In this document: in pieces, positions 1 through 64,000 of the stretch
Position numbering within the stretch: the first letter of the stretch is position 1
Layout: the number at the start of each line of letters is the position of its first letter
DNA from: Acidilobus sp. 7A
GTDB taxonomy: Archaea > Thermoproteota > Thermoprotei_A > Sulfolobales > Acidilobaceae
Assembly (NCBI RefSeq): GCF_003431325.1
Contig: NZ_CP010515.1
Coordinates: 558,001-622,000 of the forward strand
Length of the DNA: 64,000 nucleotides
Direction: 5' to 3'
The notes under the pieces: generated by a model
Told to the model about the DNA's origin: nothing
The model's database searches: none
What the model saw: the letters and a program-made list of their open reading frames with translations, nothing else
Translations under genes and position numbers: made by a program

Positions 1-1
1 C

Positions 2-1213
2 GAGGAAGCTGGGGCAGCCGCGAGGGGCCTCGCTGAGGCGTCGCCAGGGCAGACCACAACGACGACGGTCAGCACCACGCCAACTACGAGTATAGAGCAT
101 TTCATATGTTGGTCGCGCACTGGCATACCATGCTACGTTTGGTACCTGGCACCTCACGTCATTGGTTGGTACCCCAACAACGAGAGCATGGCCCCCATAA
201 GCCTCGCCATTGCCTTAGCGCAGCCCAGTGATGTTAGTGGCAATGCATATACGACCATAAGTATAACGGTGGCCTCTTGGTATGTCAATCAGTTCAGTAT
301 AAACGGCCTCACGATAGCTGGCAGCGCGTTCGAGGCAGCTATGAAGGACGCTGAGGTGGGGGACCTGTTCCAGGCTATCAGCCAGCTTTCCCCAGCGCTG
401 GGGACCACGTTCACGTTCACGACTGAAGGAGAGGTCATAGAAAGTAACGGCACAGGGGTCGAAACCCTACCGAGTACAATCATACCGAGTACTCATGACA
501 TAGCCCAGCTCTACATGGTTGGCCAGGTCGCGCTGGTCAACTGGACGGAGTATTTCACCGTCTGGCCGTACGGTCCCAGCAGGCCGACGGGGAACTGGTA
601 CCTCGGCCTCCAGCTGACGGAGTTTAAGGCAGTGAAGAACAGCAGCGCAGTGGCCCCCGTGATCTATTATTGGCGGGCCTACGACCCGTGCGTTAACCTG
701 AGCGAGTGGGCCAGCGAGCAGCAGGTCCTCATGCAGGACCCAGGCGACTTCTTTGGGCTTGGCATGAACTCCACGTGCCCTCTCCCCAACACGCCAGCGC
801 CCGTCATATGGGAGGACTACGCCACTAACCTGACGCATTACGCTAATGTGAGCCCTGGCAACTCAATCTCTATATCCTACGTGAAACTCTCCGTTAACGG
901 GGGCGAGTCGCCCCTGGGCATAGGCCTTGACCTGGGCTCTGCCATAGCGTGGGCTATAGGTACGGGTCTTATGGTGGTGCCAGGGGGACAGGCGGCAGGC
1001 GCTGTTTTAGAGGTGATAGGGGATCTCCTCGGCGCCTTCCAGTACACGACAACCTCAGTGGCAGCGAGCGTAAACACTATTACAATAGCCAGCGACTTCT
1101 CGCCCCCGTATTCCGTTAACGTATACTACAGTAACCTGACCCCCGTGTATACCGTCAGCGGCCAGCGCTTCACCCTGCCCAAGGAGCTGATACTTATAAA
1201 CGTGAGCTCATAG
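2..1213 (+). CDS. Secreted glycoprotein-like protein, 5' end outside window
   Basis: The reading frame is open from the window edge, so the gene starts further left; the first ATG in view (188) is not the likely start. The visible part begins with a linker rich in Thr and Pro, then Trp/Tyr-rich segments and many Asn-X-Ser/Thr sequons, as expected of an extracytoplasmic glycosylated archaeal protein. A hydrophobic Gly/Ala-rich stretch lies near residues 245-285 counted from the ATG at 188. I do not recognise a family, and a signal peptide would lie outside the window. It is not obviously co-directional with a neighbour. Confidence 0.7.
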   Translation, partial: EEAGAAARGLAEASPGQTTTTTVSTTPTTSIEHFICWSRTGIPCYVWYLAPHVIGWYPNNESMAPISLAIALAQPSDVSGNAYTTISITVASWYVNQFSINGLTIAGSAFEAAMKDAEVGDLFQAISQLSPALGTTFTFTTEGEVIESNGTGVETLPSTIIPSTHDIAQLYMVGQVALVNWTEYFTVWPYGPSRPTGNWYLGLQLTEFKAVKNSSAVAPVIYYWRAYDPCVNLSEWASEQQVLMQDPGDFFGLGMNSTCPLPNTPAPVIWEDYATNLTHYANVSPGNSISISYVKLSVNGGESPLGIGLDLGSAIAWAIGTGLMVVPGGQAAGAVLEVIGDLLGAFQYTTTSVAASVNTITIASDFSPPYSVNVYYSNLTPVYTVSGQRFTLPKELILINVSS

Positions 1214-1500
1214 CCTGAAGGCTAAAGGGGCGCCTAAACGCCCTAGTAAAATCTTTTTCTTCGCTTTCCCTTTTTGGCATGAGCTTCTAAACCTCGGCCT
1301 CAGCCAGCAGAGACAGAAGTGCCAGGAATCTTACGCGTGGGGAGCGCCGTAAATGGGGCCCTGCGGGCGAGGCGGAGGTCCCTGGGCGCAACTAGTGATC
1401 GTAAGCTGACGAGAATGAGCGCCCAGGGACAGACGGCTGGGCGACCCCTCGAGGCGCCTATTGAGCTTAACGTCCAAATTTGTGCGTACGGCGTAAGGTT
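1214..1500. other. Intergenic stretch, no gene recognised
   Basis: A 61-codon open frame at 1319-1504 (plus) has no recognisable motif and no clear ribosome binding site, so I do not call it. The first 60 bases after the upstream stop are AT-rich. The right edge carries the out-of-frame C-terminal tail of the following minus-strand zinc-ribbon gene. Confidence 0.4.
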
Positions 1501-1585
1501 CTAGGCGCCTAGCGAGCCGTCCTGGGCCCTCCTGAACTCCCCCTTCACCGTCTCCTGGGCCCTCTTGACCTCCCTATCTATGTCC

Positions 1586-2065
1586 TCAGGCGTCAGCTGG
1601 GCCTGCGTGGTTATTTGGGGCGCCTCGAGGGGCTGGGGCCTTGGCGACCGTCTCGTTAGGGGCAGCCAGGGCGGCAGCCCCTGAGGCGTACTCGCTCAGC
1701 TCCCTAGCGAGCTCCCTGAGCTCCTCGCTGAAGCGGGAGAGCACGGTAGCGAGCTCCCTGGCCTCCCCTGCCGTCAGCCTGCCGCCCCTAATCCTGTCCC
1801 TCACGGACCTCGCGAGCGCCTCCATGTAGTCCCTCTCCCTCCCTTCCTCCATGAGCCCCTTCAGGGTCAGCCCAAGGTCGGCGTGTAGCTTGCTGACCTC
1901 GATGTAGGCGTTGGGGCCAAGGTAGCACCTCCTGACCTTCTTGTGAACCCTTCCGTCAGGGGTCCTCTCGTAGCCCTCATAGTGGACCGCGTAGTAGTAG
2001 ACCCTGTTTCCGCGCCTCTGCCTCTCAATGTAGCTTACGGGCTGCCCGCACCTCGGGCAAACCAT
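1586..2065 (-). CDS. Zinc-ribbon protein, paralogue A (C-tail lost by frameshift)
   Basis: Function unknown. The protein opens with CPRCG, followed by an aromatic segment (VYYYAVHY) and a CYLGP motif, then a charged helical region and an Ala/Pro-rich tail. The same order is present in the divergent gene at 2555-3082, so the two are paralogues. I chose the ATG at 2065, directly before CPRCG and preceded by a G-rich ribosome-binding-like stretch. A GTG at 2122 would add 19 residues. After the stop at 1586 a tail continues in another frame to 1501 (LTPEDIDREVKRAQ, KGEFRRAQ). This tail resembles one found after the stop of paralogue B, so the C-terminus appears to have been cut off by a one-base change, probably in a run of four Cs. 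Nucleic-acid binding is likely from the zinc ribbon but is inference. Confidence 0.65.
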   Translation of the reverse strand: MVCPRCGQPVSYIERQRRGNRVYYYAVHYEGYERTPDGRVHKKVRRCYLGPNAYIEVSKLHADLGLTLKGLMEEGRERDYMEALARSVRDRIRGGRLTAGEARELATVLSRFSEELRELARELSEYASGAAALAAPNETVAKAPAPRGAPNNHAGPADA

Positions 2066-2170
2066 AACCCCCCTGGGCTGGGCCTCCAAGCCCCTCGCCC
2101 TCCTCCCTGCCCCTTGGCACACCCCCCTGACCCACCTCCCGCACCCCCGCGGCCGTGCGCCCTGACGCCT

Positions 2171-2192
2171 AGCTCTTAAAATTAGGCGTAAG
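2171..2192. promoter_or_regulatory. Dyad motif R1 over the promoter of zinc-ribbon gene A
   Basis: The core CTTAA-AA-TTAGG (2175-2186) is an imperfect dyad. The whole stretch matches the motif at 2491-2512 at all but one base. Read on the minus strand it overlaps a TATA-like element (AATTTTAAGAG) about 50 bases before the GTG at 2122, where a regulator could block or help initiation. The regulatory role is inferred. Confidence 0.45.
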
Positions 2193-2490
2193 GTCTCCCC
2201 TTGGCTGGGGCCTGGCGCCCGAGTACCTCCGTATTATATAGGGTGCGACTCTCCCGCCCAAGGCGCCCCCATAGGCCCTCAGCGCCATCAGGCAAGCCAT
2301 ACACCTAATTTTAGGAGTATGGCATCGTTAGGCGCGGCCCTGCCCCGCGCCTCTAGGCGGCCCCGCTTGGCGGGGCGCCCTGAAGGGGCAGGCCTCCCTC
2401 AGGGCTGACGGCCCCCTGGCCTTGGTGCCCCTTGGCCAGGCGGGCCCATGCGGCACGGCTAGGGCGGCGCCCCTGGGCTCAGGAATGACA
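2193..2490. other. GC-rich spacer between divergent zinc-ribbon genes
   Basis: No open frame worth calling. It holds a TATA-like element near 2231-2239, a 28-bp dyad (2296-2323), and a hairpin with 7-bp arms CCTGGCC (2415-2421) and GGCCAGG (2434-2440) in very GC-rich DNA. It could carry a small RNA or be a protein-binding region. Neither is shown. Confidence 0.4.
2296..2323. promoter_or_regulatory. 28-bp dyad R2 with CCTAA-TT-TTAGG core
   Basis: The arms GCCATAC and GTATGGC pair perfectly. Inside, after one unpaired A on each side, CCTAA and TTAGG pair around a central TT. The inner 17 bases are an inverted copy of the motif at 2491-2512. Such symmetry suggests a dimeric DNA-binding protein or a recombination site. 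Confidence 0.5.
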
Positions 2491-2520
2491 AGCTCCTAAA
2501 ATTAGGCGTAAGACTTAAAA
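2491..2520 (+). promoter_or_regulatory. Dyad motif R3 plus TATA box of zinc-ribbon gene B
   Basis: CCTAA-AA-TTAGG occupies 2495-2506 and is followed by CGTAAG. A TATA-like CTTAAAA lies at 2514-2520, about 35-40 bases before the GTG at 2555, so the transcript would have a very short leader. The dyad sits directly upstream of the TATA box, in the region normally taken by the BRE, as expected of an operator. Confidence 0.5.
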
Positions 2521-2554
2521 GCCCAGGCTGGCCCTGTGGGCCTGGGGTAGGCGC

Positions 2555-3082
2555 GTGGCCGAGGAGGAGCCGCCTGTACGCAAGGGGATGGCCTGCCCGA
2601 GGTGCGGCAGGCCAATAGACTGGGTCGGCCGCCAGATTGTCAGGGGCCGCGTCTACTACTACGCCGTCCACGTGTCCTATGAGAACGGCAGGAAGAGGCT
2701 CAGCAAGTGCTACCTGGGCCCCAGGGACTACGACTATGTGAGCAGGCAGCACAGCGACATGGGCATGGAGCTGAAGGGCATGGTCTACGAGGCCATAAAC
2801 AGCCCAGCCTCAAGGTTCAGGGACTACGTTGCTGGCATTGTTGATAAGCTCAGCGGCGACGCGGCCAGCGGGGCCCTGAACCTGGGCCAGGCCAGGGACT
2901 GGGCCAGGGCCGCCAGGGAGGCGGGCCAGCTGCTGCTTAGGCTGGCAGACGGGCTCGAGGGCTACGCCAGGAGGCTCGAGGCCGAGGGGAAGGCCGAGGA
3001 AAAGGCAGGGGCTGTCGCCAAGGGCGAGGGGGAGGCCCGCGCTGCCCCAGCGCCCGCTGGCCCGCTGACGGCTGAGGACTGA
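2555..3082 (+). CDS. Zinc-ribbon protein, paralogue B
   Basis: Paralogue of the gene at 1586-2065. CPRCG is at residues 14-18, followed by VYYYAVHV and CYLGP, a long helical region rich in Ala, Arg and Glu, and an Ala/Glu-rich tail. The GTG start fits the upstream TATA box. After the TGA at 3080-3082 the same frame stays open to 3160 and encodes a charged helix (IERELRELLGSLKGEDRRAQ). This resembles the out-of-frame tail of paralogue A, so a 9-base insertion carrying the stop may have shortened the protein. Function unknown. The position beside a transposon and the paired dyads suggest an accessory or mobile origin, which is inference. Confidence 0.65.
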   Translation: MAEEEPPVRKGMACPRCGRPIDWVGRQIVRGRVYYYAVHVSYENGRKRLSKCYLGPRDYDYVSRQHSDMGMELKGMVYEAINSPASRFRDYVAGIVDKLSGDAASGALNLGQARDWARAAREAGQLLLRLADGLEGYARRLEAEGKAEEKAGAVAKGEGEARAAPAPAGPLTAED

Positions 3083-3281
3083 GGAAATATAGAGAGGGAG
3101 CTGAGGGAGCTCCTGGGCTCGCTGAAGGGGGAGGACAGGAGGGCCCAGGCCACGCGCTAGGCCCCCGAGAAGTCGCTTTCTACAAATTTGTAGAAAAGCG
3201 GGGCAGGCGCTCTGGCGCCTCGAGGCCAGGCCATAGCACTCGAGGCTGAAGGTGCGCCTGCTTAACTTACGCTAGTTAAGT

Positions 3282-3318
<37 letters not shown>

Positions 3319-3362
3319 CAGAAAACCTATAAGGCCCTGTTTTCTTGTTGGAGGTGTTGGAG

Positions 3363-3488
3363 GTGGTGGTAAAACTAAGGTGCCCGTACTGCGGCTACGT
3401 CTGGGACTACAAGGGTAAGAAGACCTTATATGTCACCTGCCCCAACTGCATGAGGAAGGTAAACGTTCAAAAGAACAGGGTGGAGTGA
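3363..3488 (+). CDS. 41-residue zinc-ribbon protein upstream of tnpB
   Basis: Translation from GTG 3363 gives a basic protein with CPYCG near residue 7 and CPNC near residue 26, a complete four-cysteine zinc ribbon separated by WDYKGKKTLYVT. Two overlapping GGAGGTG ribosome-binding sequences stand just before it, so GTG 3363 or 3366 is the start. The stop TGA (3486-3488) is followed at once by the ATG of tnpB in the same frame, so the two are translationally linked. A role as TnpB partner or regulator is inference. Confidence 0.65.
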   Translation: MVVKLRCPYCGYVWDYKGKKTLYVTCPNCMRKVNVQKNRVE

Positions 3489-4695
3489 ATGCCCGCGGGC
3501 GGTGAGGGAGCGCTAACCCTGACGGTCAGGGTGAGGGTTAGCCCCGAAGCCCGAAGGCGAGCAGACTATACTTGACCTTCTGAGAAGGTACAGGGATGCA
3601 CTAAACTACTCGGTAAGGACGCTGATAGCCAGTAAGGCCCTGAGCCTCACTAAGGCCCACAGGCTCCTGTACAAAGATCTAAAGGAAAGATATGGCCTGC
3701 CATCCAAGATTGCCCAGGGCTGCTACAGGGAGGCCATCACCATAGCCAAGTCGTGGCTTAAGAACCCGAGAAGGGGCGCTGTGCCAACAGCTAAGCGCCT
3801 GAGCGTGTGGCTGACGCACGGACAGGGCTACAGGGTCAAAGGCGACCGCGTGGAGCTGATAGGAGGCTACAGGCTCAGAGTAATCGGATGGGACAGGAGG
3901 TACGATAACTTCCCTAATAGGGAGGCCAGGCTGGTGTTCAGGGACGGCAGGTTTGACCTTTATGTGACCAAGCGGGCGCCAAGGCCAGCAAAGTACGCCC
4001 CTAAGGGCGTGCTTGCCGTTGACGTGAACGAGAGGCGGATTGTCGTAGGTAACTCAAGCGTTGAGCAGAGAATCGAGACGCCCATTGAGAGGGCCCTACG
4101 CTACAGGAGGCTTGCTGAAAGGCTTGAGGAGAAGTACTCCTCGCCAAAGTACAGGACCTGGCTCAGGAGGAGTGGTATAAGGAGGAGCAGGAGGAGTGGT
4201 ATAAGGAGGAGGCTAGGATACTTCCACAGGAAGGCCAGGAATATCATAGAGGACTGGGCCAGGAAGACTGCTCATAGGATTATATCATTGGCAAAGCAGG
4301 GCCAGCTGGCTGTCGCCAGGGAGGACCTCACAGGGCTGGTGGAGAGCCTCAGGGAACTCCCGAAGGAACATAGGACCGCCCTAATTGCGCTCGGCTACAG
4401 GAGGCTGGGGTTCTGGCTTGACTGGCAGGCTGAAAAGAACGGAGTACCATTATTTGTTGTTGACCCCGCTGACACGTCCTCTACATGCCCAAGGTGCGGT
4501 ACTAAGCTAGTAGAAGTAGGGCACCGCAGGCTCAGGTGCCCAAGGTGCGGCCTTGAGGCCGACAGGGACACGGTAGCTGTGCTTAACATTGAGAGGAGGG
4601 CGCTTGGCAAGATGGGGGGATCTCTGGCCACCCCGACTGCCCCTCAAATGACAGATGTAAGCCCGAACAGATGGGGGGAACCCTCCGCCCTTTAG
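3489..4695 (+). pseudogene. tnpB: TnpB, RNA-guided nuclease of IS605 type, frameshifted
   Basis: The N-terminus starts at ATG 3489 (MPAGGEGALTLTVRVRVSP) and runs out of frame near 3545. The next frame continues as KPEGEQTILDLLRRYRDALNYS through to the catalytic part. One extra base in a run of four Cs (3542-3545) explains the shift. If unrepaired, translation could restart at GTG 3781 (304 residues) but would lose the N-terminal domain. The C-terminal part keeps the RuvC aspartate (VLAVDVNE), glutamate (AREDLTGL), two CPRCG zinc knuckles and the last aspartate (DRDTVAVLN). It is therefore catalytically intact from the middle on. Either a recent pseudogene or a base-calling error. Confidence 0.75.
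4164..4211 (+). repeat. 24-bp perfect tandem duplication inside tnpB
   Basis: Two adjacent identical 24-base units (4164-4187, 4188-4211) add eight residues in frame (the block RRSGIRRS is doubled) in the helical region between RuvC motifs I and II. The duplication keeps the frame. Confidence 0.9.
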
Positions 4696-4712
4696 GGCGG
4701 GGAGGAGGTCAG
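4676..4712 (+). repeat. Right-end hairpin of the tnpB element (guide-RNA end)
   Basis: CCGCCCTTTAGGGCGG forms a strong stem overlapping the 3' end of tnpB and is followed by GGAGGAGGTCAG. In the TnpB family the guide (omega/re) RNA covers this 3' end and its guide begins just past the element end. That such an RNA is made here is inference. Confidence 0.55.
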
Positions 4713-4743
4713 ATCTAGATGGTATCGCAAGGTCTCTAAATAA

Positions 4744-4753
4744 GTTATAAAAG
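4744..4753 (+). promoter_or_regulatory. TATA box of the DUF1614 gene
   Basis: GTTATAAAAG lies about 40 bases before the ATG at 4789, predicting a leader of roughly 15-20 bases. Confidence 0.5.
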
Positions 4754-4788
4754 CTAGCGGGCCCTTAGGGTTCAGAGACGGGAAGTTA

Positions 4789-5562
4789 ATGAACCAGAGC
4801 AAGGACAAAGATTTCAAGAGGATTATAGTGACCTATCCCACGCATCCGCTCTTCCTTTGGGTATACCTTGCGGTTGGCATGCTATTGGCCTTGCTTTTCT
4901 CAAGACTTTTCTCAAGGCTCCCCTTCTACCTAGCCGAGGGACCATATAACCATGAGGCCTTCGCGCTGGCGTCCCTGGTGGCCGCGCTTATAGCCTTGAG
5001 CCCCCTGCTAAGCTTTGTGAACCTGGTAATAAGGCGGCTGAGCACTGGCGTGTTAGTTAATGAACTTGAACTAAGCTATGTAGAGTTCTTCGGCATACCT
5101 GTCCCAGTACCAAAGGTCAGGCTAAGGGAAATGAAGACGCTGCTGGCGATAAACGTTGGTGGTGCCCTGGTGCCCCTGATAGCATCAGTCATATTTTCAT
5201 ATCTTCTTATCAACTCGCCTTACGGTAGCGTATTCGTGCTCACCGCGGTTATAGACATCGTAGTGGTAACGCTTGTAACCTACGCGCTCTCAAGGCCAAT
5301 GCCGGGCGTGGGCATAGTCGTGCCAGCCTTCATACCGCCACTCACGGCGGCCTTCGTGGCTATTGTAGTGAGTGGCTTCGGCGTCCCAGCCGCCGCGGCT
5401 GCCTACATAGGGGGCTCCATAGGCAGTCTGCTGGGTGCTGACGTCTTAAGACTCCTGAGAAGCTACAGAGAGCTAACAGCAAGCATGCTAAGCATAGGTG
5501 GGGCTGGCATCTTCGACGGCGTCTTTATGAGCGGCCTGTTAGCGTTCCTCTTAGCATTTTAG
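4789..5562 (+). CDS. DUF1614 family membrane protein
   Basis: 257 residues with about seven hydrophobic segments, starting near residue 22. The C-terminal half shows the family pattern: a FIPPLTAAFVAIV segment, AAAYIGGSIGSLLGADVL, then a SIGGAGIFDGVFMSGLLA end. The family is conserved in archaea and some bacteria and has no proven function. Glycine-rich helices and acidic residues inside membrane segments suggest transport or an enzyme in the membrane, but this is speculation. It stands alone with its own TATA box just after the tnpB element. Confidence 0.8.
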   Translation: MNQSKDKDFKRIIVTYPTHPLFLWVYLAVGMLLALLFSRLFSRLPFYLAEGPYNHEAFALASLVAALIALSPLLSFVNLVIRRLSTGVLVNELELSYVEFFGIPVPVPKVRLREMKTLLAINVGGALVPLIASVIFSYLLINSPYGSVFVLTAVIDIVVVTLVTYALSRPMPGVGIVVPAFIPPLTAAFVAIVVSGFGVPAAAAAYIGGSIGSLLGADVLRLLRSYRELTASMLSIGGAGIFDGVFMSGLLAFLLAF

Positions 5563-5602
5563 TTTGTAGCGTTTGGCTGTCGGGCCCTAGAAAGTCTATC
5601 AA

Positions 5603-6625
5603 TTATGCGCCTTTACAGCTAAGGTCTGCCACAAATATGGACTTCGACGGGCTGTACTCTATCACCTTTCTTGAGAACTCCACGTTCACGTCAGCGCAGC
5701 TCCTGGAGGCGGCCTCAACGATGTTAACGATAGCTTCATCCTGAGTCTGCGCTAAGTAGTAGACATGAAGAGTCGCTGACTGCCTTGAGGCAAGCTTACA
5801 GGCCACGTCAAGGAAGTCCGTAGATGATGTCGGATTATTCATGATTATCCTGTCAAACCTACCCTCTACTACGTTGGGCAATGCCCTGGCGTCAGACCTA
5901 AGCACGACGACCCTCCCCTTGAGCAGCTTAGCGTTAAGGGCAACATTGGCCTCAGCAAGGGCGGCCGCGTAAGGGTTGAGGTCATTTGCAACTACTGTCG
6001 CCGTGCTCCTGGAGGCCACAGCTATGGAGAATGGCGCGACGCCGCAGAACATGTCAAGGACCCTTTCATTGTTGTTGACGAGGGAGGCTATCCTTTGCCT
6101 TTCCCCGGAGAGCCTTGGGTTAAAGTACGTCTTTGCAACGTCTACGCGGAACCTCAGGCCAGACTCCTTAACCACGGTGAGGGTTTCACCAGCTCCGTAT
6201 AGCAGGACCAGCTGAGGTAGCCTCAGCTCACCCGTAGTGCCCAGCTTAAGGAAGATCGACTTCGCTCTGGGGTAAATCTCAGCGAGCTTGGAGACGGCGT
6301 TTACGTAGGTCTGAAAGCCTAGCTTGGAGCTGTAGTTCAGCAGGATTATGTCGCCAACCACCAAAAACCCCGAGACTCCTAGGTCCTCGTCAGAGAGCCT
6401 CAGGGGCCTCCTGCGCTTTTCAAACTCCGCCCTGCAGGGCCTTGCGACAACACCAGCCGACTTGAGCAGCCCTGCAGCTGCCTCAGCGTTAAGCACAGGT
6501 ATGGCAAGTTCGCCGTCTATCTTCCTCGGTCTCCAGGCGTCAAGGAGCCTGGCAGCCCTTAGAGCGGTCAGAGCCCTATTGGCATCAGCTAGGCTGACTG
6601 CAACGCACTCCCTCAGCTCGTTCAT
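5603..6625 (-). CDS. trm5: tRNA (guanine-37-N1)-methyltransferase Trm5
   Basis: Methylates G37 next to the anticodon using S-adenosylmethionine, preventing frameshifts. Seen here: KTYFNPRLSGERQRIA, the SAM-binding VLDMFCGVAPFSIAVA, the acidic NDLNPYAAALAEAN, and a NNPTSS motif in the catalytic position (often NLP in relatives). The start is ATG 6625 (about 340 residues). The frame stays open 31 codons further, but those bases are the 3' end of the RNase P RNA, whose end lies only six bases from this ATG. The mRNA is therefore probably made as a continuation of that transcript or by reinitiation after RNA processing. Confidence 0.88.
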   Translation of the reverse strand: MNELRECVAVSLADANRALTALRAARLLDAWRPRKIDGELAIPVLNAEAAAGLLKSAGVVARPCRAEFEKRRRPLRLSDEDLGVSGFLVVGDIILLNYSSKLGFQTYVNAVSKLAEIYPRAKSIFLKLGTTGELRLPQLVLLYGAGETLTVVKESGLRFRVDVAKTYFNPRLSGERQRIASLVNNNERVLDMFCGVAPFSIAVASRSTATVVANDLNPYAAALAEANVALNAKLLKGRVVVLRSDARALPNVVEGRFDRIIMNNPTSSTDFLDVACKLASRQSATLHVYYLAQTQDEAIVNIVEAASRSCADVNVEFSRKVIEYSPSKSIFVADLSCKGA

Positions 6626-6631
6626 AGTAGC

Positions 6632-6963
6632 GCACCGGGAGGCCGAGGCTGTAACCCGCCTTCTGTACTTCGGCGGCATCTGACTCAGCGGCCCTGGGGG
6701 CCTCCCGCGGCTCCTCACAGGCCCCCGCCTTGCTCCGCTGGGGACGGCCGTTTCACCGCATCCCCCGCGGTCCTCAGCCGGTTACTGCGAGCCTGTCGCC
6801 AGGCTCGCCTCGCGGCATCATAGCCATGTCGCGAGGGCCGTGTCGTCTCTGTGCCGTTGCCCAGAGGTCTGCCCTGGCCCCTTGCGGGGTCCAGCTGCCG
6901 CTGGGAGGGCGGTGTTTCCTCAGGCCTTGCGGCCCGTGGCCGCCAGCCTCGGCCTCCCGATGC
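6632..6963 (-). ncRNA. rnpB: RNase P RNA
   Basis: The catalytic RNA that trims tRNA 5' ends. On the minus strand, the 5' end (6963-6944) and 3' end (6651-6632) pair over about 20 bases to form helix P1. The conserved GAGGAAACACCGCC block (CR-I) pairs with ACAGAAGGCGGGUUAC (CR-V) to form P4, including the single bulged base seen throughout the family. Between them are GGUGAAACGGCC, GGAGCAAGGCG and an AGAUGCCGCC CR-IV-like segment. CR-I reads AAACACC instead of the usual AAAGUCC, with matching changes on the other strand. Length is about 332 bases. A TATA-like TTTATTATG is present upstream (minus strand). Confidence 0.9.
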
Positions 6964-6981
6964 CTAGAGCTCAAGCTCACG

Positions 6982-6991
6982 CATAATAAAC
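6982..6991 (-). promoter_or_regulatory. TATA box of the RNase P RNA gene
   Basis: GTTTATTATG on the minus strand is 20-28 bases from the predicted RNA 5' end at 6963, the usual archaeal distance. Confidence 0.5.
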
Positions 6992-7035
6992 TGTTCGCGA
7001 ACACCGTAACTCGCAGAGAAGCCCAGTGAGGTAGC

Positions 7036-7902
7036 TTGCAGCAGGGGACCGCGGTAGGCATAGTTGTGAGGCCTTCAAGCGAGGTCGCCGAGGCCCTAGC
7101 GAAGAGGACCCTAGACGTCATAAAAGAGCTTGGGGCCAGGCCCCTTGTCGAGGTTGAAAGCGCGAGGAGTTATCCTGAAGTCTTCAAGGGGATTGAGACT
7201 TTTAACATAGAGAGGGACCCGCCGAGTAAGGTCATTGTAATTGGCGGCGACGGAACACTCCTGAGAGCAGCTATAAGGGCTGGGACTCATGACGTGGTGT
7301 TCCTTGCGGTTAGGGCCGGCAAGAGGGGCTTCATGCTCGACGTTGACGAGACCACGCTCAGCAGTAGGCTTAAGGACTTCATTAGTGACAGCTATGAGCT
7401 TGTTCTGCACCAGAGAGTTAAGGCTTCGCTTAACGGCGAGGAGCTCCCGTGCGCTGTGAACGATGTTGTGCTGTTCACATCAGAGGGCTCAATGGTGAGG
7501 CTCGACGTGTACCAGGTGGAGGGGGGCAATAGGGAGAGAATCATGGGCATTGATGGTGATGGGCTGATCCTATCAACTACTACAGGCTCTACAGCCTACA
7601 GCCTAAATGCAGGGGGGCCTATAGTGGATCCAAGGCTTGACGTTATAGTGCTGACCCCTCTTAACCCTGTGCAGCTCTTCCTGAGACCTGTAGTTATGTC
7701 AAGGAACAGCGTCATAAAGGTCCTCATGAGGCGCGACAGTGGGCCAGCGTACCTAGTGCTTGACGGTCAGATTAAGTATAACGTGAGGTCCGGCGATGAG
7801 GTAGAAGTTTACCCATGTGAAGTCCCCTTGAAGGTGGCTAGGTTTAAGTGGTGGTCAAACTACTATGAGAGGCTCTTCGCCCGCCTGCTCAGCTACTGGT
7901 AG
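7036..7902 (+). CDS. nadK: NAD kinase
   Basis: Phosphorylates NAD to NADP in the cytoplasm. GGDGT at residues 70-74 is the signature of the family's nucleotide site. DGDGLILSTTTGSTAYSLNAGGPIVDP is the second conserved block. Length (288) is normal. The start is a TTG at 7036 with GAGGT four bases before it. It overlaps the following nob1 frame by 38 bases, so both are probably on one transcript. Confidence 0.92.
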   Translation: MQQGTAVGIVVRPSSEVAEALAKRTLDVIKELGARPLVEVESARSYPEVFKGIETFNIERDPPSKVIVIGGDGTLLRAAIRAGTHDVVFLAVRAGKRGFMLDVDETTLSSRLKDFISDSYELVLHQRVKASLNGEELPCAVNDVVLFTSEGSMVRLDVYQVEGGNRERIMGIDGDGLILSTTTGSTAYSLNAGGPIVDPRLDVIVLTPLNPVQLFLRPVVMSRNSVIKVLMRRDSGPAYLVLDGQIKYNVRSGDEVEVYPCEVPLKVARFKWWSNYYERLFARLLSYW

Positions 7903-8329
7903 CTCCTCGTCAGTTGCTGTGCTTGACACGGGCGCCCTGATAGCGTCACTGCAGCTTAGGCTGCCGCTTACGTGCGTGACAACGCCGCAGGTCTACGACG
8001 AGGTAAAGGATGAGGAGTCTAGGTCCTCCCTCGAGCTTTCTCTAAGCCTTCACAAGCTGATCATAGTCGCACCATCACAGGACTTTCTTGGGGCTGCCTT
8101 GAGGGAGGCAGGCTCGGCCGACGTCGCAGGCAGGTTAAGCAAGGCTGACCTCAGCGTGCTGGCGTTGGCGCTTGAGCTGGCGGCGTGCGGCAAGGAAGCA
8201 TTCATTGCAACGGATGACTACTCCCTGCAGGCGGCCGCCGCTAAGGCTGGAATCAAGGTAATAAGGGTAAGGTATGCAGGGATTAGGGAGCTCAGGGGCC
8301 ACCGCGGCGCTGAGCGCGAAGGATCATAG
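7865..8329 (+). CDS. nob1: Nob1-like PIN-domain endonuclease lacking zinc ribbon
   Basis: Nob1 cuts the 3' end of 16S rRNA during small-subunit maturation. The PIN fold is visible: VLDTGALIA (first aspartate), a middle TPQVYDEVKDE acidic strand, SKADLSVLALALEL, and ATDDYSLQAAA. Archaeal Nob1 normally ends in a four-cysteine zinc ribbon. This frame stops right after KVIRVRYAGIRELRGH with no such domain. Another frame downstream (about 8330-8440) encodes CLSGSPCAYCK, which might be a remnant. The ATG at 7865 lies inside nadK; a GTG at 7918 is an alternative. A free PIN toxin is less likely given the match at both ends. Confidence 0.7.
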   Translation: MRGSSPACSATGSSSSVAVLDTGALIASLQLRLPLTCVTTPQVYDEVKDEESRSSLELSLSLHKLIIVAPSQDFLGAALREAGSADVAGRLSKADLSVLALALELAACGKEAFIATDDYSLQAAAAKAGIKVIRVRYAGIRELRGHRGAEREGS

Positions 8330-8421
8330 CCATGGCTTGGCCTTGTCTGTCCGGGTCACCATGCGCCTATTGCAAGCCTTACAAAATATGGCGGCCTCAG
8401 GCCCAAGCATACCTGCAAAGT

Positions 8422-9720
8422 TTAGCTGACTATGAAGCCCCTTAGGTCGAAATACGTGGCCTCCGATACCTTTACGTTTACATAATCTCCAAACGACCTG
8501 GCATCGGTGGCTGGCACGGTGACTGGGAAGTAGTTATCCAGCCTGACGGTGTAGTAGCCATCCCTAAAGCTCCTGGAGGCCAGTAGCCCCCTGTAGATGC
8601 CGCCCACGTACTTCCCATAGATCTCGAGCCCGACACTCCTTATGACCTCCTGTATCCTCAGACTTCTCTCCTTCTTAACGGGCTCGGGTATCTGAGGCAT
8701 CGATGCCGATGCAGTCCTTGGCCTTATGCTGTACTGGGCCAGGTAAACCCTCTCGAACTTAAGCTCATTAACGAGGGCCACGCTATTCATGAAGGCCTCC
8801 TCGTCCTCGCCAGGGTGACCAACTATTATATCAGTTGCAAAGAGCGACGAGGGGTACCTGCTCTTCACCTTTCTGTGGAGCTCCTTGAACTCTGAAACCG
8901 TGTACCTGCGGTTCATTATCTTGAGCACTCTGTCGTCGCCGCTCTGCACGGGTATATGGAAGAACTTGAAGACCCTCTCGTCCCTGTAAACCTCGAGCAG
9001 GTCATCTATTAGGTCCATGGCCTGGTTCGGCGTCATCATGCCAATCCTGAGCCTGTAGTCGCCAGGGACTCTGTCAAGTATATCCCCTATCAGCTCCGGG
9101 AGCCTCGGCCTTCCCGGCAGGTCAAGCCCATAGGCGGCGGCGTCCTGGCCAGTAAGTCTTATCTCCCTGGCACCCCTCTTAACAAGCTCCCTGACAAGGT
9201 CAACTATCGCCCTAGGTGAATACGACTTCAGCGTTCTCCTGGCGATCTTTGTTTCGCAGAAACTGCAGTTCTCAAGGCACCCCTCCGATATCATAATCGT
9301 GGCGACGCCGTCCCTTATTGGCGGCGTTGGGAGGACGCTAACGTCCCTCTCGCCGTCAAGGAGGTAGAGCTGCTTGTCGGCTTTTAATACGTCAACTACC
9401 TTGGTGACGTTTTGAGGCGAGAGCATGCTGGCTGTCGGCGCCACCCTCATAACTAGGGAGGGCCTTGACTTAGAGAGGCAGCCGCTCACTATCAGTTTCT
9501 TGCCTTCAACGAGGGGGCTCAGCTCAACGAGCCTCTTGACTATCTTCTCCTCAGTGTCAAGCCTCACGGAACAGGTGTTTACTATTACTACATCTGCCTC
9601 GGCAGGGCTCTTGACCTCCTCGTAGCCCGCATCCCTGAGGAGGCTACGCATTATCGCGCTGTCGAACTCTGAGAGCGCGCAGCCGTAAGTCTCTATATAA
9701 TACTTCGGCAGCTTTAACAC
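8422..9720 (-). CDS. tRNA t6A37 methylthiotransferase (MtaB/CDKAL1 family)
   Basis: A radical SAM enzyme that adds a methylthio group to N6-threonylcarbamoyladenosine at tRNA position 37. The N-terminal UPF0004 domain carries Cys14, Cys50 and Cys81 for one cluster. The radical SAM domain has Cys148, Cys152 and Cys155 (CLENCSFC). The last 60 residues form a TRAM-like RNA-binding domain. The start is GTG 9720. It stands alone on the minus strand. With trm5 nearby, two enzymes acting on position 37 are close together. Confidence 0.9.
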   Translation of the reverse strand: MLKLPKYYIETYGCALSEFDSAIMRSLLRDAGYEEVKSPAEADVVIVNTCSVRLDTEEKIVKRLVELSPLVEGKKLIVSGCLSKSRPSLVMRVAPTASMLSPQNVTKVVDVLKADKQLYLLDGERDVSVLPTPPIRDGVATIMISEGCLENCSFCETKIARRTLKSYSPRAIVDLVRELVKRGAREIRLTGQDAAAYGLDLPGRPRLPELIGDILDRVPGDYRLRIGMMTPNQAMDLIDDLLEVYRDERVFKFFHIPVQSGDDRVLKIMNRRYTVSEFKELHRKVKSRYPSSLFATDIIVGHPGEDEEAFMNSVALVNELKFERVYLAQYSIRPRTASASMPQIPEPVKKERSLRIQEVIRSVGLEIYGKYVGGIYRGLLASRSFRDGYYTVRLDNYFPVTVPATDARSFGDYVNVKVSEATYFDLRGFIVS

Positions 9721-9765
9721 CTATGTTTACCTCTGAGGCCGCGCTTTTCTGTGTTAGCTTATAGG

Positions 9766-10272
9766 CTAGCATCCCATAAGTTCCTCGGCGCTAATCACTT
9801 CAAAGGAGACCTTGCAGCTCTCAACAGCCTCCTTAACGGCTCTCTCCCTGTCAGTGAGCTTCGAGCTGCCACTCTTGAGCTCGACAAACCTGACAGTGAC
9901 CTGATGGCCCTCCTCGATGCCATCAAATACGACGAAGTCTATGGGGCTGCCGAGGAACCTGACCTCCTTTGGGTTAAACCGGAAGCCGGGCAGCATGGGC
10001 GCCAGCTGCTCGTAAATCTTACCTGCGGTGACAGCAGAGCTTCTGCGCGCTGCGTCCTCCCTCACCCTCTCCACCTCGGCGGCCATTATCTCCTTTGCCT
10101 TGGCTTCGGCCAACCTCTCTAAGTTAGACTCTATCGTGCTGAGCGACCTCTTTGCTAAGTATAGCCTTACGCTCTGTATAACAATTGCTAAAAGCTCGGC
10201 AACTATCACCGCAGCGACGAGGTATTCTGTTAAAGGGCTGGCCAAAGCGCTTGAATAATACTGCAAGCTCAA
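9766..10272 (-). CDS. Membrane-anchored endonuclease related to Holliday junction resolvase
   Basis: 168 residues. One hydrophobic segment (residues 13-34) is followed by a charged coiled-coil-like stretch, then a nuclease core: GSPIDFVVFDG with the catalytic Asp and VRFVELKSGSSKLTDRER with the Glu-X-Lys pair of the PD-(D/E)XK fold. This layout matches the family described as a predicted endonuclease distantly related to archaeal Hjc. The substrate is unknown. It lies divergent to pyrG. Confidence 0.75.
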   Translation of the reverse strand: MSLQYYSSALASPLTEYLVAAVIVAELLAIVIQSVRLYLAKRSLSTIESNLERLAEAKAKEIMAAEVERVREDAARRSSAVTAGKIYEQLAPMLPGFRFNPKEVRFLGSPIDFVVFDGIEEGHQVTVRFVELKSGSSKLTDRERAVKEAVESCKVSFEVISAEELMGC

Positions 10273-10310
10273 AGTCCCACCTTACTCTAACTGCCGAAGG
10301 GGCGTTCACT

Positions 10311-10344
10311 GTTAAAAGAGCTGTCTTCTAATCTACTAGGAGGC
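10311..10344 (+). promoter_or_regulatory. Promoter and ribosome binding site of pyrG
   Basis: A TTAAAAGAG TATA-like element at 10311-10319 and a full AGGAGG at 10339-10344, four bases before the GTG at 10348. The GTG start is therefore well supported. Confidence 0.55.
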
Positions 10345-10347
10345 TCA

Positions 10348-11958
10348 GTGACAGAGACTAAGTATGTGTTCATAACTGGCGGAGTGATGTCGGGCATTGG
10401 AAAAGGCATAGTATCAGCCTCTACCGGTCTCCTCCTGAAGTCGCGTGGCTACAAGGTAGGCATTGTCAAGGTTGACCCATACCTCAACGTGGACGCTGGA
10501 ACCATGAATCCGTACGCTCACGGGGAGGTTTATGTGACAGAGGACGGCGGCGAGACTGACCTAGACCTTGGTCATTATGAGAGGTTCCTGGGCGAGAACC
10601 TGAGCAGGAAGCATAACATAACCACTGGGCAGGTCTATCTCAGCGTCATAAATAAGGAGAGGAAGGGCGAGTACCTCGGCAAGACCGTTCAGATAATACC
10701 GCACGTCACTGATGAGATTAAGCAGCGTCTATTTAGCGTGGCTCGCGAGACCGGTGTTGACGTGCTTGTGGTAGAAATTGGAGGCACAGTGGGTGACATA
10801 GAAGGCCTCCCGTTCCTTGAGGCTGCCAGGCAGATGTACGTAGAGCTTGGCTCCGGGAACGTAGCTTTTGTTCACGTGGCACTGGCGCCCGTCCTAAGCA
10901 CGACTGGCGAGCAGAAGACGAAGCCAGTGCAGCACAGCGTCTATGAGCTGCGCAGGATAGGCATACAGCCTAACATCCTCGTGGTCAGAAGCCCAAGGCC
11001 TCTAGAGGCCGAGGCCAGGCAGAAGATAGCTCTGTTCGCTAACCTGTCGCCAGCGGACGTAATAGGCGACCATGATGTTGATTATGTGTATGAGGTCCCG
11101 CTGTTGCTCGAGTCGCAGGGCTACGCCTCAAGGCTTATATCAAAGCTTGGCCTCCAGGACAGGGAGCCTGACCTGGAGTCATGGAAGCTCTTCGTTGACA
11201 GGCTGAAGGGCACCGACAAGGTGGTCCATATAGCCATGGTGGGCAAGTATACGAAGCTCAAGGACAGCTACCTCAGCATTGTGGAAGCCCTCAGGCACGC
11301 TGGCGTCACCGTCGGTGTCAAGCCAAACCTGGTCTGGGTGGAGGCCACTGACGTGGAGGAGGGCAAGATAAAGGTTGAGGACGTGCTCTCAACAGTTGAC
11401 GGGGCTGTCATCCTGCCCGGCTTTGGCAAGCGCGGTGCTGAAGGCAAGGTAAAGGCCATAAGGTACCTCAGGGAGAGCAATATACCTACGCTCGGTATAT
11501 GCTTTGGGCTTCAGCTGTCCGTCGTCGAGTTTGCCCGCGACGTTATTGGACTTGAGAACGCTAACAGCACTGAGATAGACCCAAGTACCCCACACCCGGT
11601 CGTTGATCTGCTGCCGTGGGAGCGCGACGTGAATGAGATGGGCGGCACGCTAAGGCTTGGTGCCTCAGAGATACGCCTAGTAAAGGGCACCCAGCTCTAC
11701 GACCTCTACGGCAGGGACGTGATATATGAGAGGCACAGGCACAGGTACGAGGTTAACCCGAAGTACGTTGATAGACTGGTCGAGGCGGGCCTTATAATAA
11801 GTGCGTGGAACCCCCAGGGCCTCGTAGAGGGCGCGGAGCTGCCTCACAAGGAGCACAGGTTCTTCTTGGGCACGCAGGCTCACCCGGAGTTTAAGAGCAG
11901 GCCCCTGGCGCCTAGCCCGCCCTATGTGGGGTTGCTGAGGGCCTCCACAAGTAGGTGA
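10348..11958 (+). CDS. pyrG: CTP synthase
   Basis: Converts UTP to CTP with ATP and glutamine. The N-terminal amidoligase opens with [18 protein letters not shown] and contains the [23 protein letters not shown] signature region. The C-terminal class I glutaminase holds the nucleophile in GICFGLQLS and the His-Pro-Glu triad part in [12 protein letters not shown]. 536 residues, normal length. It is monocistronic with a clear promoter. Confidence 0.95.
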
Positions 11959-12057
11959 TCCACTTTAATTGTGAAGGGATTAGAGTTTTAATGTAGAGAA
12001 CTAATTAAAATAAAAACGTTTAAGCTTCGCTGCTAACAACTCTAACGGCGTAGAGCA

Positions 12058-12660
12058 TTGCAGATACCATTAGATAAGATATGCGTCAAGAGCGGAGTCC
12101 TATGCGATAAATGCAAGGCCAAGATTGACTCTGGCAAATACCAGAGGTGGGAGGTTGATGTAATGAGGGCGCTGTTAAACCTTGAGGGCAGCTATAAGGA
12201 GCTAAGGAACGCTTCGTACAGGAAGTCCGTTATAGTTGGCGACACACTATACATAGTCCTTGATAACGTAAAGCTAGTAAGCAGGCAGCTCGCTAGGTCC
12301 CTTGAAAAGGAGCTGGCAAACCTCAACATAAAGAGGGTCTTCTTGGTGGCAGGCTCCAGCGATCCAAAGAGACTTATAGAGAGCCTGCTGCCGACATCCC
12401 AAGTGCTATCAGTCAACACCTACTATGCGCCTGACGGCTCCACGTACTACATAGCTAAGCTTCCGTTGAGCGACAGGTGGAGGGTCTCTGAGGTCGAGCG
12501 CGCCGCACAGGCCGTCTTCAAGTCTCTGAGCGGGAGCGACCTCTTCATAGAGTATGAGGAGGGGCATCAGAGCCCCCGCGCCGCGGAGGGCTTAGGGGAG
12601 AGGGTTGACAAGGAGAAACTGAACGAGATTATAAAGCACATAGAGAGGCAAAGTCAATAG
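12058..12660 (+). CDS. Archaeal CxxC plus KH-like predicted RNA-binding protein
   Basis: 200 residues from a TTG start. Near the N-terminus KSGVLCDKCKAKIDSG carries a CxxC knuckle typical of a conserved archaeal family annotated as predicted RNA-binding or NusA-like. The middle has alternating strands and helices (RKSVIVGDTLYIVLDN; IKRVFLVAGSSDPKRLIESLLP) compatible with a KH-like fold. No GXXG loop is clear, so the RNA-binding role is an inference from the family. The upstream 60 bases are AT-rich and hold the promoter. It converges on fen. Confidence 0.6.
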   Translation: MQIPLDKICVKSGVLCDKCKAKIDSGKYQRWEVDVMRALLNLEGSYKELRNASYRKSVIVGDTLYIVLDNVKLVSRQLARSLEKELANLNIKRVFLVAGSSDPKRLIESLLPTSQVLSVNTYYAPDGSTYYIAKLPLSDRWRVSEVERAAQAVFKSLSGSDLFIEYEEGHQSPRAAEGLGERVDKEKLNEIIKHIERQSQ

Positions 12661-12679
12661 CTGCCTGAGGTTCACAGCC

Positions 12680-13732
12680 TTAGCTGAACCACATGTCAAG
12701 TCTTGACTGCTTGCCCTTTGAGCTCTCCCTAAACGCCTTGACAAGCCTCTCAGCAGCCTTGGTCACGCGGTCCTCGCTAAAGTCGTGCTCCTTCACCAGT
12801 AGCTCCTCTATCTTGCTGAGGTCAGGCTCCCTGAAGTCTATCCTGTAGCTCATGTTAACCGGGGGCTTCAGGAAGTACTCATAAATCTTATATGGGTCCA
12901 CGTCCTGCGGCAACAGGGACTTAACGGAGTCGAGGGCCTTCTGGGGGTCCTTCACGCTCTTGACGAAGTTGAGGGCAGTCTTAGGTCCATAGCCTTTCAC
13001 GCCGTCTGGGTCAAAGTCAGTGCCCACCAGTATACCAATGACTATGAGTTGCTCCCTAGTTATGCCAAGTGACTTAAGCATTACGTTAAGGTCTATTATC
13101 TCAGGCCTCACTTCAACGTACTCGTCCTTGTTGGGCAGCTTTCTCTTCCCAGTTATTGCGAGGTTCCTGACTAGACGAGGAGCTCCAAAGAGTAGGCTAT
13201 CATAGTCTTGGCTCCCAGCGGCCCAGGCGTCACCCCTCTGAGCCAGGAAGGCTGCCTGCGCCTCCCCGTCGGCGGGCGCCTGAACCCATGGTATACCCAT
13301 ATAATCAAGGAGCCTCTTAGCCTCAGTTACCATGTCCCCGGTGAGCTCTGACGTGGCCTGCGCGTATTTCTTAGCCTCCTCCAGGGACCCACGCTCCTTA
13401 GCCTTCGCGTACTTCTCGGCGGCTTCCTTCTTCCTCGATATCCTCTCTTCTATCTCTTTTCTCTTCATTTCGGGCGGCTTGCCGTCGAAGACATAAACGG
13501 GCCTCAGGCCCTCCTCCACGAGGTTTATGGTCCTGTAGAAGAGCCCGCTCAGGTGGCTTGTGACCCTTCCCTGAGAGTCCTTGAGGGGTGTGCCGTCAGG
13601 CTGCCTTATTGCAGAGAGGAACTGGTAAAGCATGTTATAACCGTCAAGGGCCACGGCGTAGCCCTTGAGGGCCTTCAGATCGACTTCCTGCCTTGCTTGG
13701 TCTGGTATTATGTCCTTTATATCAACGCCCAT
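12680..13732 (-). CDS. fen: Flap endonuclease FEN-1
   Basis: Removes 5' flaps in Okazaki fragment maturation and repair. The N domain has VALDGYNMLYQFL and YVFDGKPPEMKRKEIEERISRK. The I domain has PADGEAQAAFLAQRGDAWAAGSQDYDSLLFG with its acidic metal ligands. A helix-hairpin-helix follows (GTDFDPDGVKGYGPKTALNFV). The last residues QSRLDMWF are a PCNA-interacting (PIP) box. 350 residues, full length. Confidence 0.95.
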   Translation of the reverse strand: MGVDIKDIIPDQARQEVDLKALKGYAVALDGYNMLYQFLSAIRQPDGTPLKDSQGRVTSHLSGLFYRTINLVEEGLRPVYVFDGKPPEMKRKEIEERISRKKEAAEKYAKAKERGSLEEAKKYAQATSELTGDMVTEAKRLLDYMGIPWVQAPADGEAQAAFLAQRGDAWAAGSQDYDSLLFGAPRLVRNLAITGKRKLPNKDEYVEVRPEIIDLNVMLKSLGITREQLIVIGILVGTDFDPDGVKGYGPKTALNFVKSVKDPQKALDSVKSLLPQDVDPYKIYEYFLKPPVNMSYRIDFREPDLSKIEELLVKEHDFSEDRVTKAAERLVKAFRESSKGKQSRLDMWFS

Positions 13733-13869
13733 CGGCTGCCCCTTTTAACAGGGCAGGGGCAGCTAAATATTTGCACCGCTTTCAACGCATTTTAAAAGCT
13801 TTTGAATCCAAAATAGCCGAAGCAGCTGCTTAAGCGAGGAGGACTAAAGCTGGCAATTTGAAACCAGGC

Positions 13870-14142
13870 TTACCCCTTTTCATGAGCAGCCTCCTGAGGC
13901 CCGCCACGATTAATCAACTCTATTTGCCTATCCTCCTTAGTGCTCGAGCTCACGTGCACTAAGCCCATAATTTCAAGTCTAAGAAGCGTTTTCATTAAGT
14001 CTACGGATGAGATTGAGTAGCCGTTCTTTAAAAGGTATGAAAGTAGCTGGCCGTCTGTGACGGGCACCTTACCGTTCTGAGTGAGCTCCTTTAGAGCGTC
14101 GTACACCGCGTTTATGAGGGGCTGATTATACCATACTGACAA
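13870..14142 (-). CDS. Small winged-helix-like protein
   Basis: 90 residues with a helix-turn-helix-like order: two helices (LINAVYDALKEL; TDGQLLSYLLKNGYSISSVDLMKTLLRLEIMGLVHVSS), then a charged tail. The pattern of a recognition helix followed by a short beta wing resembles archaeal winged-helix DNA-binding proteins. No cofactor site is seen. It sits alone between fen and cdc48. Identity is uncertain. Confidence 0.5.
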   Translation of the reverse strand: MSVWYNQPLINAVYDALKELTQNGKVPVTDGQLLSYLLKNGYSISSVDLMKTLLRLEIMGLVHVSSSTKEDRQIELINRGGPQEAAHEKG

Positions 14143-14338
14143 CTGCTGTCACCCTTTGGTGCGCGCGACTAAGAGCCTACGCAGAAGTTTAGTGAGAGGA
14201 GGGTCTTTAACTTTAACCCTTTAATAAAAGCTCTGCTCGCGCCATTGGTAGTACTGGAAGGCTATGAGCTCTTCGCATTATGAGAGTTGCAGAGCTGAGA
14301 GGATCGTCGGTATTAATTCTATTAAAATGTTCAGGCGC

Positions 14339-16612
14339 TCACAGCGTGAGGGAGGGCTGCGACGGCCTCTGCTGCGATGCCACTATCTGCCTTGCAGTCT
14401 CAAGCCACCTGAGGTAGTAGTCTATCATGTACTTTGTCACGCTGGGCCTTACCTTGTTAAGAGCCTCCTCAACGTGCTTGAACCTCACGACGGGTGACGT
14501 CATGTCCTCCCTTAGTGCTGTTAGCGCCGCCTCCCTCACGAGCGCGGCCAGGTCAGCCCCCGTGTAGCCGTTTGTCATCTTAGCTATCTCCGTTAGGTCA
14601 ACGTCATCAGCTAGTGGCACGCTGCGGGTGTGTATCTTCAGGATCTCGAGCCTTCCCTTCTCGTCTGGCGGGGGTACGTATACCAGCTTCTCGAACCTGC
14701 CTGGCCTAAGCAGGGCAGGGTCCACCAGGTCAGGCCTGTTGGTTGCAGCTATAACCACAACGTTCTCCAGGTTCGTTATGCCGTCTATCTCCGTTAGGAG
14801 CTGGCTAACTATCCTCTCGCCGACGTTGCTGTCCTCCTCAATACCCCTGAGCGTCGCTATGGACTCTATCTCGTCAAAGAACACCACGGCTGGTGCGTAC
14901 TGCCTTGCTTTCTTGAAGACCTCCCTTATGGCCTTCTCGCTCTCGCCAACCCACTTGCTGAGCACCTCCGGCCCCCTTATGGCTATGAAGTTGGCCCCGC
15001 TCTCCGTTGCAACGGCCTTAGCGAGGAGGGTCTTGCCTGTGCCTGGTGGGCCGAACAGCAGTATCCCCTTTGGCGGCTCAATGCCGAGCCTGCTGAACGA
15101 GTGCGGGTACTTGAGCGGCCACTCCACGACCTCCCTCAGCTCCTGCTTCGCGCTCTCCAGGCCGCCTATGTCGCTCCAGTGGACCTCCGGGACCTCGACC
15201 TCTATCTCCCTTAGGCCGCTCGGCGTTACCTCCTTGAAGGCTGCAAGGAAGTCCTGCATGGTGACTACCATTCTCTCCAGCAGCTCGGTGGGGATCTTCT
15301 CCTGCTCAATGTCTATCTCGGGCAGGTACCTCCTGAGGGCGTGCATGGCTGCCTCCTTAGCTAGGGCCGCCAGGTCAGCCCCCGTGTAGCCCTTGGTCAT
15401 CTCTGCTAGCTTGTCAAGGTCAACGTCGTCAGCTAAGGGCATGTGTCTGGTGTGTATCTGAAGTATCTCGAGCCTGCCCTGCCTGTCGGGCACGGGAACC
15501 TCTATCTCCCTGTCAAACCTCCCTGGCCTCCTGAGGGCCGGATCTATGGCGTTAGGCCTGTTAGTGGCCCCTATTACTACGACTTGCCCCCTCCCCTCAA
15601 GGCCATCCATAAGGGCCAGAAGCTGGGCCACGACTCTCCTCTCAACCTCGCCTATGACTTCGTCCCTCTTGGGCGCTATGGCATCTATCTCGTCGATGAA
15701 TATTATCGCTGGGGCGTTCTTCTTGGCTTCTTCAAATATCTCCCTCAGCCTCTGCTCGCTCTCGCCGTAGAACTTGCTCATTATCTCGGGACCGTTTATT
15801 GCCACAAAGTAGGCGTCGCTCTCCGTTGCAACGGCCTTAGCGAGGAGGGTCTTGCCTGTGCCTGGTGGGCCGAACAGCAGTATCCCCTTTGGCGGCTCAA
15901 TGCCGAGCCTGCTGAAGAGCTCTGGGTGCCTGAGCGGCAGCTCCACAAGCTCCCTTATCCTCGCTATGACCTCGTGTAGGCCGCCTATATCGTCATAGGT
16001 AACCTTTGGGAACGTCGTAGTTATGGGCTTATCCAGGACATCGACGACGGTCTTCTCAGTTACCATGATGACGCCTCTAGGCTTTGTGTCAATTACCACT
16101 AGCTGAACAGCCTGGCCTATGACTGGGATCTGCACTATGTCGTTTTCAACGAGCGGGAGACCGATGAGCTTCTTCTTCACGTACTTCTTAAAGCTGTCAT
16201 CTATAGAAATGGAGTGCACGGTGGGCGCCAGCTTAACCCTAACGGCCTGCTTGGGCTCAACCTTCCTAACTATTACCTTGTCTCCTATGTTAACATCTGC
16301 GTTCCTCCTCAGGTTTCCATCCATCCTTATTATGTCAAGGCCCGCATCCTCCGGCAGGGCTGGCCACACTATGGCTGCGGTCTTCTTCTTACCCTCGATC
16401 TCTACTACGTCACCGGCTTCCACGCCGAGCTCCTTCATGACGTCTATGTCTATCCTTACTCTCTTCCTCCCTGAGTCTCTTGGCTTTGCCTCGGAGACCC
16501 TGAGGACAACCTCATTGGAGGGCTGCCTCTGCTGGTTCTGACTGTTGTCTTCGGCCAATCGGCGCACCTCCACTGTACCTCCTGCGTCAGGCCTAATAAA
16601 ATGGATGGTCAT
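14339..16612 (-). CDS. cdc48: Cdc48/VCP-type AAA ATPase
   Basis: Hexameric unfoldase that pulls proteins apart, often before proteasomal degradation. An N domain (residues about 30-195) precedes two AAA modules. D1 has GPPGTGKT at 248-255 and [13 protein letters not shown]2 has GPPGTGKT at 521-528 and [13 protein letters not shown]. Each has an arginine-finger region (RRPGRFD, LRPGRFE). Length 757 is typical. Odd: 100 bases around each Walker A are identical between D1 and D2, pointing to gene conversion. The upstream region is very AT-rich and shared with the divergent gene at 16710. Confidence 0.96.
14998..15097 (-). repeat. 100-bp direct repeat copy 1 (D2 Walker A of cdc48)
   Basis: Identical base for base to 15817-15916. 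It encodes the [18 protein letters not shown] stretch through [10 protein letters not shown]. Confidence 0.95.
15817..15916 (-). repeat. 100-bp direct repeat copy 2 (D1 Walker A of cdc48)
   Basis: Second copy of the identical block, 819 bases from the first. Identity includes synonymous positions, while the flanking sequences of the two modules have diverged. Confidence 0.95.
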
Positions 16613-16668
16613 AACCTAAAAAGGAAATAAAAAATGATATTATTTAATTAATACGAATATTGAAGGAC

Positions 16669-16679
16669 ACTTTTATATT
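16669..16679 (+). promoter_or_regulatory. TATA box of the 16710 transcription unit
   Basis: ACTTTTATATT lies about 35 bases before the TTG start at 16710, predicting a nearly leaderless transcript. The whole 16613-16680 stretch is AT-rich and must also serve cdc48 in the other direction. Confidence 0.5.
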
Positions 16680-16709
16680 GGCCGTGCCAAAATAGTCTGG
16701 AGACGGCCT

Positions 16710-16967
16710 TTGCAGGTGCAAAGAAACAGGTTTACATTGGATGCAGGTGGCGGTAACTATTACGTTATTAGGTGGGACCCAAAGGCGCAGAGCGACGACG
16801 ACCTTAAGAGGATGATAGTTGAGAGCATGAGGAAGGGCGCGAAGAGAGTCATGGTGGTCGTGAAGTCTGACGACATAAGCTATATGGAGAGGGCCAGAGA
16901 GGTTCTGGCCAACTTCATAGCCCAGACCATAGTTGTGGTGAGGGAGAAGGAGGTGAGCAGGACTTGA
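16710..16967 (+). CDS. Small conserved-looking protein ahead of radical SAM gene
   Basis: 85 residues from TTG 16710. Not recognised. It has an alternating strand/helix pattern (YYVIRWDP; DLKRMIVESMRKGAKRVMVVVKSDD; REVLANFIAQTIVVVRE), suggesting a small alpha/beta fold. It overlaps the radical SAM gene start by four bases, so the two are translationally coupled and probably act together. No cysteines, so it does not carry a cluster itself. Confidence 0.6.
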   Translation: MQVQRNRFTLDAGGGNYYVIRWDPKAQSDDDLKRMIVESMRKGAKRVMVVVKSDDISYMERAREVLANFIAQTIVVVREKEVSRT

Positions 16968-18475
16968 CTTTCGATGTAGTAATAACCACTGACAGAAGTA
17001 TGATGACTGATCACCATCACCATGAGTTCCTGGGATTTATGACGACAGGCCCGTCCTTCGGGGTCCCAGAGCGGGTCTGGGCCTGGATAGCAGCGCCGAA
17101 GCCTAAGGTGGACAGCTTAGGCAGACCCAAGGTAGCCACCTACGGGCTGAGGAAGATAGAGGCCGCCCTGGTCGACGCCGGCTTTAACGCGGCAGTGGTT
17201 GACCCAGACCATATAGGGAAGCACCTTGACACTATGAAGGTGCTCATGATAGGCCATCACGACTTCTTCGCCTATGGGCCTCCGAGCAGCGAGTGGTGGA
17301 CTATAACAGGAAAGGAGCCCTTCAACAGGGTCAGCTTCAGGAAGTTCATGGAGAGCCCTGTGGTGAGGGAAGCCAAGAGGAGGGGAGTCAAGATAATAGT
17401 CGGCGGGCCGGCGGCCTGGCAGTGGCTCTGGAGCCTTGACGAGTGGAGGAACTGGGGGGTTGACACCGTAGTTGACGGCGAGGCTGAGAAGGTAGTAACG
17501 GACCTTGTGGACAGGGCCATTAAAGGGGAGCCCCTGCCGGACTACATCTATGTCGGCTCCTATGACGTGCCCCCAACGGCCGAGGAGATACCTAAGATAA
17601 AGCATGCGAGCGTCAACGGGCTAGTGGAGATAATGAGGGGCTGTCCTAGGGGCTGCAAGTTCTGCAGCGTCACGCTTAGGCCGTGGAGGTTCATTCCCAT
17701 AGATGACGTTATAGAGGAGATAAAGGTTAACATGAGGGAGGGCGAGAAGGGCATAATACTTCACAGCGAGGACGTGCTGCTCTACTACGCTGATGGTATA
17801 AAGCCAAGGCCTGATGCGCTTATAAAGTTGCATACCGCAATCAGGCAGCTGACGGACGAGCCCATAGGCTGGAGCCACGCCAGCCTGGCCGCCGTGAAGT
17901 ACGCCGAGGATGAGCATAAGTTAATAACAAAGCTGACGGACATTATGTTCTCCAGTGAGAAGCAGAGCTACCTGGGCGTTGAAGTAGGCCTGGAGACTGG
18001 TAGCGTGAAGCTTGCTAGGAAAGTCATGCCAGCGAAGGCGGCCCCCTACCCGGTCGAGAAGTACCCTGAAGTGGTAGAGGACGCGTTCTCCATAATGCAT
18101 GAGCACAAAGTGATACCAGCTGCCACCCTGATAGTTGGCCAGCCCGGCGAGGAGCCGGACGACGTGGTTGCTACGACTGAGCTAGTCGAGAAGCTGAGGC
18201 CGTACAGGAGCCTCATAGTGCCCATGTTCTTCGTGCCTATGGGAGCATTTAAGAACATGGAGTGGTTCAGAAGGAACATGGTAAGGCCGGAGCACGTGGA
18301 TCTGCTGAAGGCCACGCTTAGGCACAGCGCCTACTGGGCTAGGGACATCGTTGACAAGTTCTACCTGAAGGGGACGAGGTACGTCCTCGTGAGGGCTGTT
18401 ATAAAGTGGATCGTGAACTACATAGAGAGGAAGGCCGAAGAAGCAGCCAAAGCCGTGGAGCAGCGTGGAGCGTGA
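16964..18475 (+). CDS. B12-binding-type radical SAM protein
   Basis: 503 residues from a TTG. The N-terminal third has the layout of a cobalamin-binding Rossmann domain (KVLMIGHHDFFAYGP; KIIVGGPAAWQWLW; VDTVVDGEAEKVV). The radical SAM cluster motif is CPRGCKFC, followed by a TIM-barrel half containing GVEVGLETGS and TLIVGQPGEEPDD. The N-terminal DHHHHEFLGF string is unusual. Enzymes of this general type include archaeal lipid-modifying GDGT ring synthases, but I cannot assign the substrate. It overlaps the preceding small gene by four bases and the following flippase gene by 11, forming an operon. Confidence 0.8.
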   Translation: MTFDVVITTDRSMMTDHHHHEFLGFMTTGPSFGVPERVWAWIAAPKPKVDSLGRPKVATYGLRKIEAALVDAGFNAAVVDPDHIGKHLDTMKVLMIGHHDFFAYGPPSSEWWTITGKEPFNRVSFRKFMESPVVREAKRRGVKIIVGGPAAWQWLWSLDEWRNWGVDTVVDGEAEKVVTDLVDRAIKGEPLPDYIYVGSYDVPPTAEEIPKIKHASVNGLVEIMRGCPRGCKFCSVTLRPWRFIPIDDVIEEIKVNMREGEKGIILHSEDVLLYYADGIKPRPDALIKLHTAIRQLTDEPIGWSHASLAAVKYAEDEHKLITKLTDIMFSSEKQSYLGVEVGLETGSVKLARKVMPAKAAPYPVEKYPEVVEDAFSIMHEHKVIPAATLIVGQPGEEPDDVVATTELVEKLRPYRSLIVPMFFVPMGAFKNMEWFRRNMVRPEHVDLLKATLRHSAYWARDIVDKFYLKGTRYVLVRAVIKWIVNYIERKAEEAAKAVEQRGA

Positions 18476-19499
18476 CTTTAGCACAAATGAAAAAGAGGAA
18501 GGTGAAAAGAGTAGCGGCAGCGATAATAGAAGAATGTACATAATTGTTGCAGTTGCTTATTTTGTGGCCTTAGTGCTGATAGTTTTTGAAGTTATAGGGG
18601 GCGGATTAAAGAACATCATCTATTACGTCTCTGGCAGGTACGTCCTGCTGCTTGCGGCAGCCCTCGTAATTTTCGCCGAGGAGTCTTTAAAGAGCCTAAG
18701 GTTCGTCGTAGCCGCCAGGCTAAGGGGCTATAGGCTGTCTCCCTTTAGGGCGTTGGAGGCGCACTTCTCTAGCCTCTTCGTTGGCATGCTTACGCCGGCG
18801 TTCTCAGGGGCTGTGCCTACAGCGGCGGCTGTGATAGGGGACTCTACGCGGGCTCCGCCCTCTGACGCGCTCTCAATAGCGATGGCGGCCACCTTCGCTG
18901 ACTCGATGCTACCGGCACTGGCTTCCATCTACTTCGCGCTTCCTGAGGTGCCGCGGTCAGCCATAGTTGTAGTGATCGCGGTGCTGGTTATAGTCACGTG
19001 GGCTGTGGTCCTCTCCAGTAGCCTCCTGGAGCGCATAATGGGCGGACTGGCTAAGTTTATGGGGAGCAGGGCGGCCAGCTTAGTCAGAGAGGAGACCGAA
19101 AGCTTTAGGAGATCACTGGAGGGCATAGTGACTTCTAGAAGAACTGTGACCCTGATTGTGTTGATATCGGTCACCTCCTATGTGATAGAGGCGCTGTCCC
19201 TTCTGGTAATAACCAGGGGAGGGCTGGCAGGGTTTGTAAGGGACTTCGGCGCTCTCATGATGTCGTACGTTGGGGGCAACCTGCCTACTCCTGGGGGTGA
19301 GGTCGGGGTCGAGTACTCGCTCTCGCTGCTCCTGAGCGGCAGGGAGGCTGTGCTGTGGAGGGTCGCGTATATAATTGTAGCAATGGTGCCGGCGGTCCTG
19401 ATTAATAAAATTATATCGAGCTATGTGGACTATGGAAGCGCGGTTTACTCTCACTATAAGTCCCTGCTGGGCGCAGGCAGACGGCAAGGCCAAACATAA
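18465..19499 (+). CDS. Flippase-like membrane protein (LPG synthase TM family, UPF0104)
   Basis: 344 residues, 7-8 membrane segments after a charged N-terminus. EESLKSLRFVVAARLRGYRLSPFRALEAHFSSLFVGMLTP and GGNLPTPGGEVGVEYSL are hallmark segments of the lysylphosphatidylglycerol-synthase-like transmembrane (UPF0104) family, thought to move lipid-linked molecules. It overlaps the radical SAM gene by 11 bases. A radical SAM enzyme beside a lipid flippase would fit membrane-lipid modification, but this is inference. Confidence 0.78.
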   Translation: MERDFSTNEKEEGEKSSGSDNRRMYIIVAVAYFVALVLIVFEVIGGGLKNIIYYVSGRYVLLLAAALVIFAEESLKSLRFVVAARLRGYRLSPFRALEAHFSSLFVGMLTPAFSGAVPTAAAVIGDSTRAPPSDALSIAMAATFADSMLPALASIYFALPEVPRSAIVVVIAVLVIVTWAVVLSSSLLERIMGGLAKFMGSRAASLVREETESFRRSLEGIVTSRRTVTLIVLISVTSYVIEALSLLVITRGGLAGFVRDFGALMMSYVGGNLPTPGGEVGVEYSLSLLLSGREAVLWRVAYIIVAMVPAVLINKIISSYVDYGSAVYSHYKSLLGAGRRQGQT

Positions 19500-19533
19500 A
19501 AGACCTCCAGGGCGCATCCCCTCAGGGCACGTG

Positions 19534-20829
19534 ATGCAGGAGGGCTTCATAAGCACTAGGGAGGCCCTGGCTAGAGGCGACGGCGAGAGGGTTAAGCTCA
19601 GGGGCTGGGTGTACCGCAAGAGGGACCTGGCCTCAAAGGTATTTGTTGTGATGAGGGACGCTGATGGCGTAATTCAGTGTGTCGTGGACAGGTCAAAGGC
19701 CGACGTCGCTGCTCAGGCAAGCAGCGCTACCATAGAGTCGTCAATAGAGGTCGAGGGAGTCATAAGGAGCGACCCAAGGGCCCCAGGGGGCAAGGAGGTC
19801 GAGGTAGAGAAGTTCAACATAATAGGTTTAGCCGATGACTTCCCGATCAAGGGCGGCGAGAGCATAGATTACCTGCTCGACGTTAGGCACCTGTGGCTCA
19901 GGTCAAGGAAGCTGACCCAGATAATGAGAATACGCGCCACGGTCCTCAAGGCCCTGAGGGACCACTTCACCTCCAACGGCTGGTGGGAGGTAAGCCCCCC
20001 AATATTGACCCAGAGCGCTGTTGAGGGCGGCGCCACTCTGTTCTCAGTTGACTTCTTTGGCAGGAAGGCCTACCTGAGCCAGAGCGCCCAGTTCTACCTG
20101 GAGGTCATGATATTCAGTCTTGAGCGTGTGTGGTCGCTGACGCCAAGCTTCAGGGCGGAGAGGAGCAGGACAAGGAGGCACCTCTACGAGTACTGGCACC
20201 TTGAGGGCGAGGCGGCCTGGATGGACATGCATGACATGATGAAGTTCGTGGAGGGCCTTGTCAAGAGCGCCGTTAAGGCGGTCCTTGACGAGAGGCAGGA
20301 GGAGCTTCAGTTCCTCGGGAGGAACCAGGAGCCGCTCGAGGAGACCCTTAAGTCGTCCTTTGCCGAGGTCACATACGACGAGGCCATAGAGAGGCTTCAG
20401 AGGAAGGGGGTCAATATAAAGTGGGGTGACGACATAGGGGCTGACGAGGAGAGGGTCCTGACTCAGGACGAGCGCGTGCCTTTCTTCCTCACAATGTTCC
20501 CAAAGCACCTCAAGAGCTTCTACATGAAGGTCTGCGACAGGAGGCCTGAGGTGGCGCTCGGCTTTGATCTTGAGGCGCCTGAGGGCTACGGCGAGGTCGT
20601 GGGAGGCAGCCAGAGGGAGGACAGGTATGATGTCCTGCTTCAGAGGATAAAGGAGAACAACCTGAACCCAGACGACTACCAGTGGTACCTGGACCTGAGG
20701 CGCTTCGGCAGCGTGCCCCACAGCGGCTTCGGCCTAGGGGTTGACAGGCTGGTCATGTGGATAACGGGCATTGACCACATAAGGGACGTCATACCGTTCC
20801 CGAGGCTGCGCGAGAGGATTTACCCATGA
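19534..20829 (+). CDS. asnS: Asparaginyl-tRNA synthetase
   Basis: Class IIb synthetase charging tRNA-Asn. The N-terminal OB fold (VKLRGWVYRKRDLASKVFVVMRD) binds the anticodon. Motif 2 region is LTPSFRAERSRTRRHLYEYWHLEGE; motif 3 is PHSGFGLGVDRLVMWITG. The insert VDFFGRKAYLSQSAQFYLE favours the AsnRS branch over AspRS, though the two are close. I chose ATG 19534 because the open frame upstream lies inside the flippase gene. The end overlaps dph6 by four bases. Confidence 0.85.
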   Translation: MQEGFISTREALARGDGERVKLRGWVYRKRDLASKVFVVMRDADGVIQCVVDRSKADVAAQASSATIESSIEVEGVIRSDPRAPGGKEVEVEKFNIIGLADDFPIKGGESIDYLLDVRHLWLRSRKLTQIMRIRATVLKALRDHFTSNGWWEVSPPILTQSAVEGGATLFSVDFFGRKAYLSQSAQFYLEVMIFSLERVWSLTPSFRAERSRTRRHLYEYWHLEGEAAWMDMHDMMKFVEGLVKSAVKAVLDERQEELQFLGRNQEPLEETLKSSFAEVTYDEAIERLQRKGVNIKWGDDIGADEERVLTQDERVPFFLTMFPKHLKSFYMKVCDRRPEVALGFDLEAPEGYGEVVGGSQREDRYDVLLQRIKENNLNPDDYQWYLDLRRFGSVPHSGFGLGVDRLVMWITGIDHIRDVIPFPRLRERIYP

Positions 20830-21602
20830 GGATCTGTGGCCTCATATCAGGTGGCAAGGACAGCGCCTATGCGCTCTACAGGGCCATAAAGGACGGCGCA
20901 GAAGTCGCCTGCCTGGCCTCCATAATGCCCTCAAGGCCTGACAGCTGGATGTTTCACAGGCCCCTCGTGGAGCTCACGAGGCTTCAGGCCGAGGCCATGG
21001 GTTTCGGGGACAGGCACTTCATGATCCCGGTGAGCGGCGTCAAGGAGGCTGAGGTGGAGGAGCTCAGGGAGGGCCTCAGGGGCCTTAAGGCAAGGTACGA
21101 CTTTGATGCCATAACGGTTGGAGGCGTTGCCAGCAGGTACCAGTATGATAGGTTCTCAGCGATAGCAAGGGACCTCGGAGTCAAGGTGTTCGACCCCCAG
21201 TGGGGGGAGGAGCCGGAGGAGTACCTGAGGAGGCTCGTCAGGGAAGGCATAGTGTTTATAATAAGCCAGATAACGACCGCGGGCCTGCCTGAGAGGCTCC
21301 TCGGGGTCCCCGTGCAGGACGAGGTTCAAGTGGAGGAGATACTTAGCCTGTCCAGGAGGTGCGGCTTTCATCCGGCCTTTGAGGGAGGCGAGGCGGAGAC
21401 CTTTGTTGTTGCGGCGCCTCACTTCTCAAGAGGCATATGTCTGAGGGGCTCAAGGGTTAAGATGGCTGAGTACCAATATGCGCTCAGCGTCTCCGAGGCG
21501 CGCCTGTGCGGCGACGTAGTTATAGTAGTTGACTCCGAGAGCTACCTGGTGAGGAGGCGCTCCGAGTTCCTCGCAACGGCTTCTAGGACCTCAGGCACCT
21601 GA
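20826..21602 (+). CDS. dph6: Diphthine-ammonia ligase
   Basis: Last step of diphthamide synthesis on elongation factor 2: amidation of diphthine using ATP and ammonia. N-type ATP pyrophosphatase loop SGGKDS at residues 8-13, and EGGEAETFV in the C-terminal conserved block. 258 residues. ATGA overlap with asnS. Its last 61 bases overlap the 3' end of the convergent TatD-like gene. The diphthine synthase gene lies 2.2 kb away. Confidence 0.9.
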   Translation: MRICGLISGGKDSAYALYRAIKDGAEVACLASIMPSRPDSWMFHRPLVELTRLQAEAMGFGDRHFMIPVSGVKEAEVEELREGLRGLKARYDFDAITVGGVASRYQYDRFSAIARDLGVKVFDPQWGEEPEEYLRRLVREGIVFIISQITTAGLPERLLGVPVQDEVQVEEILSLSRRCGFHPAFEGGEAETFVVAAPHFSRGICLRGSRVKMAEYQYALSVSEARLCGDVVIVVDSESYLVRRRSEFLATASRTSGT

Positions 21603-22273
21603 AGGCCTTTCACTTGCGACACTATCTCAGCTAGATCAGGTAACATCAGCGGCGTCAGCCTTAGGCCGTGGTAGTTGTACGGACCGTCGCTCTCAAAGAC
21701 CATTGAGCCCAGGGGGGTCTCCCTGGCCACGTCCCTCAGCTTTGGCTGAATCTTTATGGCTACGTTTATCGAAATGGCGTAGCCCCTGCCCACAATCCCT
21801 GGTACCAAGTTGAGGGGGCCGCTGTACCAGTGGAACATGGCCCTCTGGACCCCTATCTCAGCAGCCTCCATAAGGGCGTCGCGCCAGGCGTCAGGCGCAT
21901 GTATATTGAGGAGCGCGCTGAGCTCCTTAGCAGCCTCAGCGTAGGCCCTAAAAACCTTCAGCTGCGCCTGCATGCTGTCAACCTGCATGAACTTCCTGTC
22001 AAGGCCTACCTCGCCGATACAGCTGACGCCCTTCCTCGTTGCTAGCCTTAGGAGCTCCCAGGCCTCAGAGATGTCGTGGTTCTTGAGCGACCAAGGATGA
22101 AAGCCTGCGCATGGTATCACGTTGGGGAACCTCTCAGACAGCTCTAGGGTTCTGTTAAAGCTACTCACGTCCTCTGAGACTGCAACTATCTTTAGCTCCT
22201 TAAGCTTAGAGAAAATGTCCTCCACCTCAGCGTCGCCGAACTCATTCAGGTGACAGTGCATGTCATAATACAT
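21542..22273 (-). CDS. TatD-like metal-dependent hydrolase
   Basis: 243 residues. The metal ligands of the amidohydrolase fold are visible: DMHCHLNE near the start, CAGFHPWSL, GEVGLDR, NIHAPDAWRD, FHWYSGP and FESDGPYNY. This fits the TatD nuclease family, although the set is shorter than in bacterial TatD. The 3' end overlaps dph6 by 61 bases in convergent orientation, so one strand's coding tail constrains the other. Confidence 0.8.
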   Translation of the reverse strand: MYYDMHCHLNEFGDAEVEDIFSKLKELKIVAVSEDVSSFNRTLELSERFPNVIPCAGFHPWSLKNHDISEAWELLRLATRKGVSCIGEVGLDRKFMQVDSMQAQLKVFRAYAEAAKELSALLNIHAPDAWRDALMEAAEIGVQRAMFHWYSGPLNLVPGIVGRGYAISINVAIKIQPKLRDVARETPLGSMVFESDGPYNYHGLRLTPLMLPDLAEIVSQVKGLQVPEVLEAVARNSERLLTR

Positions 22274-22413
22274 TGTTCGCCCCGCGCCCTCTAGAGCCTT
22301 GGAATCATTTAAGGGCTACTCAGGCTCCCTGAATGTGAATGCCTTCAAATAAAGGCAACGCCTTTAAGGGGAGGCGGCTTATCTACCCTGGGCCCGGCGG
22401 GGTCCGAGGTCGA

Positions 22414-22491
22414 GGGCCCGTAGTCTAGATTGGATAGGACGCCGCCCTTACACGGCGGAGGTCGCCGGTTCAAGTCCGGCCGGGCCCACCA
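22414..22491 (+). tRNA. tRNA-Val (anticodon UAC), CCA encoded
   Basis: The acceptor arms GGGCCCG and CGGGCCC pair perfectly. The anticodon stem CCGCC/GGCGG encloses CTTACAC with anticodon TAC. The T arm GCCGG-TTCAAGT-CCGGC is canonical. Discriminator A is followed by an encoded CCA (22489-22491). No intron is seen. Confidence 0.95.
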
Positions 22492-22594
22492 CTTCTTTGG
22501 CATTTAATGGGTAATGTTGTGCTACTACTGGAGCTTGAGGTTCCCGTCTTAAAGGCGCTTGAAACCACTTTATGTGACTTCAGGCTTCCAAATA

Positions 22595-22729
22595 ATGATC
22601 TCTGTAGCACTAGTTTTAGTGGGCTCTGTATTCTCATATCTGAGGGGCGGCAGGTATGTCTATGAGGAAAGCTCACAGGTCAGGAGGGGACGGGCAGCGT
22701 TAGAGCCAAGAGAATACCGTAAATTATAA
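22595..22729 (+). CDS. Possible 44-residue single-pass membrane peptide
   Basis: ATG 22595 opens a frame with a short hydrophobic N-terminus (MISVALVLVGSVFSYLRGG) and a charged tail. CACTTTATGTGAC about 25 bases upstream could be its TATA box, giving a leaderless message. It overlaps the end of the protease gene on the other strand. No family match is known to me, so this is a weak call. Confidence 0.22.
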   Translation: MISVALVLVGSVFSYLRGGRYVYEESSQVRRGRAALEPREYRKL

Positions 22730-23747
22730 CGGCCATGACCCCCAGCCCGGTAAGTCTTGACCCCTCCAGCGCTGGACCTGGGTGCCTCCCCCTCGTAAGT
22801 AGCAACAGGAAGAGGGCAATTATGCCGAAGAGGCCAAGAGTCGGCATATAAATGCCAGACACCAGCAGCACTGCTACGAACAGGAGTGATATTGTCATGT
22901 GCCCCTTCTCGCCCAGCGCAGCCCTAAGGACGTGACCCCCGTCGAGCTGGCCCACTGGTATGAGGTTAAGGAAGGTGACGAAGAATACTATGTAAGCGGC
23001 AAAGGTGAGAGGCGACATCTCGACGACGTACCCTGAGGGTGTGTGTATAAAGGCTAGGAGGAGGTCCATGATAACCGGCACTACTGATAGCGACGACCCA
23101 GGGGGCACGGCTGACGCCGGCACTATGGCCGACGTGTGGAGCCCCACCAGCGCCACGGGGATGGCCGCCAGAAACCCTGCTAAGGGGCCCGCGACCCCGA
23201 TCATTGCCAACTCATCAGCTGTGGCGGGCACCCACTTCATGTTAATCACCGCGCCTAAGGTTCCTAGGAAGCCCAGCTGGAGCGGCGGCGCTGGGATTAG
23301 ATATGGCGGACTCCTTGGGACGTCAAACCTCCTCATGAAGATCCAGTGCCCTGACTCATGAATTAGCAGAGGGCCCAGGAGCCCCACCAAGTAGAGGATG
23401 GGGGTCAGCATACCTCCCCCAGGCAGTCCAGCAAGGGCTAGGCCGGAGATGTAAACAGTCACGATAGTTAGTGCCGCGAGGCTAGCCAGCAGGGCCGCGT
23501 TAGACTTCTGGCTGTACTTAACTAATATCAGTGCGAGCGACCCGTCGTTGTCCCTTCTGAGCGCGGGCGCCATACCTAACCTCACGAGCTCCCTGTAGAG
23601 CCCCTTGAAGGAGCTCGTGAGGTCTCCCTTGACGTCGACCACTTTGTACCTGGAGGCCCCTTCACCGAGCTCCGCCCTGTCGGCCACCTCGACGTACTTT
23701 GATATCGTTTGATCAACTATATCCTGCTGTTGTGCGCTGGTCCCCAC
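22680..23747 (-). CDS. Site-2-type membrane metalloprotease (M50)
   Basis: Intramembrane zinc protease. HESGH at residues 130-134 gives the zinc-binding His pair and catalytic Glu; NLIPVGQLDGGH (261-272) supplies the third ligand Asp269. Several hydrophobic segments flank both. A soluble domain of about 80 residues precedes the membrane part. Such proteases release membrane-bound regulators or clear signal peptides. The substrate here is unknown. It stands alone on the minus strand. Confidence 0.9.
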   Translation of the reverse strand: MGTSAQQQDIVDQTISKYVEVADRAELGEGASRYKVVDVKGDLTSSFKGLYRELVRLGMAPALRRDNDGSLALILVKYSQKSNAALLASLAALTIVTVYISGLALAGLPGGGMLTPILYLVGLLGPLLIHESGHWIFMRRFDVPRSPPYLIPAPPLQLGFLGTLGAVINMKWVPATADELAMIGVAGPLAGFLAAIPVALVGLHTSAIVPASAVPPGSSLSVVPVIMDLLLAFIHTPSGYVVEMSPLTFAAYIVFFVTFLNLIPVGQLDGGHVLRAALGEKGHMTISLLFVAVLLVSGIYMPTLGLFGIIALFLLLLTRGRHPGPALEGSRLTGLGVMAVIIYGILLALTLPVPS

Positions 23748-23849
23748 CTAACCTCCCATTATTGGCTGAGGCCCGACTCTAATTAAGCTGACCACAGACA
23801 TAATCGATATCAGCTTATTGTTAAGTGCCTAGCCCTTAACAATAGGGCC

Positions 23850-24701
23850 TTACGAAGAGCGCAGCTGGGAGAGGGCCTTAAAGTATAGGCCGCATGTGTC
23901 CATCATGGCTAGGGTCTCGTTATGCGCCCTAAGCTCGTTGTCAGGTATGGAGTATACGTACTGGAGGAACTCTCTCTCGCTCACGTGAAGCCTCCCAGGC
24001 ACCACCAGGCTCCCGACAGGGACCTCATAGTCACGCAATGGGGCGTCAAGCCTGAGGCGCTTCACGTGGACTTGGTCGTCTATGGAAACTAGGAGCACCA
24101 GGAGCTTTGAAATGAGCGACAGCTGACCCTCCTGAAGAAGCTTCACCAAGGACTCCCTGAGCTCCCTGAGGCCCTCGGAGGGCTTAAGGCTGTTGCCCTC
24201 AGGCGAGACGTCGAGGAGCAGTATCGTGTGAAGCCCACGGCAGAGGTTGCCCAGCAGTTCTATGGCGGCCTCGTCAGCGCTCACCCCCCTCCAGGGGCCT
24301 GGCAGGGTCACGGTGCGGCCGAACTTGTAAAAGTGAAGACCAAGTAACGACTCCATGGAGCATATGCCTGAGACGCCACTAACGACCTTTACCTCAACGC
24401 CCTTCCTTTTGCCCTCAACTACGAGCGAGGAGTGCGTGGTGGCTATGAGTGGGTCACCGGGAACTATAATGACAACATCAAGTGTTTTGGCCAGGTCTAT
24501 TATATTGGCGGAATTGTCCTCCAGGTCCGTCCTTGTTGCCTCCTTAGCTGCTGGGTTCAGCTCTCTGGCAGCTTCCAGAAGCCAGCGTGCTGCTGGCATA
24601 GTGTAGGTGTCCACTAGTACTACATCGGCGCCACTAATTACCTCCTCGGCTTCCTTAGTCAGTTGCGACCTCCTGAGGCCGGCGCCTACTAGGACTAACA
24701 A
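23850..24701 (-). CDS. dph5: Diphthine synthase
   Basis: SAM-dependent methyltransferase of the diphthamide pathway that modifies a histidine of elongation factor 2. The tetrapyrrole-methylase-like fold shows GAGLRRSQLTKEA, IIVPGDPLIATTHSSLV and GVSGICSMESLLGLHFYKFGRTVTLP. 283 residues, usual length. On the minus strand, separated from dph6 by the TatD gene, tRNA-Val and the protease. Confidence 0.92.
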   Translation of the reverse strand: MLVLVGAGLRRSQLTKEAEEVISGADVVLVDTYTMPAARWLLEAARELNPAAKEATRTDLEDNSANIIDLAKTLDVVIIVPGDPLIATTHSSLVVEGKRKGVEVKVVSGVSGICSMESLLGLHFYKFGRTVTLPGPWRGVSADEAAIELLGNLCRGLHTILLLDVSPEGNSLKPSEGLRELRESLVKLLQEGQLSLISKLLVLLVSIDDQVHVKRLRLDAPLRDYEVPVGSLVVPGRLHVSEREFLQYVYSIPDNELRAHNETLAMMDTCGLYFKALSQLRSS

Positions 24702-24855
24702 GGTGCACCCGCTTTCTAAGGCCTTAACGGTAAGTTTAAAGACGCAACAACTTCTTACCCACGTAATGCCTTAAGTATGCTCTTGAGGTAGACCCATAGG
24801 TCTGGCTAAGTAAAGTCATCGAGTGGTGTTTGATCTAGCTAATGCTATTCAATGG

Positions 24856-25359
24856 TTACTTAGAAGGAGCCTTGGTCTTAGCGGCGCACTCAAGCTCGCT
24901 CTCAAGAACATTGGAGAGGTCTTTTGACCACTGGCTGAGCTGGCTACACAGGGCATCGGCATCCTGCGCATATCCATGTTCTCTGAGCTGCTTTATGGAA
25001 CTCTTGACGATGAAGTCAATGAAGTTCATGTACAAAGCGCTCTTCCTCATGATGAGGTCCCTGAACTCCTGCCACCCCTTCTCGGTGAGCGTGTATATTA
25101 TCCTCTTGCCGCCCTTAATTTTGTTCTCCTCAACGTTCGCTACGTCTATGAGGCCTACGTCCTTCATGTAACTAAGGAGCGGGTAAATGGAGCCCGCGGC
25201 TGGCTTCCACTGGTTCATAGTGAGCTCCCTTATTCTCTTTATTATCTCGTAGCCATGCATGGGCCTTTCTGAGAGTATAAACAGCATAAACCAGACTAAC
25301 GTGTCTCTATACTTTACTGCCCCCTTGACCTCCTCGCTAGCTTCGGTCATTAGAATCAA
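24856..25359 (-). CDS. PadR-family transcriptional regulator
   Basis: 167 residues. The winged helix contains MHGYEIIKRIRELTMNQWKPAAGSIYPLLSYMKDVGLIDV and the wing GKRIIYTLTEKGWQEF, the standard PadR block. The C-terminal helices give the dimer. Targets are unknown. PadR proteins often bind dyads near their own promoter. A second ATG three codons later is an equally good start. The 25360-25519 gap holds its promoter and the end of atpI. Confidence 0.85.
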   Translation of the reverse strand: MILMTEASEEVKGAVKYRDTLVWFMLFILSERPMHGYEIIKRIRELTMNQWKPAAGSIYPLLSYMKDVGLIDVANVEENKIKGGKRIIYTLTEKGWQEFRDLIMRKSALYMNFIDFIVKSSIKQLREHGYAQDADALCSQLSQWSKDLSNVLESELECAAKTKAPSK

Positions 25360-25519
25360 CCCTTTAGCTCCGTCTCGCTTTAAAAGGTAAGTATTACAGG
25401 CTTATATATTCTTTTCTATCTAACGATTACCTAAGCTTGGGCGCTCGGTCCTGGTGTCACTCTTCACAATCAAGGGTGTCAGTAATACCAGCTCTCCTCA
25501 CAGCGCCCTCTCTCAGCGG

Positions 25520-27574
25520 TCAGGTGAGGATTACAAAGGTGACGTTTGGAAGCCTTATTGGGTTAAACGGCACACCGCCACCCCTGTAGAACTTGTTGAA
25601 CCACTCGTAGAAGTGAAGCCTCAGGTCATGCGCGAATGCCACTATGCCCTCAAGCCCAGCCGTGAGCAGGTTTCCTATAATGTAAACTACCGCCGCAGAC
25701 GCTATGGTTAGCGGCGTCGGGTGGGAGGTCAGGATAGCATAGGTCAGCACAGTGAACCCTATCATTAGACCTGCGTGCGCGAGGCTAAGGCCCATTATCC
25801 TGAGGAAGCTTACGGTGTTGCCGAGGGCCATTATCATACCTTCAAAGACCCCAAGGAAGCTCTCATATGGGTCAAGCTTGAAGCCCTCGCCCACAGATAC
25901 CTTGTAGAGGCCGTCGCCCAGCACAAGCCATGCCAGTGACGCTAAGCCGCCATAAAGTACGAATGCACCCATCGGGCCGCCGCGGCCGAGGCCGAGGAGC
26001 CCAAGCTCTATAATATAGCCAGCCTTATATGCGTTGAAGTACACTAAGAATGGTAAGCCTGCAACGAGGAACAGCAGCGTCAGCGGGGCCCTCCTCGCGA
26101 CTAGGTCCTCATAGTCATGGCTTATAAGGTCGTCGGCAATTCCAAGCAGGTTGCCGAAGATCAACATGAATGCACCTATCCAGAATGAGAGGTCGAGGAT
26201 CTCGTTGAAGAGTATAGTGGTGTAATTGCTGCCTGGCATCTCATACGCTGTTGCCACTGGGGACTCAAGGGGCGGCACCTTAAAGCCAAGCGAGCGCCAG
26301 AAGGCGTCAAGGCCGACGAAGTGAGCTGGTATTGGGCCGAAGAACTCACCAGCCAGGAAACCCGTTATCATGCCGGCCGCCCCAAGGATTGCAATCACCT
26401 TACCTAGGTTCCTGCTCCTCGGCACTATGTAGAGAAGTGCAAATAGCAGGACCATAAGCCCATGACCTATGTCGGGGAACATGAGGCCAAATATTATGGG
26501 CATTGTTATGGCCAGGAACAGCGTGGGCACTATCTCATTGTTAGAGGGAGTGCTGTACATGTCGACTATGTCCTCAAACCACTTGAAGTAGCCGGGCAGG
26601 TCTATTTTTGAGGGGACATATGTTTCACCCCTCTTGTGGCCTAGGCTCATAACTATGTATGAGCCGCCGCAGCAGGCGTCGAGGCCGCTCCTCAGTTTCC
26701 TTGAGTCCCTGGAGTCAACGAAACCACGAATAAAGGTCATCGTGTCGGTTCTCGCCGAGTAATTTATTATTTTAAAGACCTCTGAAAGAGCTGAGACAGA
26801 TGTGTAGTACTCCTGGAGCTCCGGCAGCCTCTTCGCTATGCTTTCCCTTACCTCTTGGAGCTCAGCGTTTAAGCTTGAGAGCTTGCCGTTGACTTCATTA
26901 AACGCTGTCGAGGGGCTGCCGCTCAGTTCGGGCGGTATTATGAGCTGCTTCCAGCCAGTGCTTCTCGTGAGCTCAGAGACTGCTTCCCTGACGCTATTAG
27001 TCTCGCCAGCCACAGCAAGTATTGCAGTCTCCTTATCAACGGCCTCAGAGGCGTAAAGCAGCCCCCTCCTCCTAGCCACATTAATGGCGCTGACGAGGGC
27101 CTTCGCGCTTATAAGACCCACCGCAGCCCTCAACGTGCCCCCGCTCCACGCAGCCGTGACGTCAGAGACCATGCCCTTAAATGGCTCCAGGAACTTTATG
27201 ATCTCCTGTAGCTCGGCTATCTTTGTCGTTAGCTCTGTGGCCCTAGCGGACAGCTTCTCAAGGTCTTTTTCAAGGTCACTGTGCGCCTTCACAATGCCCC
27301 TGAAGGTGCCCTCCCAGTTGCTCACCTCAATCTTGACGTTATCTACCATGGATGGTGTCATGCCCATGACCTTGAAGAAGCCCTCAAGCTTAGCCTTAAG
27401 CTCTGACGACTCCATCATGAGGTGCATGTAACCCCTGTTAGCGTAAGCCGCAAGTTGCTTGGGCGGCTTATCCACGTGAAATATGCCCATAGTCGCGAGG
27501 CTCGCCACAGCCTTGTCGTACTGCTCGTTGGGCAGAGCTATCAGTACCTCCTCTAGTCTGTTTGCAATTAGCAT
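25520..27574 (-). CDS. atpI: A-type ATP synthase subunit I
   Basis: Membrane stator subunit that forms the proton half-channels. The N-terminal half is soluble and coiled-coil rich; the C-terminal half has seven to eight membrane segments, with FPDIGHGLMVLLFALL and the GFTVLTYAILT to FAHDLRLHFYEWFNKFY end typical of the family. I chose ATG 27574 with GAGGAACC before it. An open frame eight codons longer would start only about ten bases after a TATA-like element (27605-27614). About 684 residues. Divergent from atpF. Confidence 0.9.
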   Translation of the reverse strand: MLIANRLEEVLIALPNEQYDKAVASLATMGIFHVDKPPKQLAAYANRGYMHLMMESSELKAKLEGFFKVMGMTPSMVDNVKIEVSNWEGTFRGIVKAHSDLEKDLEKLSARATELTTKIAELQEIIKFLEPFKGMVSDVTAAWSGGTLRAAVGLISAKALVSAINVARRRGLLYASEAVDKETAILAVAGETNSVREAVSELTRSTGWKQLIIPPELSGSPSTAFNEVNGKLSSLNAELQEVRESIAKRLPELQEYYTSVSALSEVFKIINYSARTDTMTFIRGFVDSRDSRKLRSGLDACCGGSYIVMSLGHKRGETYVPSKIDLPGYFKWFEDIVDMYSTPSNNEIVPTLFLAITMPIIFGLMFPDIGHGLMVLLFALLYIVPRSRNLGKVIAILGAAGMITGFLAGEFFGPIPAHFVGLDAFWRSLGFKVPPLESPVATAYEMPGSNYTTILFNEILDLSFWIGAFMLIFGNLLGIADDLISHDYEDLVARRAPLTLLFLVAGLPFLVYFNAYKAGYIIELGLLGLGRGGPMGAFVLYGGLASLAWLVLGDGLYKVSVGEGFKLDPYESFLGVFEGMIMALGNTVSFLRIMGLSLAHAGLMIGFTVLTYAILTSHPTPLTIASAAVVYIIGNLLTAGLEGIVAFAHDLRLHFYEWFNKFYRGGGVPFNPIRLPNVTFVILT

Positions 27575-27604
27575 AGGTTCCTCAAGGAGGCATTGCACTA
27601 AAGG

Positions 27605-27614
27605 GTTTTTAAGT
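27605..27614 (-). promoter_or_regulatory. TATA box of atpI
   Basis: Minus strand reads ACTTAAAAAC, 30-40 bases from ATG 27574, which supports that start. A second TATA-like CTTAAAACTC (27673-27682) faces atpF. Confidence 0.45.
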
Positions 27615-27691
27615 CCTTAGAATGGTCGATTAGATCTGACCTTGCATGCGTAAGACAGTAGAAGCTTAAGGCTTAAAACTCTTACAAGTAA

Positions 27692-28027
27692 ATGCAACAG
27701 GGCAAAGGGCTTATGCCGGAAGTGGAGAGCGGCGAGACGGGAGTAGTCGTCATAGGCGATAGGCTGACGCTGCCACTCTTCAGGATGACTGGCATGAAGA
27801 CAATAGAGGCCAGCGACCAGAGGAGCGCTGAGGAGGCTCTGCGACAAGCCGCTAGCGACGGCTATAGGATAGCCATAGTCCTAAAACACATAGTATCAGA
27901 CGAGGACTCTATAAGGAAGGTGGCGGCCCGGCTCAATATAACGCTCCTGGTGCTTCCAACCAAGTGGTCAAAGCCTACCCCGTTCAACGTGGAAAAGCTG
28001 CTCGCCGAGGCCTTAGGCCTTGGCTAA
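27692..28027 (+). CDS. atpF: A-type ATP synthase subunit F
   Basis: Small regulatory subunit of the central stalk. VVVIGDRLTLPLFRMTGMKTIEA is the family's first strand and loop; the rest alternates strands and helices as in a Rossmann-like fold. 111 residues. It is separated from the E-A-B operon by 13 kb and divergent from atpI, so the ATPase genes here are split into at least three units. Confidence 0.85.
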   Translation: MQQGKGLMPEVESGETGVVVIGDRLTLPLFRMTGMKTIEASDQRSAEEALRQAASDGYRIAIVLKHIVSDEDSIRKVAARLNITLLVLPTKWSKPTPFNVEKLLAEALGLG

Positions 28028-28092
28028 CGCCTTTAGCGCTATGATATGCCAGCACAAGGGCGCTGGTCAGGTGCAGTGCTCTTAGGGTCTAG

Positions 28093-29347
28093 TTACTGAC
28101 CTTCAGCGTCACCGCCTATTACAACTGATAAGTCAATTACGTTTCCTCCAGCCCTCCTCAGGTTGCTCAGGCAGATCGGGCACATGGTTATTGCAACGTC
28201 TGCTGCCTCCCTGAGCTCGGCGACCCTCCTCTTAGCTATGGCATTGGCTAGGCCTGGCGAAAGCGACTCAACGGGCCCGCCGCAGCAGAAAGTCTTTGGA
28301 CCATAGTTCCTCGGCTCAACTACGCTCACCCCAGACCCCTTGAGCAGCTCCCTTGCCTTGCCCCACAGGTTCAGGTCCCTGGCGTAGATGCACGAGTCAT
28401 GGACCGTCGCCGTAAGCCTAACCCTCTTAAGAGGCCTCACTAGCTCAAGGTAGTTGACGACATTCACCTTGAGGCCTACCAGCTGTCTATAACTCATGAG
28501 GGTCAGGGTCGTGTGAGGGTCCACGGTTATTACTGTCTCGTAGCCGCCCGCCTCTATAGCCTCTGAGACCCTTTTTGCGTGCTCCTTAAGCTCATCCGCC
28601 ACGCCGTAGTCTAGGATAAGCGCCCCGCTGTACATGTCTGAGACGCGGGGGTCGTAGGAGAACCTGACCCCTGAGCTCCTGAGGGCGTTGACTATGGATC
28701 TCAGTATCTTCTCCGACTCCTCCAGATCCCGCCTCTCCGGCCTCACAAGGCCCTGAAGGGCCCCTGGCCTCAGCGCTGCCAGCCTCTCCAGCACGCTAAG
28801 GATGTTTGAGAGCCCCCTCTCCTCAGCTATGCTGAGCAGCCTAACCGTTGCATTTATATAGGGAACCAGCTGGTACAGGGCGCCTGTAAATAGGAGCGTT
28901 GATGAGCCTTTGTCATCGATGTTAAGCCTCTTGACCAGGCTGAGGCGAACCCTGGAGGGGCGGGCACTGGGTAGCCCGTGAGCCTGGTGTAGGTCCTCAT
29001 GAACCTCAGTACGGAGGATATTCTTACGCCTCTCACCTTGTCCTCACCGCCGCCTCAGACGTTAGCATATCACCCCATAGGAGAAGTCTCGCGGACCTCA
29101 TAAGGTCCCCAACCCTTATCCTGGCCGGGCAGACCGTTGAGCACGCGTTGCAGAGGAGGCAGCTATAAAAGCTTGAGATGACCTCATCGCTTAGCTTTAC
29201 GGTCCCCTCTAGGAGCTCCCTTAGCACAGTTACCCTGCCCCTCGGCCCATAGCCTCTGTGTGGTCCAAACGGCATAGTTGGACAGACGCTCTCGCAGAAG
29301 CCGCAGTAGACGCACTTTTGTGCCTCCCTGAGGAGCTCCTCAGCCAA
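28093..29347 (-). pseudogene. HdrD/GlcF-like Fe-S oxidoreductase, two frameshifts
   Basis: The gene reads in three frames. Part 1 (29347 to 29033) has two 4Fe-4S motifs: CVYCGFCESVCP and CLLCNACSTVCP. Part 2 (about 29036 to 28915) reads RISSVLRFMRTYTRLTGYPVPAPP. Part 3 continues as LSLVKRLNIDDKGSSTLLFTGALYQLVPYINATVRLL and ends with two CCG-type motifs (VHDSC, CCGGPVES). Each break behaves as one missing base; the second is at a GGG run. Whole, it would be a membrane-associated electron carrier subunit as in heterodisulfide reductase or glycolate oxidase. No partner flavoprotein is next to it. Either a decayed gene or sequence error. Confidence 0.75.
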
Positions 29348-29401
29348 ACGCCTCTCCGCAGATCAGTGAGACCAGGCCCTAATCAAGGTTAGCCAGGGCA
29401 T

Positions 29402-30184
29402 CTATATCATGGAGGGCGGCACGCCGTTAGGCGTCACGGCCCTCTTAGGTCGCAGGCCCAGCCTCCTGAGCTGCTCTTCAACGTGCCTGTAAAGTATGAC
29501 GTACTCCCAGTCGACGTCGGTGAGCCTCCTGTCTATCTCGGCCAGCCTTGAGACGAACTCCCTTATGGACTCATCGTCGCTGAAGCCTATCATGGCGGCC
29601 GCATAGACCTCCCTGCCGGGCTCAAGGCCTGCAGCTACCAGGTTCTCAAGGGCCTTGAACTGGAGCTCAAAGAAACTGGCTCTTGCTCCCGTCAGCCTGT
29701 GGAACTCCTCCTTGGTCACTCCTTTGAAGGAGACTCTGACAACTACATTGTCATGCTTGGCCAGCTCCCTTGCAAAGTTTTGGTCACCGCCTATGATGAG
29801 GCCGTTGGTCTCAAGCACGAAAGCTAACCCCTTCTCCTCGAAGAGGCTGATGAGGTCGAGCAGGTGCCTTCTGCTTATGGTGGGCTCAGCGCCGCTCAGC
29901 CTGACCTGGCCGAAGCCATTTGACCTGGCTATTGAATAGATGCTGTTAAAGGCCTGCTGCGGCGACAGCATTTTTCCGAGCGAGGCGTTGTCCCTGAACC
30001 TCCAGCTCCAGCAGAAGGCGCAGGAGAGGTCGCAGCCGATGACGTCGCCAGTTGCTATGCCGCCGTACCACCTGTCAGCCCTGAACCTGTAGTAGGCCCT
30101 ATATTCAACGCCGTTAACCTCCATTGTCACGAGTCTCCTCACGGCCTCGGCCCTCTCGAGCGGGTCGTAGCCCTGGCTCTCCAA
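29402..30184 (-). CDS. Radical SAM protein, activase-like
   Basis: 260 residues. Cys51, Cys55 and Cys58 (CDLSCAFC) bind the cluster. GQVRLSGAEPTISRRHLLDLI and LETNGLIIGGD are the second and third typical strands, as in pyruvate-formate-lyase-activating enzymes. The leading part (VEYRAYYRFRADRWYGGIATGD) is conserved-looking but of unknown role. There is no extra cluster domain at the C-terminus. The target is unknown. It lies 54 bases upstream of the Fe-S gene on the same strand and may be co-transcribed. Confidence 0.82.
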   Translation of the reverse strand: MESQGYDPLERAEAVRRLVTMEVNGVEYRAYYRFRADRWYGGIATGDVIGCDLSCAFCWSWRFRDNASLGKMLSPQQAFNSIYSIARSNGFGQVRLSGAEPTISRRHLLDLISLFEEKGLAFVLETNGLIIGGDQNFARELAKHDNVVVRVSFKGVTKEEFHRLTGARASFFELQFKALENLVAAGLEPGREVYAAAMIGFSDDESIREFVSRLAEIDRRLTDVDWEYVILYRHVEEQLRRLGLRPKRAVTPNGVPPSMI

Positions 30185-30274
30185 GCTTGGTCAATAATAT
30201 CCTTGGTGGCGAGGGCGTAAACGCGTTCCGAGGGTCATCAGCTTTTACCTTCTCTCACTCCCTCACCAGCTTGG

Positions 30275-31006
30275 ATGCGAGCTTTGCCTAGGGGTAAGAG
30301 AAAGCCAGAGCAGCAGGACGCCCAACAGGCCCAGCAGAGGAGGCGCAGGGCTCAGCCAAAGCGCTCAACCAGCGAGGAAGAGATTAAGTCCATATCAGAG
30401 TCGCTCTCAGAGAGGCTGATACAAGCCCTTGGCCTTGATCTGATAGGACTTAAGGCCGTAGATATAAAGGACATAGTTTACTCCATAGTCGGCTCCCTGG
30501 CCGAGTCCAGGTCCTCAAAGCTGACGGAGGAGGCTGCAATGAAGAGGATAGTTGCTATGAAGGATAACCTGTTCAAGACAATAGCGGCCTCCCTGCTCTC
30601 GAGCGGCAGGCCCCTGACGAGGGAACAGCTCGAGTTCATAGTGGCATACGCCCCTGAGATAGCCGGGAGGGCAGCGCCCTACCTCTACAGGGAGGCTGTG
30701 AGGCTTAGGGCTGATGATATTATTGGCTCTCTGAGGGCCCTCTGGTCCCAGTACGGCAGGCCAACGCCCGTTGAGTGCCCCCGCTGCGGCTTCAGGGCCG
30801 TGACGCCGGACCTGACATGCATTGTGTGCGGCGCCCAGCTGAGCGAGGGCGAGCTGAAGAGGCACCTTAACTTTGCCAGCCTCCTGCAGGGCCTGGCCTC
30901 TAGGCTTCACCCCAGATTGGTTGAGGAGATAATATCCGCTGGCTACGTCGTACTTGACGACGACGTTAGGCCGCCAAGCATGGCCCCAGGCAGGGCTTCG
31001 CAATAG
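30275..31006 (+). CDS. Crenarchaeal-type zinc-ribbon protein, unknown function
   Basis: 243 residues. A basic, Gln-rich N-terminus (residues 1-35) suggests nucleic-acid contact. A helical middle is followed by one zinc ribbon (CPRCGFRAVTPDLTCIVCG, near residue 170), then a helical tail. I do not recognise the family. The stop overlaps a GTG that could open a 34-codon frame, too weak to call. It converges on the broken TtuA-like gene. Confidence 0.6.
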   Translation: MRALPRGKRKPEQQDAQQAQQRRRRAQPKRSTSEEEIKSISESLSERLIQALGLDLIGLKAVDIKDIVYSIVGSLAESRSSKLTEEAAMKRIVAMKDNLFKTIAASLLSSGRPLTREQLEFIVAYAPEIAGRAAPYLYREAVRLRADDIIGSLRALWSQYGRPTPVECPRCGFRAVTPDLTCIVCGAQLSEGELKRHLNFASLLQGLASRLHPRLVEEIISAGYVVLDDDVRPPSMAPGRASQ

Positions 31007-31072
31007 TGATACACCTGAGCAGGGCTGAGAGGGAGGCGCTCTCAGGCCTTCTGTCCGCCCAGCAGAGCCAGA

Positions 31073-31919
31073 CTAAAGGAGGCGAACCTGGAGCCCCTCA
31101 AGCCTCATGAGCTTGCAGTAGCTGCACACCTCCCCATCCGAGGCCCCGCCACACACGCGGCACCTCTTGTAGGGGTGGCGCTGAGGAGACCCTCTATTAC
31201 GTCAGCTGAGCTGTGGTCTATCTCAGGCCTTCCAGCCACCGACTCATAGACGCCCTTGACGCTTACATAGGCGCGGCACGCTGGGCTTATTTCTGCGACG
31301 CCCTCCAGGAACTCCATGGCAGCGACGGCCTCATCCTCTACGTAAAAGAAGGCGTTAACGGATCTCAGGCCTCCCAGGTCAAGTAGCTCTGCGGCCTCGG
31401 TGAGGCCAAGGCCACCGTCGCTCATCAACGAGTCCAGCGCAATGATCGTTGACGAGGTCCTCGCGGTTGGCATCACTATAAAATCCGCGCCAAGAAGTCT
31501 CGCCGCGGCGGCTGCCCACGCCCTGTCATACCTTATGCAGGCGATCAACTTCGCCTCAGGCGGCGGAGGGGGCGTGACCTCGGCCCAGAGGGCCTTTGCG
31601 GCCTGGGTGCCCCCTTAAGGATGTCCTCCCCAAGTCCCTTATAAAACGTCGGCACAAGCACGTAGATCCTTGACTTGAACCTCCTCTCGACCTGGGCCAG
31701 GACCCTGGCGGCCAGAAGCGACCTGGAGGGGGAGTAGGATGTTATGGGAACTACAAACGAGCTGTTTTCTTTAGCTTCAGCCTTCCCAAGAACCCTGGCC
31801 ACGGCCCTCTCAAGTAGCCCGAAGAGGCACCTCTCGCAAAGCCTTTCGCCGCTGGAGGCTCTGTAGTATTTGGCTGGCCTGATGCCGCAGACGCTGCAGG
31901 CAGCTACGCCGCCGCTCAC
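31073..31919 (-). pseudogene. TtuA/Ncs6-like tRNA thiolation family protein, degenerate and frameshifted
   Basis: The N-terminus carries Cys8/Cys11 and Cys28/Cys31 (SVCGIRPAKYYRASSGERLCERC), as in TtuA/Ncs6 enzymes that thiolate tRNA uridine. The ATP-binding loop expected next (SGGKDS) is replaced by ITSYSPSRSLLAARVL. At about 31615 the frame changes (GEDILKG to GTQAAKALWAEV), as if one G were missing from a run of five. The middle (CIRYDRAWAAAAARLLGADFIVMPT) follows. Near 31185 it changes again to QRHPYKRCRVCGGASDGEVCSYCKLMRLEGL, the C-terminal zinc ribbon, ending at 31073. Without a working PP-loop this paralogue would not be a standard thiolase even if in frame. Confidence 0.7.
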
Positions 31920-32272
31920 GGCTGCTCACAGGCAGGGTTCCGCCTCAAATAATAGCTGTTCGGCGGAGCCCCTGAGTAGCTCTGCTATTGCGAGACTAAA
32001 AGCAAGCGTAGAGGCCTTCTGCCAAGGGGCGGATGACATGATTATGGCGCCCAGCTGCGGGCCAGCAGGTAATACTGCTAGGTGTTGCCGGTACTATCCA
32101 TTACATCACAATAGGGCACTTAGAGAGCGCTTTGGTGAAGTTATGGGGCGTCTCTGGTCCGCTCTTGCAAGTTCTGGTGCTAGCGACAGAGCGCTCACAG
32201 GCCCAAAAGCGTTACGTGTCAAAGCTGCCAGCTTCCGTAGTCTTTTGTGCTAGCAGGAGGGTGACGCTAATA
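31920..32272. other. Intergenic stretch before the ribonucleotide reductase
   Basis: A plus-strand frame stays open from 31870 to 32253 and ends in a Cys-rich, basic region, but I see no family, promoter or ribosome binding site. The last 20 bases hold the GGAGG for the next gene. A decayed gene is possible. Confidence 0.35.
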
Positions 32273-35206
32273 ATGAGCAGCAGCGCTAGGCAGCTTGAGC
32301 TCATCAAGGCCTCGCTGACGAGACCTGAGGCTGAGGAGGAGGCTAAGAAACTCCTTCTCTCAGATATTTACGCCGAGGTTTCTCATGCCTACAGTGGGCG
32401 CGCCCCGAATGGGGGTGCCTTGGCTGAGCTGCCAGGCTGTGTGAAGAGCCTGTGCGAGGATGACATGAAGTTCACGTATAATGCCATAAGGGTCCTCATG
32501 AGCAGGTACATGACAAAGGACCTGAGAGGAAGGTTCGTAGAGACACCATCAATGGTAATGAAGAGGGTGGCCCTGGGGTTCAGGGAGAGGGTCGACCCCG
32601 AGGAGATTTATAGGGCCATGATTGATGGCCGCTTCATGTTCAACAGCCCAACGCTCTTCAACATGTACTCCGACGGCGCCAGGGGTGCTTTAAGCGCGTG
32701 CTACGTCACGCCAGTGCATGATGACATGAGGGGCATAATGGACGGCCTAACAGTTCAGGCGATGACATTTAAGTACGGCGGAGGACAGGGCTTCAGCTTC
32801 AGCGAGCTGAGGCCAAGAGGGGATGTAGTTGCTGGAACTAGCGGCGTGGCCAGCGGCCCGCTGAGCTTCATGAGGCTCTATGACATAGCTACAGACGTCG
32901 TTAAGCAGGGCGGCAAGAGGAGGGGCGCTAACATGGGCATCCTCCACGACTGGCACCCCGACCTCTACAACCCTGACTACGACCCCTGGAGGGCCTTGGC
33001 CTCAACTCTGCCGCCGCAGGTCGTTGCGATATTAGAGCAGTACAGGAGGACCCTGGAGCAGCTCGAGGACGACGGTTACTACGAGGTTGAGAGGGCGACG
33101 CTGGAGGCCCTCTCAAGGCTAACTCAGGGCGGTGGAAGCCCTGAAGACGCCGGCTTCATTCAGGCCAAGAGGGCCCCGATGCAGGATGTCTTCCTGACTA
33201 ACTTCAACATAAGTGTAGGGGTCCATGACGCGTTCATGAAGGCGATAATAAATGATGAGGAGTGGTGGATGGTCAACCCAAGGTACAGCGACAGGGGCGA
33301 CGGCCTCTACAGGCTGCACTACGCAGTCTCCGCTGCAACGGGCGAGGGGAGAACTCTCAAGCTCCTTAAGGAGGGTAAGGTTAGCACCCCATACCTCAAC
33401 GTACTCGAGGAGGTCGTTAAAGAGGCGCTCTCAAAGGTCCCGGAGGACGTCGACACCTCAAGGAAGAACCCGCACGCCTGGCACTACCCAGCCAGGAGGC
33501 TGTGGGAGGAGATAGTTAGAGGGGCCTGGGAGGGGGGCGACCCAGGCCTCTTCTTAATCGACAACCACAACAAGTGGATCCCAACGCCATGGCTTGGCGC
33601 GGTCTCAGCGACCAACCCCTGCGGCGAGGAGCCCCTGTACCCATATGAGAGCTGCAACCTCGGCTCCCTTAGCCTTGATAAGTACGTGAGGGGCAGCAGG
33701 TTTGACATTGAGGCCTTCGCAAGGGACGTTGACCTTGCCATTGATGGACTTGACGCCGTCATAGACTTCAACAGGCAGCCCGACCAGAGGCAGGACTTGG
33801 TCAACAGGTTCACCAGGAAAGTTGGGCTCGGCATAATGGGGCTAGCCAACGCGCTTGTCAAGCTTGACATGCCTTATGACAGCGAGGAGGCTGTAGCCTT
33901 TACGATGGCCTCCATGGCACTGCTTGAGGCCGAGGCCTGGAAGAGGAGCTGGGAGCTTGGCGCCAAGCTCGGCCATGCTCCAGCATATGAGTGCGCGGAG
34001 TTCGACTGGTCAAGCCTTAAGTGCGTGAGGCAGGCGAGGCCTGAGGACACCGTGGAGCTACTGACGCCAGCGCTGCTGAAGGCCTCTGAGGTGCTGAGCA
34101 TCAAGGACAGTTGGGTGACGATAAAGTATCATGATATCAACCTCAGCGACTACATTATGGGGCAGCTTGAGGGCGAGACCGCAAGGAGGGTTGAGCGTGA
34201 CGGCTCCGTTAAGCTTCTGAGGCTTGAGAGCCTAGAGAAGGTGCTCATGGAGGTCTTCGGCGTCGCTAGGGAGACACTTGCCGAGGCTGAAAGGATGAGG
34301 CCTGAGGAGCTGGCCAGGAGCCCTAGGCACCTCCTGGCCATGGCTATCTACGACCCCGCAGGTCTTTGGGAGTCATTGAAGGCCTACGGTAGGTCAATAG
34401 GCGCGAGGGCCCCGAGGCACACAGCTATTAACACGACTGCGCCAACCGGCACTATCTCAATTATAGCTGGCACTAGCAGCGGCGTAGAGCCTTACTTCGC
34501 GCTGGTATATCTAAGGAAGGTCACCATAGGGGAGCTATGGGAGGTTGTGAAGGAGTTCAGGGACAGGCTCTATGGGGCCCTGGAGAGCGTCGGGGCCCCA
34601 GTTGAGCTGGGCGAGAGAATACTTGAGGCCATATCAAGGCACAAGGGCAGCATCAGGTGGGCCATGGAGGACGTTGAGAAGGTCGTGAGGGAGGCACAGA
34701 TGCAGGAGGTTAATGGGGTGCTGGTCAGGGCTAAGTGGGACGCTGAGAAGCTCATAGCTGAGCTAAGGGAGCTTGCAAAACTCTTCGCTACGAGCATGGA
34801 CTTTGACGTGTGGTACCACATAGCCCACCAGGCGGCCGCCCAGGTCTACACCGACCAGGCTATAAGTAAGACTGTCAACCTGCCAAAGGATGCGGACGTC
34901 AGCGCAGTGGCCACGGCCTACGTGGCAGCGTGGCTGACGGGCCTCAAGGGGGTCACGGTGTACAGGGACGAGAGCAAGGGGGTACAGGTCATATACTTCG
35001 GGGGGCAGCGGAGGGAGCTGAGCAAGGTGCCACTGAGGCTCGTCAAGAAGCCGACGATGAGGATGGCACTAGTCAAAAGGTATATGGCTGCTGGGGAGGC
35101 CTCCGCCGATTCAAGGCTTGGCGACCTCTTCAAGGTTAAAAAGGACAGCAACGTTGTCGAGGTAGAGGCTGACGAGAACAGTACATGTAAGACCTGCAAC
35201 CTCTGA
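32273..35206 (+). CDS. Class II (B12-dependent) ribonucleotide reductase
   Basis: Reduces ribonucleotides to deoxyribonucleotides with adenosylcobalamin. It contains FMFNSPTLFNMYSDGARGALSACYV, the GGGQGFSFSELRPRG loop, NPCGEEPLYPYESCNLGSLSLDKYV with the radical-site cysteine and glutamate, and TAPTGTISIIAGTSSGVEPYFAL. The C-terminus ends in CKTCNL, a mobile redox pair typical of the class. I chose ATG 32273 (977 residues); the frame is open further left but a GGAGG lies 14-18 bases before this ATG. No activase or class I small subunit is nearby. Confidence 0.93.
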   Translation: MSSSARQLELIKASLTRPEAEEEAKKLLLSDIYAEVSHAYSGRAPNGGALAELPGCVKSLCEDDMKFTYNAIRVLMSRYMTKDLRGRFVETPSMVMKRVALGFRERVDPEEIYRAMIDGRFMFNSPTLFNMYSDGARGALSACYVTPVHDDMRGIMDGLTVQAMTFKYGGGQGFSFSELRPRGDVVAGTSGVASGPLSFMRLYDIATDVVKQGGKRRGANMGILHDWHPDLYNPDYDPWRALASTLPPQVVAILEQYRRTLEQLEDDGYYEVERATLEALSRLTQGGGSPEDAGFIQAKRAPMQDVFLTNFNISVGVHDAFMKAIINDEEWWMVNPRYSDRGDGLYRLHYAVSAATGEGRTLKLLKEGKVSTPYLNVLEEVVKEALSKVPEDVDTSRKNPHAWHYPARRLWEEIVRGAWEGGDPGLFLIDNHNKWIPTPWLGAVSATNPCGEEPLYPYESCNLGSLSLDKYVRGSRFDIEAFARDVDLAIDGLDAVIDFNRQPDQRQDLVNRFTRKVGLGIMGLANALVKLDMPYDSEEAVAFTMASMALLEAEAWKRSWELGAKLGHAPAYECAEFDWSSLKCVRQARPEDTVELLTPALLKASEVLSIKDSWVTIKYHDINLSDYIMGQLEGETARRVERDGSVKLLRLESLEKVLMEVFGVARETLAEAERMRPEELARSPRHLLAMAIYDPAGLWESLKAYGRSIGARAPRHTAINTTAPTGTISIIAGTSSGVEPYFALVYLRKVTIGELWEVVKEFRDRLYGALESVGAPVELGERILEAISRHKGSIRWAMEDVEKVVREAQMQEVNGVLVRAKWDAEKLIAELRELAKLFATSMDFDVWYHIAHQAAAQVYTDQAISKTVNLPKDADVSAVATAYVAAWLTGLKGVTVYRDESKGVQVIYFGGQRRELSKVPLRLVKKPTMRMALVKRYMAAGEASADSRLGDLFKVKKDSNVVEVEADENSTCKTCNL

Positions 35207-35287
35207 GGAGCTCCAGTTCAAGGGGCTCTCGTTTAATTGCGGTAAAACTTTTTAGGATTGTGTGTGGGTCCTTCACTGGCATCAGTG

Positions 35288-35806
35288 ATGTCCGGCAAGA
35301 GCGGGAGCAGGTCAATTTCACCTAGCGGCCTGGCAGTTGTTGCGATAGTTGTTATCGTTGCGTTTTTCTTGTATCTTCATGTAGCCTATGGGCTCCAGGC
35401 CGTCGTAGTTGACGGCATAAGCATGCTTCCAACCCTGCAGAGTGGCGACGTGGTGTTTATAGTTCATGTTAACCCAACTGATATAAACGTGGGTGACGTT
35501 ATAGTTTACAGGTTCACTGGCAACTTCTATGGAATTTACTTGCGCAACGCCCTTATAATACACAGGGTGATCTATAAGTACTATTATAACGGAGTCCTCT
35601 GCTTTGTAACCAAGGGCGACAACAACCCCCTCCCGGACCCAGGCTACCCGTCGCTGTGCGGCACGGTTGACGCCAACGGCACGGAGGTCAGCGGGATCCC
35701 ATACTATTATGTGTATGGAGTTGTCGTGGGGGGCAGCCAGCCCCTGGTTATACCGTACGTGGGCGGCCTCTCACTCATGTTCAACCCTTCCAGCGTCCAG
35801 CCTTAG
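35288..35806 (+). CDS. Signal peptidase I, archaeal S26B type
   Basis: Cleaves signal peptides at the outer membrane face. From ATG 35288 the protein has one membrane helix (about residues 14-36), then the nucleophile Ser45 in GISMLP, His92 in IIHRVI replacing the bacterial lysine, and Asp111 in TKGDNN. 172 residues. Its last 36 bases overlap the 3' end of the topoisomerase gene on the other strand. Confidence 0.9.
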   Translation: MSGKSGSRSISPSGLAVVAIVVIVAFFLYLHVAYGLQAVVVDGISMLPTLQSGDVVFIVHVNPTDINVGDVIVYRFTGNFYGIYLRNALIIHRVIYKYYYNGVLCFVTKGDNNPLPDPGYPSLCGTVDANGTEVSGIPYYYVYGVVVGGSQPLVIPYVGGLSLMFNPSSVQP

Positions 35807-37840
35807 CGTGCCGGCCAGCGCCAGCTCCGCCACCTCCCTAACCCACCTGCCCGTCAGCCTGTTCTTAGCAAGCCTCCTCAGGGCCTCGTCGGCGCTGACC
35901 CCCAGCCTCCTCGCCACGTCCTCCAGGGACCTCTCAAGCCTCCTCTTGGCCTCCAGGTGGAGCTCGCAGAGCTCTTCCCCCTCAGCCGGCCTCCCGCATA
36001 TGATGCAGCGCCCCTCGGGCCTCACCTTACCTACGAACTTTGCCATCGTGGCCCCTATGACCTTCACGTTGCCGTTCAGCTGGCTAGCTATAAGCTCTGA
36101 GATGTACTTCTTTGCCTTACCGACCACCTCGTCCCTGCTGAGCCTCCCCTCAGCAATGCCCTCGAGCATGTCCTCAAACTGCCTTGTGAGCGAGACGCTA
36201 AGCAGCTCTGGGGCGACGTTGCTGAGTACTTTATAGACGGCATAGCCTAGGTCTGTTATCTCCGTCTGCCTCCCCCTCTGCACTATGAAGCCCCTCCTGT
36301 AGAGGGTCTCTATTGTCCTAGCCCTCGTGCCCTTCGTGCCCAGGCCGTTAGCCTCCATCCATTCAAGCAGCGAGAGCCTGCTCAGCCTGACCCCTGGGCC
36401 TCCCCAGGAGACCTTGACTGTGACCCTCTCTACCCTCGGCCTGTCGCCCTCCCTCAGCGGGGGTAACTGCGCCTCGCTGGGCCTGTGGAAATGGTAGTAC
36501 TTGAGCCAGCCCTCGCTTATAATGGAGAGCCCCCGGGCCTCCCACCTCCTCAACTTAACGTCAAGCAGCTGCGCCTCAGTCCTGGCAACCTCAGCTGGCG
36601 GCGCGAAGGCCGCCAGGAACCGCCTAACTATGAGGTCGTAGATAGCATCATGAACCTTGTCAAGCCTACTGGGCATCTCCCCTGTTGGGTATATGGCTGG
36701 GTGGGCAGGATCATCAGCAGGCCCTTCCCTGGGCCTCAGAGCGCCCTTGGTCTGCCTCAGGAGCAGCTCCACGAGCCCCCTGTACTTGGCCTGTCTCGTC
36801 AGGCCATCCATGACTTCCCTGTAGTTAAGTGTAGGAGGCAGCCTCTCGCTGTTAGTCCTCGGGTAACTTATCAGCGCCGCTAAGTAAAGGTCCTCGGCGA
36901 CCTCCTGCGTCCTGTAGGGCGAGAGGCCGTAGATCCTCGCGGCCTCCCTCTGCAGGTCAGTCAAGTTGAAGGGGGGTGGCGGCCTGATAGGCTCAGAGTA
37001 AGCCTTTACAGAGGCTACCTTCATGTAGCCCCCCTCCTTGACCTCCAGCGCTATGGCCCTAGCATCCTTGACGGTCTCGGCGCCCCAGCCTGATGGTGAC
37101 GCGCTGAACTCAACCCCTCCATGGGAGAGGGTCGCGGTTATTGAGGGCTCAGGCGCAGGGACGTGAGAGTTTACCTGGATCCACCTCCTCACAGCTTCAG
37201 CTAACGTGGGAGTCTGCACCCTGCCGGCGCTGAGGGAGATCCTCTCGCCCGTCGCCTCCCTGTAGGACCTCATCAGGAGCCTTGAGACGTTAATGCCCCA
37301 AAGCCAGTCCATCTCGGCCCTTGCTATGCCAGCCATGGCATTATTAACGTCAAGTGGCTGGAGCCTGCTGTAGGCGCTCCTCAGCTCAGCTGGCGTTAGG
37401 CTCGAGAACTTCATCCTCTGGGCCCTGCTCAGGCTTCCGAAGGCCTCTATGATCTTGTAGCCTATAGTGCTTCCCTCTATATCATAGTCGCAGGCGTTTA
37501 CGAAGTACCTGGCCCTCGGCAGTACCTTGGAGAGGACCTCATAGTACGGCTTAAGGTATGAAGACCTCCTGTCGAAGCGCCATATGGGGTCCCACCTAAG
37601 CGTTGTAACGGGAAGCCCCTTAATGGAAGTTGAGGGCCCAAACATGTGGCCCGCGCTAGAAACTACGACTAAGTTGTGACCGTCAACACTGAGCAAGTAA
37701 ACGGGCACCCTGTTTATGAAGCACTTAGCAGGCCTCCCCAGCGCGTGGGCTATCTTGTCGGCTGCCCTGGGCTTCTCAGCCACTATGACATCGTACTGCT
37801 GTGGTATGTTGCAGCCCCTCAATCGGGCACCCTCACACAT
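35771..37840 (-). CDS. topA: Type IA DNA topoisomerase (topoisomerase III-like)
   Basis: Relaxes or decatenates DNA by cutting one strand. The Toprim part has VIVAEKPRAADKIAHALG (Glu22 by this start) and NACDYDIEGSTIGYKI. The catalytic tyrosine lies in ALISYPRTNSERLP. A single C-terminal zinc finger (CIICGRPAEGEELCELH) is followed by helices. No reverse-gyrase helicase domain, so it is a plain topoisomerase. I chose ATG 37840; a frame 13 codons longer begins inside a transposon-end hairpin. The start is five bases from that hairpin, so the native promoter may have been displaced. Confidence 0.9.
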   Translation of the reverse strand: MCEGARLRGCNIPQQYDVIVAEKPRAADKIAHALGRPAKCFINRVPVYLLSVDGHNLVVVSSAGHMFGPSTSIKGLPVTTLRWDPIWRFDRRSSYLKPYYEVLSKVLPRARYFVNACDYDIEGSTIGYKIIEAFGSLSRAQRMKFSSLTPAELRSAYSRLQPLDVNNAMAGIARAEMDWLWGINVSRLLMRSYREATGERISLSAGRVQTPTLAEAVRRWIQVNSHVPAPEPSITATLSHGGVEFSASPSGWGAETVKDARAIALEVKEGGYMKVASVKAYSEPIRPPPPFNLTDLQREAARIYGLSPYRTQEVAEDLYLAALISYPRTNSERLPPTLNYREVMDGLTRQAKYRGLVELLLRQTKGALRPREGPADDPAHPAIYPTGEMPSRLDKVHDAIYDLIVRRFLAAFAPPAEVARTEAQLLDVKLRRWEARGLSIISEGWLKYYHFHRPSEAQLPPLREGDRPRVERVTVKVSWGGPGVRLSRLSLLEWMEANGLGTKGTRARTIETLYRRGFIVQRGRQTEITDLGYAVYKVLSNVAPELLSVSLTRQFEDMLEGIAEGRLSRDEVVGKAKKYISELIASQLNGNVKVIGATMAKFVGKVRPEGRCIICGRPAEGEELCELHLEAKRRLERSLEDVARRLGVSADEALRRLAKNRLTGRWVREVAELALAGTLRLDAGRVEHE

Positions 37841-37844
37841 TTTG

Positions 37845-38094
37845 TGAAGCCTCGCCCTTTTAGGGCGGGGTCTCCCCACGCGGCGGGGTTCTATGGCAAT
37901 AGGCTTGTAGGCTCGGCCTTTGACAACGGATGGGGTTGGGCGCTGACGAGCTTAGCAGGCAGTGAGCCCGCGCCTCCCCGAGGCTGACGGCGGGGCCTGA
38001 GAGGTGATGCAGCGCCCGTGGGGGCGCCCGACAGGTGAGGGGAAAAGCCCCAGTGGGCGCAGAGCCCTCGCCCCTCAGGGCGGGGAGCCGTCAG
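37845..38094 (+). mobile_element. Possible IS605-type mini-element lacking tnpB
   Basis: The left end (37845-37872, CCTCGCCCTTTTAGGGCGGG) matches the left hairpin of the tnpB element. The right end (38064-38094, CCTCGCCCCTCAGGGCGGGG then GCCGTCAG) matches its right end. The 190 bases between are GC-rich and structured but have no long frame, and resemble the guide-RNA-bearing 3' part of a tnpB locus. It could be an internal deletion derivative or a stand-alone guide RNA gene. Confidence 0.45.
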
Positions 38095-38097
38095 CAA

Positions 38098-38503
38098 GGC
38101 CCAGCTGTTAGCCTAAAGGGTCAAATCGCGTGAGAGCGCGCAGGTTACTTAAGCCGTTCATTCTTATGGGCTCGGCGTTCCAAGTTAATCGGCCCTCTAG
38201 GGCATGATTTAGGTACTGCGCTAGTTTATAGAGTTCCTTTTGTAATCGAGGCCTAGGTCCGTCCTTAGATCAAAGCTTCGTATCCTAAACCGGGTTCAGC
38301 TCTCATACAGGTTCATGATACCTTACGGTCATCGCCTCACCCCTGTTCCCCCGCACCCCGCTCGGCTTTCATCGGGCTTGGGGCGTTCAGGTTACCCCAG
38401 GGCCCCACATCTTGAGTGCTCGGTTACGTACCTCCTGTTGTATATGCTGATTGCGGTGACAACTTGTAAACCTATATGAATGTTAAAACAGCTACGTAGG
38501 GCG
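38098..38503. other. 405-bp intergenic region, no gene recognised
   Basis: Stops in all frames. On the minus strand a GC-rich self-complementary block (38329-38430) follows a possible TATA box (near 38472-38482). It has short matches to the SRP RNA Alu domain (GGUAACCUGAA), but no SRP S-domain motif follows. An unidentified structured RNA is possible. Confidence 0.35.
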
Positions 38504-38857
38504 TTACTGCCCCTGCTGGGCGCAGGCCTTACTTAGAACCTCCCTCACTTTACCCAAAAGTTCCTCGTTAATCTTCAGGCCCTCCTCAGAACTTAATATG
38601 GTATTTATGTAGCCGTCCTCGTTTGGGCACATGTTGACGAGTTCCACCGCTAGGTACTCAGGTATGCCGCCCTTCACGAGCTCGTCAACAGCCTCCCTGG
38701 CAGTACCTGGGTCAATATTGCCGAACAGCCTCAGGTACTGCCAGGTCCTGTCCTGGGTAGGGTTAAGAGCGCCACCGCTCTCGGCTACCCTGTCCTCTAG
38801 TATTTTCCTGGCCTCGGCGTACGTTAGGTACCTTCTGCTCTCTATTCTCCTTAGCAT
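38504..38857 (-). CDS. rpo4: RNA polymerase subunit Rpo4 (RpoF)
   Basis: Forms the stalk of archaeal RNA polymerase with Rpo7. The sequence RRYLTYAEARKILEDRV, a helical middle, and VELVNMCPNEDGYINTILSSEEGLKINEELLGKV match the Rpb4/RpoF pattern. I chose ATG 38857; GTG 38875, three bases from the L21e stop, is the alternative. It follows the L21e gene, the usual archaeal pairing. Confidence 0.85.
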   Translation of the reverse strand: MLRRIESRRYLTYAEARKILEDRVAESGGALNPTQDRTWQYLRLFGNIDPGTAREAVDELVKGGIPEYLAVELVNMCPNEDGYINTILSSEEGLKINEELLGKVREVLSKACAQQGQ

Positions 38858-38877
38858 AGGTCGAAGGCACCTCACCG

Positions 38878-39180
38878 TCAGGCCTTTAGGGGCCTGAGGT
38901 GTGCCGCATAGGTTATTATAGTCTTAACAGTGCTCTTGCCAATGGGCACTGAGACGACGTACGCGCGTCCCCTCACGCCGACTATGGTTCCCGTAAGGCC
39001 GTGGTAGCGCCTATGCGGCATGCCCTTGTGGAACGAGGGGTCTATGCGTACTGTGACCTTGTCGCCGACCTTATATGGATAGAACAGGACACTGGCCTTC
39101 GGCACTGCGCCTCTCTCCCTCACGCCCTTTGTTAAGAGCTTCCTCGTCCTGTGTCTGTAGCCCTTTGGTGCCTTAACCAT
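38878..39180 (-). CDS. rpl21e: Ribosomal protein L21e
   Basis: 100-residue large-subunit protein. MVKAPKGYRHRTRKLLTKGVRERG, KVGDKVTVRIDPSFHKGMPHRRYHGLTGTIVGVRGRAYVV and KTIITYAAHLRP are characteristic. Followed within 25 bases by rpo4 on the same strand and preceded by rpo6, so transcription and translation genes share a unit. Confidence 0.95.
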   Translation of the reverse strand: MVKAPKGYRHRTRKLLTKGVRERGAVPKASVLFYPYKVGDKVTVRIDPSFHKGMPHRRYHGLTGTIVGVRGRAYVVSVPIGKSTVKTIITYAAHLRPLKA

Positions 39181-39238
39181 GCGATCCCACCAAGCCTGGC
39201 TCTATCGGCTTTAGGCTATTTAAAAGTGTTGATGAGCC

Positions 39239-39538
39239 CTACTGCGTGAGGAGCTTTATAGGTATCACCTGGACAAGCCCTGACGGCGTGTACCTGACCA
39301 CCGAGAGCGGAAGGAGGCCATGGTCCAGCTCGTAAGTTGCTATCTCTATAGGGTCCCTCTTTACATTGACCTTCTCAAGGTCAACTAGCGGGAGGGCACC
39401 GCTGTCAAGTTGCAGCGCGCGGAGCCCTATTATCTTGGCTCTCTCGTACTTGGTCAGGTAAGGGGGACCTATGACTATCTCCTCCTTGGTGGTGGGGTAC
39501 AGCTTCACCTGCCCGGACACCAGCGTTCGCCTCGCCAA
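39239..39538 (-). CDS. rpo6: RNA polymerase subunit Rpo6 (RpoK)
   Basis: Small assembly subunit, the archaeal counterpart of bacterial omega. [25 protein letters not shown] and [26 protein letters not shown] match the family. 99 residues, with an N-terminal extension of about 25 residues. A TATA-like TATATTTAAGG (minus TTAAATATA) near 39552-39560 precedes it. Confidence 0.9.
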
Positions 39539-39617
39539 GGCTGATGGAGGCCTATATTTAAGGTCCAGCCGGGTTTTAAAAGCTAAGCTACCTCTAGAGC
39601 CCTAGGCGAACCACGTA

Positions 39618-39650
39618 TGACCCCCTCCCCGCCCTGAAGGGCGAGGCTTG
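39618..39650 (-). repeat. Solitary IS605-type end hairpin
   Basis: On the minus strand GCCTCGCCCTTCAGGGCGGG is followed by GAGGGGGTCA, nearly the right end of the tnpB element (GGAGGAGGTCA) with the left-end CCTCG prefix. No transposase is near. It separates rpo6 from the candidate rpo13. Confidence 0.5.
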
Positions 39651-39777
39651 TCGTTCATCTTGTCACATGATGAGCGACTCTAAGGCCTTTTCAGCGCAAG
39701 TGCATGTATGCAATAAGGCCATAGCAGGTGAATCTATTATCATAAAGGCGCAAGGGACTGCCTTCCAGGAGCCTCAC

Positions 39778-39790
39778 CTTAAATTTTTAA
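39778..39790 (+). promoter_or_regulatory. TATA box of candidate rpo13
   Basis: CCTTAAATTTTTA lies about 45 bases before GTG 39832, giving a leader near 20 bases. It lies inside the longer open frame, arguing against starts further left. Confidence 0.5.
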
Positions 39791-39831
39791 CTCACGCTCA
39801 GAGACATAGGCATACTGCTGAGGGGTCCTCC

Positions 39832-40230
39832 GTGAGCGAGGACGAGGAGAAGACGAACGAGGAGGCCAACGAGGCTACAGAGGCCACTAGCGCCGCTGAG
39901 GAGAGCAGGGAACCCTCTGAGGGGGTAGAGAGCCTAGAGTATAAGGTCAGCAGCCCGGAGCTGCTCCAGATAATGCTCGACGCGTTTGACATACTTGAGC
40001 AGGCCGAGGAGGGCAAGATATCGATAGACGAAGCTAAGGCTATGTATCTTGAGAAGGTAGAGGACGCTCTTAAGAAGGCCGGCGAGAGCGTAAGAAAGAA
40101 GAGAAGGAGGGCCTCCAGGGGCACAAAGAAGGCAAAGAAGGCTTCCTCAAGACGCAAGAGGCCAAAGAGTGCTAGAGGGTCCTCAAGGGCCTCCGGCTCC
40201 GAGGAGGTGGAGGGCGGTAGCGCAGCATGA
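39832..40230 (+). CDS. rpo13: Candidate RNA polymerase subunit Rpo13
   Basis: Rpo13 is a crenarchaeal-specific RNA polymerase subunit with an acidic N-terminus, a short helix-turn-helix core and a lysine-rich DNA-contacting tail. This 132-residue frame has that order: an acidic stretch (residues 2-45), SSPELLQIMLDAFDILEQAEEGKISIDEAKAMYLEKVEDALKK (the GKISIDEAK turn resembles the Sulfolobus GKISVDEAK), then a K/R/S-rich tail. The start is GTG 39832, placed by the TATA box; an ATG 165 bases upstream lies before that box. It is divergent from rpo6, beside rpo4. Assignment rests on pattern memory. Confidence 0.68.
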   Translation: MSEDEEKTNEEANEATEATSAAEESREPSEGVESLEYKVSSPELLQIMLDAFDILEQAEEGKISIDEAKAMYLEKVEDALKKAGESVRKKRRRASRGTKKAKKASSRRKRPKSARGSSRASGSEEVEGGSAA

Positions 40231-40344
40231 GCCTTGTTATATCATAGTTCACGCTAAGGCGTGTATATCAATAATCTCTAAGGGGCGCCGTGACTTTTCG
40301 CAAAGCTTTGAGCCCTTAGCTTTTGGTTAGCAAGATCGGCTTGC

Positions 40345-41037
40345 CTATTGCTTAACTAATGTTCCTAAGTCTTCTCCTCCCACGAGGACTCTATATATAA
40401 CTCCTGGGTCCTCCCCGTTGGCGAACCTGACCGTTATGTCACTCCTCCTCACAACGTTAAGGGCCACTGAGTCGAACAGCTCGTAGGTCCCTGCGAGGCT
40501 CCTCTTATCCCTAATGACCGCCTCAAGCTCGTCATACGAGAGGCTCTTGCTAAGCTTAGCCGAAGGGTCCCCGGGCGGACCCCCGACATAGACGCCAGAC
40601 ACCCCCTTGAGCAGGTTCAAGATGATGCGAGCGCCTATGGCCTCAGCCAATACGGCAGCCACAGCGTTGGTGCTTTGTCCAGGCTGTAGCCCTCCCATTA
40701 CAGGGACGAGGCCCTCCTCAAAGTCTGTGACGGCCTCCCTAATACTCCTCGGCACCTCTAGGGGCGACCTTGGATATAGTGCGGAGGCCACCGTCATGGC
40801 GTTCAGGACCGCTGACTCTATGCCTATCTCGTCAAGTATGGACTCAGGTACTCCTATTTCCCTCAGGGCGCCTATGTACGACCTTGCGGTCCCGCCTCCG
40901 CCTACAACTATGCCGAGCCTGCACCCCGCAGCTACGACCTTTTCCACGGCCTCCCTGAGGCCCCTGAGGTAGGTAGCTGAGGGGGGACTGACAAGGGAGC
41001 CACTTAGCTTGACAACGCTAACCCCGCATGCAGTCAT
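40345..41037 (-). CDS. pyrH: UMP kinase
   Basis: Phosphorylates UMP for pyrimidine nucleotide synthesis, complementing the CTP synthase in this window. VSVVKLSGSLV near the start, GIVVGGGGTARSYI, and PGQSTNAVAAVLAEAIGARIILNLLKGVSGVYVGGP match the archaeal amino-acid-kinase type. From ATG 41037 about 230 residues; the frame is open nine codons further. Confidence 0.92.
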   Translation of the reverse strand: MTACGVSVVKLSGSLVSPPSATYLRGLREAVEKVVAAGCRLGIVVGGGGTARSYIGALREIGVPESILDEIGIESAVLNAMTVASALYPRSPLEVPRSIREAVTDFEEGLVPVMGGLQPGQSTNAVAAVLAEAIGARIILNLLKGVSGVYVGGPPGDPSAKLSKSLSYDELEAVIRDKRSLAGTYELFDSVALNVVRRSDITVRFANGEDPGVIYRVLVGGEDLGTLVKQ

Positions 41038-41243
41038 ACGCGTTCCCTCGCTAACTGTACCCAACAGTGCTTCATGAATATTTGCGGTCCCGCCAGCGAG
41101 GCTACACCTCCGCGCGGACTCATTAGCCTCAGCCGCCTAGCCTCGATCACCTTTCACCGCTTTTAACCTACATCATCGGCAACTCGAAGAGTGAGACGTC
41201 AAGGCTAAAAGCCTCTTGCTTCACTGGGAGCTCGGTGTAAAGG

Positions 41244-41651
41244 TTGGCAAGCGTGACGCTGGAGGTTGACATGGGGAAGTACAAGAGCGTCAGAGTACCC
41301 CTAGACGTCGCTGAGAGGCTCATAGTCGATGTCAGTAAGAGGCTCAACGTGGAGTCCAAGGATGTCATGGAGGCCTTGAGAATAGTGAGGAACTTCGACG
41401 AGTTCTACGAGTTCCAGCAGAAGAAATTCAAGGACTATGTGGTGCCAGATAAGGACATAAGTGACATGATAAGAGGTGCAGTGGTCGTTGACAGCATGAA
41501 GCTTATAAAGGAGGGTAACAAAAAGGACGTCGTAATTACTTTTGACAGGAGAGTTCGTGAGGACGTGTTAGAGGAGTCACTTAAGTCACTTGGCTTTGAG
41601 GTTATCGTGAAGAGGTCGGACCTAAAGCAGCTCCTGGTCAAGCAGGCGTGA
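41244..41651 (+). CDS. Conserved-looking alpha/beta protein, unknown
   Basis: 135 residues from TTG 41244. A beta strand (VTLEVDMGKYKSVRVP), helices (AERLIVDVSKRLNVESKDVMEALRIVRNFDEF), then MKLIKEGNKKDVVITFDRRVREDVLEESLKSLGFEVIV. No catalytic motif or cysteine. It is on the plus strand between pyrH and the ATPase operon, both minus, with its own promoter (TTTTAACC near 41160). Confidence 0.55.
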   Translation: MASVTLEVDMGKYKSVRVPLDVAERLIVDVSKRLNVESKDVMEALRIVRNFDEFYEFQQKKFKDYVVPDKDISDMIRGAVVVDSMKLIKEGNKKDVVITFDRRVREDVLEESLKSLGFEVIVKRSDLKQLLVKQA

Positions 41652-41773
41652 AGAAAAGCTCACTACATTATTAAGATAAACTAGGTACGCCAGCCTATTG
41701 ACGCTCCACTAAAACCGTCGATTAGTCTCTAGTAAAGAGTTAACGATACTGCTAGGCATTAAAAACTTGAGGC

Positions 41774-43201
41774 CTAAGCCTTGGTGCTCAGGCCCTGCGC
41801 CTGAGACTGCTGGGACCTGTACTTGGGGTGGTACTTCTTTATCATCTCCTCCCTTATGTTTGTCAGCTCGTCCTCTGGCAGCTCTGCAAGTATGTCCCAG
41901 GCCAAGTCAAGGGTCTGCTCTATGGTGCGGTTCTCCCTTATGCCCTGTGACAGGAACCTCGTCTCGAAGAGGTCAGCGAACCTAAGGAACTTCCTCTCCG
42001 TTTCACTCAGGCTCTCCTCACCTATGACAGCCGCCAGGCCCCTGAGCTCAACGCCTCTGCTGTAGGCCGCATAGAGCTGGTCGCTCACCTGGGCGTGGTC
42101 CTCCCTAGTCTTCCCAGCGCCTATGCCCTCCTTCATAAGCCTTGACAGGCTCATTAGTACGTTAATGGGTGGGTATATGTTCCTGTTGTAGAGCTCCCTG
42201 CTCAGAACTATCTGGCCCTCAGTTATGTAGCCCGTCAGGTCAGGTATTGGGTGAGTTATGTCGTCGTTTGGCATAGTCAGTATGGGCATCTGAGTTATGC
42301 TTCCCTTCCTCCCGTGCACCCTCCCTGCCCTCTCATAGATGCTGGCCAGGTCGCTGTACATATAGCCTGGGTAGCCCTGCCTCCCCGGCACCTCCTCCCT
42401 GGCGGCGCTTATCTCCCTCAGGGCCTCGGCGTAGTTCGTCATGTCAGTCAGTATAACCAGAACATGCATGTCATTCTCATAGGCTAGGTACTCTGCCAGT
42501 GTGAGGGCCGACCTAGGGGCAACGAGCCTCAGCATAGCTGGCTCATCAGCTAGGTTGACGAACATAGCTACCCTCTTCAATGCGCCTGTCTCCTCAAAGA
42601 ACTTCCTGAAGAATATGTAGTCGTCATACTTCACGCCTATAGCCGCGAAGACAACGCTGAACTCCTCTTCCTCGCCCCTAACGGTCGCCTGCCTCGCTAT
42701 CTGGGCCGCCAGCTCGTTGTGGGGGAGACCGGTGCCGCTGAATATTGGCAGCTTCTGCCCTCTCACGAGGGTGTTCATACCGTCTATAGCGCTGACCCCG
42801 GTCTGTATGAAGTCCTCAGGGTACGCCCTCACGGCGGGGTTTATGGGCGCCCCGTTTATGTCGTACTTCTCGTCAGCTATTATGTCAGGCCCTCCGTCTA
42901 TTGGCTTGCCCAGGGCGTCGAAGGTCCTGCCCAACATGTCAGCCGACACCGGCATCTCGAGTGTCCTACCAAGGAACCTGACCCTGGCGCTGGTCGTCGA
43001 TATGCCTGTGGTGCCCTCGAACACCTGAACTACGGCCGTGTTGCCGGCAACCTCGAGGACCCTGCCCCTGCGCCTCTCGCCGTCGCTGAGCTCAACCTCA
43101 ACTATCTCGTCGTAGGCTACCCTGCTCACGCCGTCAACTATGAGCAGGGGGCCCCTTATCTCAGTTATCTTGCTGTACTCCCTAGCTCCTAGGAGGCTCA
43201 C
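41774..43201 (-). CDS. atpB: A-type ATP synthase subunit B
   Basis: Non-catalytic nucleotide-binding subunit of the head. [72 protein letters not shown] and the [41 protein letters not shown] segment are diagnostic. 475 residues. Starts within the last codons of atpA (four-base overlap). Confidence 0.96.
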
Positions 43202-45003
43202 GCCTGGCCACCTCCTATGTTGTTTATAATGTTAACTATCTCCTGCGTGGTCTTCTCTATCTCCTCGTACTTATCATTTGGTACAGTGAACCTTGCTCTC
43301 ATCATGTAGCTGTAGAGTCTGCCCAGGGAGTCCTTTATCTTGCTTACCGGCACGTTCCTCTTCACGGCGGCGCTGGCGCTCCTATGGAACTCGACGAACA
43401 TCTTCATAAGCGCGAACTGCTTCTGCACGACAGTGAACGTGTCTATTGGGTCGAAGGCATTCTGCTTGAGCAGGCCCTCCTTGATTAGCCTCGCGGTCTC
43501 CAGAGTTAGCTTATCCTCCTCGCTCAGGCCCTCCGTGCCCACGAGCCTTACTATCTCCCTGAGCTCGTTTTCTCTAGTGAGTATGTTAATTATATCCTGC
43601 CTGTACTCAAACCAGTGCGGGTTGACATTCTTGTGCCACCAGGCGGCCACGGTCTCTGCGTAGGCGCTGTAGCTGGATATCCAATTGATCGCAGGGTAGT
43701 GCCTGCTGTAGGCCAGGGCCGCGTCAAGGGCCCAGAAGACCTTGGTGAACCTCCTCGTGTGGGTTGTCACAGGCTCGGTAAAGTCACCTCCAGGCGGGCT
43801 GACAGCGCCCACTACTGTGACGCTCCCCATCCTCTGCGGGGAGCCATAGGTTACAACCCTCCCTGCCCTCTCATAGAACTCAGCCAGCCTTGACGCCAGG
43901 TAGCTTGGGTAGCCCTCCTCGGCCGGCATCTCCTCGAGTCTTCCAGCCATCTCCCTCAGGGCCTCAGCCCACCTGCTAGTGGAGTCTGCCACCAGGAGCA
44001 CATCATAGCCCATGTCACGGTAGTACTCGCCCATGGTAATACCAACGTATATGCTTGCCTCCCTCGCGGCCACGGGCATGTTACTTGTATTCGCGACCAG
44101 TATGCTCCTCTCCATAAGCGGCCTGCCAGTCCACGGGTCCTTGTATGTTGGGAACTTGTCTAGGACCTCTGTCATCTCGTTGCCCCTCTCCCCGCAGCCT
44201 ATGTAGATGATAACGTTGGCCGAGGACCACTGGGCTAGGTTATGAAGCGTCACGGTCTTGCCCGTCCCGAAGGCACCAGGTATCATGCCTGTGCCTCCCT
44301 TTGCCATGGGGAAGAGCAGGTCTACAATCCTCACGCCAGTTATCAGGGGCTCCGTCGGCTCAAGCTTCTGCGTGTACGGTCTTGGCTGCCTCACGGGCCA
44401 CCTGTGGTAGAGGAACACCTGCCTCACGTCGCCGCCTCCTACGTCAACCTCAGCCACGGGATCAACTATGGTGTAGTCGCCCTCGCTCGTCATCCACTTA
44501 ACAGTGCCGCTCATGCCTGGCGGTATCATTACCTTGTGCTTTATTATCGGCGTCTCCTCAACGACTCCTATGATGTCACCCGGGCCAACCTTGTCGCCTG
44601 GCTTCACGTTGTCTGATGGTATGAAGTGCCACTTCTTGTCCCTCGGTATTGACGGCACGCTGACGCCCCTCTCCACGAATACGCTCCTGGCCGGGTTCGT
44701 CTTCGCTATGAGGGATGCTATGAGGGGCAGAGGTCTCTGAACGCCGTCATATATGCTTCCAATCAGGCCCGGGCCAAGGTCAACGCTGAGCGGCGCCCCG
44801 GTGCCCTCGACAGGCTCCCCGGGCCTTAGACCGCTCGTCGACTCGTAGACCTGTATGTAGGCAGTGTCGCCCCTTATCCTAGTAACCTCGCCTATTAGGC
44901 CCTCCTCGCCTACCCTAACGACCTCATACATCTGAACGCCAGTCATACCCTCAGCTACGACAAGAGGGCCGGCGACCCTGTATATTCTTCCCCTCACAGC
45001 CAT
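43198..45003 (-). CDS. atpA: A-type ATP synthase subunit A (catalytic)
   Basis: Catalytic subunit of the head. Walker A is GAFGTGKT at 243-250. [49 protein letters not shown] holds the catalytic acidic region, and the non-homologous insert lies near residues 110-200. 601 residues; no intein. Ends overlapping atpB by four bases and starts seven bases after atpE. Confidence 0.97.
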
Positions 45004-45009
45004 GGCGAC

Positions 45010-45606
45010 TCACTTCCCAAACAGGGCCCTTGAAGCCACTCCCCTGAGCGACGGCAGGTTCTCGCTTATAAACTGGTCAATAGAGTAGTCAACCCTCATG
45101 CTGCCGTCCTTTGAGACGGCTATAATGCCACCAACTATATTGACGCTCTCGTCGGAGAGCTCTAAGTCCTTGAGGTCTTTCAGTAAGCCTGCCACCAGCT
45201 CCCTGTCATCCCTGTTAGCCATAACCACGAAGCCCCCATGATCCTTAGCCTCAGCCTCAAGGTCCCTGAGCGCTGACTGGACGTACTTTATGTACCACTC
45301 TCCCCTGTCGCGGCGAAGCCTTGACATGACCTCATCTATGACATCATCTATTGCCTTGCTTTTCACTTCCTCCTCCTTGAATCTCACCTGTAGGTCCGCG
45401 GCTGCCTGGTCACTTCTCAGCTTCTCCTCAAGCTCTGCGGCCTTGGACTCTATGGTTGACCTGAGCCTCCTCTCGGCCTCTGAGTAGGAGCTCGTTATCA
45501 GCTTTTCAGCGGCGCCCTCAGCATCCTTAAGCAGGGAATCATAGCTTTCAAGAGCTCTCTTTATAGCCTCATTTGCAAGCTTTTCAGGGTTTCCACTTAT
45601 GCTCAC
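45010..45606 (-). CDS. atpE: A-type ATP synthase subunit E
   Basis: Peripheral stalk subunit. A long charged N-terminal coiled coil (residues 1-100, KSKAIDDVIDEVMSRL) is followed by a globular C-terminal domain with GGIIAVSKDGSMRVDYSIDQFI. 198 residues. First gene of the E-A-B operon; TATA box at 45651-45660. Confidence 0.88.
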   Translation of the reverse strand: MSISGNPEKLANEAIKRALESYDSLLKDAEGAAEKLITSSYSEAERRLRSTIESKAAELEEKLRSDQAAADLQVRFKEEEVKSKAIDDVIDEVMSRLRRDRGEWYIKYVQSALRDLEAEAKDHGGFVVMANRDDRELVAGLLKDLKDLELSDESVNIVGGIIAVSKDGSMRVDYSIDQFISENLPSLRGVASRALFGK

Positions 45607-45650
45607 GTTGGTTTCACCAAATGAAGGCCCCAGAACTCTCGTCTTTCAGA

Positions 45651-45660
45651 GTATTAAAAG
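45651..45660 (-). promoter_or_regulatory. TATA box of the atpE-A-B operon
   Basis: Minus strand CTTTTAATAC lies about 50 bases before the ATG at 45606, predicting a leader near 20 bases. Confidence 0.5.
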
Positions 45661-45683
45661 GACTCATGGGCTTCCAGAACTAT

Positions 45684-45703
45684 TGCGCCTAAACTTAGGC
45701 GCA
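45684..45703. promoter_or_regulatory. Perfect dyad upstream of the ATPase operon
   Basis: TGCGCCTAA and TTAGGCGCA are exact inverted arms around AC. The core CCTAA-NN-TTAGG equals that at 2304-2315 and 2495-2506. It sits about 38 bases upstream of the TATA box, a typical activator or repressor position. Confidence 0.55.
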
Positions 45704-45769
45704 GGGACCCCTTGTCGCCACGCTTAAGTCTAAGCAAGGCTCCTGAGCGGCAATTCTGCAGGGCATTCT

Positions 45770-45800
45770 AAACTACTCCCCGCCCTAGAAGGCGGGCTTC
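45770..45800 (-). repeat. Solitary IS605-type end hairpin, degenerate
   Basis: Minus strand GAAGCCCGCCTTCTAGGGCGGG then GAGTAG resembles the tnpB element ends, with one arm weakened. The rest of the 45704-45955 gap has no frame I would call. Confidence 0.4.
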
Positions 45801-45955
45801 CTGCCCCTTAGACATCACTGCGCAACGTTATGTAATATATTACCTCTCAAGGAGGCTTAACAATGTTTGTCGGCGACAGAGGCGCTTATTCGCAGCGGCG
45901 TTACCCTGGTCGTAAAACATTAAAGCAGTTGCGCGTTGACCTTCTTGGAACGATC

Positions 45956-48223
45956 TTAAGCTATGTGGAAGGCCTCGTCACCCTTGAAGCAGCCCTCAGA
46001 GCAGACTAGCAGTGAGGCCCAAGCCAACGAAATGGTGACAGCGTACTCGCCGAGCAGCGCCGCCGGGATGGCCGCCAGCAGGGCCATCGATGCCCTCCCA
46101 TATATGCGCCTAGTGACAACGTAAGCAAAGGGGGTCAAGGCTAGAGCTGTCAGTTCCCACCACTTTAGCTCAGCCGCGAGCCCTATGCGCGTTAAGGCTG
46201 CTGCAGCTACCGAGGCCGCTGCTGATGTAATAAAGATAACAGAGTACATCACAACGTGCTTCCTGCTAGGCCTGTCGTCTAGAAGCTCCATTATCCACAG
46301 GGGGACCGCTGACGGCGCCAGCGGGGTCAAGACGCCAAGCAGCGCTGACGTGGCCTTTGAGGGACCGCTTCTATCGTAAATAATGACCGAGGCCACTATT
46401 GCTATTGCCCCAAGGGAGACCAGGGGGCCAGATGCCAGGAGGGGTAAGGTTACGACCCCATCGGCGAAGGCAGCGGCCTTTAGTAAAAGGTCATCCCTTG
46501 ACAGAAGGGCTTTGAACAGGGGCGCTACTAGGGCCGCGCTGGACGTCAGTCCTGAGGCCAGCGAGATCATGAGTGGGAGGCCCTCGAGGTCCTTAGGCCA
46601 CTCAGTGCCATATGGCATCGAGCTAATCGTGATGGGTAGCCTAAGCGATAATAAGTAACTTGAGGCTAGAGCGGATGAGGCCTCAAGCATGGAGATTGTG
46701 GGCCTCGCCAACATCCTACCAACGAAGTACGCCACAGCGCCGAGGCCAAGAATTAAGGTTACGGTCGTAGCAATGTCGTCAGTTGCCTTACTGGCTGCGA
46801 GCAGCCTCGCTAACGGGGGCAGCAGCGCAGAGCAGATAACGAGTACTATGCTCATAAGGGGGCCTAGGTTGCCGACAAACCCTTCAGCGTAGATGGACGC
46901 CAACAGCGTCAGGGACACCAACCCTACGGCCTCTGTTGAGAGAAGCCTCGCCTTAGCTGAGCCCTCGCCGTCCAGGTCAAATAGCATGTACATGAGTCCC
47001 AGGAGCGGGAACCAGAGCCAGTACGAGTAAAGAGGCCTTGGATATGCGAAGAGCGCCAGTGCTGGGAATATAAAGGCTGTTGGAACCATGACATTGCTGA
47101 CCTTGAGCGTAAACACTATGCCGATTATGAGCGTTGTGGCGAGCGCTATGTATAGGGCTAGCCTATTGATGAGCTTATGTATTACAAAGTAGAGGCTGGC
47201 AACGCCGAAGCCCTCAAGGTCAAAGCGAGCTTCAGCAGGGAAGAGAACATGGCTTATGAATGCGTGAGGCGACACGAGTAGGAACGGTGCATTGATGAGC
47301 ACCGCTGTGATGGTAAAGGAGGCGAGCCCCTTGGCTAAGCCCCTCCTCTTAAGCCTTCTAAGCATAACTGCAAAGTATATCAAAGCTAGGGCAGCAACGT
47401 ACTGTCTGTAGGACACGGCGAGGCCCATGAGGGCTCCACCCACAATCGGGTTATCAATGAGCGTCACAGCCAGCACTGAAGGGGCGAGCCACCCGGCTAT
47501 TGGGTCGAAGAAAGCTGGGTCGGTTATTATATAGAAGGCGCCAGAGGCGGCTACCAGCGGAAAGAGGTCCCTGGCGCCCCCTTTTAGCTTCAGGTAAACG
47601 GTTGCAAGAGCTGCGCCAAGGACAACGGCGTCCCACACATTGCCTGGCACGTGGAGAACTATGGCTGGCACGTAGTAGAGGAATGAGAACGCGGGGTAGT
47701 CAAGCATGGTCACGAAGCCAACGGCCTTAGAGGCGTTGAAGGGCGGCCCACCGCTGTATATAAGCGTCAGCTTATTGATGTAAGTCATTGAGAGCAGGTA
47801 GCTGGTATAGTTTGCAGTGTAAGGGTTAACGCCTCTTAGGAGCTCCATGGCCGCGGCCTCCTGAATCACGTAGGAGTCCTCCTTCCCGCCGCTCACCACT
47901 ATTCTCCCATGGTAGAGCACGAGGAAGGTTGAGGCCAGCGCAGCCCAGAGGGCTACAAAAGCTAAGGTCACTGGAAGCCTCTCAGCGCGCTTTCTGCTCG
48001 CTATTATCGGGCTCGCTATGAAAAGGGAGGCCCCTATGGCGAAGATCACAAGCGAGAGGATCACGGCAGTGCCGTAGGGCACATAGTAGGGGAATGGTAG
48101 GCCATCAAAACGTCCTGCGTTTACATCAGTGCCGTCAGTTCCATAGACCATCACTGAGAGTATTATGAGGTTAAACGCCAGAAGAGCTATCAGAAGCCTT
48201 CTTTCGGCCGAGCTCTCCGTCAC
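45956..48223 (-). CDS. Large multi-span membrane protein, GT-C glycosyltransferase-like
   Basis: 755 residues with about 16-20 hydrophobic segments. After the second segment comes a loop with KEDSYVIQEAAAMELLRGVNPYTANYTS, then MLDYPAFSFLYYVPA. An acidic residue followed by a Gly-X-Asn-Pro-Tyr loop is the layout of GT-C transferases that use dolichyl-phosphate sugars. The active site is not proven, and the C-terminal third has only helices. A role in surface glycosylation is inference. Monocistronic, downstream of tRNA-Glu. Confidence 0.6.
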   Translation of the reverse strand: MTESSAERRLLIALLAFNLIILSVMVYGTDGTDVNAGRFDGLPFPYYVPYGTAVILSLVIFAIGASLFIASPIIASRKRAERLPVTLAFVALWAALASTFLVLYHGRIVVSGGKEDSYVIQEAAAMELLRGVNPYTANYTSYLLSMTYINKLTLIYSGGPPFNASKAVGFVTMLDYPAFSFLYYVPAIVLHVPGNVWDAVVLGAALATVYLKLKGGARDLFPLVAASGAFYIITDPAFFDPIAGWLAPSVLAVTLIDNPIVGGALMGLAVSYRQYVAALALIYFAVMLRRLKRRGLAKGLASFTITAVLINAPFLLVSPHAFISHVLFPAEARFDLEGFGVASLYFVIHKLINRLALYIALATTLIIGIVFTLKVSNVMVPTAFIFPALALFAYPRPLYSYWLWFPLLGLMYMLFDLDGEGSAKARLLSTEAVGLVSLTLLASIYAEGFVGNLGPLMSIVLVICSALLPPLARLLAASKATDDIATTVTLILGLGAVAYFVGRMLARPTISMLEASSALASSYLLSLRLPITISSMPYGTEWPKDLEGLPLMISLASGLTSSAALVAPLFKALLSRDDLLLKAAAFADGVVTLPLLASGPLVSLGAIAIVASVIIYDRSGPSKATSALLGVLTPLAPSAVPLWIMELLDDRPSRKHVVMYSVIFITSAAASVAAAALTRIGLAAELKWWELTALALTPFAYVVTRRIYGRASMALLAAIPAALLGEYAVTISLAWASLLVCSEGCFKGDEAFHIA

Positions 48224-48450
48224 TTGGCATCATCTACTAGGTTTGCTTTTTTGGATTAAAACATTAGCACTTCAAGGTTCTTTAATGCATGTCAGCTTCA
48301 GGCTAATGCGCATAACTCCTAGGTCGACAAATGATTCATAATATTACTCTAGGGATGAATAGGCTTGTCGAAATCTACGCCTTCAGGCCGCAATTGGCAT
48401 CTAAGAAGGGAAGTGACGATAGCTAAGACATACAATGAGCCCGCGCAGAG
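48224..48450. other. Intergenic region between the membrane protein and tRNA-Glu
   Basis: AT-rich near 48235-48300 (promoter of the membrane protein, minus strand). The remainder has no coding frame or clear fold. Confidence 0.35.
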
Positions 48451-48525
48451 TGCCGCGGCCGGGATTTGAACCCGGGTCACGGGCTCGAGAGGCCCGCATA
48501 CTGGGCCGGGCTATACTACCGCGGC
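48451..48525 (-). tRNA. tRNA-Glu (anticodon CUC), no CCA encoded
   Basis: On the minus strand the acceptor arms GCCGCGG and CCGCGGC pair. The anticodon stem CGGGC/GCCCG encloses CTCTCGA with anticodon CTC. The T arm has GGGTTCAAATCCC. Discriminator A is not followed by CCA. No intron. Confidence 0.94.
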
Positions 48526-48652
48526 ACCTTTGTACCTCCTGAGGCCTGGGCTATTTAAAATTAGCCCTTAGCATGGCTGACCTTAGCGTGACCTAAGAGC
48601 AGGACCTGCTAAGGAATGGCCTATAACTTCCGGTAGAGGCTTTTGTTCAGGG

Positions 48653-51556
48653 TTAACCGTTGTTAGGCTTAGGCTGGGCTTTGGTCTCCCTCTGCTTCCT
48701 GTCGTCTATGAACCTCTTGTAGACCAGGTAATCCTCCTTGGCCTTGAGCAGGGCCTTGTAGAAGGCCTGCTCGCCTCCCTTGAAGTACTCCTCCATGACT
48801 CTCTTGGCGGCCCTCGGGCCCACGCCTGACGTCATGAGTGCCTCTATCACATACCTGCCGAGGCCCTGTGAGGCGTAGTTTATGTAAAGCATGGCCCTCT
48901 CCTGGACCTCCTTTAAGATTCTCTTTTCATCAGCCGTAGGCCTCTTAAGAGACCCCCTCCTCCACGCTGAGAACTTGGCGGCTGCCTCCTCCCCCCAGTC
49001 GCTCACGGGTAACGGAGCTACCATCATGGCTCCACACTTGGGGCACTTGACGATGCCCGTGGCCTCGGAGACTCTGGCACTCCAGGTGTTACCACACGCT
49101 GTGCAGACGAAGAGTGCCTCCTTGGCCAGGGCCGCCTTCCTGAGGCCCTCTGCTATGTAGTCGATGGCCACCTCCTTTATGTTGGAGGCCACCTCCCTCC
49201 TGAGGTATGGGTTGTTAAGGACCTCCCTGAGCAGGGGCGACGGCTCCGAGCTGCTGACGGCATGTACCTCCTTCAGCGAGCCCAGGAACTCCTCAACAGC
49301 CTGTGGGTCAAGCTTGTCAAACGCTATCTCCCTGAGGGTCTCGGTGTCAACTATGGAGCCCCTGTAGGCGTCCATTATCCTCCTGCCTTGCTCTATGGAG
49401 ACTCTGGCGTCGGGGTCGAGGACCCCCATCTTCTTAGCTACCTGCAGAAATCTGGCCACGTAGAGTGGCGTTGATCTGACGGCGTCGTAGCTCATGGCAA
49501 GTAGCTCGGCCTTGTCAAGGTGCCTCAGCCTCTCAAGGGCCTCCTTTATGGCCTGTCCCTGCACGCCGGAGGGCGACGAGAACACTATGGCATATGGTAT
49601 ATAGTCAAACCATACCTTCATCCTACCCTCCAGCGCCTTTGATATAAGCAGCGCCAACATGAGGTTGCCCTTGCTACCAAGGCACGCGTAGAGGACGCCA
49701 AGTCCCTTGGACTCCTCCACGACCGGCTCGCTGTAGCTCAGGAGAGTTCCCCACTGGTCCCTGGTCCTTTCAGCGGTGTCCACTATCTTCTTCGCTGTCT
49801 CTTCGCTAATGCCCTTAGACTTGAGAAGCTGGAGAGCCCTCTCGGGCTCCATCATGGAGAAGCTGAGGAGACTGCAGACCTCTCTGGCTACCTTTGAGCT
49901 CACTGGTATGAGCTCGCCCTCCCAGACCGGTATGGCGCCCTCGGCCTCGCCGACGGGCTTCGCATCTATGCGCTCCCCGTCGTAGTCTATGTTAACAGTC
50001 TCCCAGACCTTGCCTGCCAGCGTGAACCTGAACTTGGTGCTGCCACTGGTCAGCATGGCAACCTCAACGAAGCGCTCGCTTACCTCTCCCACCAGGTTGG
50101 TCGAGGATATATCGTAGACCTTGAAGTTCATCTCATCAGGTATCATTGACACGCCGTAGAGGTACTTGAAGGTCCTCCTTGACCTCCTGAGCTCCCCGGT
50201 CTCCGGGTCGTACCTCAGGACTCTCACAGAGTCCAGGTGCTCGGCAACCTTAGACAACTCGTCGCTAGTTATATTGGAGAAGGGCGCAGAACGGGAGAGC
50301 AGGCTGAGGGCCTGCCTCAGGTCGCCCGCTGACCCCTCCACCACCATTGCGGTCAGCTGGTGGGCCAGGGCATCGAGCGGCCCGCGCGGGTAGGAGAGGT
50401 CCTCAAGCTCCCCCCTCTCAGACCTCCTCGCTATGGAGGCTGACTCTAGGACCTCAAAGACGTTGTCGAATGTGACTATGGTAGCCCTGCTGGTCCCTCC
50501 GAACCTGTGCCCCGACCTGCCGGCCCTCTGGGTCATTGCAATGACCTCCCTCGGCGACATGAACTGCAGGACCCTGTCTATGGCCCCTATGTCTATGCCC
50601 AGCTCCATGCTTGAGGTAGCCACCATGAGCTTCGCCTTCCCCTCTCTGAACCTCCTCTCAGACTCTTCCCTCACGGCCCTTGAGAGGCTGCCGTGGTGCA
50701 CAACCACCTTGCCGTCCTCGAGCATGCTGCTGAGCAGCGAGGACAGCTTCTCTGCCACGGACCTTGTGTTCGTGAAGACTAGAACGGAGCCCTCCTCGCT
50801 CCTTGCAATTTCAGCTATCCTCTTTGCGGCGCCCTCAAAGCCGTCACCTGACTCCTTGACTACGTTAACATCTATTACGTACCTCCTTATACTGTTGTCC
50901 TCAACTACTGATACCGGCCTGCCGTAAGCTAGAAGCGACGCAGCCTCCTTCTTTGACCTCTCCGAGAGGGTGGCTGAGAGACCTATCCTCTGGACGTGGT
51001 TCCTTGAGGCGTTCTCCAGGCGCTCTAGGACGGCCGCTAGCTCAGTGCCCCTCTCGTTGTCCAGCAGCTCCTGTAGCTCGTCAACTATGACAAAGGAGAC
51101 CGATGACCACATGCCCCTCCTTGAGTTTATGGTCAAGAGTAGGTTGAGGGTCTCAGGAGTAGTTACAACGAAGTCAGGCGGGCTCTGAAGGAACTTCTTT
51201 CTTATAGAGGAGGCCGAGTCCCCGTGCCTTAGGGAGAACGTAAAGCCAACGGACTCCACGACCTTTGATATTCTAAGCGTTATGTCCCTGTTAAGGGCAC
51301 GAAGGGGGGTGATGTAAATAGCCTTAACAGTGCCGTCGCCAGGTTGAAAGCGTTCAAGCATGAGTGAAACCACAGGGAACACGGCGGCCTCTGTCTTACC
51401 GCTGCCTGTCGGAGAAACCACTAGGGTGTTGTAGCCTGAAAGTATGACCGGCACCGCCTTCTCCTGTATAGGTAGCAGTCTCTCATAGCCGAGCGCCCTT
51501 ATAGCCTCCCTCAGCCTTGGCGCCAGTAGCTCTAGGGAGCTCAACAGTGCTACCAT
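48653..51556 (-). CDS. lhr: Lhr-type superfamily 2 helicase
   Basis: ATP-dependent helicase of the Lhr group, linked to DNA repair and RNA handling. Walker A SPTGSGKT at 48-55; motif II is VDELQEL (159-163) with Gln where relatives usually have His; SATLS (motif III); ELGIDIGAIDRVLQF and TQRAGRSGHR (motifs V, VI). The Lhr-specific C-terminal part contains a zinc ribbon (CTACGNTW, CPKCGAMM). 967 residues, full length. Starts near an AT-poor gap. Confidence 0.88.
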   Translation of the reverse strand: MVALLSSLELLAPRLREAIRALGYERLLPIQEKAVPVILSGYNTLVVSPTGSGKTEAAVFPVVSLMLERFQPGDGTVKAIYITPLRALNRDITLRISKVVESVGFTFSLRHGDSASSIRKKFLQSPPDFVVTTPETLNLLLTINSRRGMWSSVSFVIVDELQELLDNERGTELAAVLERLENASRNHVQRIGLSATLSERSKKEAASLLAYGRPVSVVEDNSIRRYVIDVNVVKESGDGFEGAAKRIAEIARSEEGSVLVFTNTRSVAEKLSSLLSSMLEDGKVVVHHGSLSRAVREESERRFREGKAKLMVATSSMELGIDIGAIDRVLQFMSPREVIAMTQRAGRSGHRFGGTSRATIVTFDNVFEVLESASIARRSERGELEDLSYPRGPLDALAHQLTAMVVEGSAGDLRQALSLLSRSAPFSNITSDELSKVAEHLDSVRVLRYDPETGELRRSRRTFKYLYGVSMIPDEMNFKVYDISSTNLVGEVSERFVEVAMLTSGSTKFRFTLAGKVWETVNIDYDGERIDAKPVGEAEGAIPVWEGELIPVSSKVAREVCSLLSFSMMEPERALQLLKSKGISEETAKKIVDTAERTRDQWGTLLSYSEPVVEESKGLGVLYACLGSKGNLMLALLISKALEGRMKVWFDYIPYAIVFSSPSGVQGQAIKEALERLRHLDKAELLAMSYDAVRSTPLYVARFLQVAKKMGVLDPDARVSIEQGRRIMDAYRGSIVDTETLREIAFDKLDPQAVEEFLGSLKEVHAVSSSEPSPLLREVLNNPYLRREVASNIKEVAIDYIAEGLRKAALAKEALFVCTACGNTWSARVSEATGIVKCPKCGAMMVAPLPVSDWGEEAAAKFSAWRRGSLKRPTADEKRILKEVQERAMLYINYASQGLGRYVIEALMTSGVGPRAAKRVMEEYFKGGEQAFYKALLKAKEDYLVYKRFIDDRKQRETKAQPKPNNG

Positions 51557-51746
51557 AGAGTCTGAGGGTGCTAGGGAGATATTAACTGGCTCCCCTGCCT
51601 CAGGAGGCTTAAGAAGGCATTCAGCCAGCTATAGTTATTCTGATCGTTGCTTGCATTAACCTAAACTGCTATTAAATTAATAAACATCATTAAAAGAAAA
51701 TGAAAGGTGCTTCTTAGCTCTATCCAGGGAAACCAAGCCGGTTATT

Positions 51747-53402
51747 CTAAGGGCTGCCGCCTGGCGAAGCGCCGCTTTCCTTGCCCTCCTCCCCTTCCTT
51801 CTTCTTCTCCTCCTTTGGCGGCGCCGCGGCTATCAGGTCATCTATCTTAAGCAGGGCTATGGCGGCCTCTGATGCTCCCTTTATGACCTGCTTCTTGACT
51901 AGCAGCGGCTCATAGACGTTAAGCTTTAACATGTCTTCTGCTGTCTTGCTATTCAGCACGTCAACGCCAGCGAACTTTAGCCCCTTGCTGTGCATCGACC
52001 TGAGCTGCATCACTGTGTCAAGCGGGTCTGCGCCGGCGCTCTCAGCTAGCACGCTCGGTATAGTCTCAAGGGCGTCTGCGAAGGCCTCTATGGCCAGCTG
52101 CTCCTTGCCGCCTATGGTGGCGGCGTAGTCCCTTAGCTGCATTGCAATCTCGACCTCAGGCGCCCCCCCTCCGCCGAGTATCTTGGGCTCCCTCATTATG
52201 TTCCTGAGGCTGTGGAGCACGTCGTTCAGGTTCCTCTCGGCCTCGTCAAGTAGCATGTCGTTGGCTCCACGGAGCAGTATTGTGACGCTCCTCGGGTTCT
52301 TGGCCCCCTCTATGAACACCATCTTGTCGTTTCCAACCTTCCTCTCCTCGACGAGGGCGGCCTCGCCGAGGCTCTCGGGCTTCAGGTCCCTCACACTGGT
52401 GACTATCCTAGCTCCAGTGGCCTTGGCGAGCTTCTCTATGTCACTCCTCTTGGCCCTCCTGACGGCCAGTATGCCCTTCTTGGCCAGGAAGTGCTGGGCA
52501 ACATCGTCAATTCCCTTCTGCGTAACCACAACATTTGCGCCAGTGGCGGCTATCTGGTCGACCATGTCCCTAAGTATCTTGGTCTCCTCGTCGAGGAACG
52601 AGTCAAGCTGGTCAACATCGCTGACCCTTATCTTAGTGGTTATGTCGGGCTTCTGTATCTCAAGTGGAGCGTCGAGCACAGCTATCTTGGCGTTCTCAAC
52701 CCTCCTTGGCATGCCTGGGTGGACTACCTCCTTGTCAAGCACTATGCCCTTCACAAGCATTGAGTCCGTGAGGCTCTCGCCCTTCTTCTTCTCTATCTTA
52801 ATGTTATCAAGGTCTACGTTAAAGCCGCCGCTCGGCGTGGACTCGGCCACTATCTTTATTGCGTTGACTGCAAGGTCGACAAGCTTCATCCTCTCAGGTC
52901 CCTGGCCAGCGTACTTGCTCCCTATCGTGGTCTCCGCTATCCTCTTTAAGGTCTCATCATTTTTGACGTCAACGGGGACGGCTATCTTGTCAAGGATCTC
53001 GAGCGCCTTGTTCATAGCCTTAGTGTAGCCCTCAATTATTATCGAGGGGTGTATGTTCTGCTCCAGCAGGGCCTCAGCCTTCTCCAGCAGCGCGCCTGCC
53101 AGCACGACCACGCTGGTCGTGCCGTCGCCGACCTCCGCGTCCTGGGCCTTGGCTATCTCGACTAGCAGCTTGGCAGCTGGGTGCTGAACCTCCATCTCTT
53201 TAACTATTGTGGCGCCATCATTGGTGACCGTGACGTCCCCAAACGAGTCTATAAGCATCTTGTCAAGGCCGCGCGGCCCTAGGCTTGTCTTCAGCATTTC
53301 AGCCAGTACCTGGGCAGCCAATATGTTATTTCTCATGGCCTCCCTGCCGTAGGACCTCTGGGTTCCCTCCTTGAGTATCAGCACAGGTATCCCTTGGGCC
53401 AT
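51747..53402 (-). CDS. ths: Thermosome subunit (group II chaperonin)
   Basis: Forms a double-ring folding chamber. [46 protein letters not shown] and [20 protein letters not shown] are the ATP-site motifs; [17 protein letters not shown] is the second equatorial signature. The C-terminus is [18 protein letters not shown], without the usual GGM repeats. 551 residues. Which paralogue (alpha, beta or gamma) cannot be told. Confidence 0.96.
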
Positions 53403-53446
53403 TAGTCACCACCTTCGGCTCTCAATAAGCTTATGTGGAATTACTT

Positions 53447-53456
53447 CTATAAAAGC
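53447..53456 (-). promoter_or_regulatory. TATA box of the thermosome gene
   Basis: Minus strand CTTTTATAGA, about 45-55 bases before ATG 53402. A GGTGGTGA ribosome binding sequence precedes the start. It lies immediately after the stop of the upstream small gene. Confidence 0.55.
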
Positions 53457-53457
53457 T

Positions 53458-53751
53458 TTACTCAGGCTCCTGAGCCCTTGACCTAGAACGTGAGGTCCTT
53501 CTAGTAGTATGTTTTCTCTCCTTAGAGCCCTCCTCAAGTGAGCTCAGGAGCCTCTCGTTGACCTCAAGCTCCTTTGGCCTCCTTGGGATCTGGCCGCCCT
53601 GCTGGCTACATGAAAGCTCTTCCTGCAGCGTGAGCAGGCACTCCTGGCAGACCCTTATCACCCTCCCGTTTAACCTGCACAGAGTGGTTGGCAACCTCCT
53701 GTGACAGATGTCGCAGACCTCCCAGGCCAGCGTGTCACGCAACCGCTCCAC
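53458..53751 (-). CDS. Small zinc-binding protein, unknown
   Basis: 97 residues. VCDICHRRLPTTLCRLNGRVIRVCQECL is a four-cysteine zinc finger like those in bridging factors or treble-clef proteins. The remainder is highly charged, with an Arg/Ser/Thr-rich end likely to touch nucleic acid. Function unknown. It lies directly upstream of the thermosome gene but that gene has its own TATA box. Confidence 0.55.
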   Translation of the reverse strand: MERLRDTLAWEVCDICHRRLPTTLCRLNGRVIRVCQECLLTLQEELSCSQQGGQIPRRPKELEVNERLLSSLEEGSKERKHTTRRTSRSRSRAQEPE

Positions 53752-54207
53752 CAGCTAGAGCTTGCGGCTGAGGACTTTTATAGTGGATTCCAGCGAGCTG
53801 GCGCCCCTTCTGGACCGCTTAAAGTCAGCCCAGCCCTGAGTGCGCAAACGTAGAGCAGGGGTGGCTTTACATAGAGTTCGCCCTCATAGCGCTGGCAGTC
53901 GCCTTATGACTGCCAGCCGCTAGCCTCATCACTCCTCCCCCCCCCCGCCCTAGTTAGGAGCGTGGCTCCTGCCACGACATGGGAGTTCACTGGCGCCCTC
54001 CTCCGCCTCGCGACTGCTCATCGACTTCACGGTGACGCCCTCCGATGGAACGTCGGCATTAATACTTAATAAACTTTGATAGGCGCTGGGCTCAGCCTAC
54101 TTAACAGCGTAAAGGATTAGAAGTAATTAAAAATAACGAATAGTTACATAATAATGTTACAGACATAGGGAGGCCAATGACAAGGCTCACAATCGTGTTG
54201 CTACATT
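53752..54207. other. 456-bp intergenic region with hairpins
   Basis: No coding frame. A perfect 10-bp-arm hairpin (GCTGGCAGTC, loop 7, GACTGCCAGC, 53891-53917) and a 6-bp one (CGTGGC-TCCT-GCCACG, 53961-53976) flank a run of ten Cs (53937-53946). The right half (54060-54180) is AT-rich. A small RNA is possible, and the C run is also a place for assembly errors. Confidence 0.45.
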
Positions 54208-54495
54208 TTACATGGGCGTCCTTCTCTTCTTGCCTTCCTCCTTTAGCGCGTATATCCCTATTATCCTCTTCGGAGTGCCGTCGGTGCAGGAGCCTGTAGC
54301 AAGCCCGACGTAATCACCCTCCCTGAAGTCCCTTGTGGTTATGGAGCTGCCGCACTGCTCAACGGTAATAATCTTAGGTCTCCTTTTCATCTCCTGGAGT
54401 TTCTTCAGGTCATTCATTTGTTTCATAGTCATTGCTGTGGTGGCGGCAAGCAGTGCTATGAGGAACATGAGGAGGTAAAGGTTAAAGTAGCTCAA
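54208..54495 (-). CDS. Small single-span membrane protein
   Basis: 95 residues. Membrane helix at residues 4-22, then a charged linker and a small domain with two cysteines (TVEQCGSS, TGSCTDGT). Its start overlaps the stop of the DUF1512 gene by four bases, so the two are coupled and likely work together at the membrane. No family recognised. Confidence 0.6.
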   Translation of the reverse strand: MSYFNLYLLMFLIALLAATTAMTMKQMNDLKKLQEMKRRPKIITVEQCGSSITTRDFREGDYVGLATGSCTDGTPKRIIGIYALKEEGKKRRTPM

Positions 54496-55625
54496 CCCTG
54501 GCCCACCCCCGACGTGTTGCCAACACCTATAACTACTACTGTGTCGCCCTCCTTGCTCTCCTCCCTTATTATCTGCTTCACCCTCTCAACGGCCTTCTCA
54601 ACGCCATCGTAGACGTCCTTTTTCATGGCAAGTATAGCCTCATCCATGCCCATCTTGATTATGACTGCCCTCAGCGGTATGTTGTACTCAGTCGCTACCC
54701 TCTCAAACCTTATCTTCTCCGGACCTGGGTCGCCTATGGCGGCGCCGACGCCCTCAGCCACCTCGCCGGACGTCTCGCCCTCAAACTTCAGGGCGGCATC
54801 AACTGTTACCATAAGCGAGACCTTTCTGCCCTGCGCCAGTGCCTCCCTGATGACCTTTTCCGTGGCCTCCCCCGGCCTTCCAACTGTTGATCCTGGTCCT
54901 TTGGCCTTAACTATTATGAGGTTGCGACCCTCAAAGGTGGTCTCAGCCACTACGGTGTCCTCTGTCACTTCCCTCCACTTGGCCTCGGGTCCTGCCAGCC
55001 TCACGGCGACCATCGGACCTGCGGCGTCGCCTACCGGGACCTTTATGAGGAAGTCATCTAGCGCCTTCCTGTAGGCCTGGGCTATCTGCATTATCTGAGG
55101 CATCATTATGGCCAGCTGGATTATGAGGTATATGTTCTTTGTCTTCTCGCCGAAGAGCAGGTAGTGTCTGACAACCTTGTATATTAAGTTCAGGGCCGAC
55201 GTTATCTCAGCTGCGGTGGACGCCACGCTCCTCGTGGTGTCGTCAGCGTTAGGCATAGCCTGAACGAAGACGTCCTTGAACCTCATGTCCCTTATGTTTA
55301 GAAGGTGCCTCATCCTGTTGATTATATCCGTGGGCTCTATGTTGACAGGATCTATTGTGAAGAAATCAGTCAGCCTGTCAAGCAACTTAGCTGAGTCCTG
55401 GGCACCGTTTTTATTTAAGAAGTCAAGCGTTGTCTTTCTGGCGTCGTCAGCAAGGCTTCCTAGTACGGACAGCTTAGACCTTATGTCAGCCCTGTACCAA
55501 TACACCTGAAGCCAGTTGCCTAAGCCTGTGAAGAACAGTATGAAGAGCGCTATCCACAATATGTTTACAACAACGGTTACCCACGTGGCTAGCGCGCTCT
55601 CAGCAGCCACTTTTCTTCTCTCCAA
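54492..55625 (-). CDS. DUF1512 family protein
   Basis: 377 residues. A membrane helix near residues 15-38, then a helical domain (FTIDPVNIEPTDIINRMRHLLNIRDMRFKDVF), a second hydrophobic stretch (IYLIIQLAIMMPQIMQI), and a C-terminal alpha/beta part (GPGSTVGRPGEATEKVI; IIKMGMDEAILAMKKDVYDGVEKAVERVKQII). Matches the archaeal DUF1512 pattern. Function unknown. Coupled with the small membrane protein downstream. Confidence 0.78.
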   Translation of the reverse strand: MERRKVAAESALATWVTVVVNILWIALFILFFTGLGNWLQVYWYRADIRSKLSVLGSLADDARKTTLDFLNKNGAQDSAKLLDRLTDFFTIDPVNIEPTDIINRMRHLLNIRDMRFKDVFVQAMPNADDTTRSVASTAAEITSALNLIYKVVRHYLLFGEKTKNIYLIIQLAIMMPQIMQIAQAYRKALDDFLIKVPVGDAAGPMVAVRLAGPEAKWREVTEDTVVAETTFEGRNLIIVKAKGPGSTVGRPGEATEKVIREALAQGRKVSLMVTVDAALKFEGETSGEVAEGVGAAIGDPGPEKIRFERVATEYNIPLRAVIIKMGMDEAILAMKKDVYDGVEKAVERVKQIIREESKEGDTVVVIGVGNTSGVGQG

Positions 55626-55662
55626 TTAGCGGAAAAGCGTAGAGGCTTTTAAGTTGTAGTAG

Positions 55663-56577
55663 CTAAGGGCTGCTGGTTGTAACTATCACCTTGTCCTGCG
55701 TTATGAGGAACGTGTGCTCAAACTGAGAGACGGGTGCCTTTGAGGCCTCTACGAGTATCGGGTATTCTATGAGGGCCCTAGCCCTGGTCAGCTCTGTAAG
55801 CGTCCTCTCTATCTCCGAGGGCTTCCACTCAGGGTAGAGCCACCTCTTTGCAAAGGGCAGTGTGTTGAAGCGTGACAAAACGTACTCCAACAAGTTCTTG
55901 GCGTCCTCTGAGACCCTCTGGGGCATGTTGCCCGTGGCGGAGTATATGTAGGCCTTAGGGCCGTCAACGACCAGCCCCCTCCCAGGCGTTGCGAAGGGCT
56001 CTATTGCAACCTGAGTGCCCGGCCTCAACCTCTGGTAAAACGTTGTTCTCTCGGCATAGTTAGGTATAGAGAGCCCTGCATGAAGGACGTACCTCCCAAG
56101 CGTGTGGCCGGTCAAGTTCCTCACGGGCCTGAAGCCCGCGGACTTTATGGTGATCTCTATAGTCTTGCCTATGTCATACACCCTGACGTCAGGCCTTATG
56201 GTGTTTATGACCCTCTCGAGGGCGCTCCTGGCGGCCTGGGCCAGCTGCTGGAAGGCCTCACTGCCTATCGCCACGGTCGCCGCCGTGTCAGACAAGTAAC
56301 CGTCAAGGGAGGCGCCGACGTCCACCTTAACTACAGCCTTCTCGGGCACCTTCACGTCATCGTCAATGCCGGGGGAGTAGTGTGCTGCGACCTCATTAAT
56401 TGAGAAGTTGCACGGGAAGGCGGGCCTTGCGCCTCTCTTGGCTATAAGCGACTCGATCTCATCGCATATCTCCCTTGCGCTGGCGCCCGGCTTAACTAGG
56501 GAGGCCCCCAGCTCCCTGGCCTCAGCGCCTATCTTACCAGCCTCAAGGATCTTATTTATCTCATCCTGGCCTATCAA
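55663..56577 (-). CDS. map: Methionine aminopeptidase, type II
   Basis: Removes the initiator methionine. Metal ligands are visible: VDVGASLDGYLSDTA (Asp pair), GHTLGRYVLHAG (His), IEPFATPGRG (Glu), and QFEHTFLI near the end. The type II insert lies between. 304 residues. Divergent from the UPF0173 gene. Confidence 0.95.
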   Translation of the reverse strand: MIGQDEINKILEAGKIGAEARELGASLVKPGASAREICDEIESLIAKRGARPAFPCNFSINEVAAHYSPGIDDDVKVPEKAVVKVDVGASLDGYLSDTAATVAIGSEAFQQLAQAARSALERVINTIRPDVRVYDIGKTIEITIKSAGFRPVRNLTGHTLGRYVLHAGLSIPNYAERTTFYQRLRPGTQVAIEPFATPGRGLVVDGPKAYIYSATGNMPQRVSEDAKNLLEYVLSRFNTLPFAKRWLYPEWKPSEIERTLTELTRARALIEYPILVEASKAPVSQFEHTFLITQDKVIVTTSSP

Positions 56578-56673
56578 CTTTCCTCCGGCCTACGAGCTGC
56601 CTTGGAGGGCTATAAATCAAAGCACATAGGTGTCCTTTTATCCTACGAGCCCCCCAAAGCGGAGGGATGGGAA

Positions 56674-57360
56674 ATGGGGTACCTAATTTACTACGGTCAC
56701 TCGGCCTTTGAGGTTAACGTCTCAGGGAAGAAGATATTGATAGACCCGTGGCTCTCAAACCCACTGTCCCCTGTGAAGCCTGAGAGCGTGACTGGCGTAG
56801 ACTATATACTTATAACTCACGATCATGATGATCACCTGGGCGACACGTTCGAGCTGCTTAAGAAAAACCCTAAGGCTAAGGTTGTTAGTACCTTCGAGAT
56901 AGCCAACTTCGTCGCTGAGAAGGTTAATGACGAGTCAAGGGCTATAGGGGGCAACATGGGCGGCCCCATGGTAGTTGACGACAAAATAAAGGTCGCCTTG
57001 GTCCCAGCCAACCACACAAGCACTCATGGGAGCCCCGTGGGCGTTGTAATAATTACAGAGGATGGCACTCTCTACCACGCCGGCGACACTGGCATAATGG
57101 CTGAGATGGGGCTCATTGGAGAGGTGTACAAGCCTGACATTGCGATGCTGCCGATAGGTGGCCACTTCACCATGGACCACAACGAGGCAGCCAAGGCTGT
57201 GGAACTCCTGAAGCCCAAGGTCGCAGTGCCCATGCACTACGGCACCTTCCCCATGCTCTACGGCAGCCCTGAGGAGTTCAGCAGGATAGTGACCTCCAGG
57301 GGGCTGCCGACCAAGGTAGTAATACTGAGGCCAGGGGAGAGGTTCGAGTTTAAGTTTTAA
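56674..57360 (+). CDS. UPF0173 metal-dependent hydrolase
   Basis: Metallo-beta-lactamase fold. From ATG 56674 (228 residues) His49, His51, Asp53 and His54 (THDHDDHLGD) form the metal site; NHTSTHGS, YHAGDTGI and MHYGTF complete it. An open frame upstream is not needed; GGAGGG lies ten bases before this ATG. Substrate unknown; relatives act on phosphoesters or thioesters. Confidence 0.88.
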   Translation: MGYLIYYGHSAFEVNVSGKKILIDPWLSNPLSPVKPESVTGVDYILITHDHDDHLGDTFELLKKNPKAKVVSTFEIANFVAEKVNDESRAIGGNMGGPMVVDDKIKVALVPANHTSTHGSPVGVVIITEDGTLYHAGDTGIMAEMGLIGEVYKPDIAMLPIGGHFTMDHNEAAKAVELLKPKVAVPMHYGTFPMLYGSPEEFSRIVTSRGLPTKVVILRPGERFEFKF

Positions 57361-57391
57361 GGTCCCCGAGGGCCCTTAGCCAAGGGTCAAG

Positions 57392-59197
57392 ATGGTAAGG
57401 GTAGCCGTAATAGATGACGATGCCTGCAAGCCAAAGCGATGTAGCTACCAGTGCATATCGGTCTGCCCAGTAAACAAGAGTCACAAGGGCGTGGCCATAG
57501 AGGCCGACACTAAGGCCAGGGCGAAGCCCGTCATACATGAGGACGTCTGCATAGGCTGCGGCATATGCGTGAAGGCGTGTCCCTTCGACGCCATATCAAT
57601 AGTTAATCTGCCTGAGGAGCTTGATGAGGAGGCCGTACACAGGTACGGTGTCAACGGCTTCAAGCTCTTCAGGCTTCCAATACCAAAGGCGGGCCAAGTA
57701 GTAGGCCTCCTGGGCAAGAACGGCGTCGGCAAGACGACGGCGCTTAAGATACTCTCAGGCGAGCTCAGGCCAAACCTCGGCAGGGTTGAAGTTAAGGAGG
57801 TGCCTTCTGAGGACGTCCTTAGGCACTTCAGGGGCAGTGAGCTCCAGACGTACCTGCAGAAGCTCTATAACGGCAGGCTGAGGGTGGCGCACAAGGTCCA
57901 GTACGTAGACCTCGTGCCGAGGTACCTCAGGGGGACTGTGAGGGAGCTACTGAAGAGGGCCGATGAGCGCGGGGTGGCAATGGACTTAGCCAAGGAGATT
58001 GGCCTTGACGTTGTTATGGACAGGGACGTCAGGCAGCTGAGCGGCGGCGAGCTGCAGAAGACTGTGATAGTTGCTACCCTGAGTAAGGATGCTGACGTCT
58101 ACATGTTTGATGAGCCCAGCAGCTACCTTGACGTGAGGGAGAGGGTTAGGGTTTCAAAGCTCATCAGGTCAGAAGTTAAGCAAGATAAGTACTTCATAGT
58201 AGTCGAGCACGACCTTGCAATGCTGGACTACCTGAGCGACAACGTTCACGTGCTGTACGGTGAGCCCGGCGTCTACGGGATAGTCTCTCAGGCCTACGGG
58301 GTCAGGGTCGGAATAAACGCGTTCCTTGACGGCTACCTGCAGTCTGAGAACGTCAGAATAAGGAGCACGCCGATAATCTTCACTAAGTCGTTGCAGGCTA
58401 CGAAGCAGGAGGCCCAGTACAAGTACCTCGAGTGGACTCAGGCAAGGATAAGGCTTGGCACCTTCACCCTTGACGTTATGCCCGGCTACGTAAACAGCGG
58501 TGAAGTTATAGCCGTGATGGGACCCAACGGCATAGGTAAGACAACCTTCATAAGGTATTTAGCAGGCGACCTGAAAGCCGAGGAGGGAGAGTCCTTCACC
58601 TACAGGGAGCTCAAGGTGAGCTACAAGCCTCAGTACATAGGGCCCGAGTTCTTCCCTGAGGGCATGACGGTCGCCGACGTGCTGAGGACTGTTAACCCTG
58701 AGTCTGTGACTGAGGGCAGCTGGCTTTACATAGAGCTCACTGAGAAGCTCGGCCTTCACAGGCTCTTTGACAGGGAGGCCAGGGAGCTCAGCGGGGGTGA
58801 GATGCAGAAGCTGGCAATTGCACAGTCTCTCAGTAGGGAGGCAGACCTCTACCTCCTTGATGAGCCCTCTGCGCACCTAGACGTTGAGGAGAGGCTCGCC
58901 GTCGGCAAGATAATAAGGAGGCTTACGGAGACCAGGAAGGCAGCCGCCTTCGTCGCTGAGCATGACATAATGATGATAGCCATGATAAGTGACAGGGCCA
59001 CGGTATTTGGCGGGTCGCCGGGCATCCATGGAGTGGCATCAAGCCCTGCCCCCCTGAGGCTCGGCATGAATGATATGCTCTCCCAGCTTGGGATTACCAT
59101 GAGGCAGGAGAAGGAGAGCGGGAGGCCAAGGATAAACAAGGAGGGCTCCTACCTGGACAGGCTGCAGAAGGCCAAGAATGTCTACTTCGAGGTTTAA
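57392..59197 (+). CDS. abce1: ABCE1 ribosome recycling ATPase
   Basis: Splits ribosomes after termination. An N-terminal Fe-S domain (CKPKRCSYQCISVCPVNK; CIGCGICVKACPFDA) precedes two ATPase modules: GLLGKNGVGKTT with LSGGELQ and FDEPSSYLD, then VMGPNGIGKTT with LSGGEMQ and LDEPSAHLD. 601 residues, one of the most conserved archaeal proteins. Monocistronic on the plus strand. Confidence 0.97.
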   Translation: MVRVAVIDDDACKPKRCSYQCISVCPVNKSHKGVAIEADTKARAKPVIHEDVCIGCGICVKACPFDAISIVNLPEELDEEAVHRYGVNGFKLFRLPIPKAGQVVGLLGKNGVGKTTALKILSGELRPNLGRVEVKEVPSEDVLRHFRGSELQTYLQKLYNGRLRVAHKVQYVDLVPRYLRGTVRELLKRADERGVAMDLAKEIGLDVVMDRDVRQLSGGELQKTVIVATLSKDADVYMFDEPSSYLDVRERVRVSKLIRSEVKQDKYFIVVEHDLAMLDYLSDNVHVLYGEPGVYGIVSQAYGVRVGINAFLDGYLQSENVRIRSTPIIFTKSLQATKQEAQYKYLEWTQARIRLGTFTLDVMPGYVNSGEVIAVMGPNGIGKTTFIRYLAGDLKAEEGESFTYRELKVSYKPQYIGPEFFPEGMTVADVLRTVNPESVTEGSWLYIELTEKLGLHRLFDREARELSGGEMQKLAIAQSLSREADLYLLDEPSAHLDVEERLAVGKIIRRLTETRKAAAFVAEHDIMMIAMISDRATVFGGSPGIHGVASSPAPLRLGMNDMLSQLGITMRQEKESGRPRINKEGSYLDRLQKAKNVYFEV

Positions 59198-59206
59198 TAG
59201 CGCTCG

Positions 59207-59932
59207 TTAAGCTTCGCCCTCAGCCTCCACTATCCTCCTAGCCTCCTCCTTGCAGCCAAGCGAAGAGCAAGACTTGCTGAGTAGGCTGAGCAGCGACCTG
59301 GCCTCAGCGGCTGTGGCCTTGGAGAGCACCTTCCTGACGGCTAGCCCTACCTCGTCCTCGTCGCCCCCGACCCTGCCTGTTAAGGCCCTGGCGTACGCCT
59401 CAGCCAGCCTTACGGTCTTAGCGTCCGGGGGCTCGTAAGGGGGCGCCCTCGCCCTGGCCTTATATATCTCGTAAAGCATGATAGACGTGGCGTTGGAGAC
59501 GTTTAGCGCCGTGTACTTCTGGGACGCAGGGATTGTGCAGAGCAGATCGCAGAGGGCCAGTTCCTCCCTGGTAAGGCCCACGCTCTCCCTGCCTACAACT
59601 AGCGCCACGGTGCCGTTGCGCGAGCTCATGAGCTCCGCCGCCTGCTCCGGCGTAATAGGGGTCCTGAGCAGGTCCCTCGCGGAGACCTCGTCTGAGCTGC
59701 AGATGCTCAGCTCAACGCCCTTTAGGGCCTCCTTGAGGTTGCCCACTACGACGGCCTCCCACGCCTCATCGGAGGCCCTGGCGGCCCACCTGAGCGACTC
59801 AGTGACGCTGGCCGAAGGACTCACCAGGTAAAGCTCATCAACGTCGAAGTTCCTGGACAGCCTGTATATGTAGCCTAGGTTGACTGGGCCCTCAATGCCA
59901 ACAGCGACAAGCCTCAGCTTCAACCCAACCAC
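59207..59932 (-). CDS. trmJ: tRNA 2'-O-methyltransferase TrmJ (SPOUT)
   Basis: Methylates the ribose at tRNA position 32. The SPOUT knot is visible: VGIEGPVNLGYIYRLSRNFDVDELYLV, GTVALVVGRESVGLTREEL, IPASQKYTALNVSNATSIMLYEI. 241 residues with a helical C-terminal extension of about 65 residues. It adjoins the hexuloisomerase stop with no gap. Confidence 0.87.
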   Translation of the reverse strand: MVGLKLRLVAVGIEGPVNLGYIYRLSRNFDVDELYLVSPSASVTESLRWAARASDEAWEAVVVGNLKEALKGVELSICSSDEVSARDLLRTPITPEQAAELMSSRNGTVALVVGRESVGLTREELALCDLLCTIPASQKYTALNVSNATSIMLYEIYKARARAPPYEPPDAKTVRLAEAYARALTGRVGGDEDEVGLAVRKVLSKATAAEARSLLSLLSKSCSSLGCKEEARRIVEAEGEA

Positions 59933-60544
59933 TCAGAGCTCAACGTTGGCGTGCCTGCTCCTCATCTCCTCCTCGGTAACGTTTAGCTTTATCATGAGGT
60001 AGTAGATGACACCGTCGAGGAACAGCATAGCTGTGTCCTCGAAGAGCGTGCCGAGGGGGGCCAGCGGCTCGTGAAGGCCAAGTATCTGCCTGGCGAAGTA
60101 GTCATCCATCTTACTTATCTTGGACCTGCCAGGTATCCTGACGACAAGGTCAGCTATCTTGCCCAGGGGGCTCTCAGGGTAGGTTGTTATTGCTATGACG
60201 TAGGTTCCCACCTTCTTGGCGGCGTCCGCGGCCTCCACTATGAGGCCCGTCCTGCCTGAGCCTGAGATAGCTATGGCGACGTCGCCGCTTGAGACGCTCG
60301 GCACTATGGTCTCGCCCAGCACGTAGGAGTTGAAGCCGAGGTGCAGAAGCCTCATGGCAAAGGCCTTGCCGACGAGGCCGCTGCGCCCAGCCCCCATGAC
60401 TAGCGCCTTGCGCTTAGTTCTATAGGCATTGATGAGCACCTCTACCATCTTGTCTACCTCGCTCAAGTCTATGGCGTCTGCGGCCCTGAGGGCGAACTCA
60501 GAGATTTCCTTCATAGCCTTTATAGCCGGGTGCTCAGAGCTCAA
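59933..60544 (-). CDS. hxlB: 6-phospho-3-hexuloisomerase
   Basis: SIS-domain enzyme of the ribulose monophosphate route, which in archaea makes pentoses from fructose 6-phosphate. [52 protein letters not shown] and the C-terminal [21 protein letters not shown] match. 203 residues. No hexulose-phosphate synthase is adjacent. Confidence 0.9.
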
Positions 60545-60821
60545 AGATGTAGCCCTGTAGGGTACAGAAAACCCTATACTTTAAGTTTTTGTCACTCGCC
60601 TTGACTGTAACCTTTTTATGTAACTATTCATTATTTTAATCACTTCTAACCCCTTAATGCTGTTAAGCAGGCTGAGGCTGTGTGCCTAATCAATTTTATG
60701 AGCTTTTATGCTGACATTGATCGGAGGGCGCCACCGTGAAGTCTGATTGTTGGCTCTCCTGCCTCACTCGCAACTTGTCTTATAGGCTTTAGTATATTTA
60801 TGCAGGGCCCTTGTTCTTAGG
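60545..60821. other. AT-rich intergenic region
   Basis: Contains promoter-like sequence for hxlB (minus) and no coding frame I can support. Several TTTTAT tracts are present. The next gene to the right is the guide RNA candidate. Confidence 0.4.
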
Positions 60822-60830
60822 TTTATAAGC
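60822..60830 (+). promoter_or_regulatory. TATA box of the H/ACA RNA candidate
   Basis: TTTATAAGC is 25-32 bases before the predicted RNA 5' end at 60854, at the canonical archaeal distance. Confidence 0.55.
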
Positions 60831-60853
60831 TTTAAGTCTTATTAACTTCTAAT

Positions 60854-60933
60854 GGCCCCGCCGGTCTCACGTTGCCAGAGATCCCCTAGGGGGAGATGAA
60901 GATGACGGTCTAACGGTCAGGCGGGGCACAGCC
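60854..60933 (+). ncRNA. Candidate H/ACA guide RNA
   Basis: 80 bases. GCCCCGCC (60855-60862) and GGCGGGGC (60920-60927) form an 8-bp lower stem. ACA (60928-60930) follows and three bases end the RNA, exactly as in H/ACA sRNAs. Above is an unpaired pocket (GGTCTCA on the left, GTCA on the right), an upper stem starting CGTT/AACG, and an apical ATCCCC/GGGGGA hairpin with GATGA-rich sequence that could be a kink-turn for L7Ae. H/ACA RNAs guide pseudouridylation. By pocket complementarity the target would resemble UGAC-UN-UGAGACC. A function is inferred from structure only. Confidence 0.55.
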
Positions 60934-61081
60934 TTAGATCACCAGCCTTAGCTAGATCCGCAACTTTGACGAACCCCTCTAGTCCTACGCGTTGGCATTG
61001 TTGCTAGCAGTAGCATTAACATGTACCTGCCGCTCCTTTTTAAGGGAGGCGGCTAAGCCCAGTATTAGGTGCGAAGCAAGC

Positions 61082-61339
61082 ATGAAGAAGGACGCCAAGC
61101 CAGAGCCCCCGCACGAGGTCATAGAGGTCGAAGGGCTGGCGATGAACGGCCTCCTGAAGAGCTTCAGGCTGGAGGACTGCGGAAAGCCCAAGGGGTACCA
61201 GAGGATAGTGGCCGAGGCAGTTGACGGAAGGATCTTAAGGACCGGCTGCCTCGAGCCGGACGCTGCTAGGAGGGAGGTCATGGTTATGAACTTATATCTG
61301 AGGCAGTGGAGTAAGTTTATACTGAAGCCTGGCCGGTGA
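61082..61339 (+). CDS. Small basic protein, unknown
   Basis: 85 residues from ATG 61082, chosen because a TATA-like CTTTTTAAGGG (61033-61043) lies 40-50 bases upstream. A longer frame from 60992 would include that promoter and an implausible hydrophobic start. PPHEVIEVEGLAMNGLLKSFRLEDCG and EVMVMNLYLRQWSKFIL look like strands and helices. No family recognised. Confidence 0.45.
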   Translation: MKKDAKPEPPHEVIEVEGLAMNGLLKSFRLEDCGKPKGYQRIVAEAVDGRILRTGCLEPDAARREVMVMNLYLRQWSKFILKPGR

Positions 61340-61372
61340 TGTAAGGTATTACCGCCGAGGGCGTGACGAGAC

Positions 61373-61747
61373 TTGTCCCCGACTGAGGCCGGAAGGCTCT
61401 GCAAGGGCTCAGGCTCCCCTGAGGCACAGCTCGCAGAGAGAGTCCTCCAGTCCCTCTCGCAGGGACCGAGGGCCTTCATCCTTGACAAGAGGCTTGAGGA
61501 CGGCCAGGCGCTTATCAGGCTCCTCAGCTCAGCCGGGGTCTCTAGACTACTCCAGATAAGCGACCTCGGCAGCCTGTTAGTGGTCTACATAGATAAGTCA
61601 AAGCTTGAGAGGGCGTGCCTCTACGAGGAGTGCGCATCAAAGATTGACCCCGTGGAGAGGAGACAGTGCTCTAAGGAGTGCGCCTCACAGAAGCTCGACG
61701 AAGTCACAGCTGCTGTGGCCAAGGGCCTCTGCGACGCCGTCAGCTGA
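61373..61747 (+). CDS. Cysteine-containing small protein, unknown
   Basis: 124 residues from a TTG. An alpha/beta first half (RLEDGQALIRLLSSAGVSRLLQISDLGSLLVVYIDKS), then a helical segment with paired cysteines (ERACLYEECASKIDPVERRQCSKECASQK; CxxxxC and CxxxC). The cysteines may bind metal or form disulfides. It follows the previous small gene on the same strand; a joint transcript is possible. Confidence 0.5.
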   Translation: MSPTEAGRLCKGSGSPEAQLAERVLQSLSQGPRAFILDKRLEDGQALIRLLSSAGVSRLLQISDLGSLLVVYIDKSKLERACLYEECASKIDPVERRQCSKECASQKLDEVTAAVAKGLCDAVS

Positions 61748-61782
61748 GCCTTCAGGGCTGTAGGGTTCTTATAAGGCGGAGC

Positions 61783-62070
61783 CTAGGGGCCCTTAATGCA
61801 CTTGAATGTCATCTCCTTAGCGCTCTCGGCCTCCTTCAGGACCTCCCTGGGCACGTTGTTAAGGAGCTCAGGCGAGAGCGCGTAAATCTCGCTTACGAGC
61901 CTCAGAAAAGCAGTCCTCAGCAGGTAGCTCCTGCTCACGCCGCACAGCCTTGCCACCTCCTCAATGGCCTGCATCTCAAGCGGCGACACCTTGGCGCTTA
62001 TAGTAACCACCTTAGAGGCCTTTATGTCAAGCATTATAATCTCTTGTTCTTTGGCCTCGGCGCTCTCCAA
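61783..62070 (-). CDS. Ribbon-helix-helix-like DNA-binding protein
   Basis: 95 residues. VVTISAKVSPLEMQAIEEVARLCGVSRSYLLRTAFLRLVSEI has a strand then two helices as in CopG/MetJ-type RHH regulators. The tail is helical. Targets unknown. AT-rich promoter region on the right (62090-62140). Confidence 0.6.
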   Translation of the reverse strand: MESAEAKEQEIIMLDIKASKVVTISAKVSPLEMQAIEEVARLCGVSRSYLLRTAFLRLVSEIYALSPELLNNVPREVLKEAESAKEMTFKCIKGP

Positions 62071-62147
62071 AGCATGGATCCTTGTAGTCAGTGTGCACTA
62101 TAGAAATATTTTATTTTATTCCAGTCTAAGGTGAGCAGGTAACCTTA

Positions 62148-62768
62148 TTACCTAACGTCTGTGCGAAACCACAGCTCCACGGTAAGCCTCTCCATGAAGA
62201 GTCTTCTCTCAGCTACCACATCCCTCTTGAGGAGGCCCATGGACCTAAGGCAGCTGTCTACGTCTAGGGAGGAGAGGGAGGATCTGACTACAAGCACCTC
62301 CCTGCCGAGCCTGCCCGCCGCCCTGCACAGTTTCAGGTGATTCTCGCCTTCATTGAAGGCCATCAGTTGCCAGTAGGAGCACTCGTCCCAGGGTCTGTCC
62401 CCAGCGGGCAGGTAAGGGGGATTAAGAACAACCAGGTCCCACTCGCCTGAGAGGCAGCTCGCCGCGTCACATTGAACTACGAGCGCGTTGGGGCCGAGAG
62501 TCGCCCTGGCGGACTCTACCGAGTGTGGTGAGATGTCAACGGCTGCAAGTCTCCTCGGCGAGAAGAGCGTGCCTGCGGCCAGGGCCAACAGTCCCGTGCC
62601 GGTGCCGAGGTCGAGGAGGCTCTCATACCTTCTCCCCATGTTCTTCAGCTTCACGAGAGCCTCAACTGCTAACTTCGAGTCGTCGCTGGGCTCATAGACG
62701 CAGTCGTTGGTTGCAACCCTTAGGGGGCCCGCTGGGGTGACTACCGTGAGCCACCTGAGGTCAGCCAC
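62148..62768 (-). CDS. HemK-like protein methyltransferase
   Basis: 206 residues. SAM-binding LLDLGTGTGLLALAAG and the catalytic NPPYLP motif (glutamine or amide methylation) match the HemK/Mtq2 family, where archaeal members act on release factor aRF1. It overlaps rsmA by 28 bases, so both are co-transcribed. The exact substrate is inferred. Confidence 0.8.
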   Translation of the reverse strand: MADLRWLTVVTPAGPLRVATNDCVYEPSDDSKLAVEALVKLKNMGRRYESLLDLGTGTGLLALAAGTLFSPRRLAAVDISPHSVESARATLGPNALVVQCDAASCLSGEWDLVVLNPPYLPAGDRPWDECSYWQLMAFNEGENHLKLCRAAGRLGREVLVVRSSLSSLDVDSCLRSMGLLKRDVVAERRLFMERLTVELWFRTDVR

Positions 62769-63496
62769 CTGGCAACACCCAACAGCTGCCCCGGCGTGAG
62801 GTCCCTCACCCTCGTGCCGGGGCCCACGCCATCAACGGCCTTGATTGAGCTCTCGCCGAAGCACCTCTCCAGCGCCCTCCGGGCTAGCTTATTCCTGTAG
62901 GAGAAGAGACACCTGGTCACAGCCTCAAGGGCCTCCCCCACGCTGTCCCAAGCCATAATCCTCTCCATCCTCAGCACGGCGGCGTCAACCTTGGGAGTCG
63001 GCCTGAACCAGGAGGACGGCATGACACCAAGGAGGCTTGACCTGAAGTAGACCTGGGAGATCACCGACAGCCTTCCGTAGAGCTCACTCCCAGGTCTTGC
63101 AATAGCTCTTTTAGCGACCTCAAGCTGAAGGCCGAGAACCATGAGCTTTACGTTGTTGTTCCTGGCTGCCCTGGCTACAATGGTACTACTGAGGTAGAAG
63201 GGCGTGTTTGAGACCACTACGGGGGTCCTTGTAACCTCGGCGTAGGCCTTCCCGTCGCCAACTATAACAGTCACGTTAGCGGGTACCTTGGCTGAGAGCT
63301 TTTCCGCCAGCGCACTGTCGAGCTCGACGCCTATCAGCCTCCTGGCGATCCTGGAGACCGGCATCGTCAGTTGCCCCTCGCCGGGCCCTATCTCGAGCAC
63401 GTCAGCGCCCTCGGCCCCCCTCAGACCTCTGAGGAAGAGCTCTACCCCCTCCTCGTTAACCAGGAACCTCTGCCCCAGGTCACTAGGGTACCTCAT
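62741..63496 (-). CDS. rsmA: 16S rRNA dimethyladenosine transferase
   Basis: Dimethylates two adjacent adenines near the 16S rRNA 3' end. MRYPSDLGQRFLVNEE, VLEIGPGEGQLTMPV, VIVGDGKAY and NTPFYLSSTIVAR (catalytic; NLPYN in bacteria) match RsmA/KsgA/Dim1. 251 residues. Follows the DUF655 gene directly. Confidence 0.92.
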   Translation of the reverse strand: MRYPSDLGQRFLVNEEGVELFLRGLRGAEGADVLEIGPGEGQLTMPVSRIARRLIGVELDSALAEKLSAKVPANVTVIVGDGKAYAEVTRTPVVVSNTPFYLSSTIVARAARNNNVKLMVLGLQLEVAKRAIARPGSELYGRLSVISQVYFRSSLLGVMPSSWFRPTPKVDAAVLRMERIMAWDSVGEALEAVTRCLFSYRNKLARRALERCFGESSIKAVDGVGPGTRVRDLTPGQLLGVARWLTSGGSR

Positions 63497-63991
63497 TTAT
63501 GGCCCTCTTTTCTGGGAGCCACGAAGTACGGAGAGGTAGTCCAGGAACGGCACGTCACTCGAGCTTGGGGCAGCGAAGAGGTTATACTTTGACCTTCCCT
63601 CGAGCTCCTCCATGACCTTATCAGTCAGGACCTCCACGGGGTCATCCTTTAGGAACTTGCGTATCTCCTCGAAGGACTCAAAGGGCTTCCTGGCCCTGGC
63701 GTCGAGTATGGCCATCAGGGTCTTCTTTCCAACGCCCCTGAGGAGCTCTATTGAGTGCAGCCTTATGTTAATGGGCTCCGCCCTGTTGAAGAACTCCACG
63801 AACACCTTCTCATTTGACTTTATTATGTACCTTACCGCCTCCCTGAGGTTCCTCTTAGCTATCTCCGTGAGGTCGCTGTACCTTATGGGCGTCCTGGGGG
63901 CGGCTATGACGTTCTCCGGTAGACCTTGAGATCTCAATGCCTTGGAGAAGTCTAAGGGCGAGCTCACGAGCTCAAGGCTCTCATCGCTCAC
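63497..63991 (-). CDS. DUF655 family protein, possibly 5'-incomplete
   Basis: 164 residues from GTG 63991; the frame is open to the window edge and the true start may lie beyond. A helix-hairpin-helix (LHSIELLRGVGKKTLMAILDARARKPFESFEEI) follows an OB-like part. DUF655 proteins are archaeal, usually next to rsmA, and thought to bind RNA. It stops one base before the rsmA start, supporting a common operon. Confidence 0.82.
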   Translation of the reverse strand: MSDESLELVSSPLDFSKALRSQGLPENVIAAPRTPIRYSDLTEIAKRNLREAVRYIIKSNEKVFVEFFNRAEPINIRLHSIELLRGVGKKTLMAILDARARKPFESFEEIRKFLKDDPVEVLTDKVMEELEGRSKYNLFAAPSSSDVPFLDYLSVLRGSQKRGP

Positions 63992-64000
63992 AGCCTTAAG

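Follow-up and report, generated by a model that had tools for sequence, protein, structure and literature searches.

A natural adenine at the bulged position of helix P4 in the archaeal RNase P RNA of Acidilobus and related genomes

Textbooks treat the bulged U in helix P4 of RNase P RNA as invariant, and it is cited as a ligand of catalytic Mg2+. Papers published from 2019 to 2025 name it a universally conserved U (PMC6565675; PMC9433436; PMC10731613; PMC11221534; PMC12710915). In Acidilobus sp. 7A, a 64,000-nucleotide stretch of contig NZ_CP010515.1 (positions 558,001 to 622,000; hereafter the window) contains a region that reads as rnpB, the gene for the RNase P RNA, a ribozyme that trims tRNAs, with an A at this position. 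The locus therefore raises the questions of whether this region is indeed a functional rnpB and of what a natural A says about the role of the bulged U.

The region at 6632-6963 on the minus strand had originally been predicted to be rnpB hidden in an apparent coding extension of its neighbor trm5, and a search with the archaeal RNase P covariance model had been proposed as a check. Run against all Rfam families, cmscan returned archaeal RNase P RNA (RF00373) at 6955-6640 on the minus strand with 149.4 bits (E 3.3e-42; gathering cut-off 84 bits), covering the full model (1-288); the only other Rfam matches in the window were two tRNAs. The whole genome holds one copy of rnpB, a single copy is conserved in every close relative, and of 147 genomes sampled from the window's order, 131 match RF00373. 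The fold of the RNA has a z-score of -7.4 relative to shuffled sequences. Helix P1, already seen in the original reading, consists of 19 continuous pairs that join both RNA ends and extend the Rfam match to 6962/6633. Together with a TATA-like box about 24-26 nt before 6962, it favors the limits first given for the gene over those of the Rfam match. Such a spacing between a TATA box and the 5' end of P1 is typical of archaeal promoters. The elements of the gene are as follows:

6632-6963, minus strand: rnpB, archaeal RNase P RNA (RF00373 match, P1 closing at 6962/6633, single copy)
6983-6990, minus strand: TATA-like box TTTATTAT, probable rnpB promoter with a start near 6962, from sequence reading
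6944-6962, minus strand: 5' strand of P1 (19/19 positions pair with 6633-6651)
6633-6651, minus strand: 3' strand of P1 (19/19 positions pair with 6944-6962)
6904-6921, minus strand: CR-I, GAGGAAACACCGCCCUCC, containing the P4 5' strand (6916-6908) with the bulge at 6913
6913, minus strand: bulged A of P4 (alignment column 76), the position of E. coli U69, T. maritima U52 and M. jannaschii U42
6842-6852, minus strand: CR-II, ACAGAGACGAC
6677-6690, minus strand: CR-IV, CGCUGAGUCAGAUG
6652-6666, minus strand: CR-V, ACAGAAGGCGGGUUA, containing the P4 3' strand (6660-6653)

The RNA is like other members of RF00373 in its full-length match, all five conserved regions, P1 and P4, and its single copy, but differs from them in the bulge of P4 (A rather than U) and in the pair 5' of the bulge (C-G rather than G-C).

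Open reading frames overlie this region on both strands, as the original prediction had noted, and several frames are open through it, which could suggest coding sequence or a pseudogene instead of an RNase P RNA. There is practically no chance that such a reading is correct: the covariance-model match refutes it, and P1, the covariation in P4 described below and the conservation of one copy in all close relatives also argue against it. The frame that holds trm5 does begin inside rnpB, at GTG 6718, but the extension is spurious, being simply open frame upstream of ATG 6625, the start that fits the PF02475 protein. From ATG 6625, Trm5 proper has 340 aa, and 7 nt separate the end of P1 from the start codon. 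Two congeneric genomes likewise have trm5 starting just 3' of rnpB on the same strand, in agreement with the earlier view that the coding extension is only apparent. The two flanking genes are:

5603-6625, minus strand: trm5, TRM5/TYW2-family tRNA methyltransferase directly downstream of rnpB, true start ATG 6625 (PF02475, 5.7e-37; homologues)
7036-7902, plus strand: NAD kinase, divergent neighbor (PF20143, 1.9e-25; PF01513)

Because no separate TATA-like sequence for trm5 was seen within the 3' part of rnpB, its transcription may start at the rnpB promoter. The two consecutive genes (window 5603-6963) both belong to tRNA maturation and are possibly co-transcribed. Elsewhere in the window, an ORF at 3781-4695 is TnpB-like (Cas12f1-like TNB domain, PF07282), and one at 7865-8329 encodes a PIN_6 domain (PF17146) and overlaps the last part of the NAD kinase gene. 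The viral_contigs scan gave no matches.

The departure from the usual form of CR-I lies in two bases, C6914 and A6913. CR-I reads GAGGAAAC[A]CCGCC, whereas the usual form is GAGGAAAG[U]CCNCC. The P4 partner strand is GGCGGGUUA, in which G6655 pairs with C6914. The original prediction that the partner strand had changed to match thus applies to C6914-G6655 and not to A6913, which has no partner because it is the unpaired, bulged base, a point that the prediction did not make. The compensated change from G-C to C-G at 6914-6655 is shared by almost all members of the order and by many other Thermoproteota. Otherwise, P4 is the expected pseudoknot helix joining CR-I to CR-V, in which three pairs, a one-nucleotide bulge and five pairs follow each other as in the standard geometry. 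Absence of P4 pairing in related genomes had been named as grounds for abandoning the rnpB assignment; in the order's 131 genomes, 99.7% of P4 cells are paired, compared with 25-47% when the strands are slid by 1-2 columns and at most 90% when they are shuffled. Compensatory changes occur at several pairs on both sides of the bulge, including an A-U to G-C change beside the active site. Pairing and covariation together fix the bulge at 6913, between pairs 6914-6655 and 6912-6656.

Of these 131 genomes, 76 have U and 55 have A in the bulge, and none has C or G. Of 11 families, 8 contain the A bulge, and some genera and families have it fixed; three genera contain both states. On a maximum-likelihood rnpB tree built without the bulge column, the base has switched at least 11 times, and well-supported branches define 8 independent A/U pairs. 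The A-type RNAs include those of single-contig genomes of high completeness, so the A is not an assembly error. In A-type and U-type RNAs alike, the active-site columns next to the bulge vary little or not at all. All 55 A-type genomes, that is, the one with A6913 and 54 others, score above the RF00373 cut-off; a bulged U therefore cannot be a defining feature of the family. The "universal" rule fails: two fifths of the related archaeal genomes that were read carry a natural A. This contradicts the statements of 2019-2025; earlier mention of single A-type sequences is possible.

Outside the order, the bulge is U in 98 of 102 genomes of other Thermoproteota that were read. The remaining four belong to two genera of one family (here f31), whose P4 has no bulge at all: it reads GAGGAAGCCCACC / GGUGGGCUA (or a close variant), with a 5' strand one base short and continuous pairing. 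The four f31 RNAs match RF00373 with 170-186 bits, and their bulge-less P4 is a stronger departure than the A bulge of Acidilobus. The protein-only enzyme HARP was not found in three near-complete f31 genomes, and Rpp29 is present in both f31 genomes examined for it, which are near-complete and lack HARP. When 84,980 genomes were scanned with one strict pattern for non-U bulges, all counts being lower bounds, at least 24 RNase P RNAs with an A bulge were found. Among them are one Asgard archaeon (Baldrarchaeum) and one Hadesarchaea genome, the latter with one P4 mismatch and of less sure quality. The same scan found a C bulge after a U-A pair in one uncultured archaeon (L147:7209-7290); a match in Sphingomonas was a chance match. 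A separate irregularity of P4, a G-A mismatch just 5' of the bulged U, was seen at four loci of family f38 and two of family f36 (GAGGAAAGUCC / GGGGGAUUA; GGGGAAGGUCC / GGAGGACUA).

Almost all A bulges follow a C-G pair (one follows U-G). That this pair forces an A was rejected, since many RNAs outside the order have C-G and retain U; the C-G pair may instead allow an A without forcing it.

One explanation for the A is that it is slightly damaging and is tolerated where selection on RNase P is relaxed, either by HARP or by tRNAs that are nearly leaderless. As regards HARP (PF08745), an order-wide survey of 147 genomes found it in 3 of 41 near-complete A-type and 28 of 61 U-type genomes, a difference that partly reflects shared ancestry. 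HARP was rejected as the back-up enzyme behind the A bulge, since 38 of the 41 near-complete A-type genomes do without it and it is commoner among U-type genomes. The Acidilobus genome also encodes Rpp29 (PF01868; 412760-413002); given both observations, the RNP enzyme is probably the sole RNase P there. Short tRNA leaders do exist in many of these genomes: for 30 tRNA genes of the Acidilobus genome, the distance from the TATA-like box to the 5' end is mostly about 29 nt, which implies very short leaders, compared with about 38 nt in an Aeropyrum-like genome. A first comparison of Acidilobus-like with Aeropyrum-like genomes suggested leader length as the cause, but in five matched pairs of A-type and U-type genomes it was about equal. 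Moreover, the rest of the catalytic core is conserved in A-type RNAs, and the A persists throughout entire genera and families, which makes relaxed selection a quite improbable explanation.

A somewhat better candidate, though still an unlikely one, is that the role of the U has been taken over by another site in the RNA, by a protein subunit or by a change in the tRNAs. In the RNA, the only signals in this direction are weak ones at window positions 6797 and 6723, and 796 column/base tests on independent pairs found no column that tracks the bulge base (at best, 3.8 of 7 pairs changed in the same way). In the tRNAs, an A-type genome and a U-type genome look alike at pairs 5:68 and 6:67.

The most likely explanation is that the catalytic Mg2+ would be bound by the backbone of CR-I and CR-V, with the bulge serving mainly to set the geometry of that backbone. 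Either A or U would then suffice, as a base that the helix cannot absorb, and the contacts specific to U in other enzymes (O4 to a metal; a major-groove triple with an acceptor-stem A-U pair) would be weak or absent here. Published structures and mutants bear on this on both sides. In a Geobacillus RNase P structure, the phosphates that hold the metals MeA and MeB belong to A50, G51, A389 and A390, and U52 is inserted in the acceptor stem, where it forms a triple with tRNA A6:U66 (PMC13254310); this U52, next after G51, is presumably the bulged U. Two genomes of the window's family, one A-type and the other U-type, were read for tRNA pair 6:67: each of the 30 tRNAs examined per genome has G-C or C-G at this pair, so that a U-A-U triple could not form there with either base. 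In E. coli, the U69A mutant has an approximately 10-fold lower kc and retains substrate binding, with P4 pairing unchanged (PMC11221534). A loss of only this size, with binding kept, favors the geometric role; the substitution is identical to that in Acidilobus, but it is a laboratory mutant of a bacterial RNA, whereas the A described here is natural and long-lived. Against the geometric role, activity of the M. jannaschii U42A mutant is greatly diminished (PMC6565675), and in T. maritima the O4 of the bulged U has been placed on a metal (reviewed in PMC9433436). The absence of any compensating site found elsewhere in the RNA also counts against it. The M. jannaschii RNA has the same architecture, with the bulged P4 nucleotide at the catalytic center, but its bulge is U42 and the preceding base is U41, a context that differs from the C-G of Acidilobus. 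On balance, and judged from sequence comparison, it is very likely that 6632-6963 encodes a functional archaeal RNase P RNA in which metal is bound through the backbone and A or U can both serve in the bulge.

It is likely that RNase P has no universal bulged U: a large archaeal group would naturally use A, with at least 8 switches back and forth, and one Thermoproteota family would do without a bulge. If so, the uracil base, and perhaps even the bulge, would not be an indispensable ligand of the catalytic metal. Alignments and search rules that require a U are wrong for these archaea. Natural A-type and bulge-less enzymes offer material for separating metal binding, helix geometry and substrate contact, the roles debated in 2024-2026.
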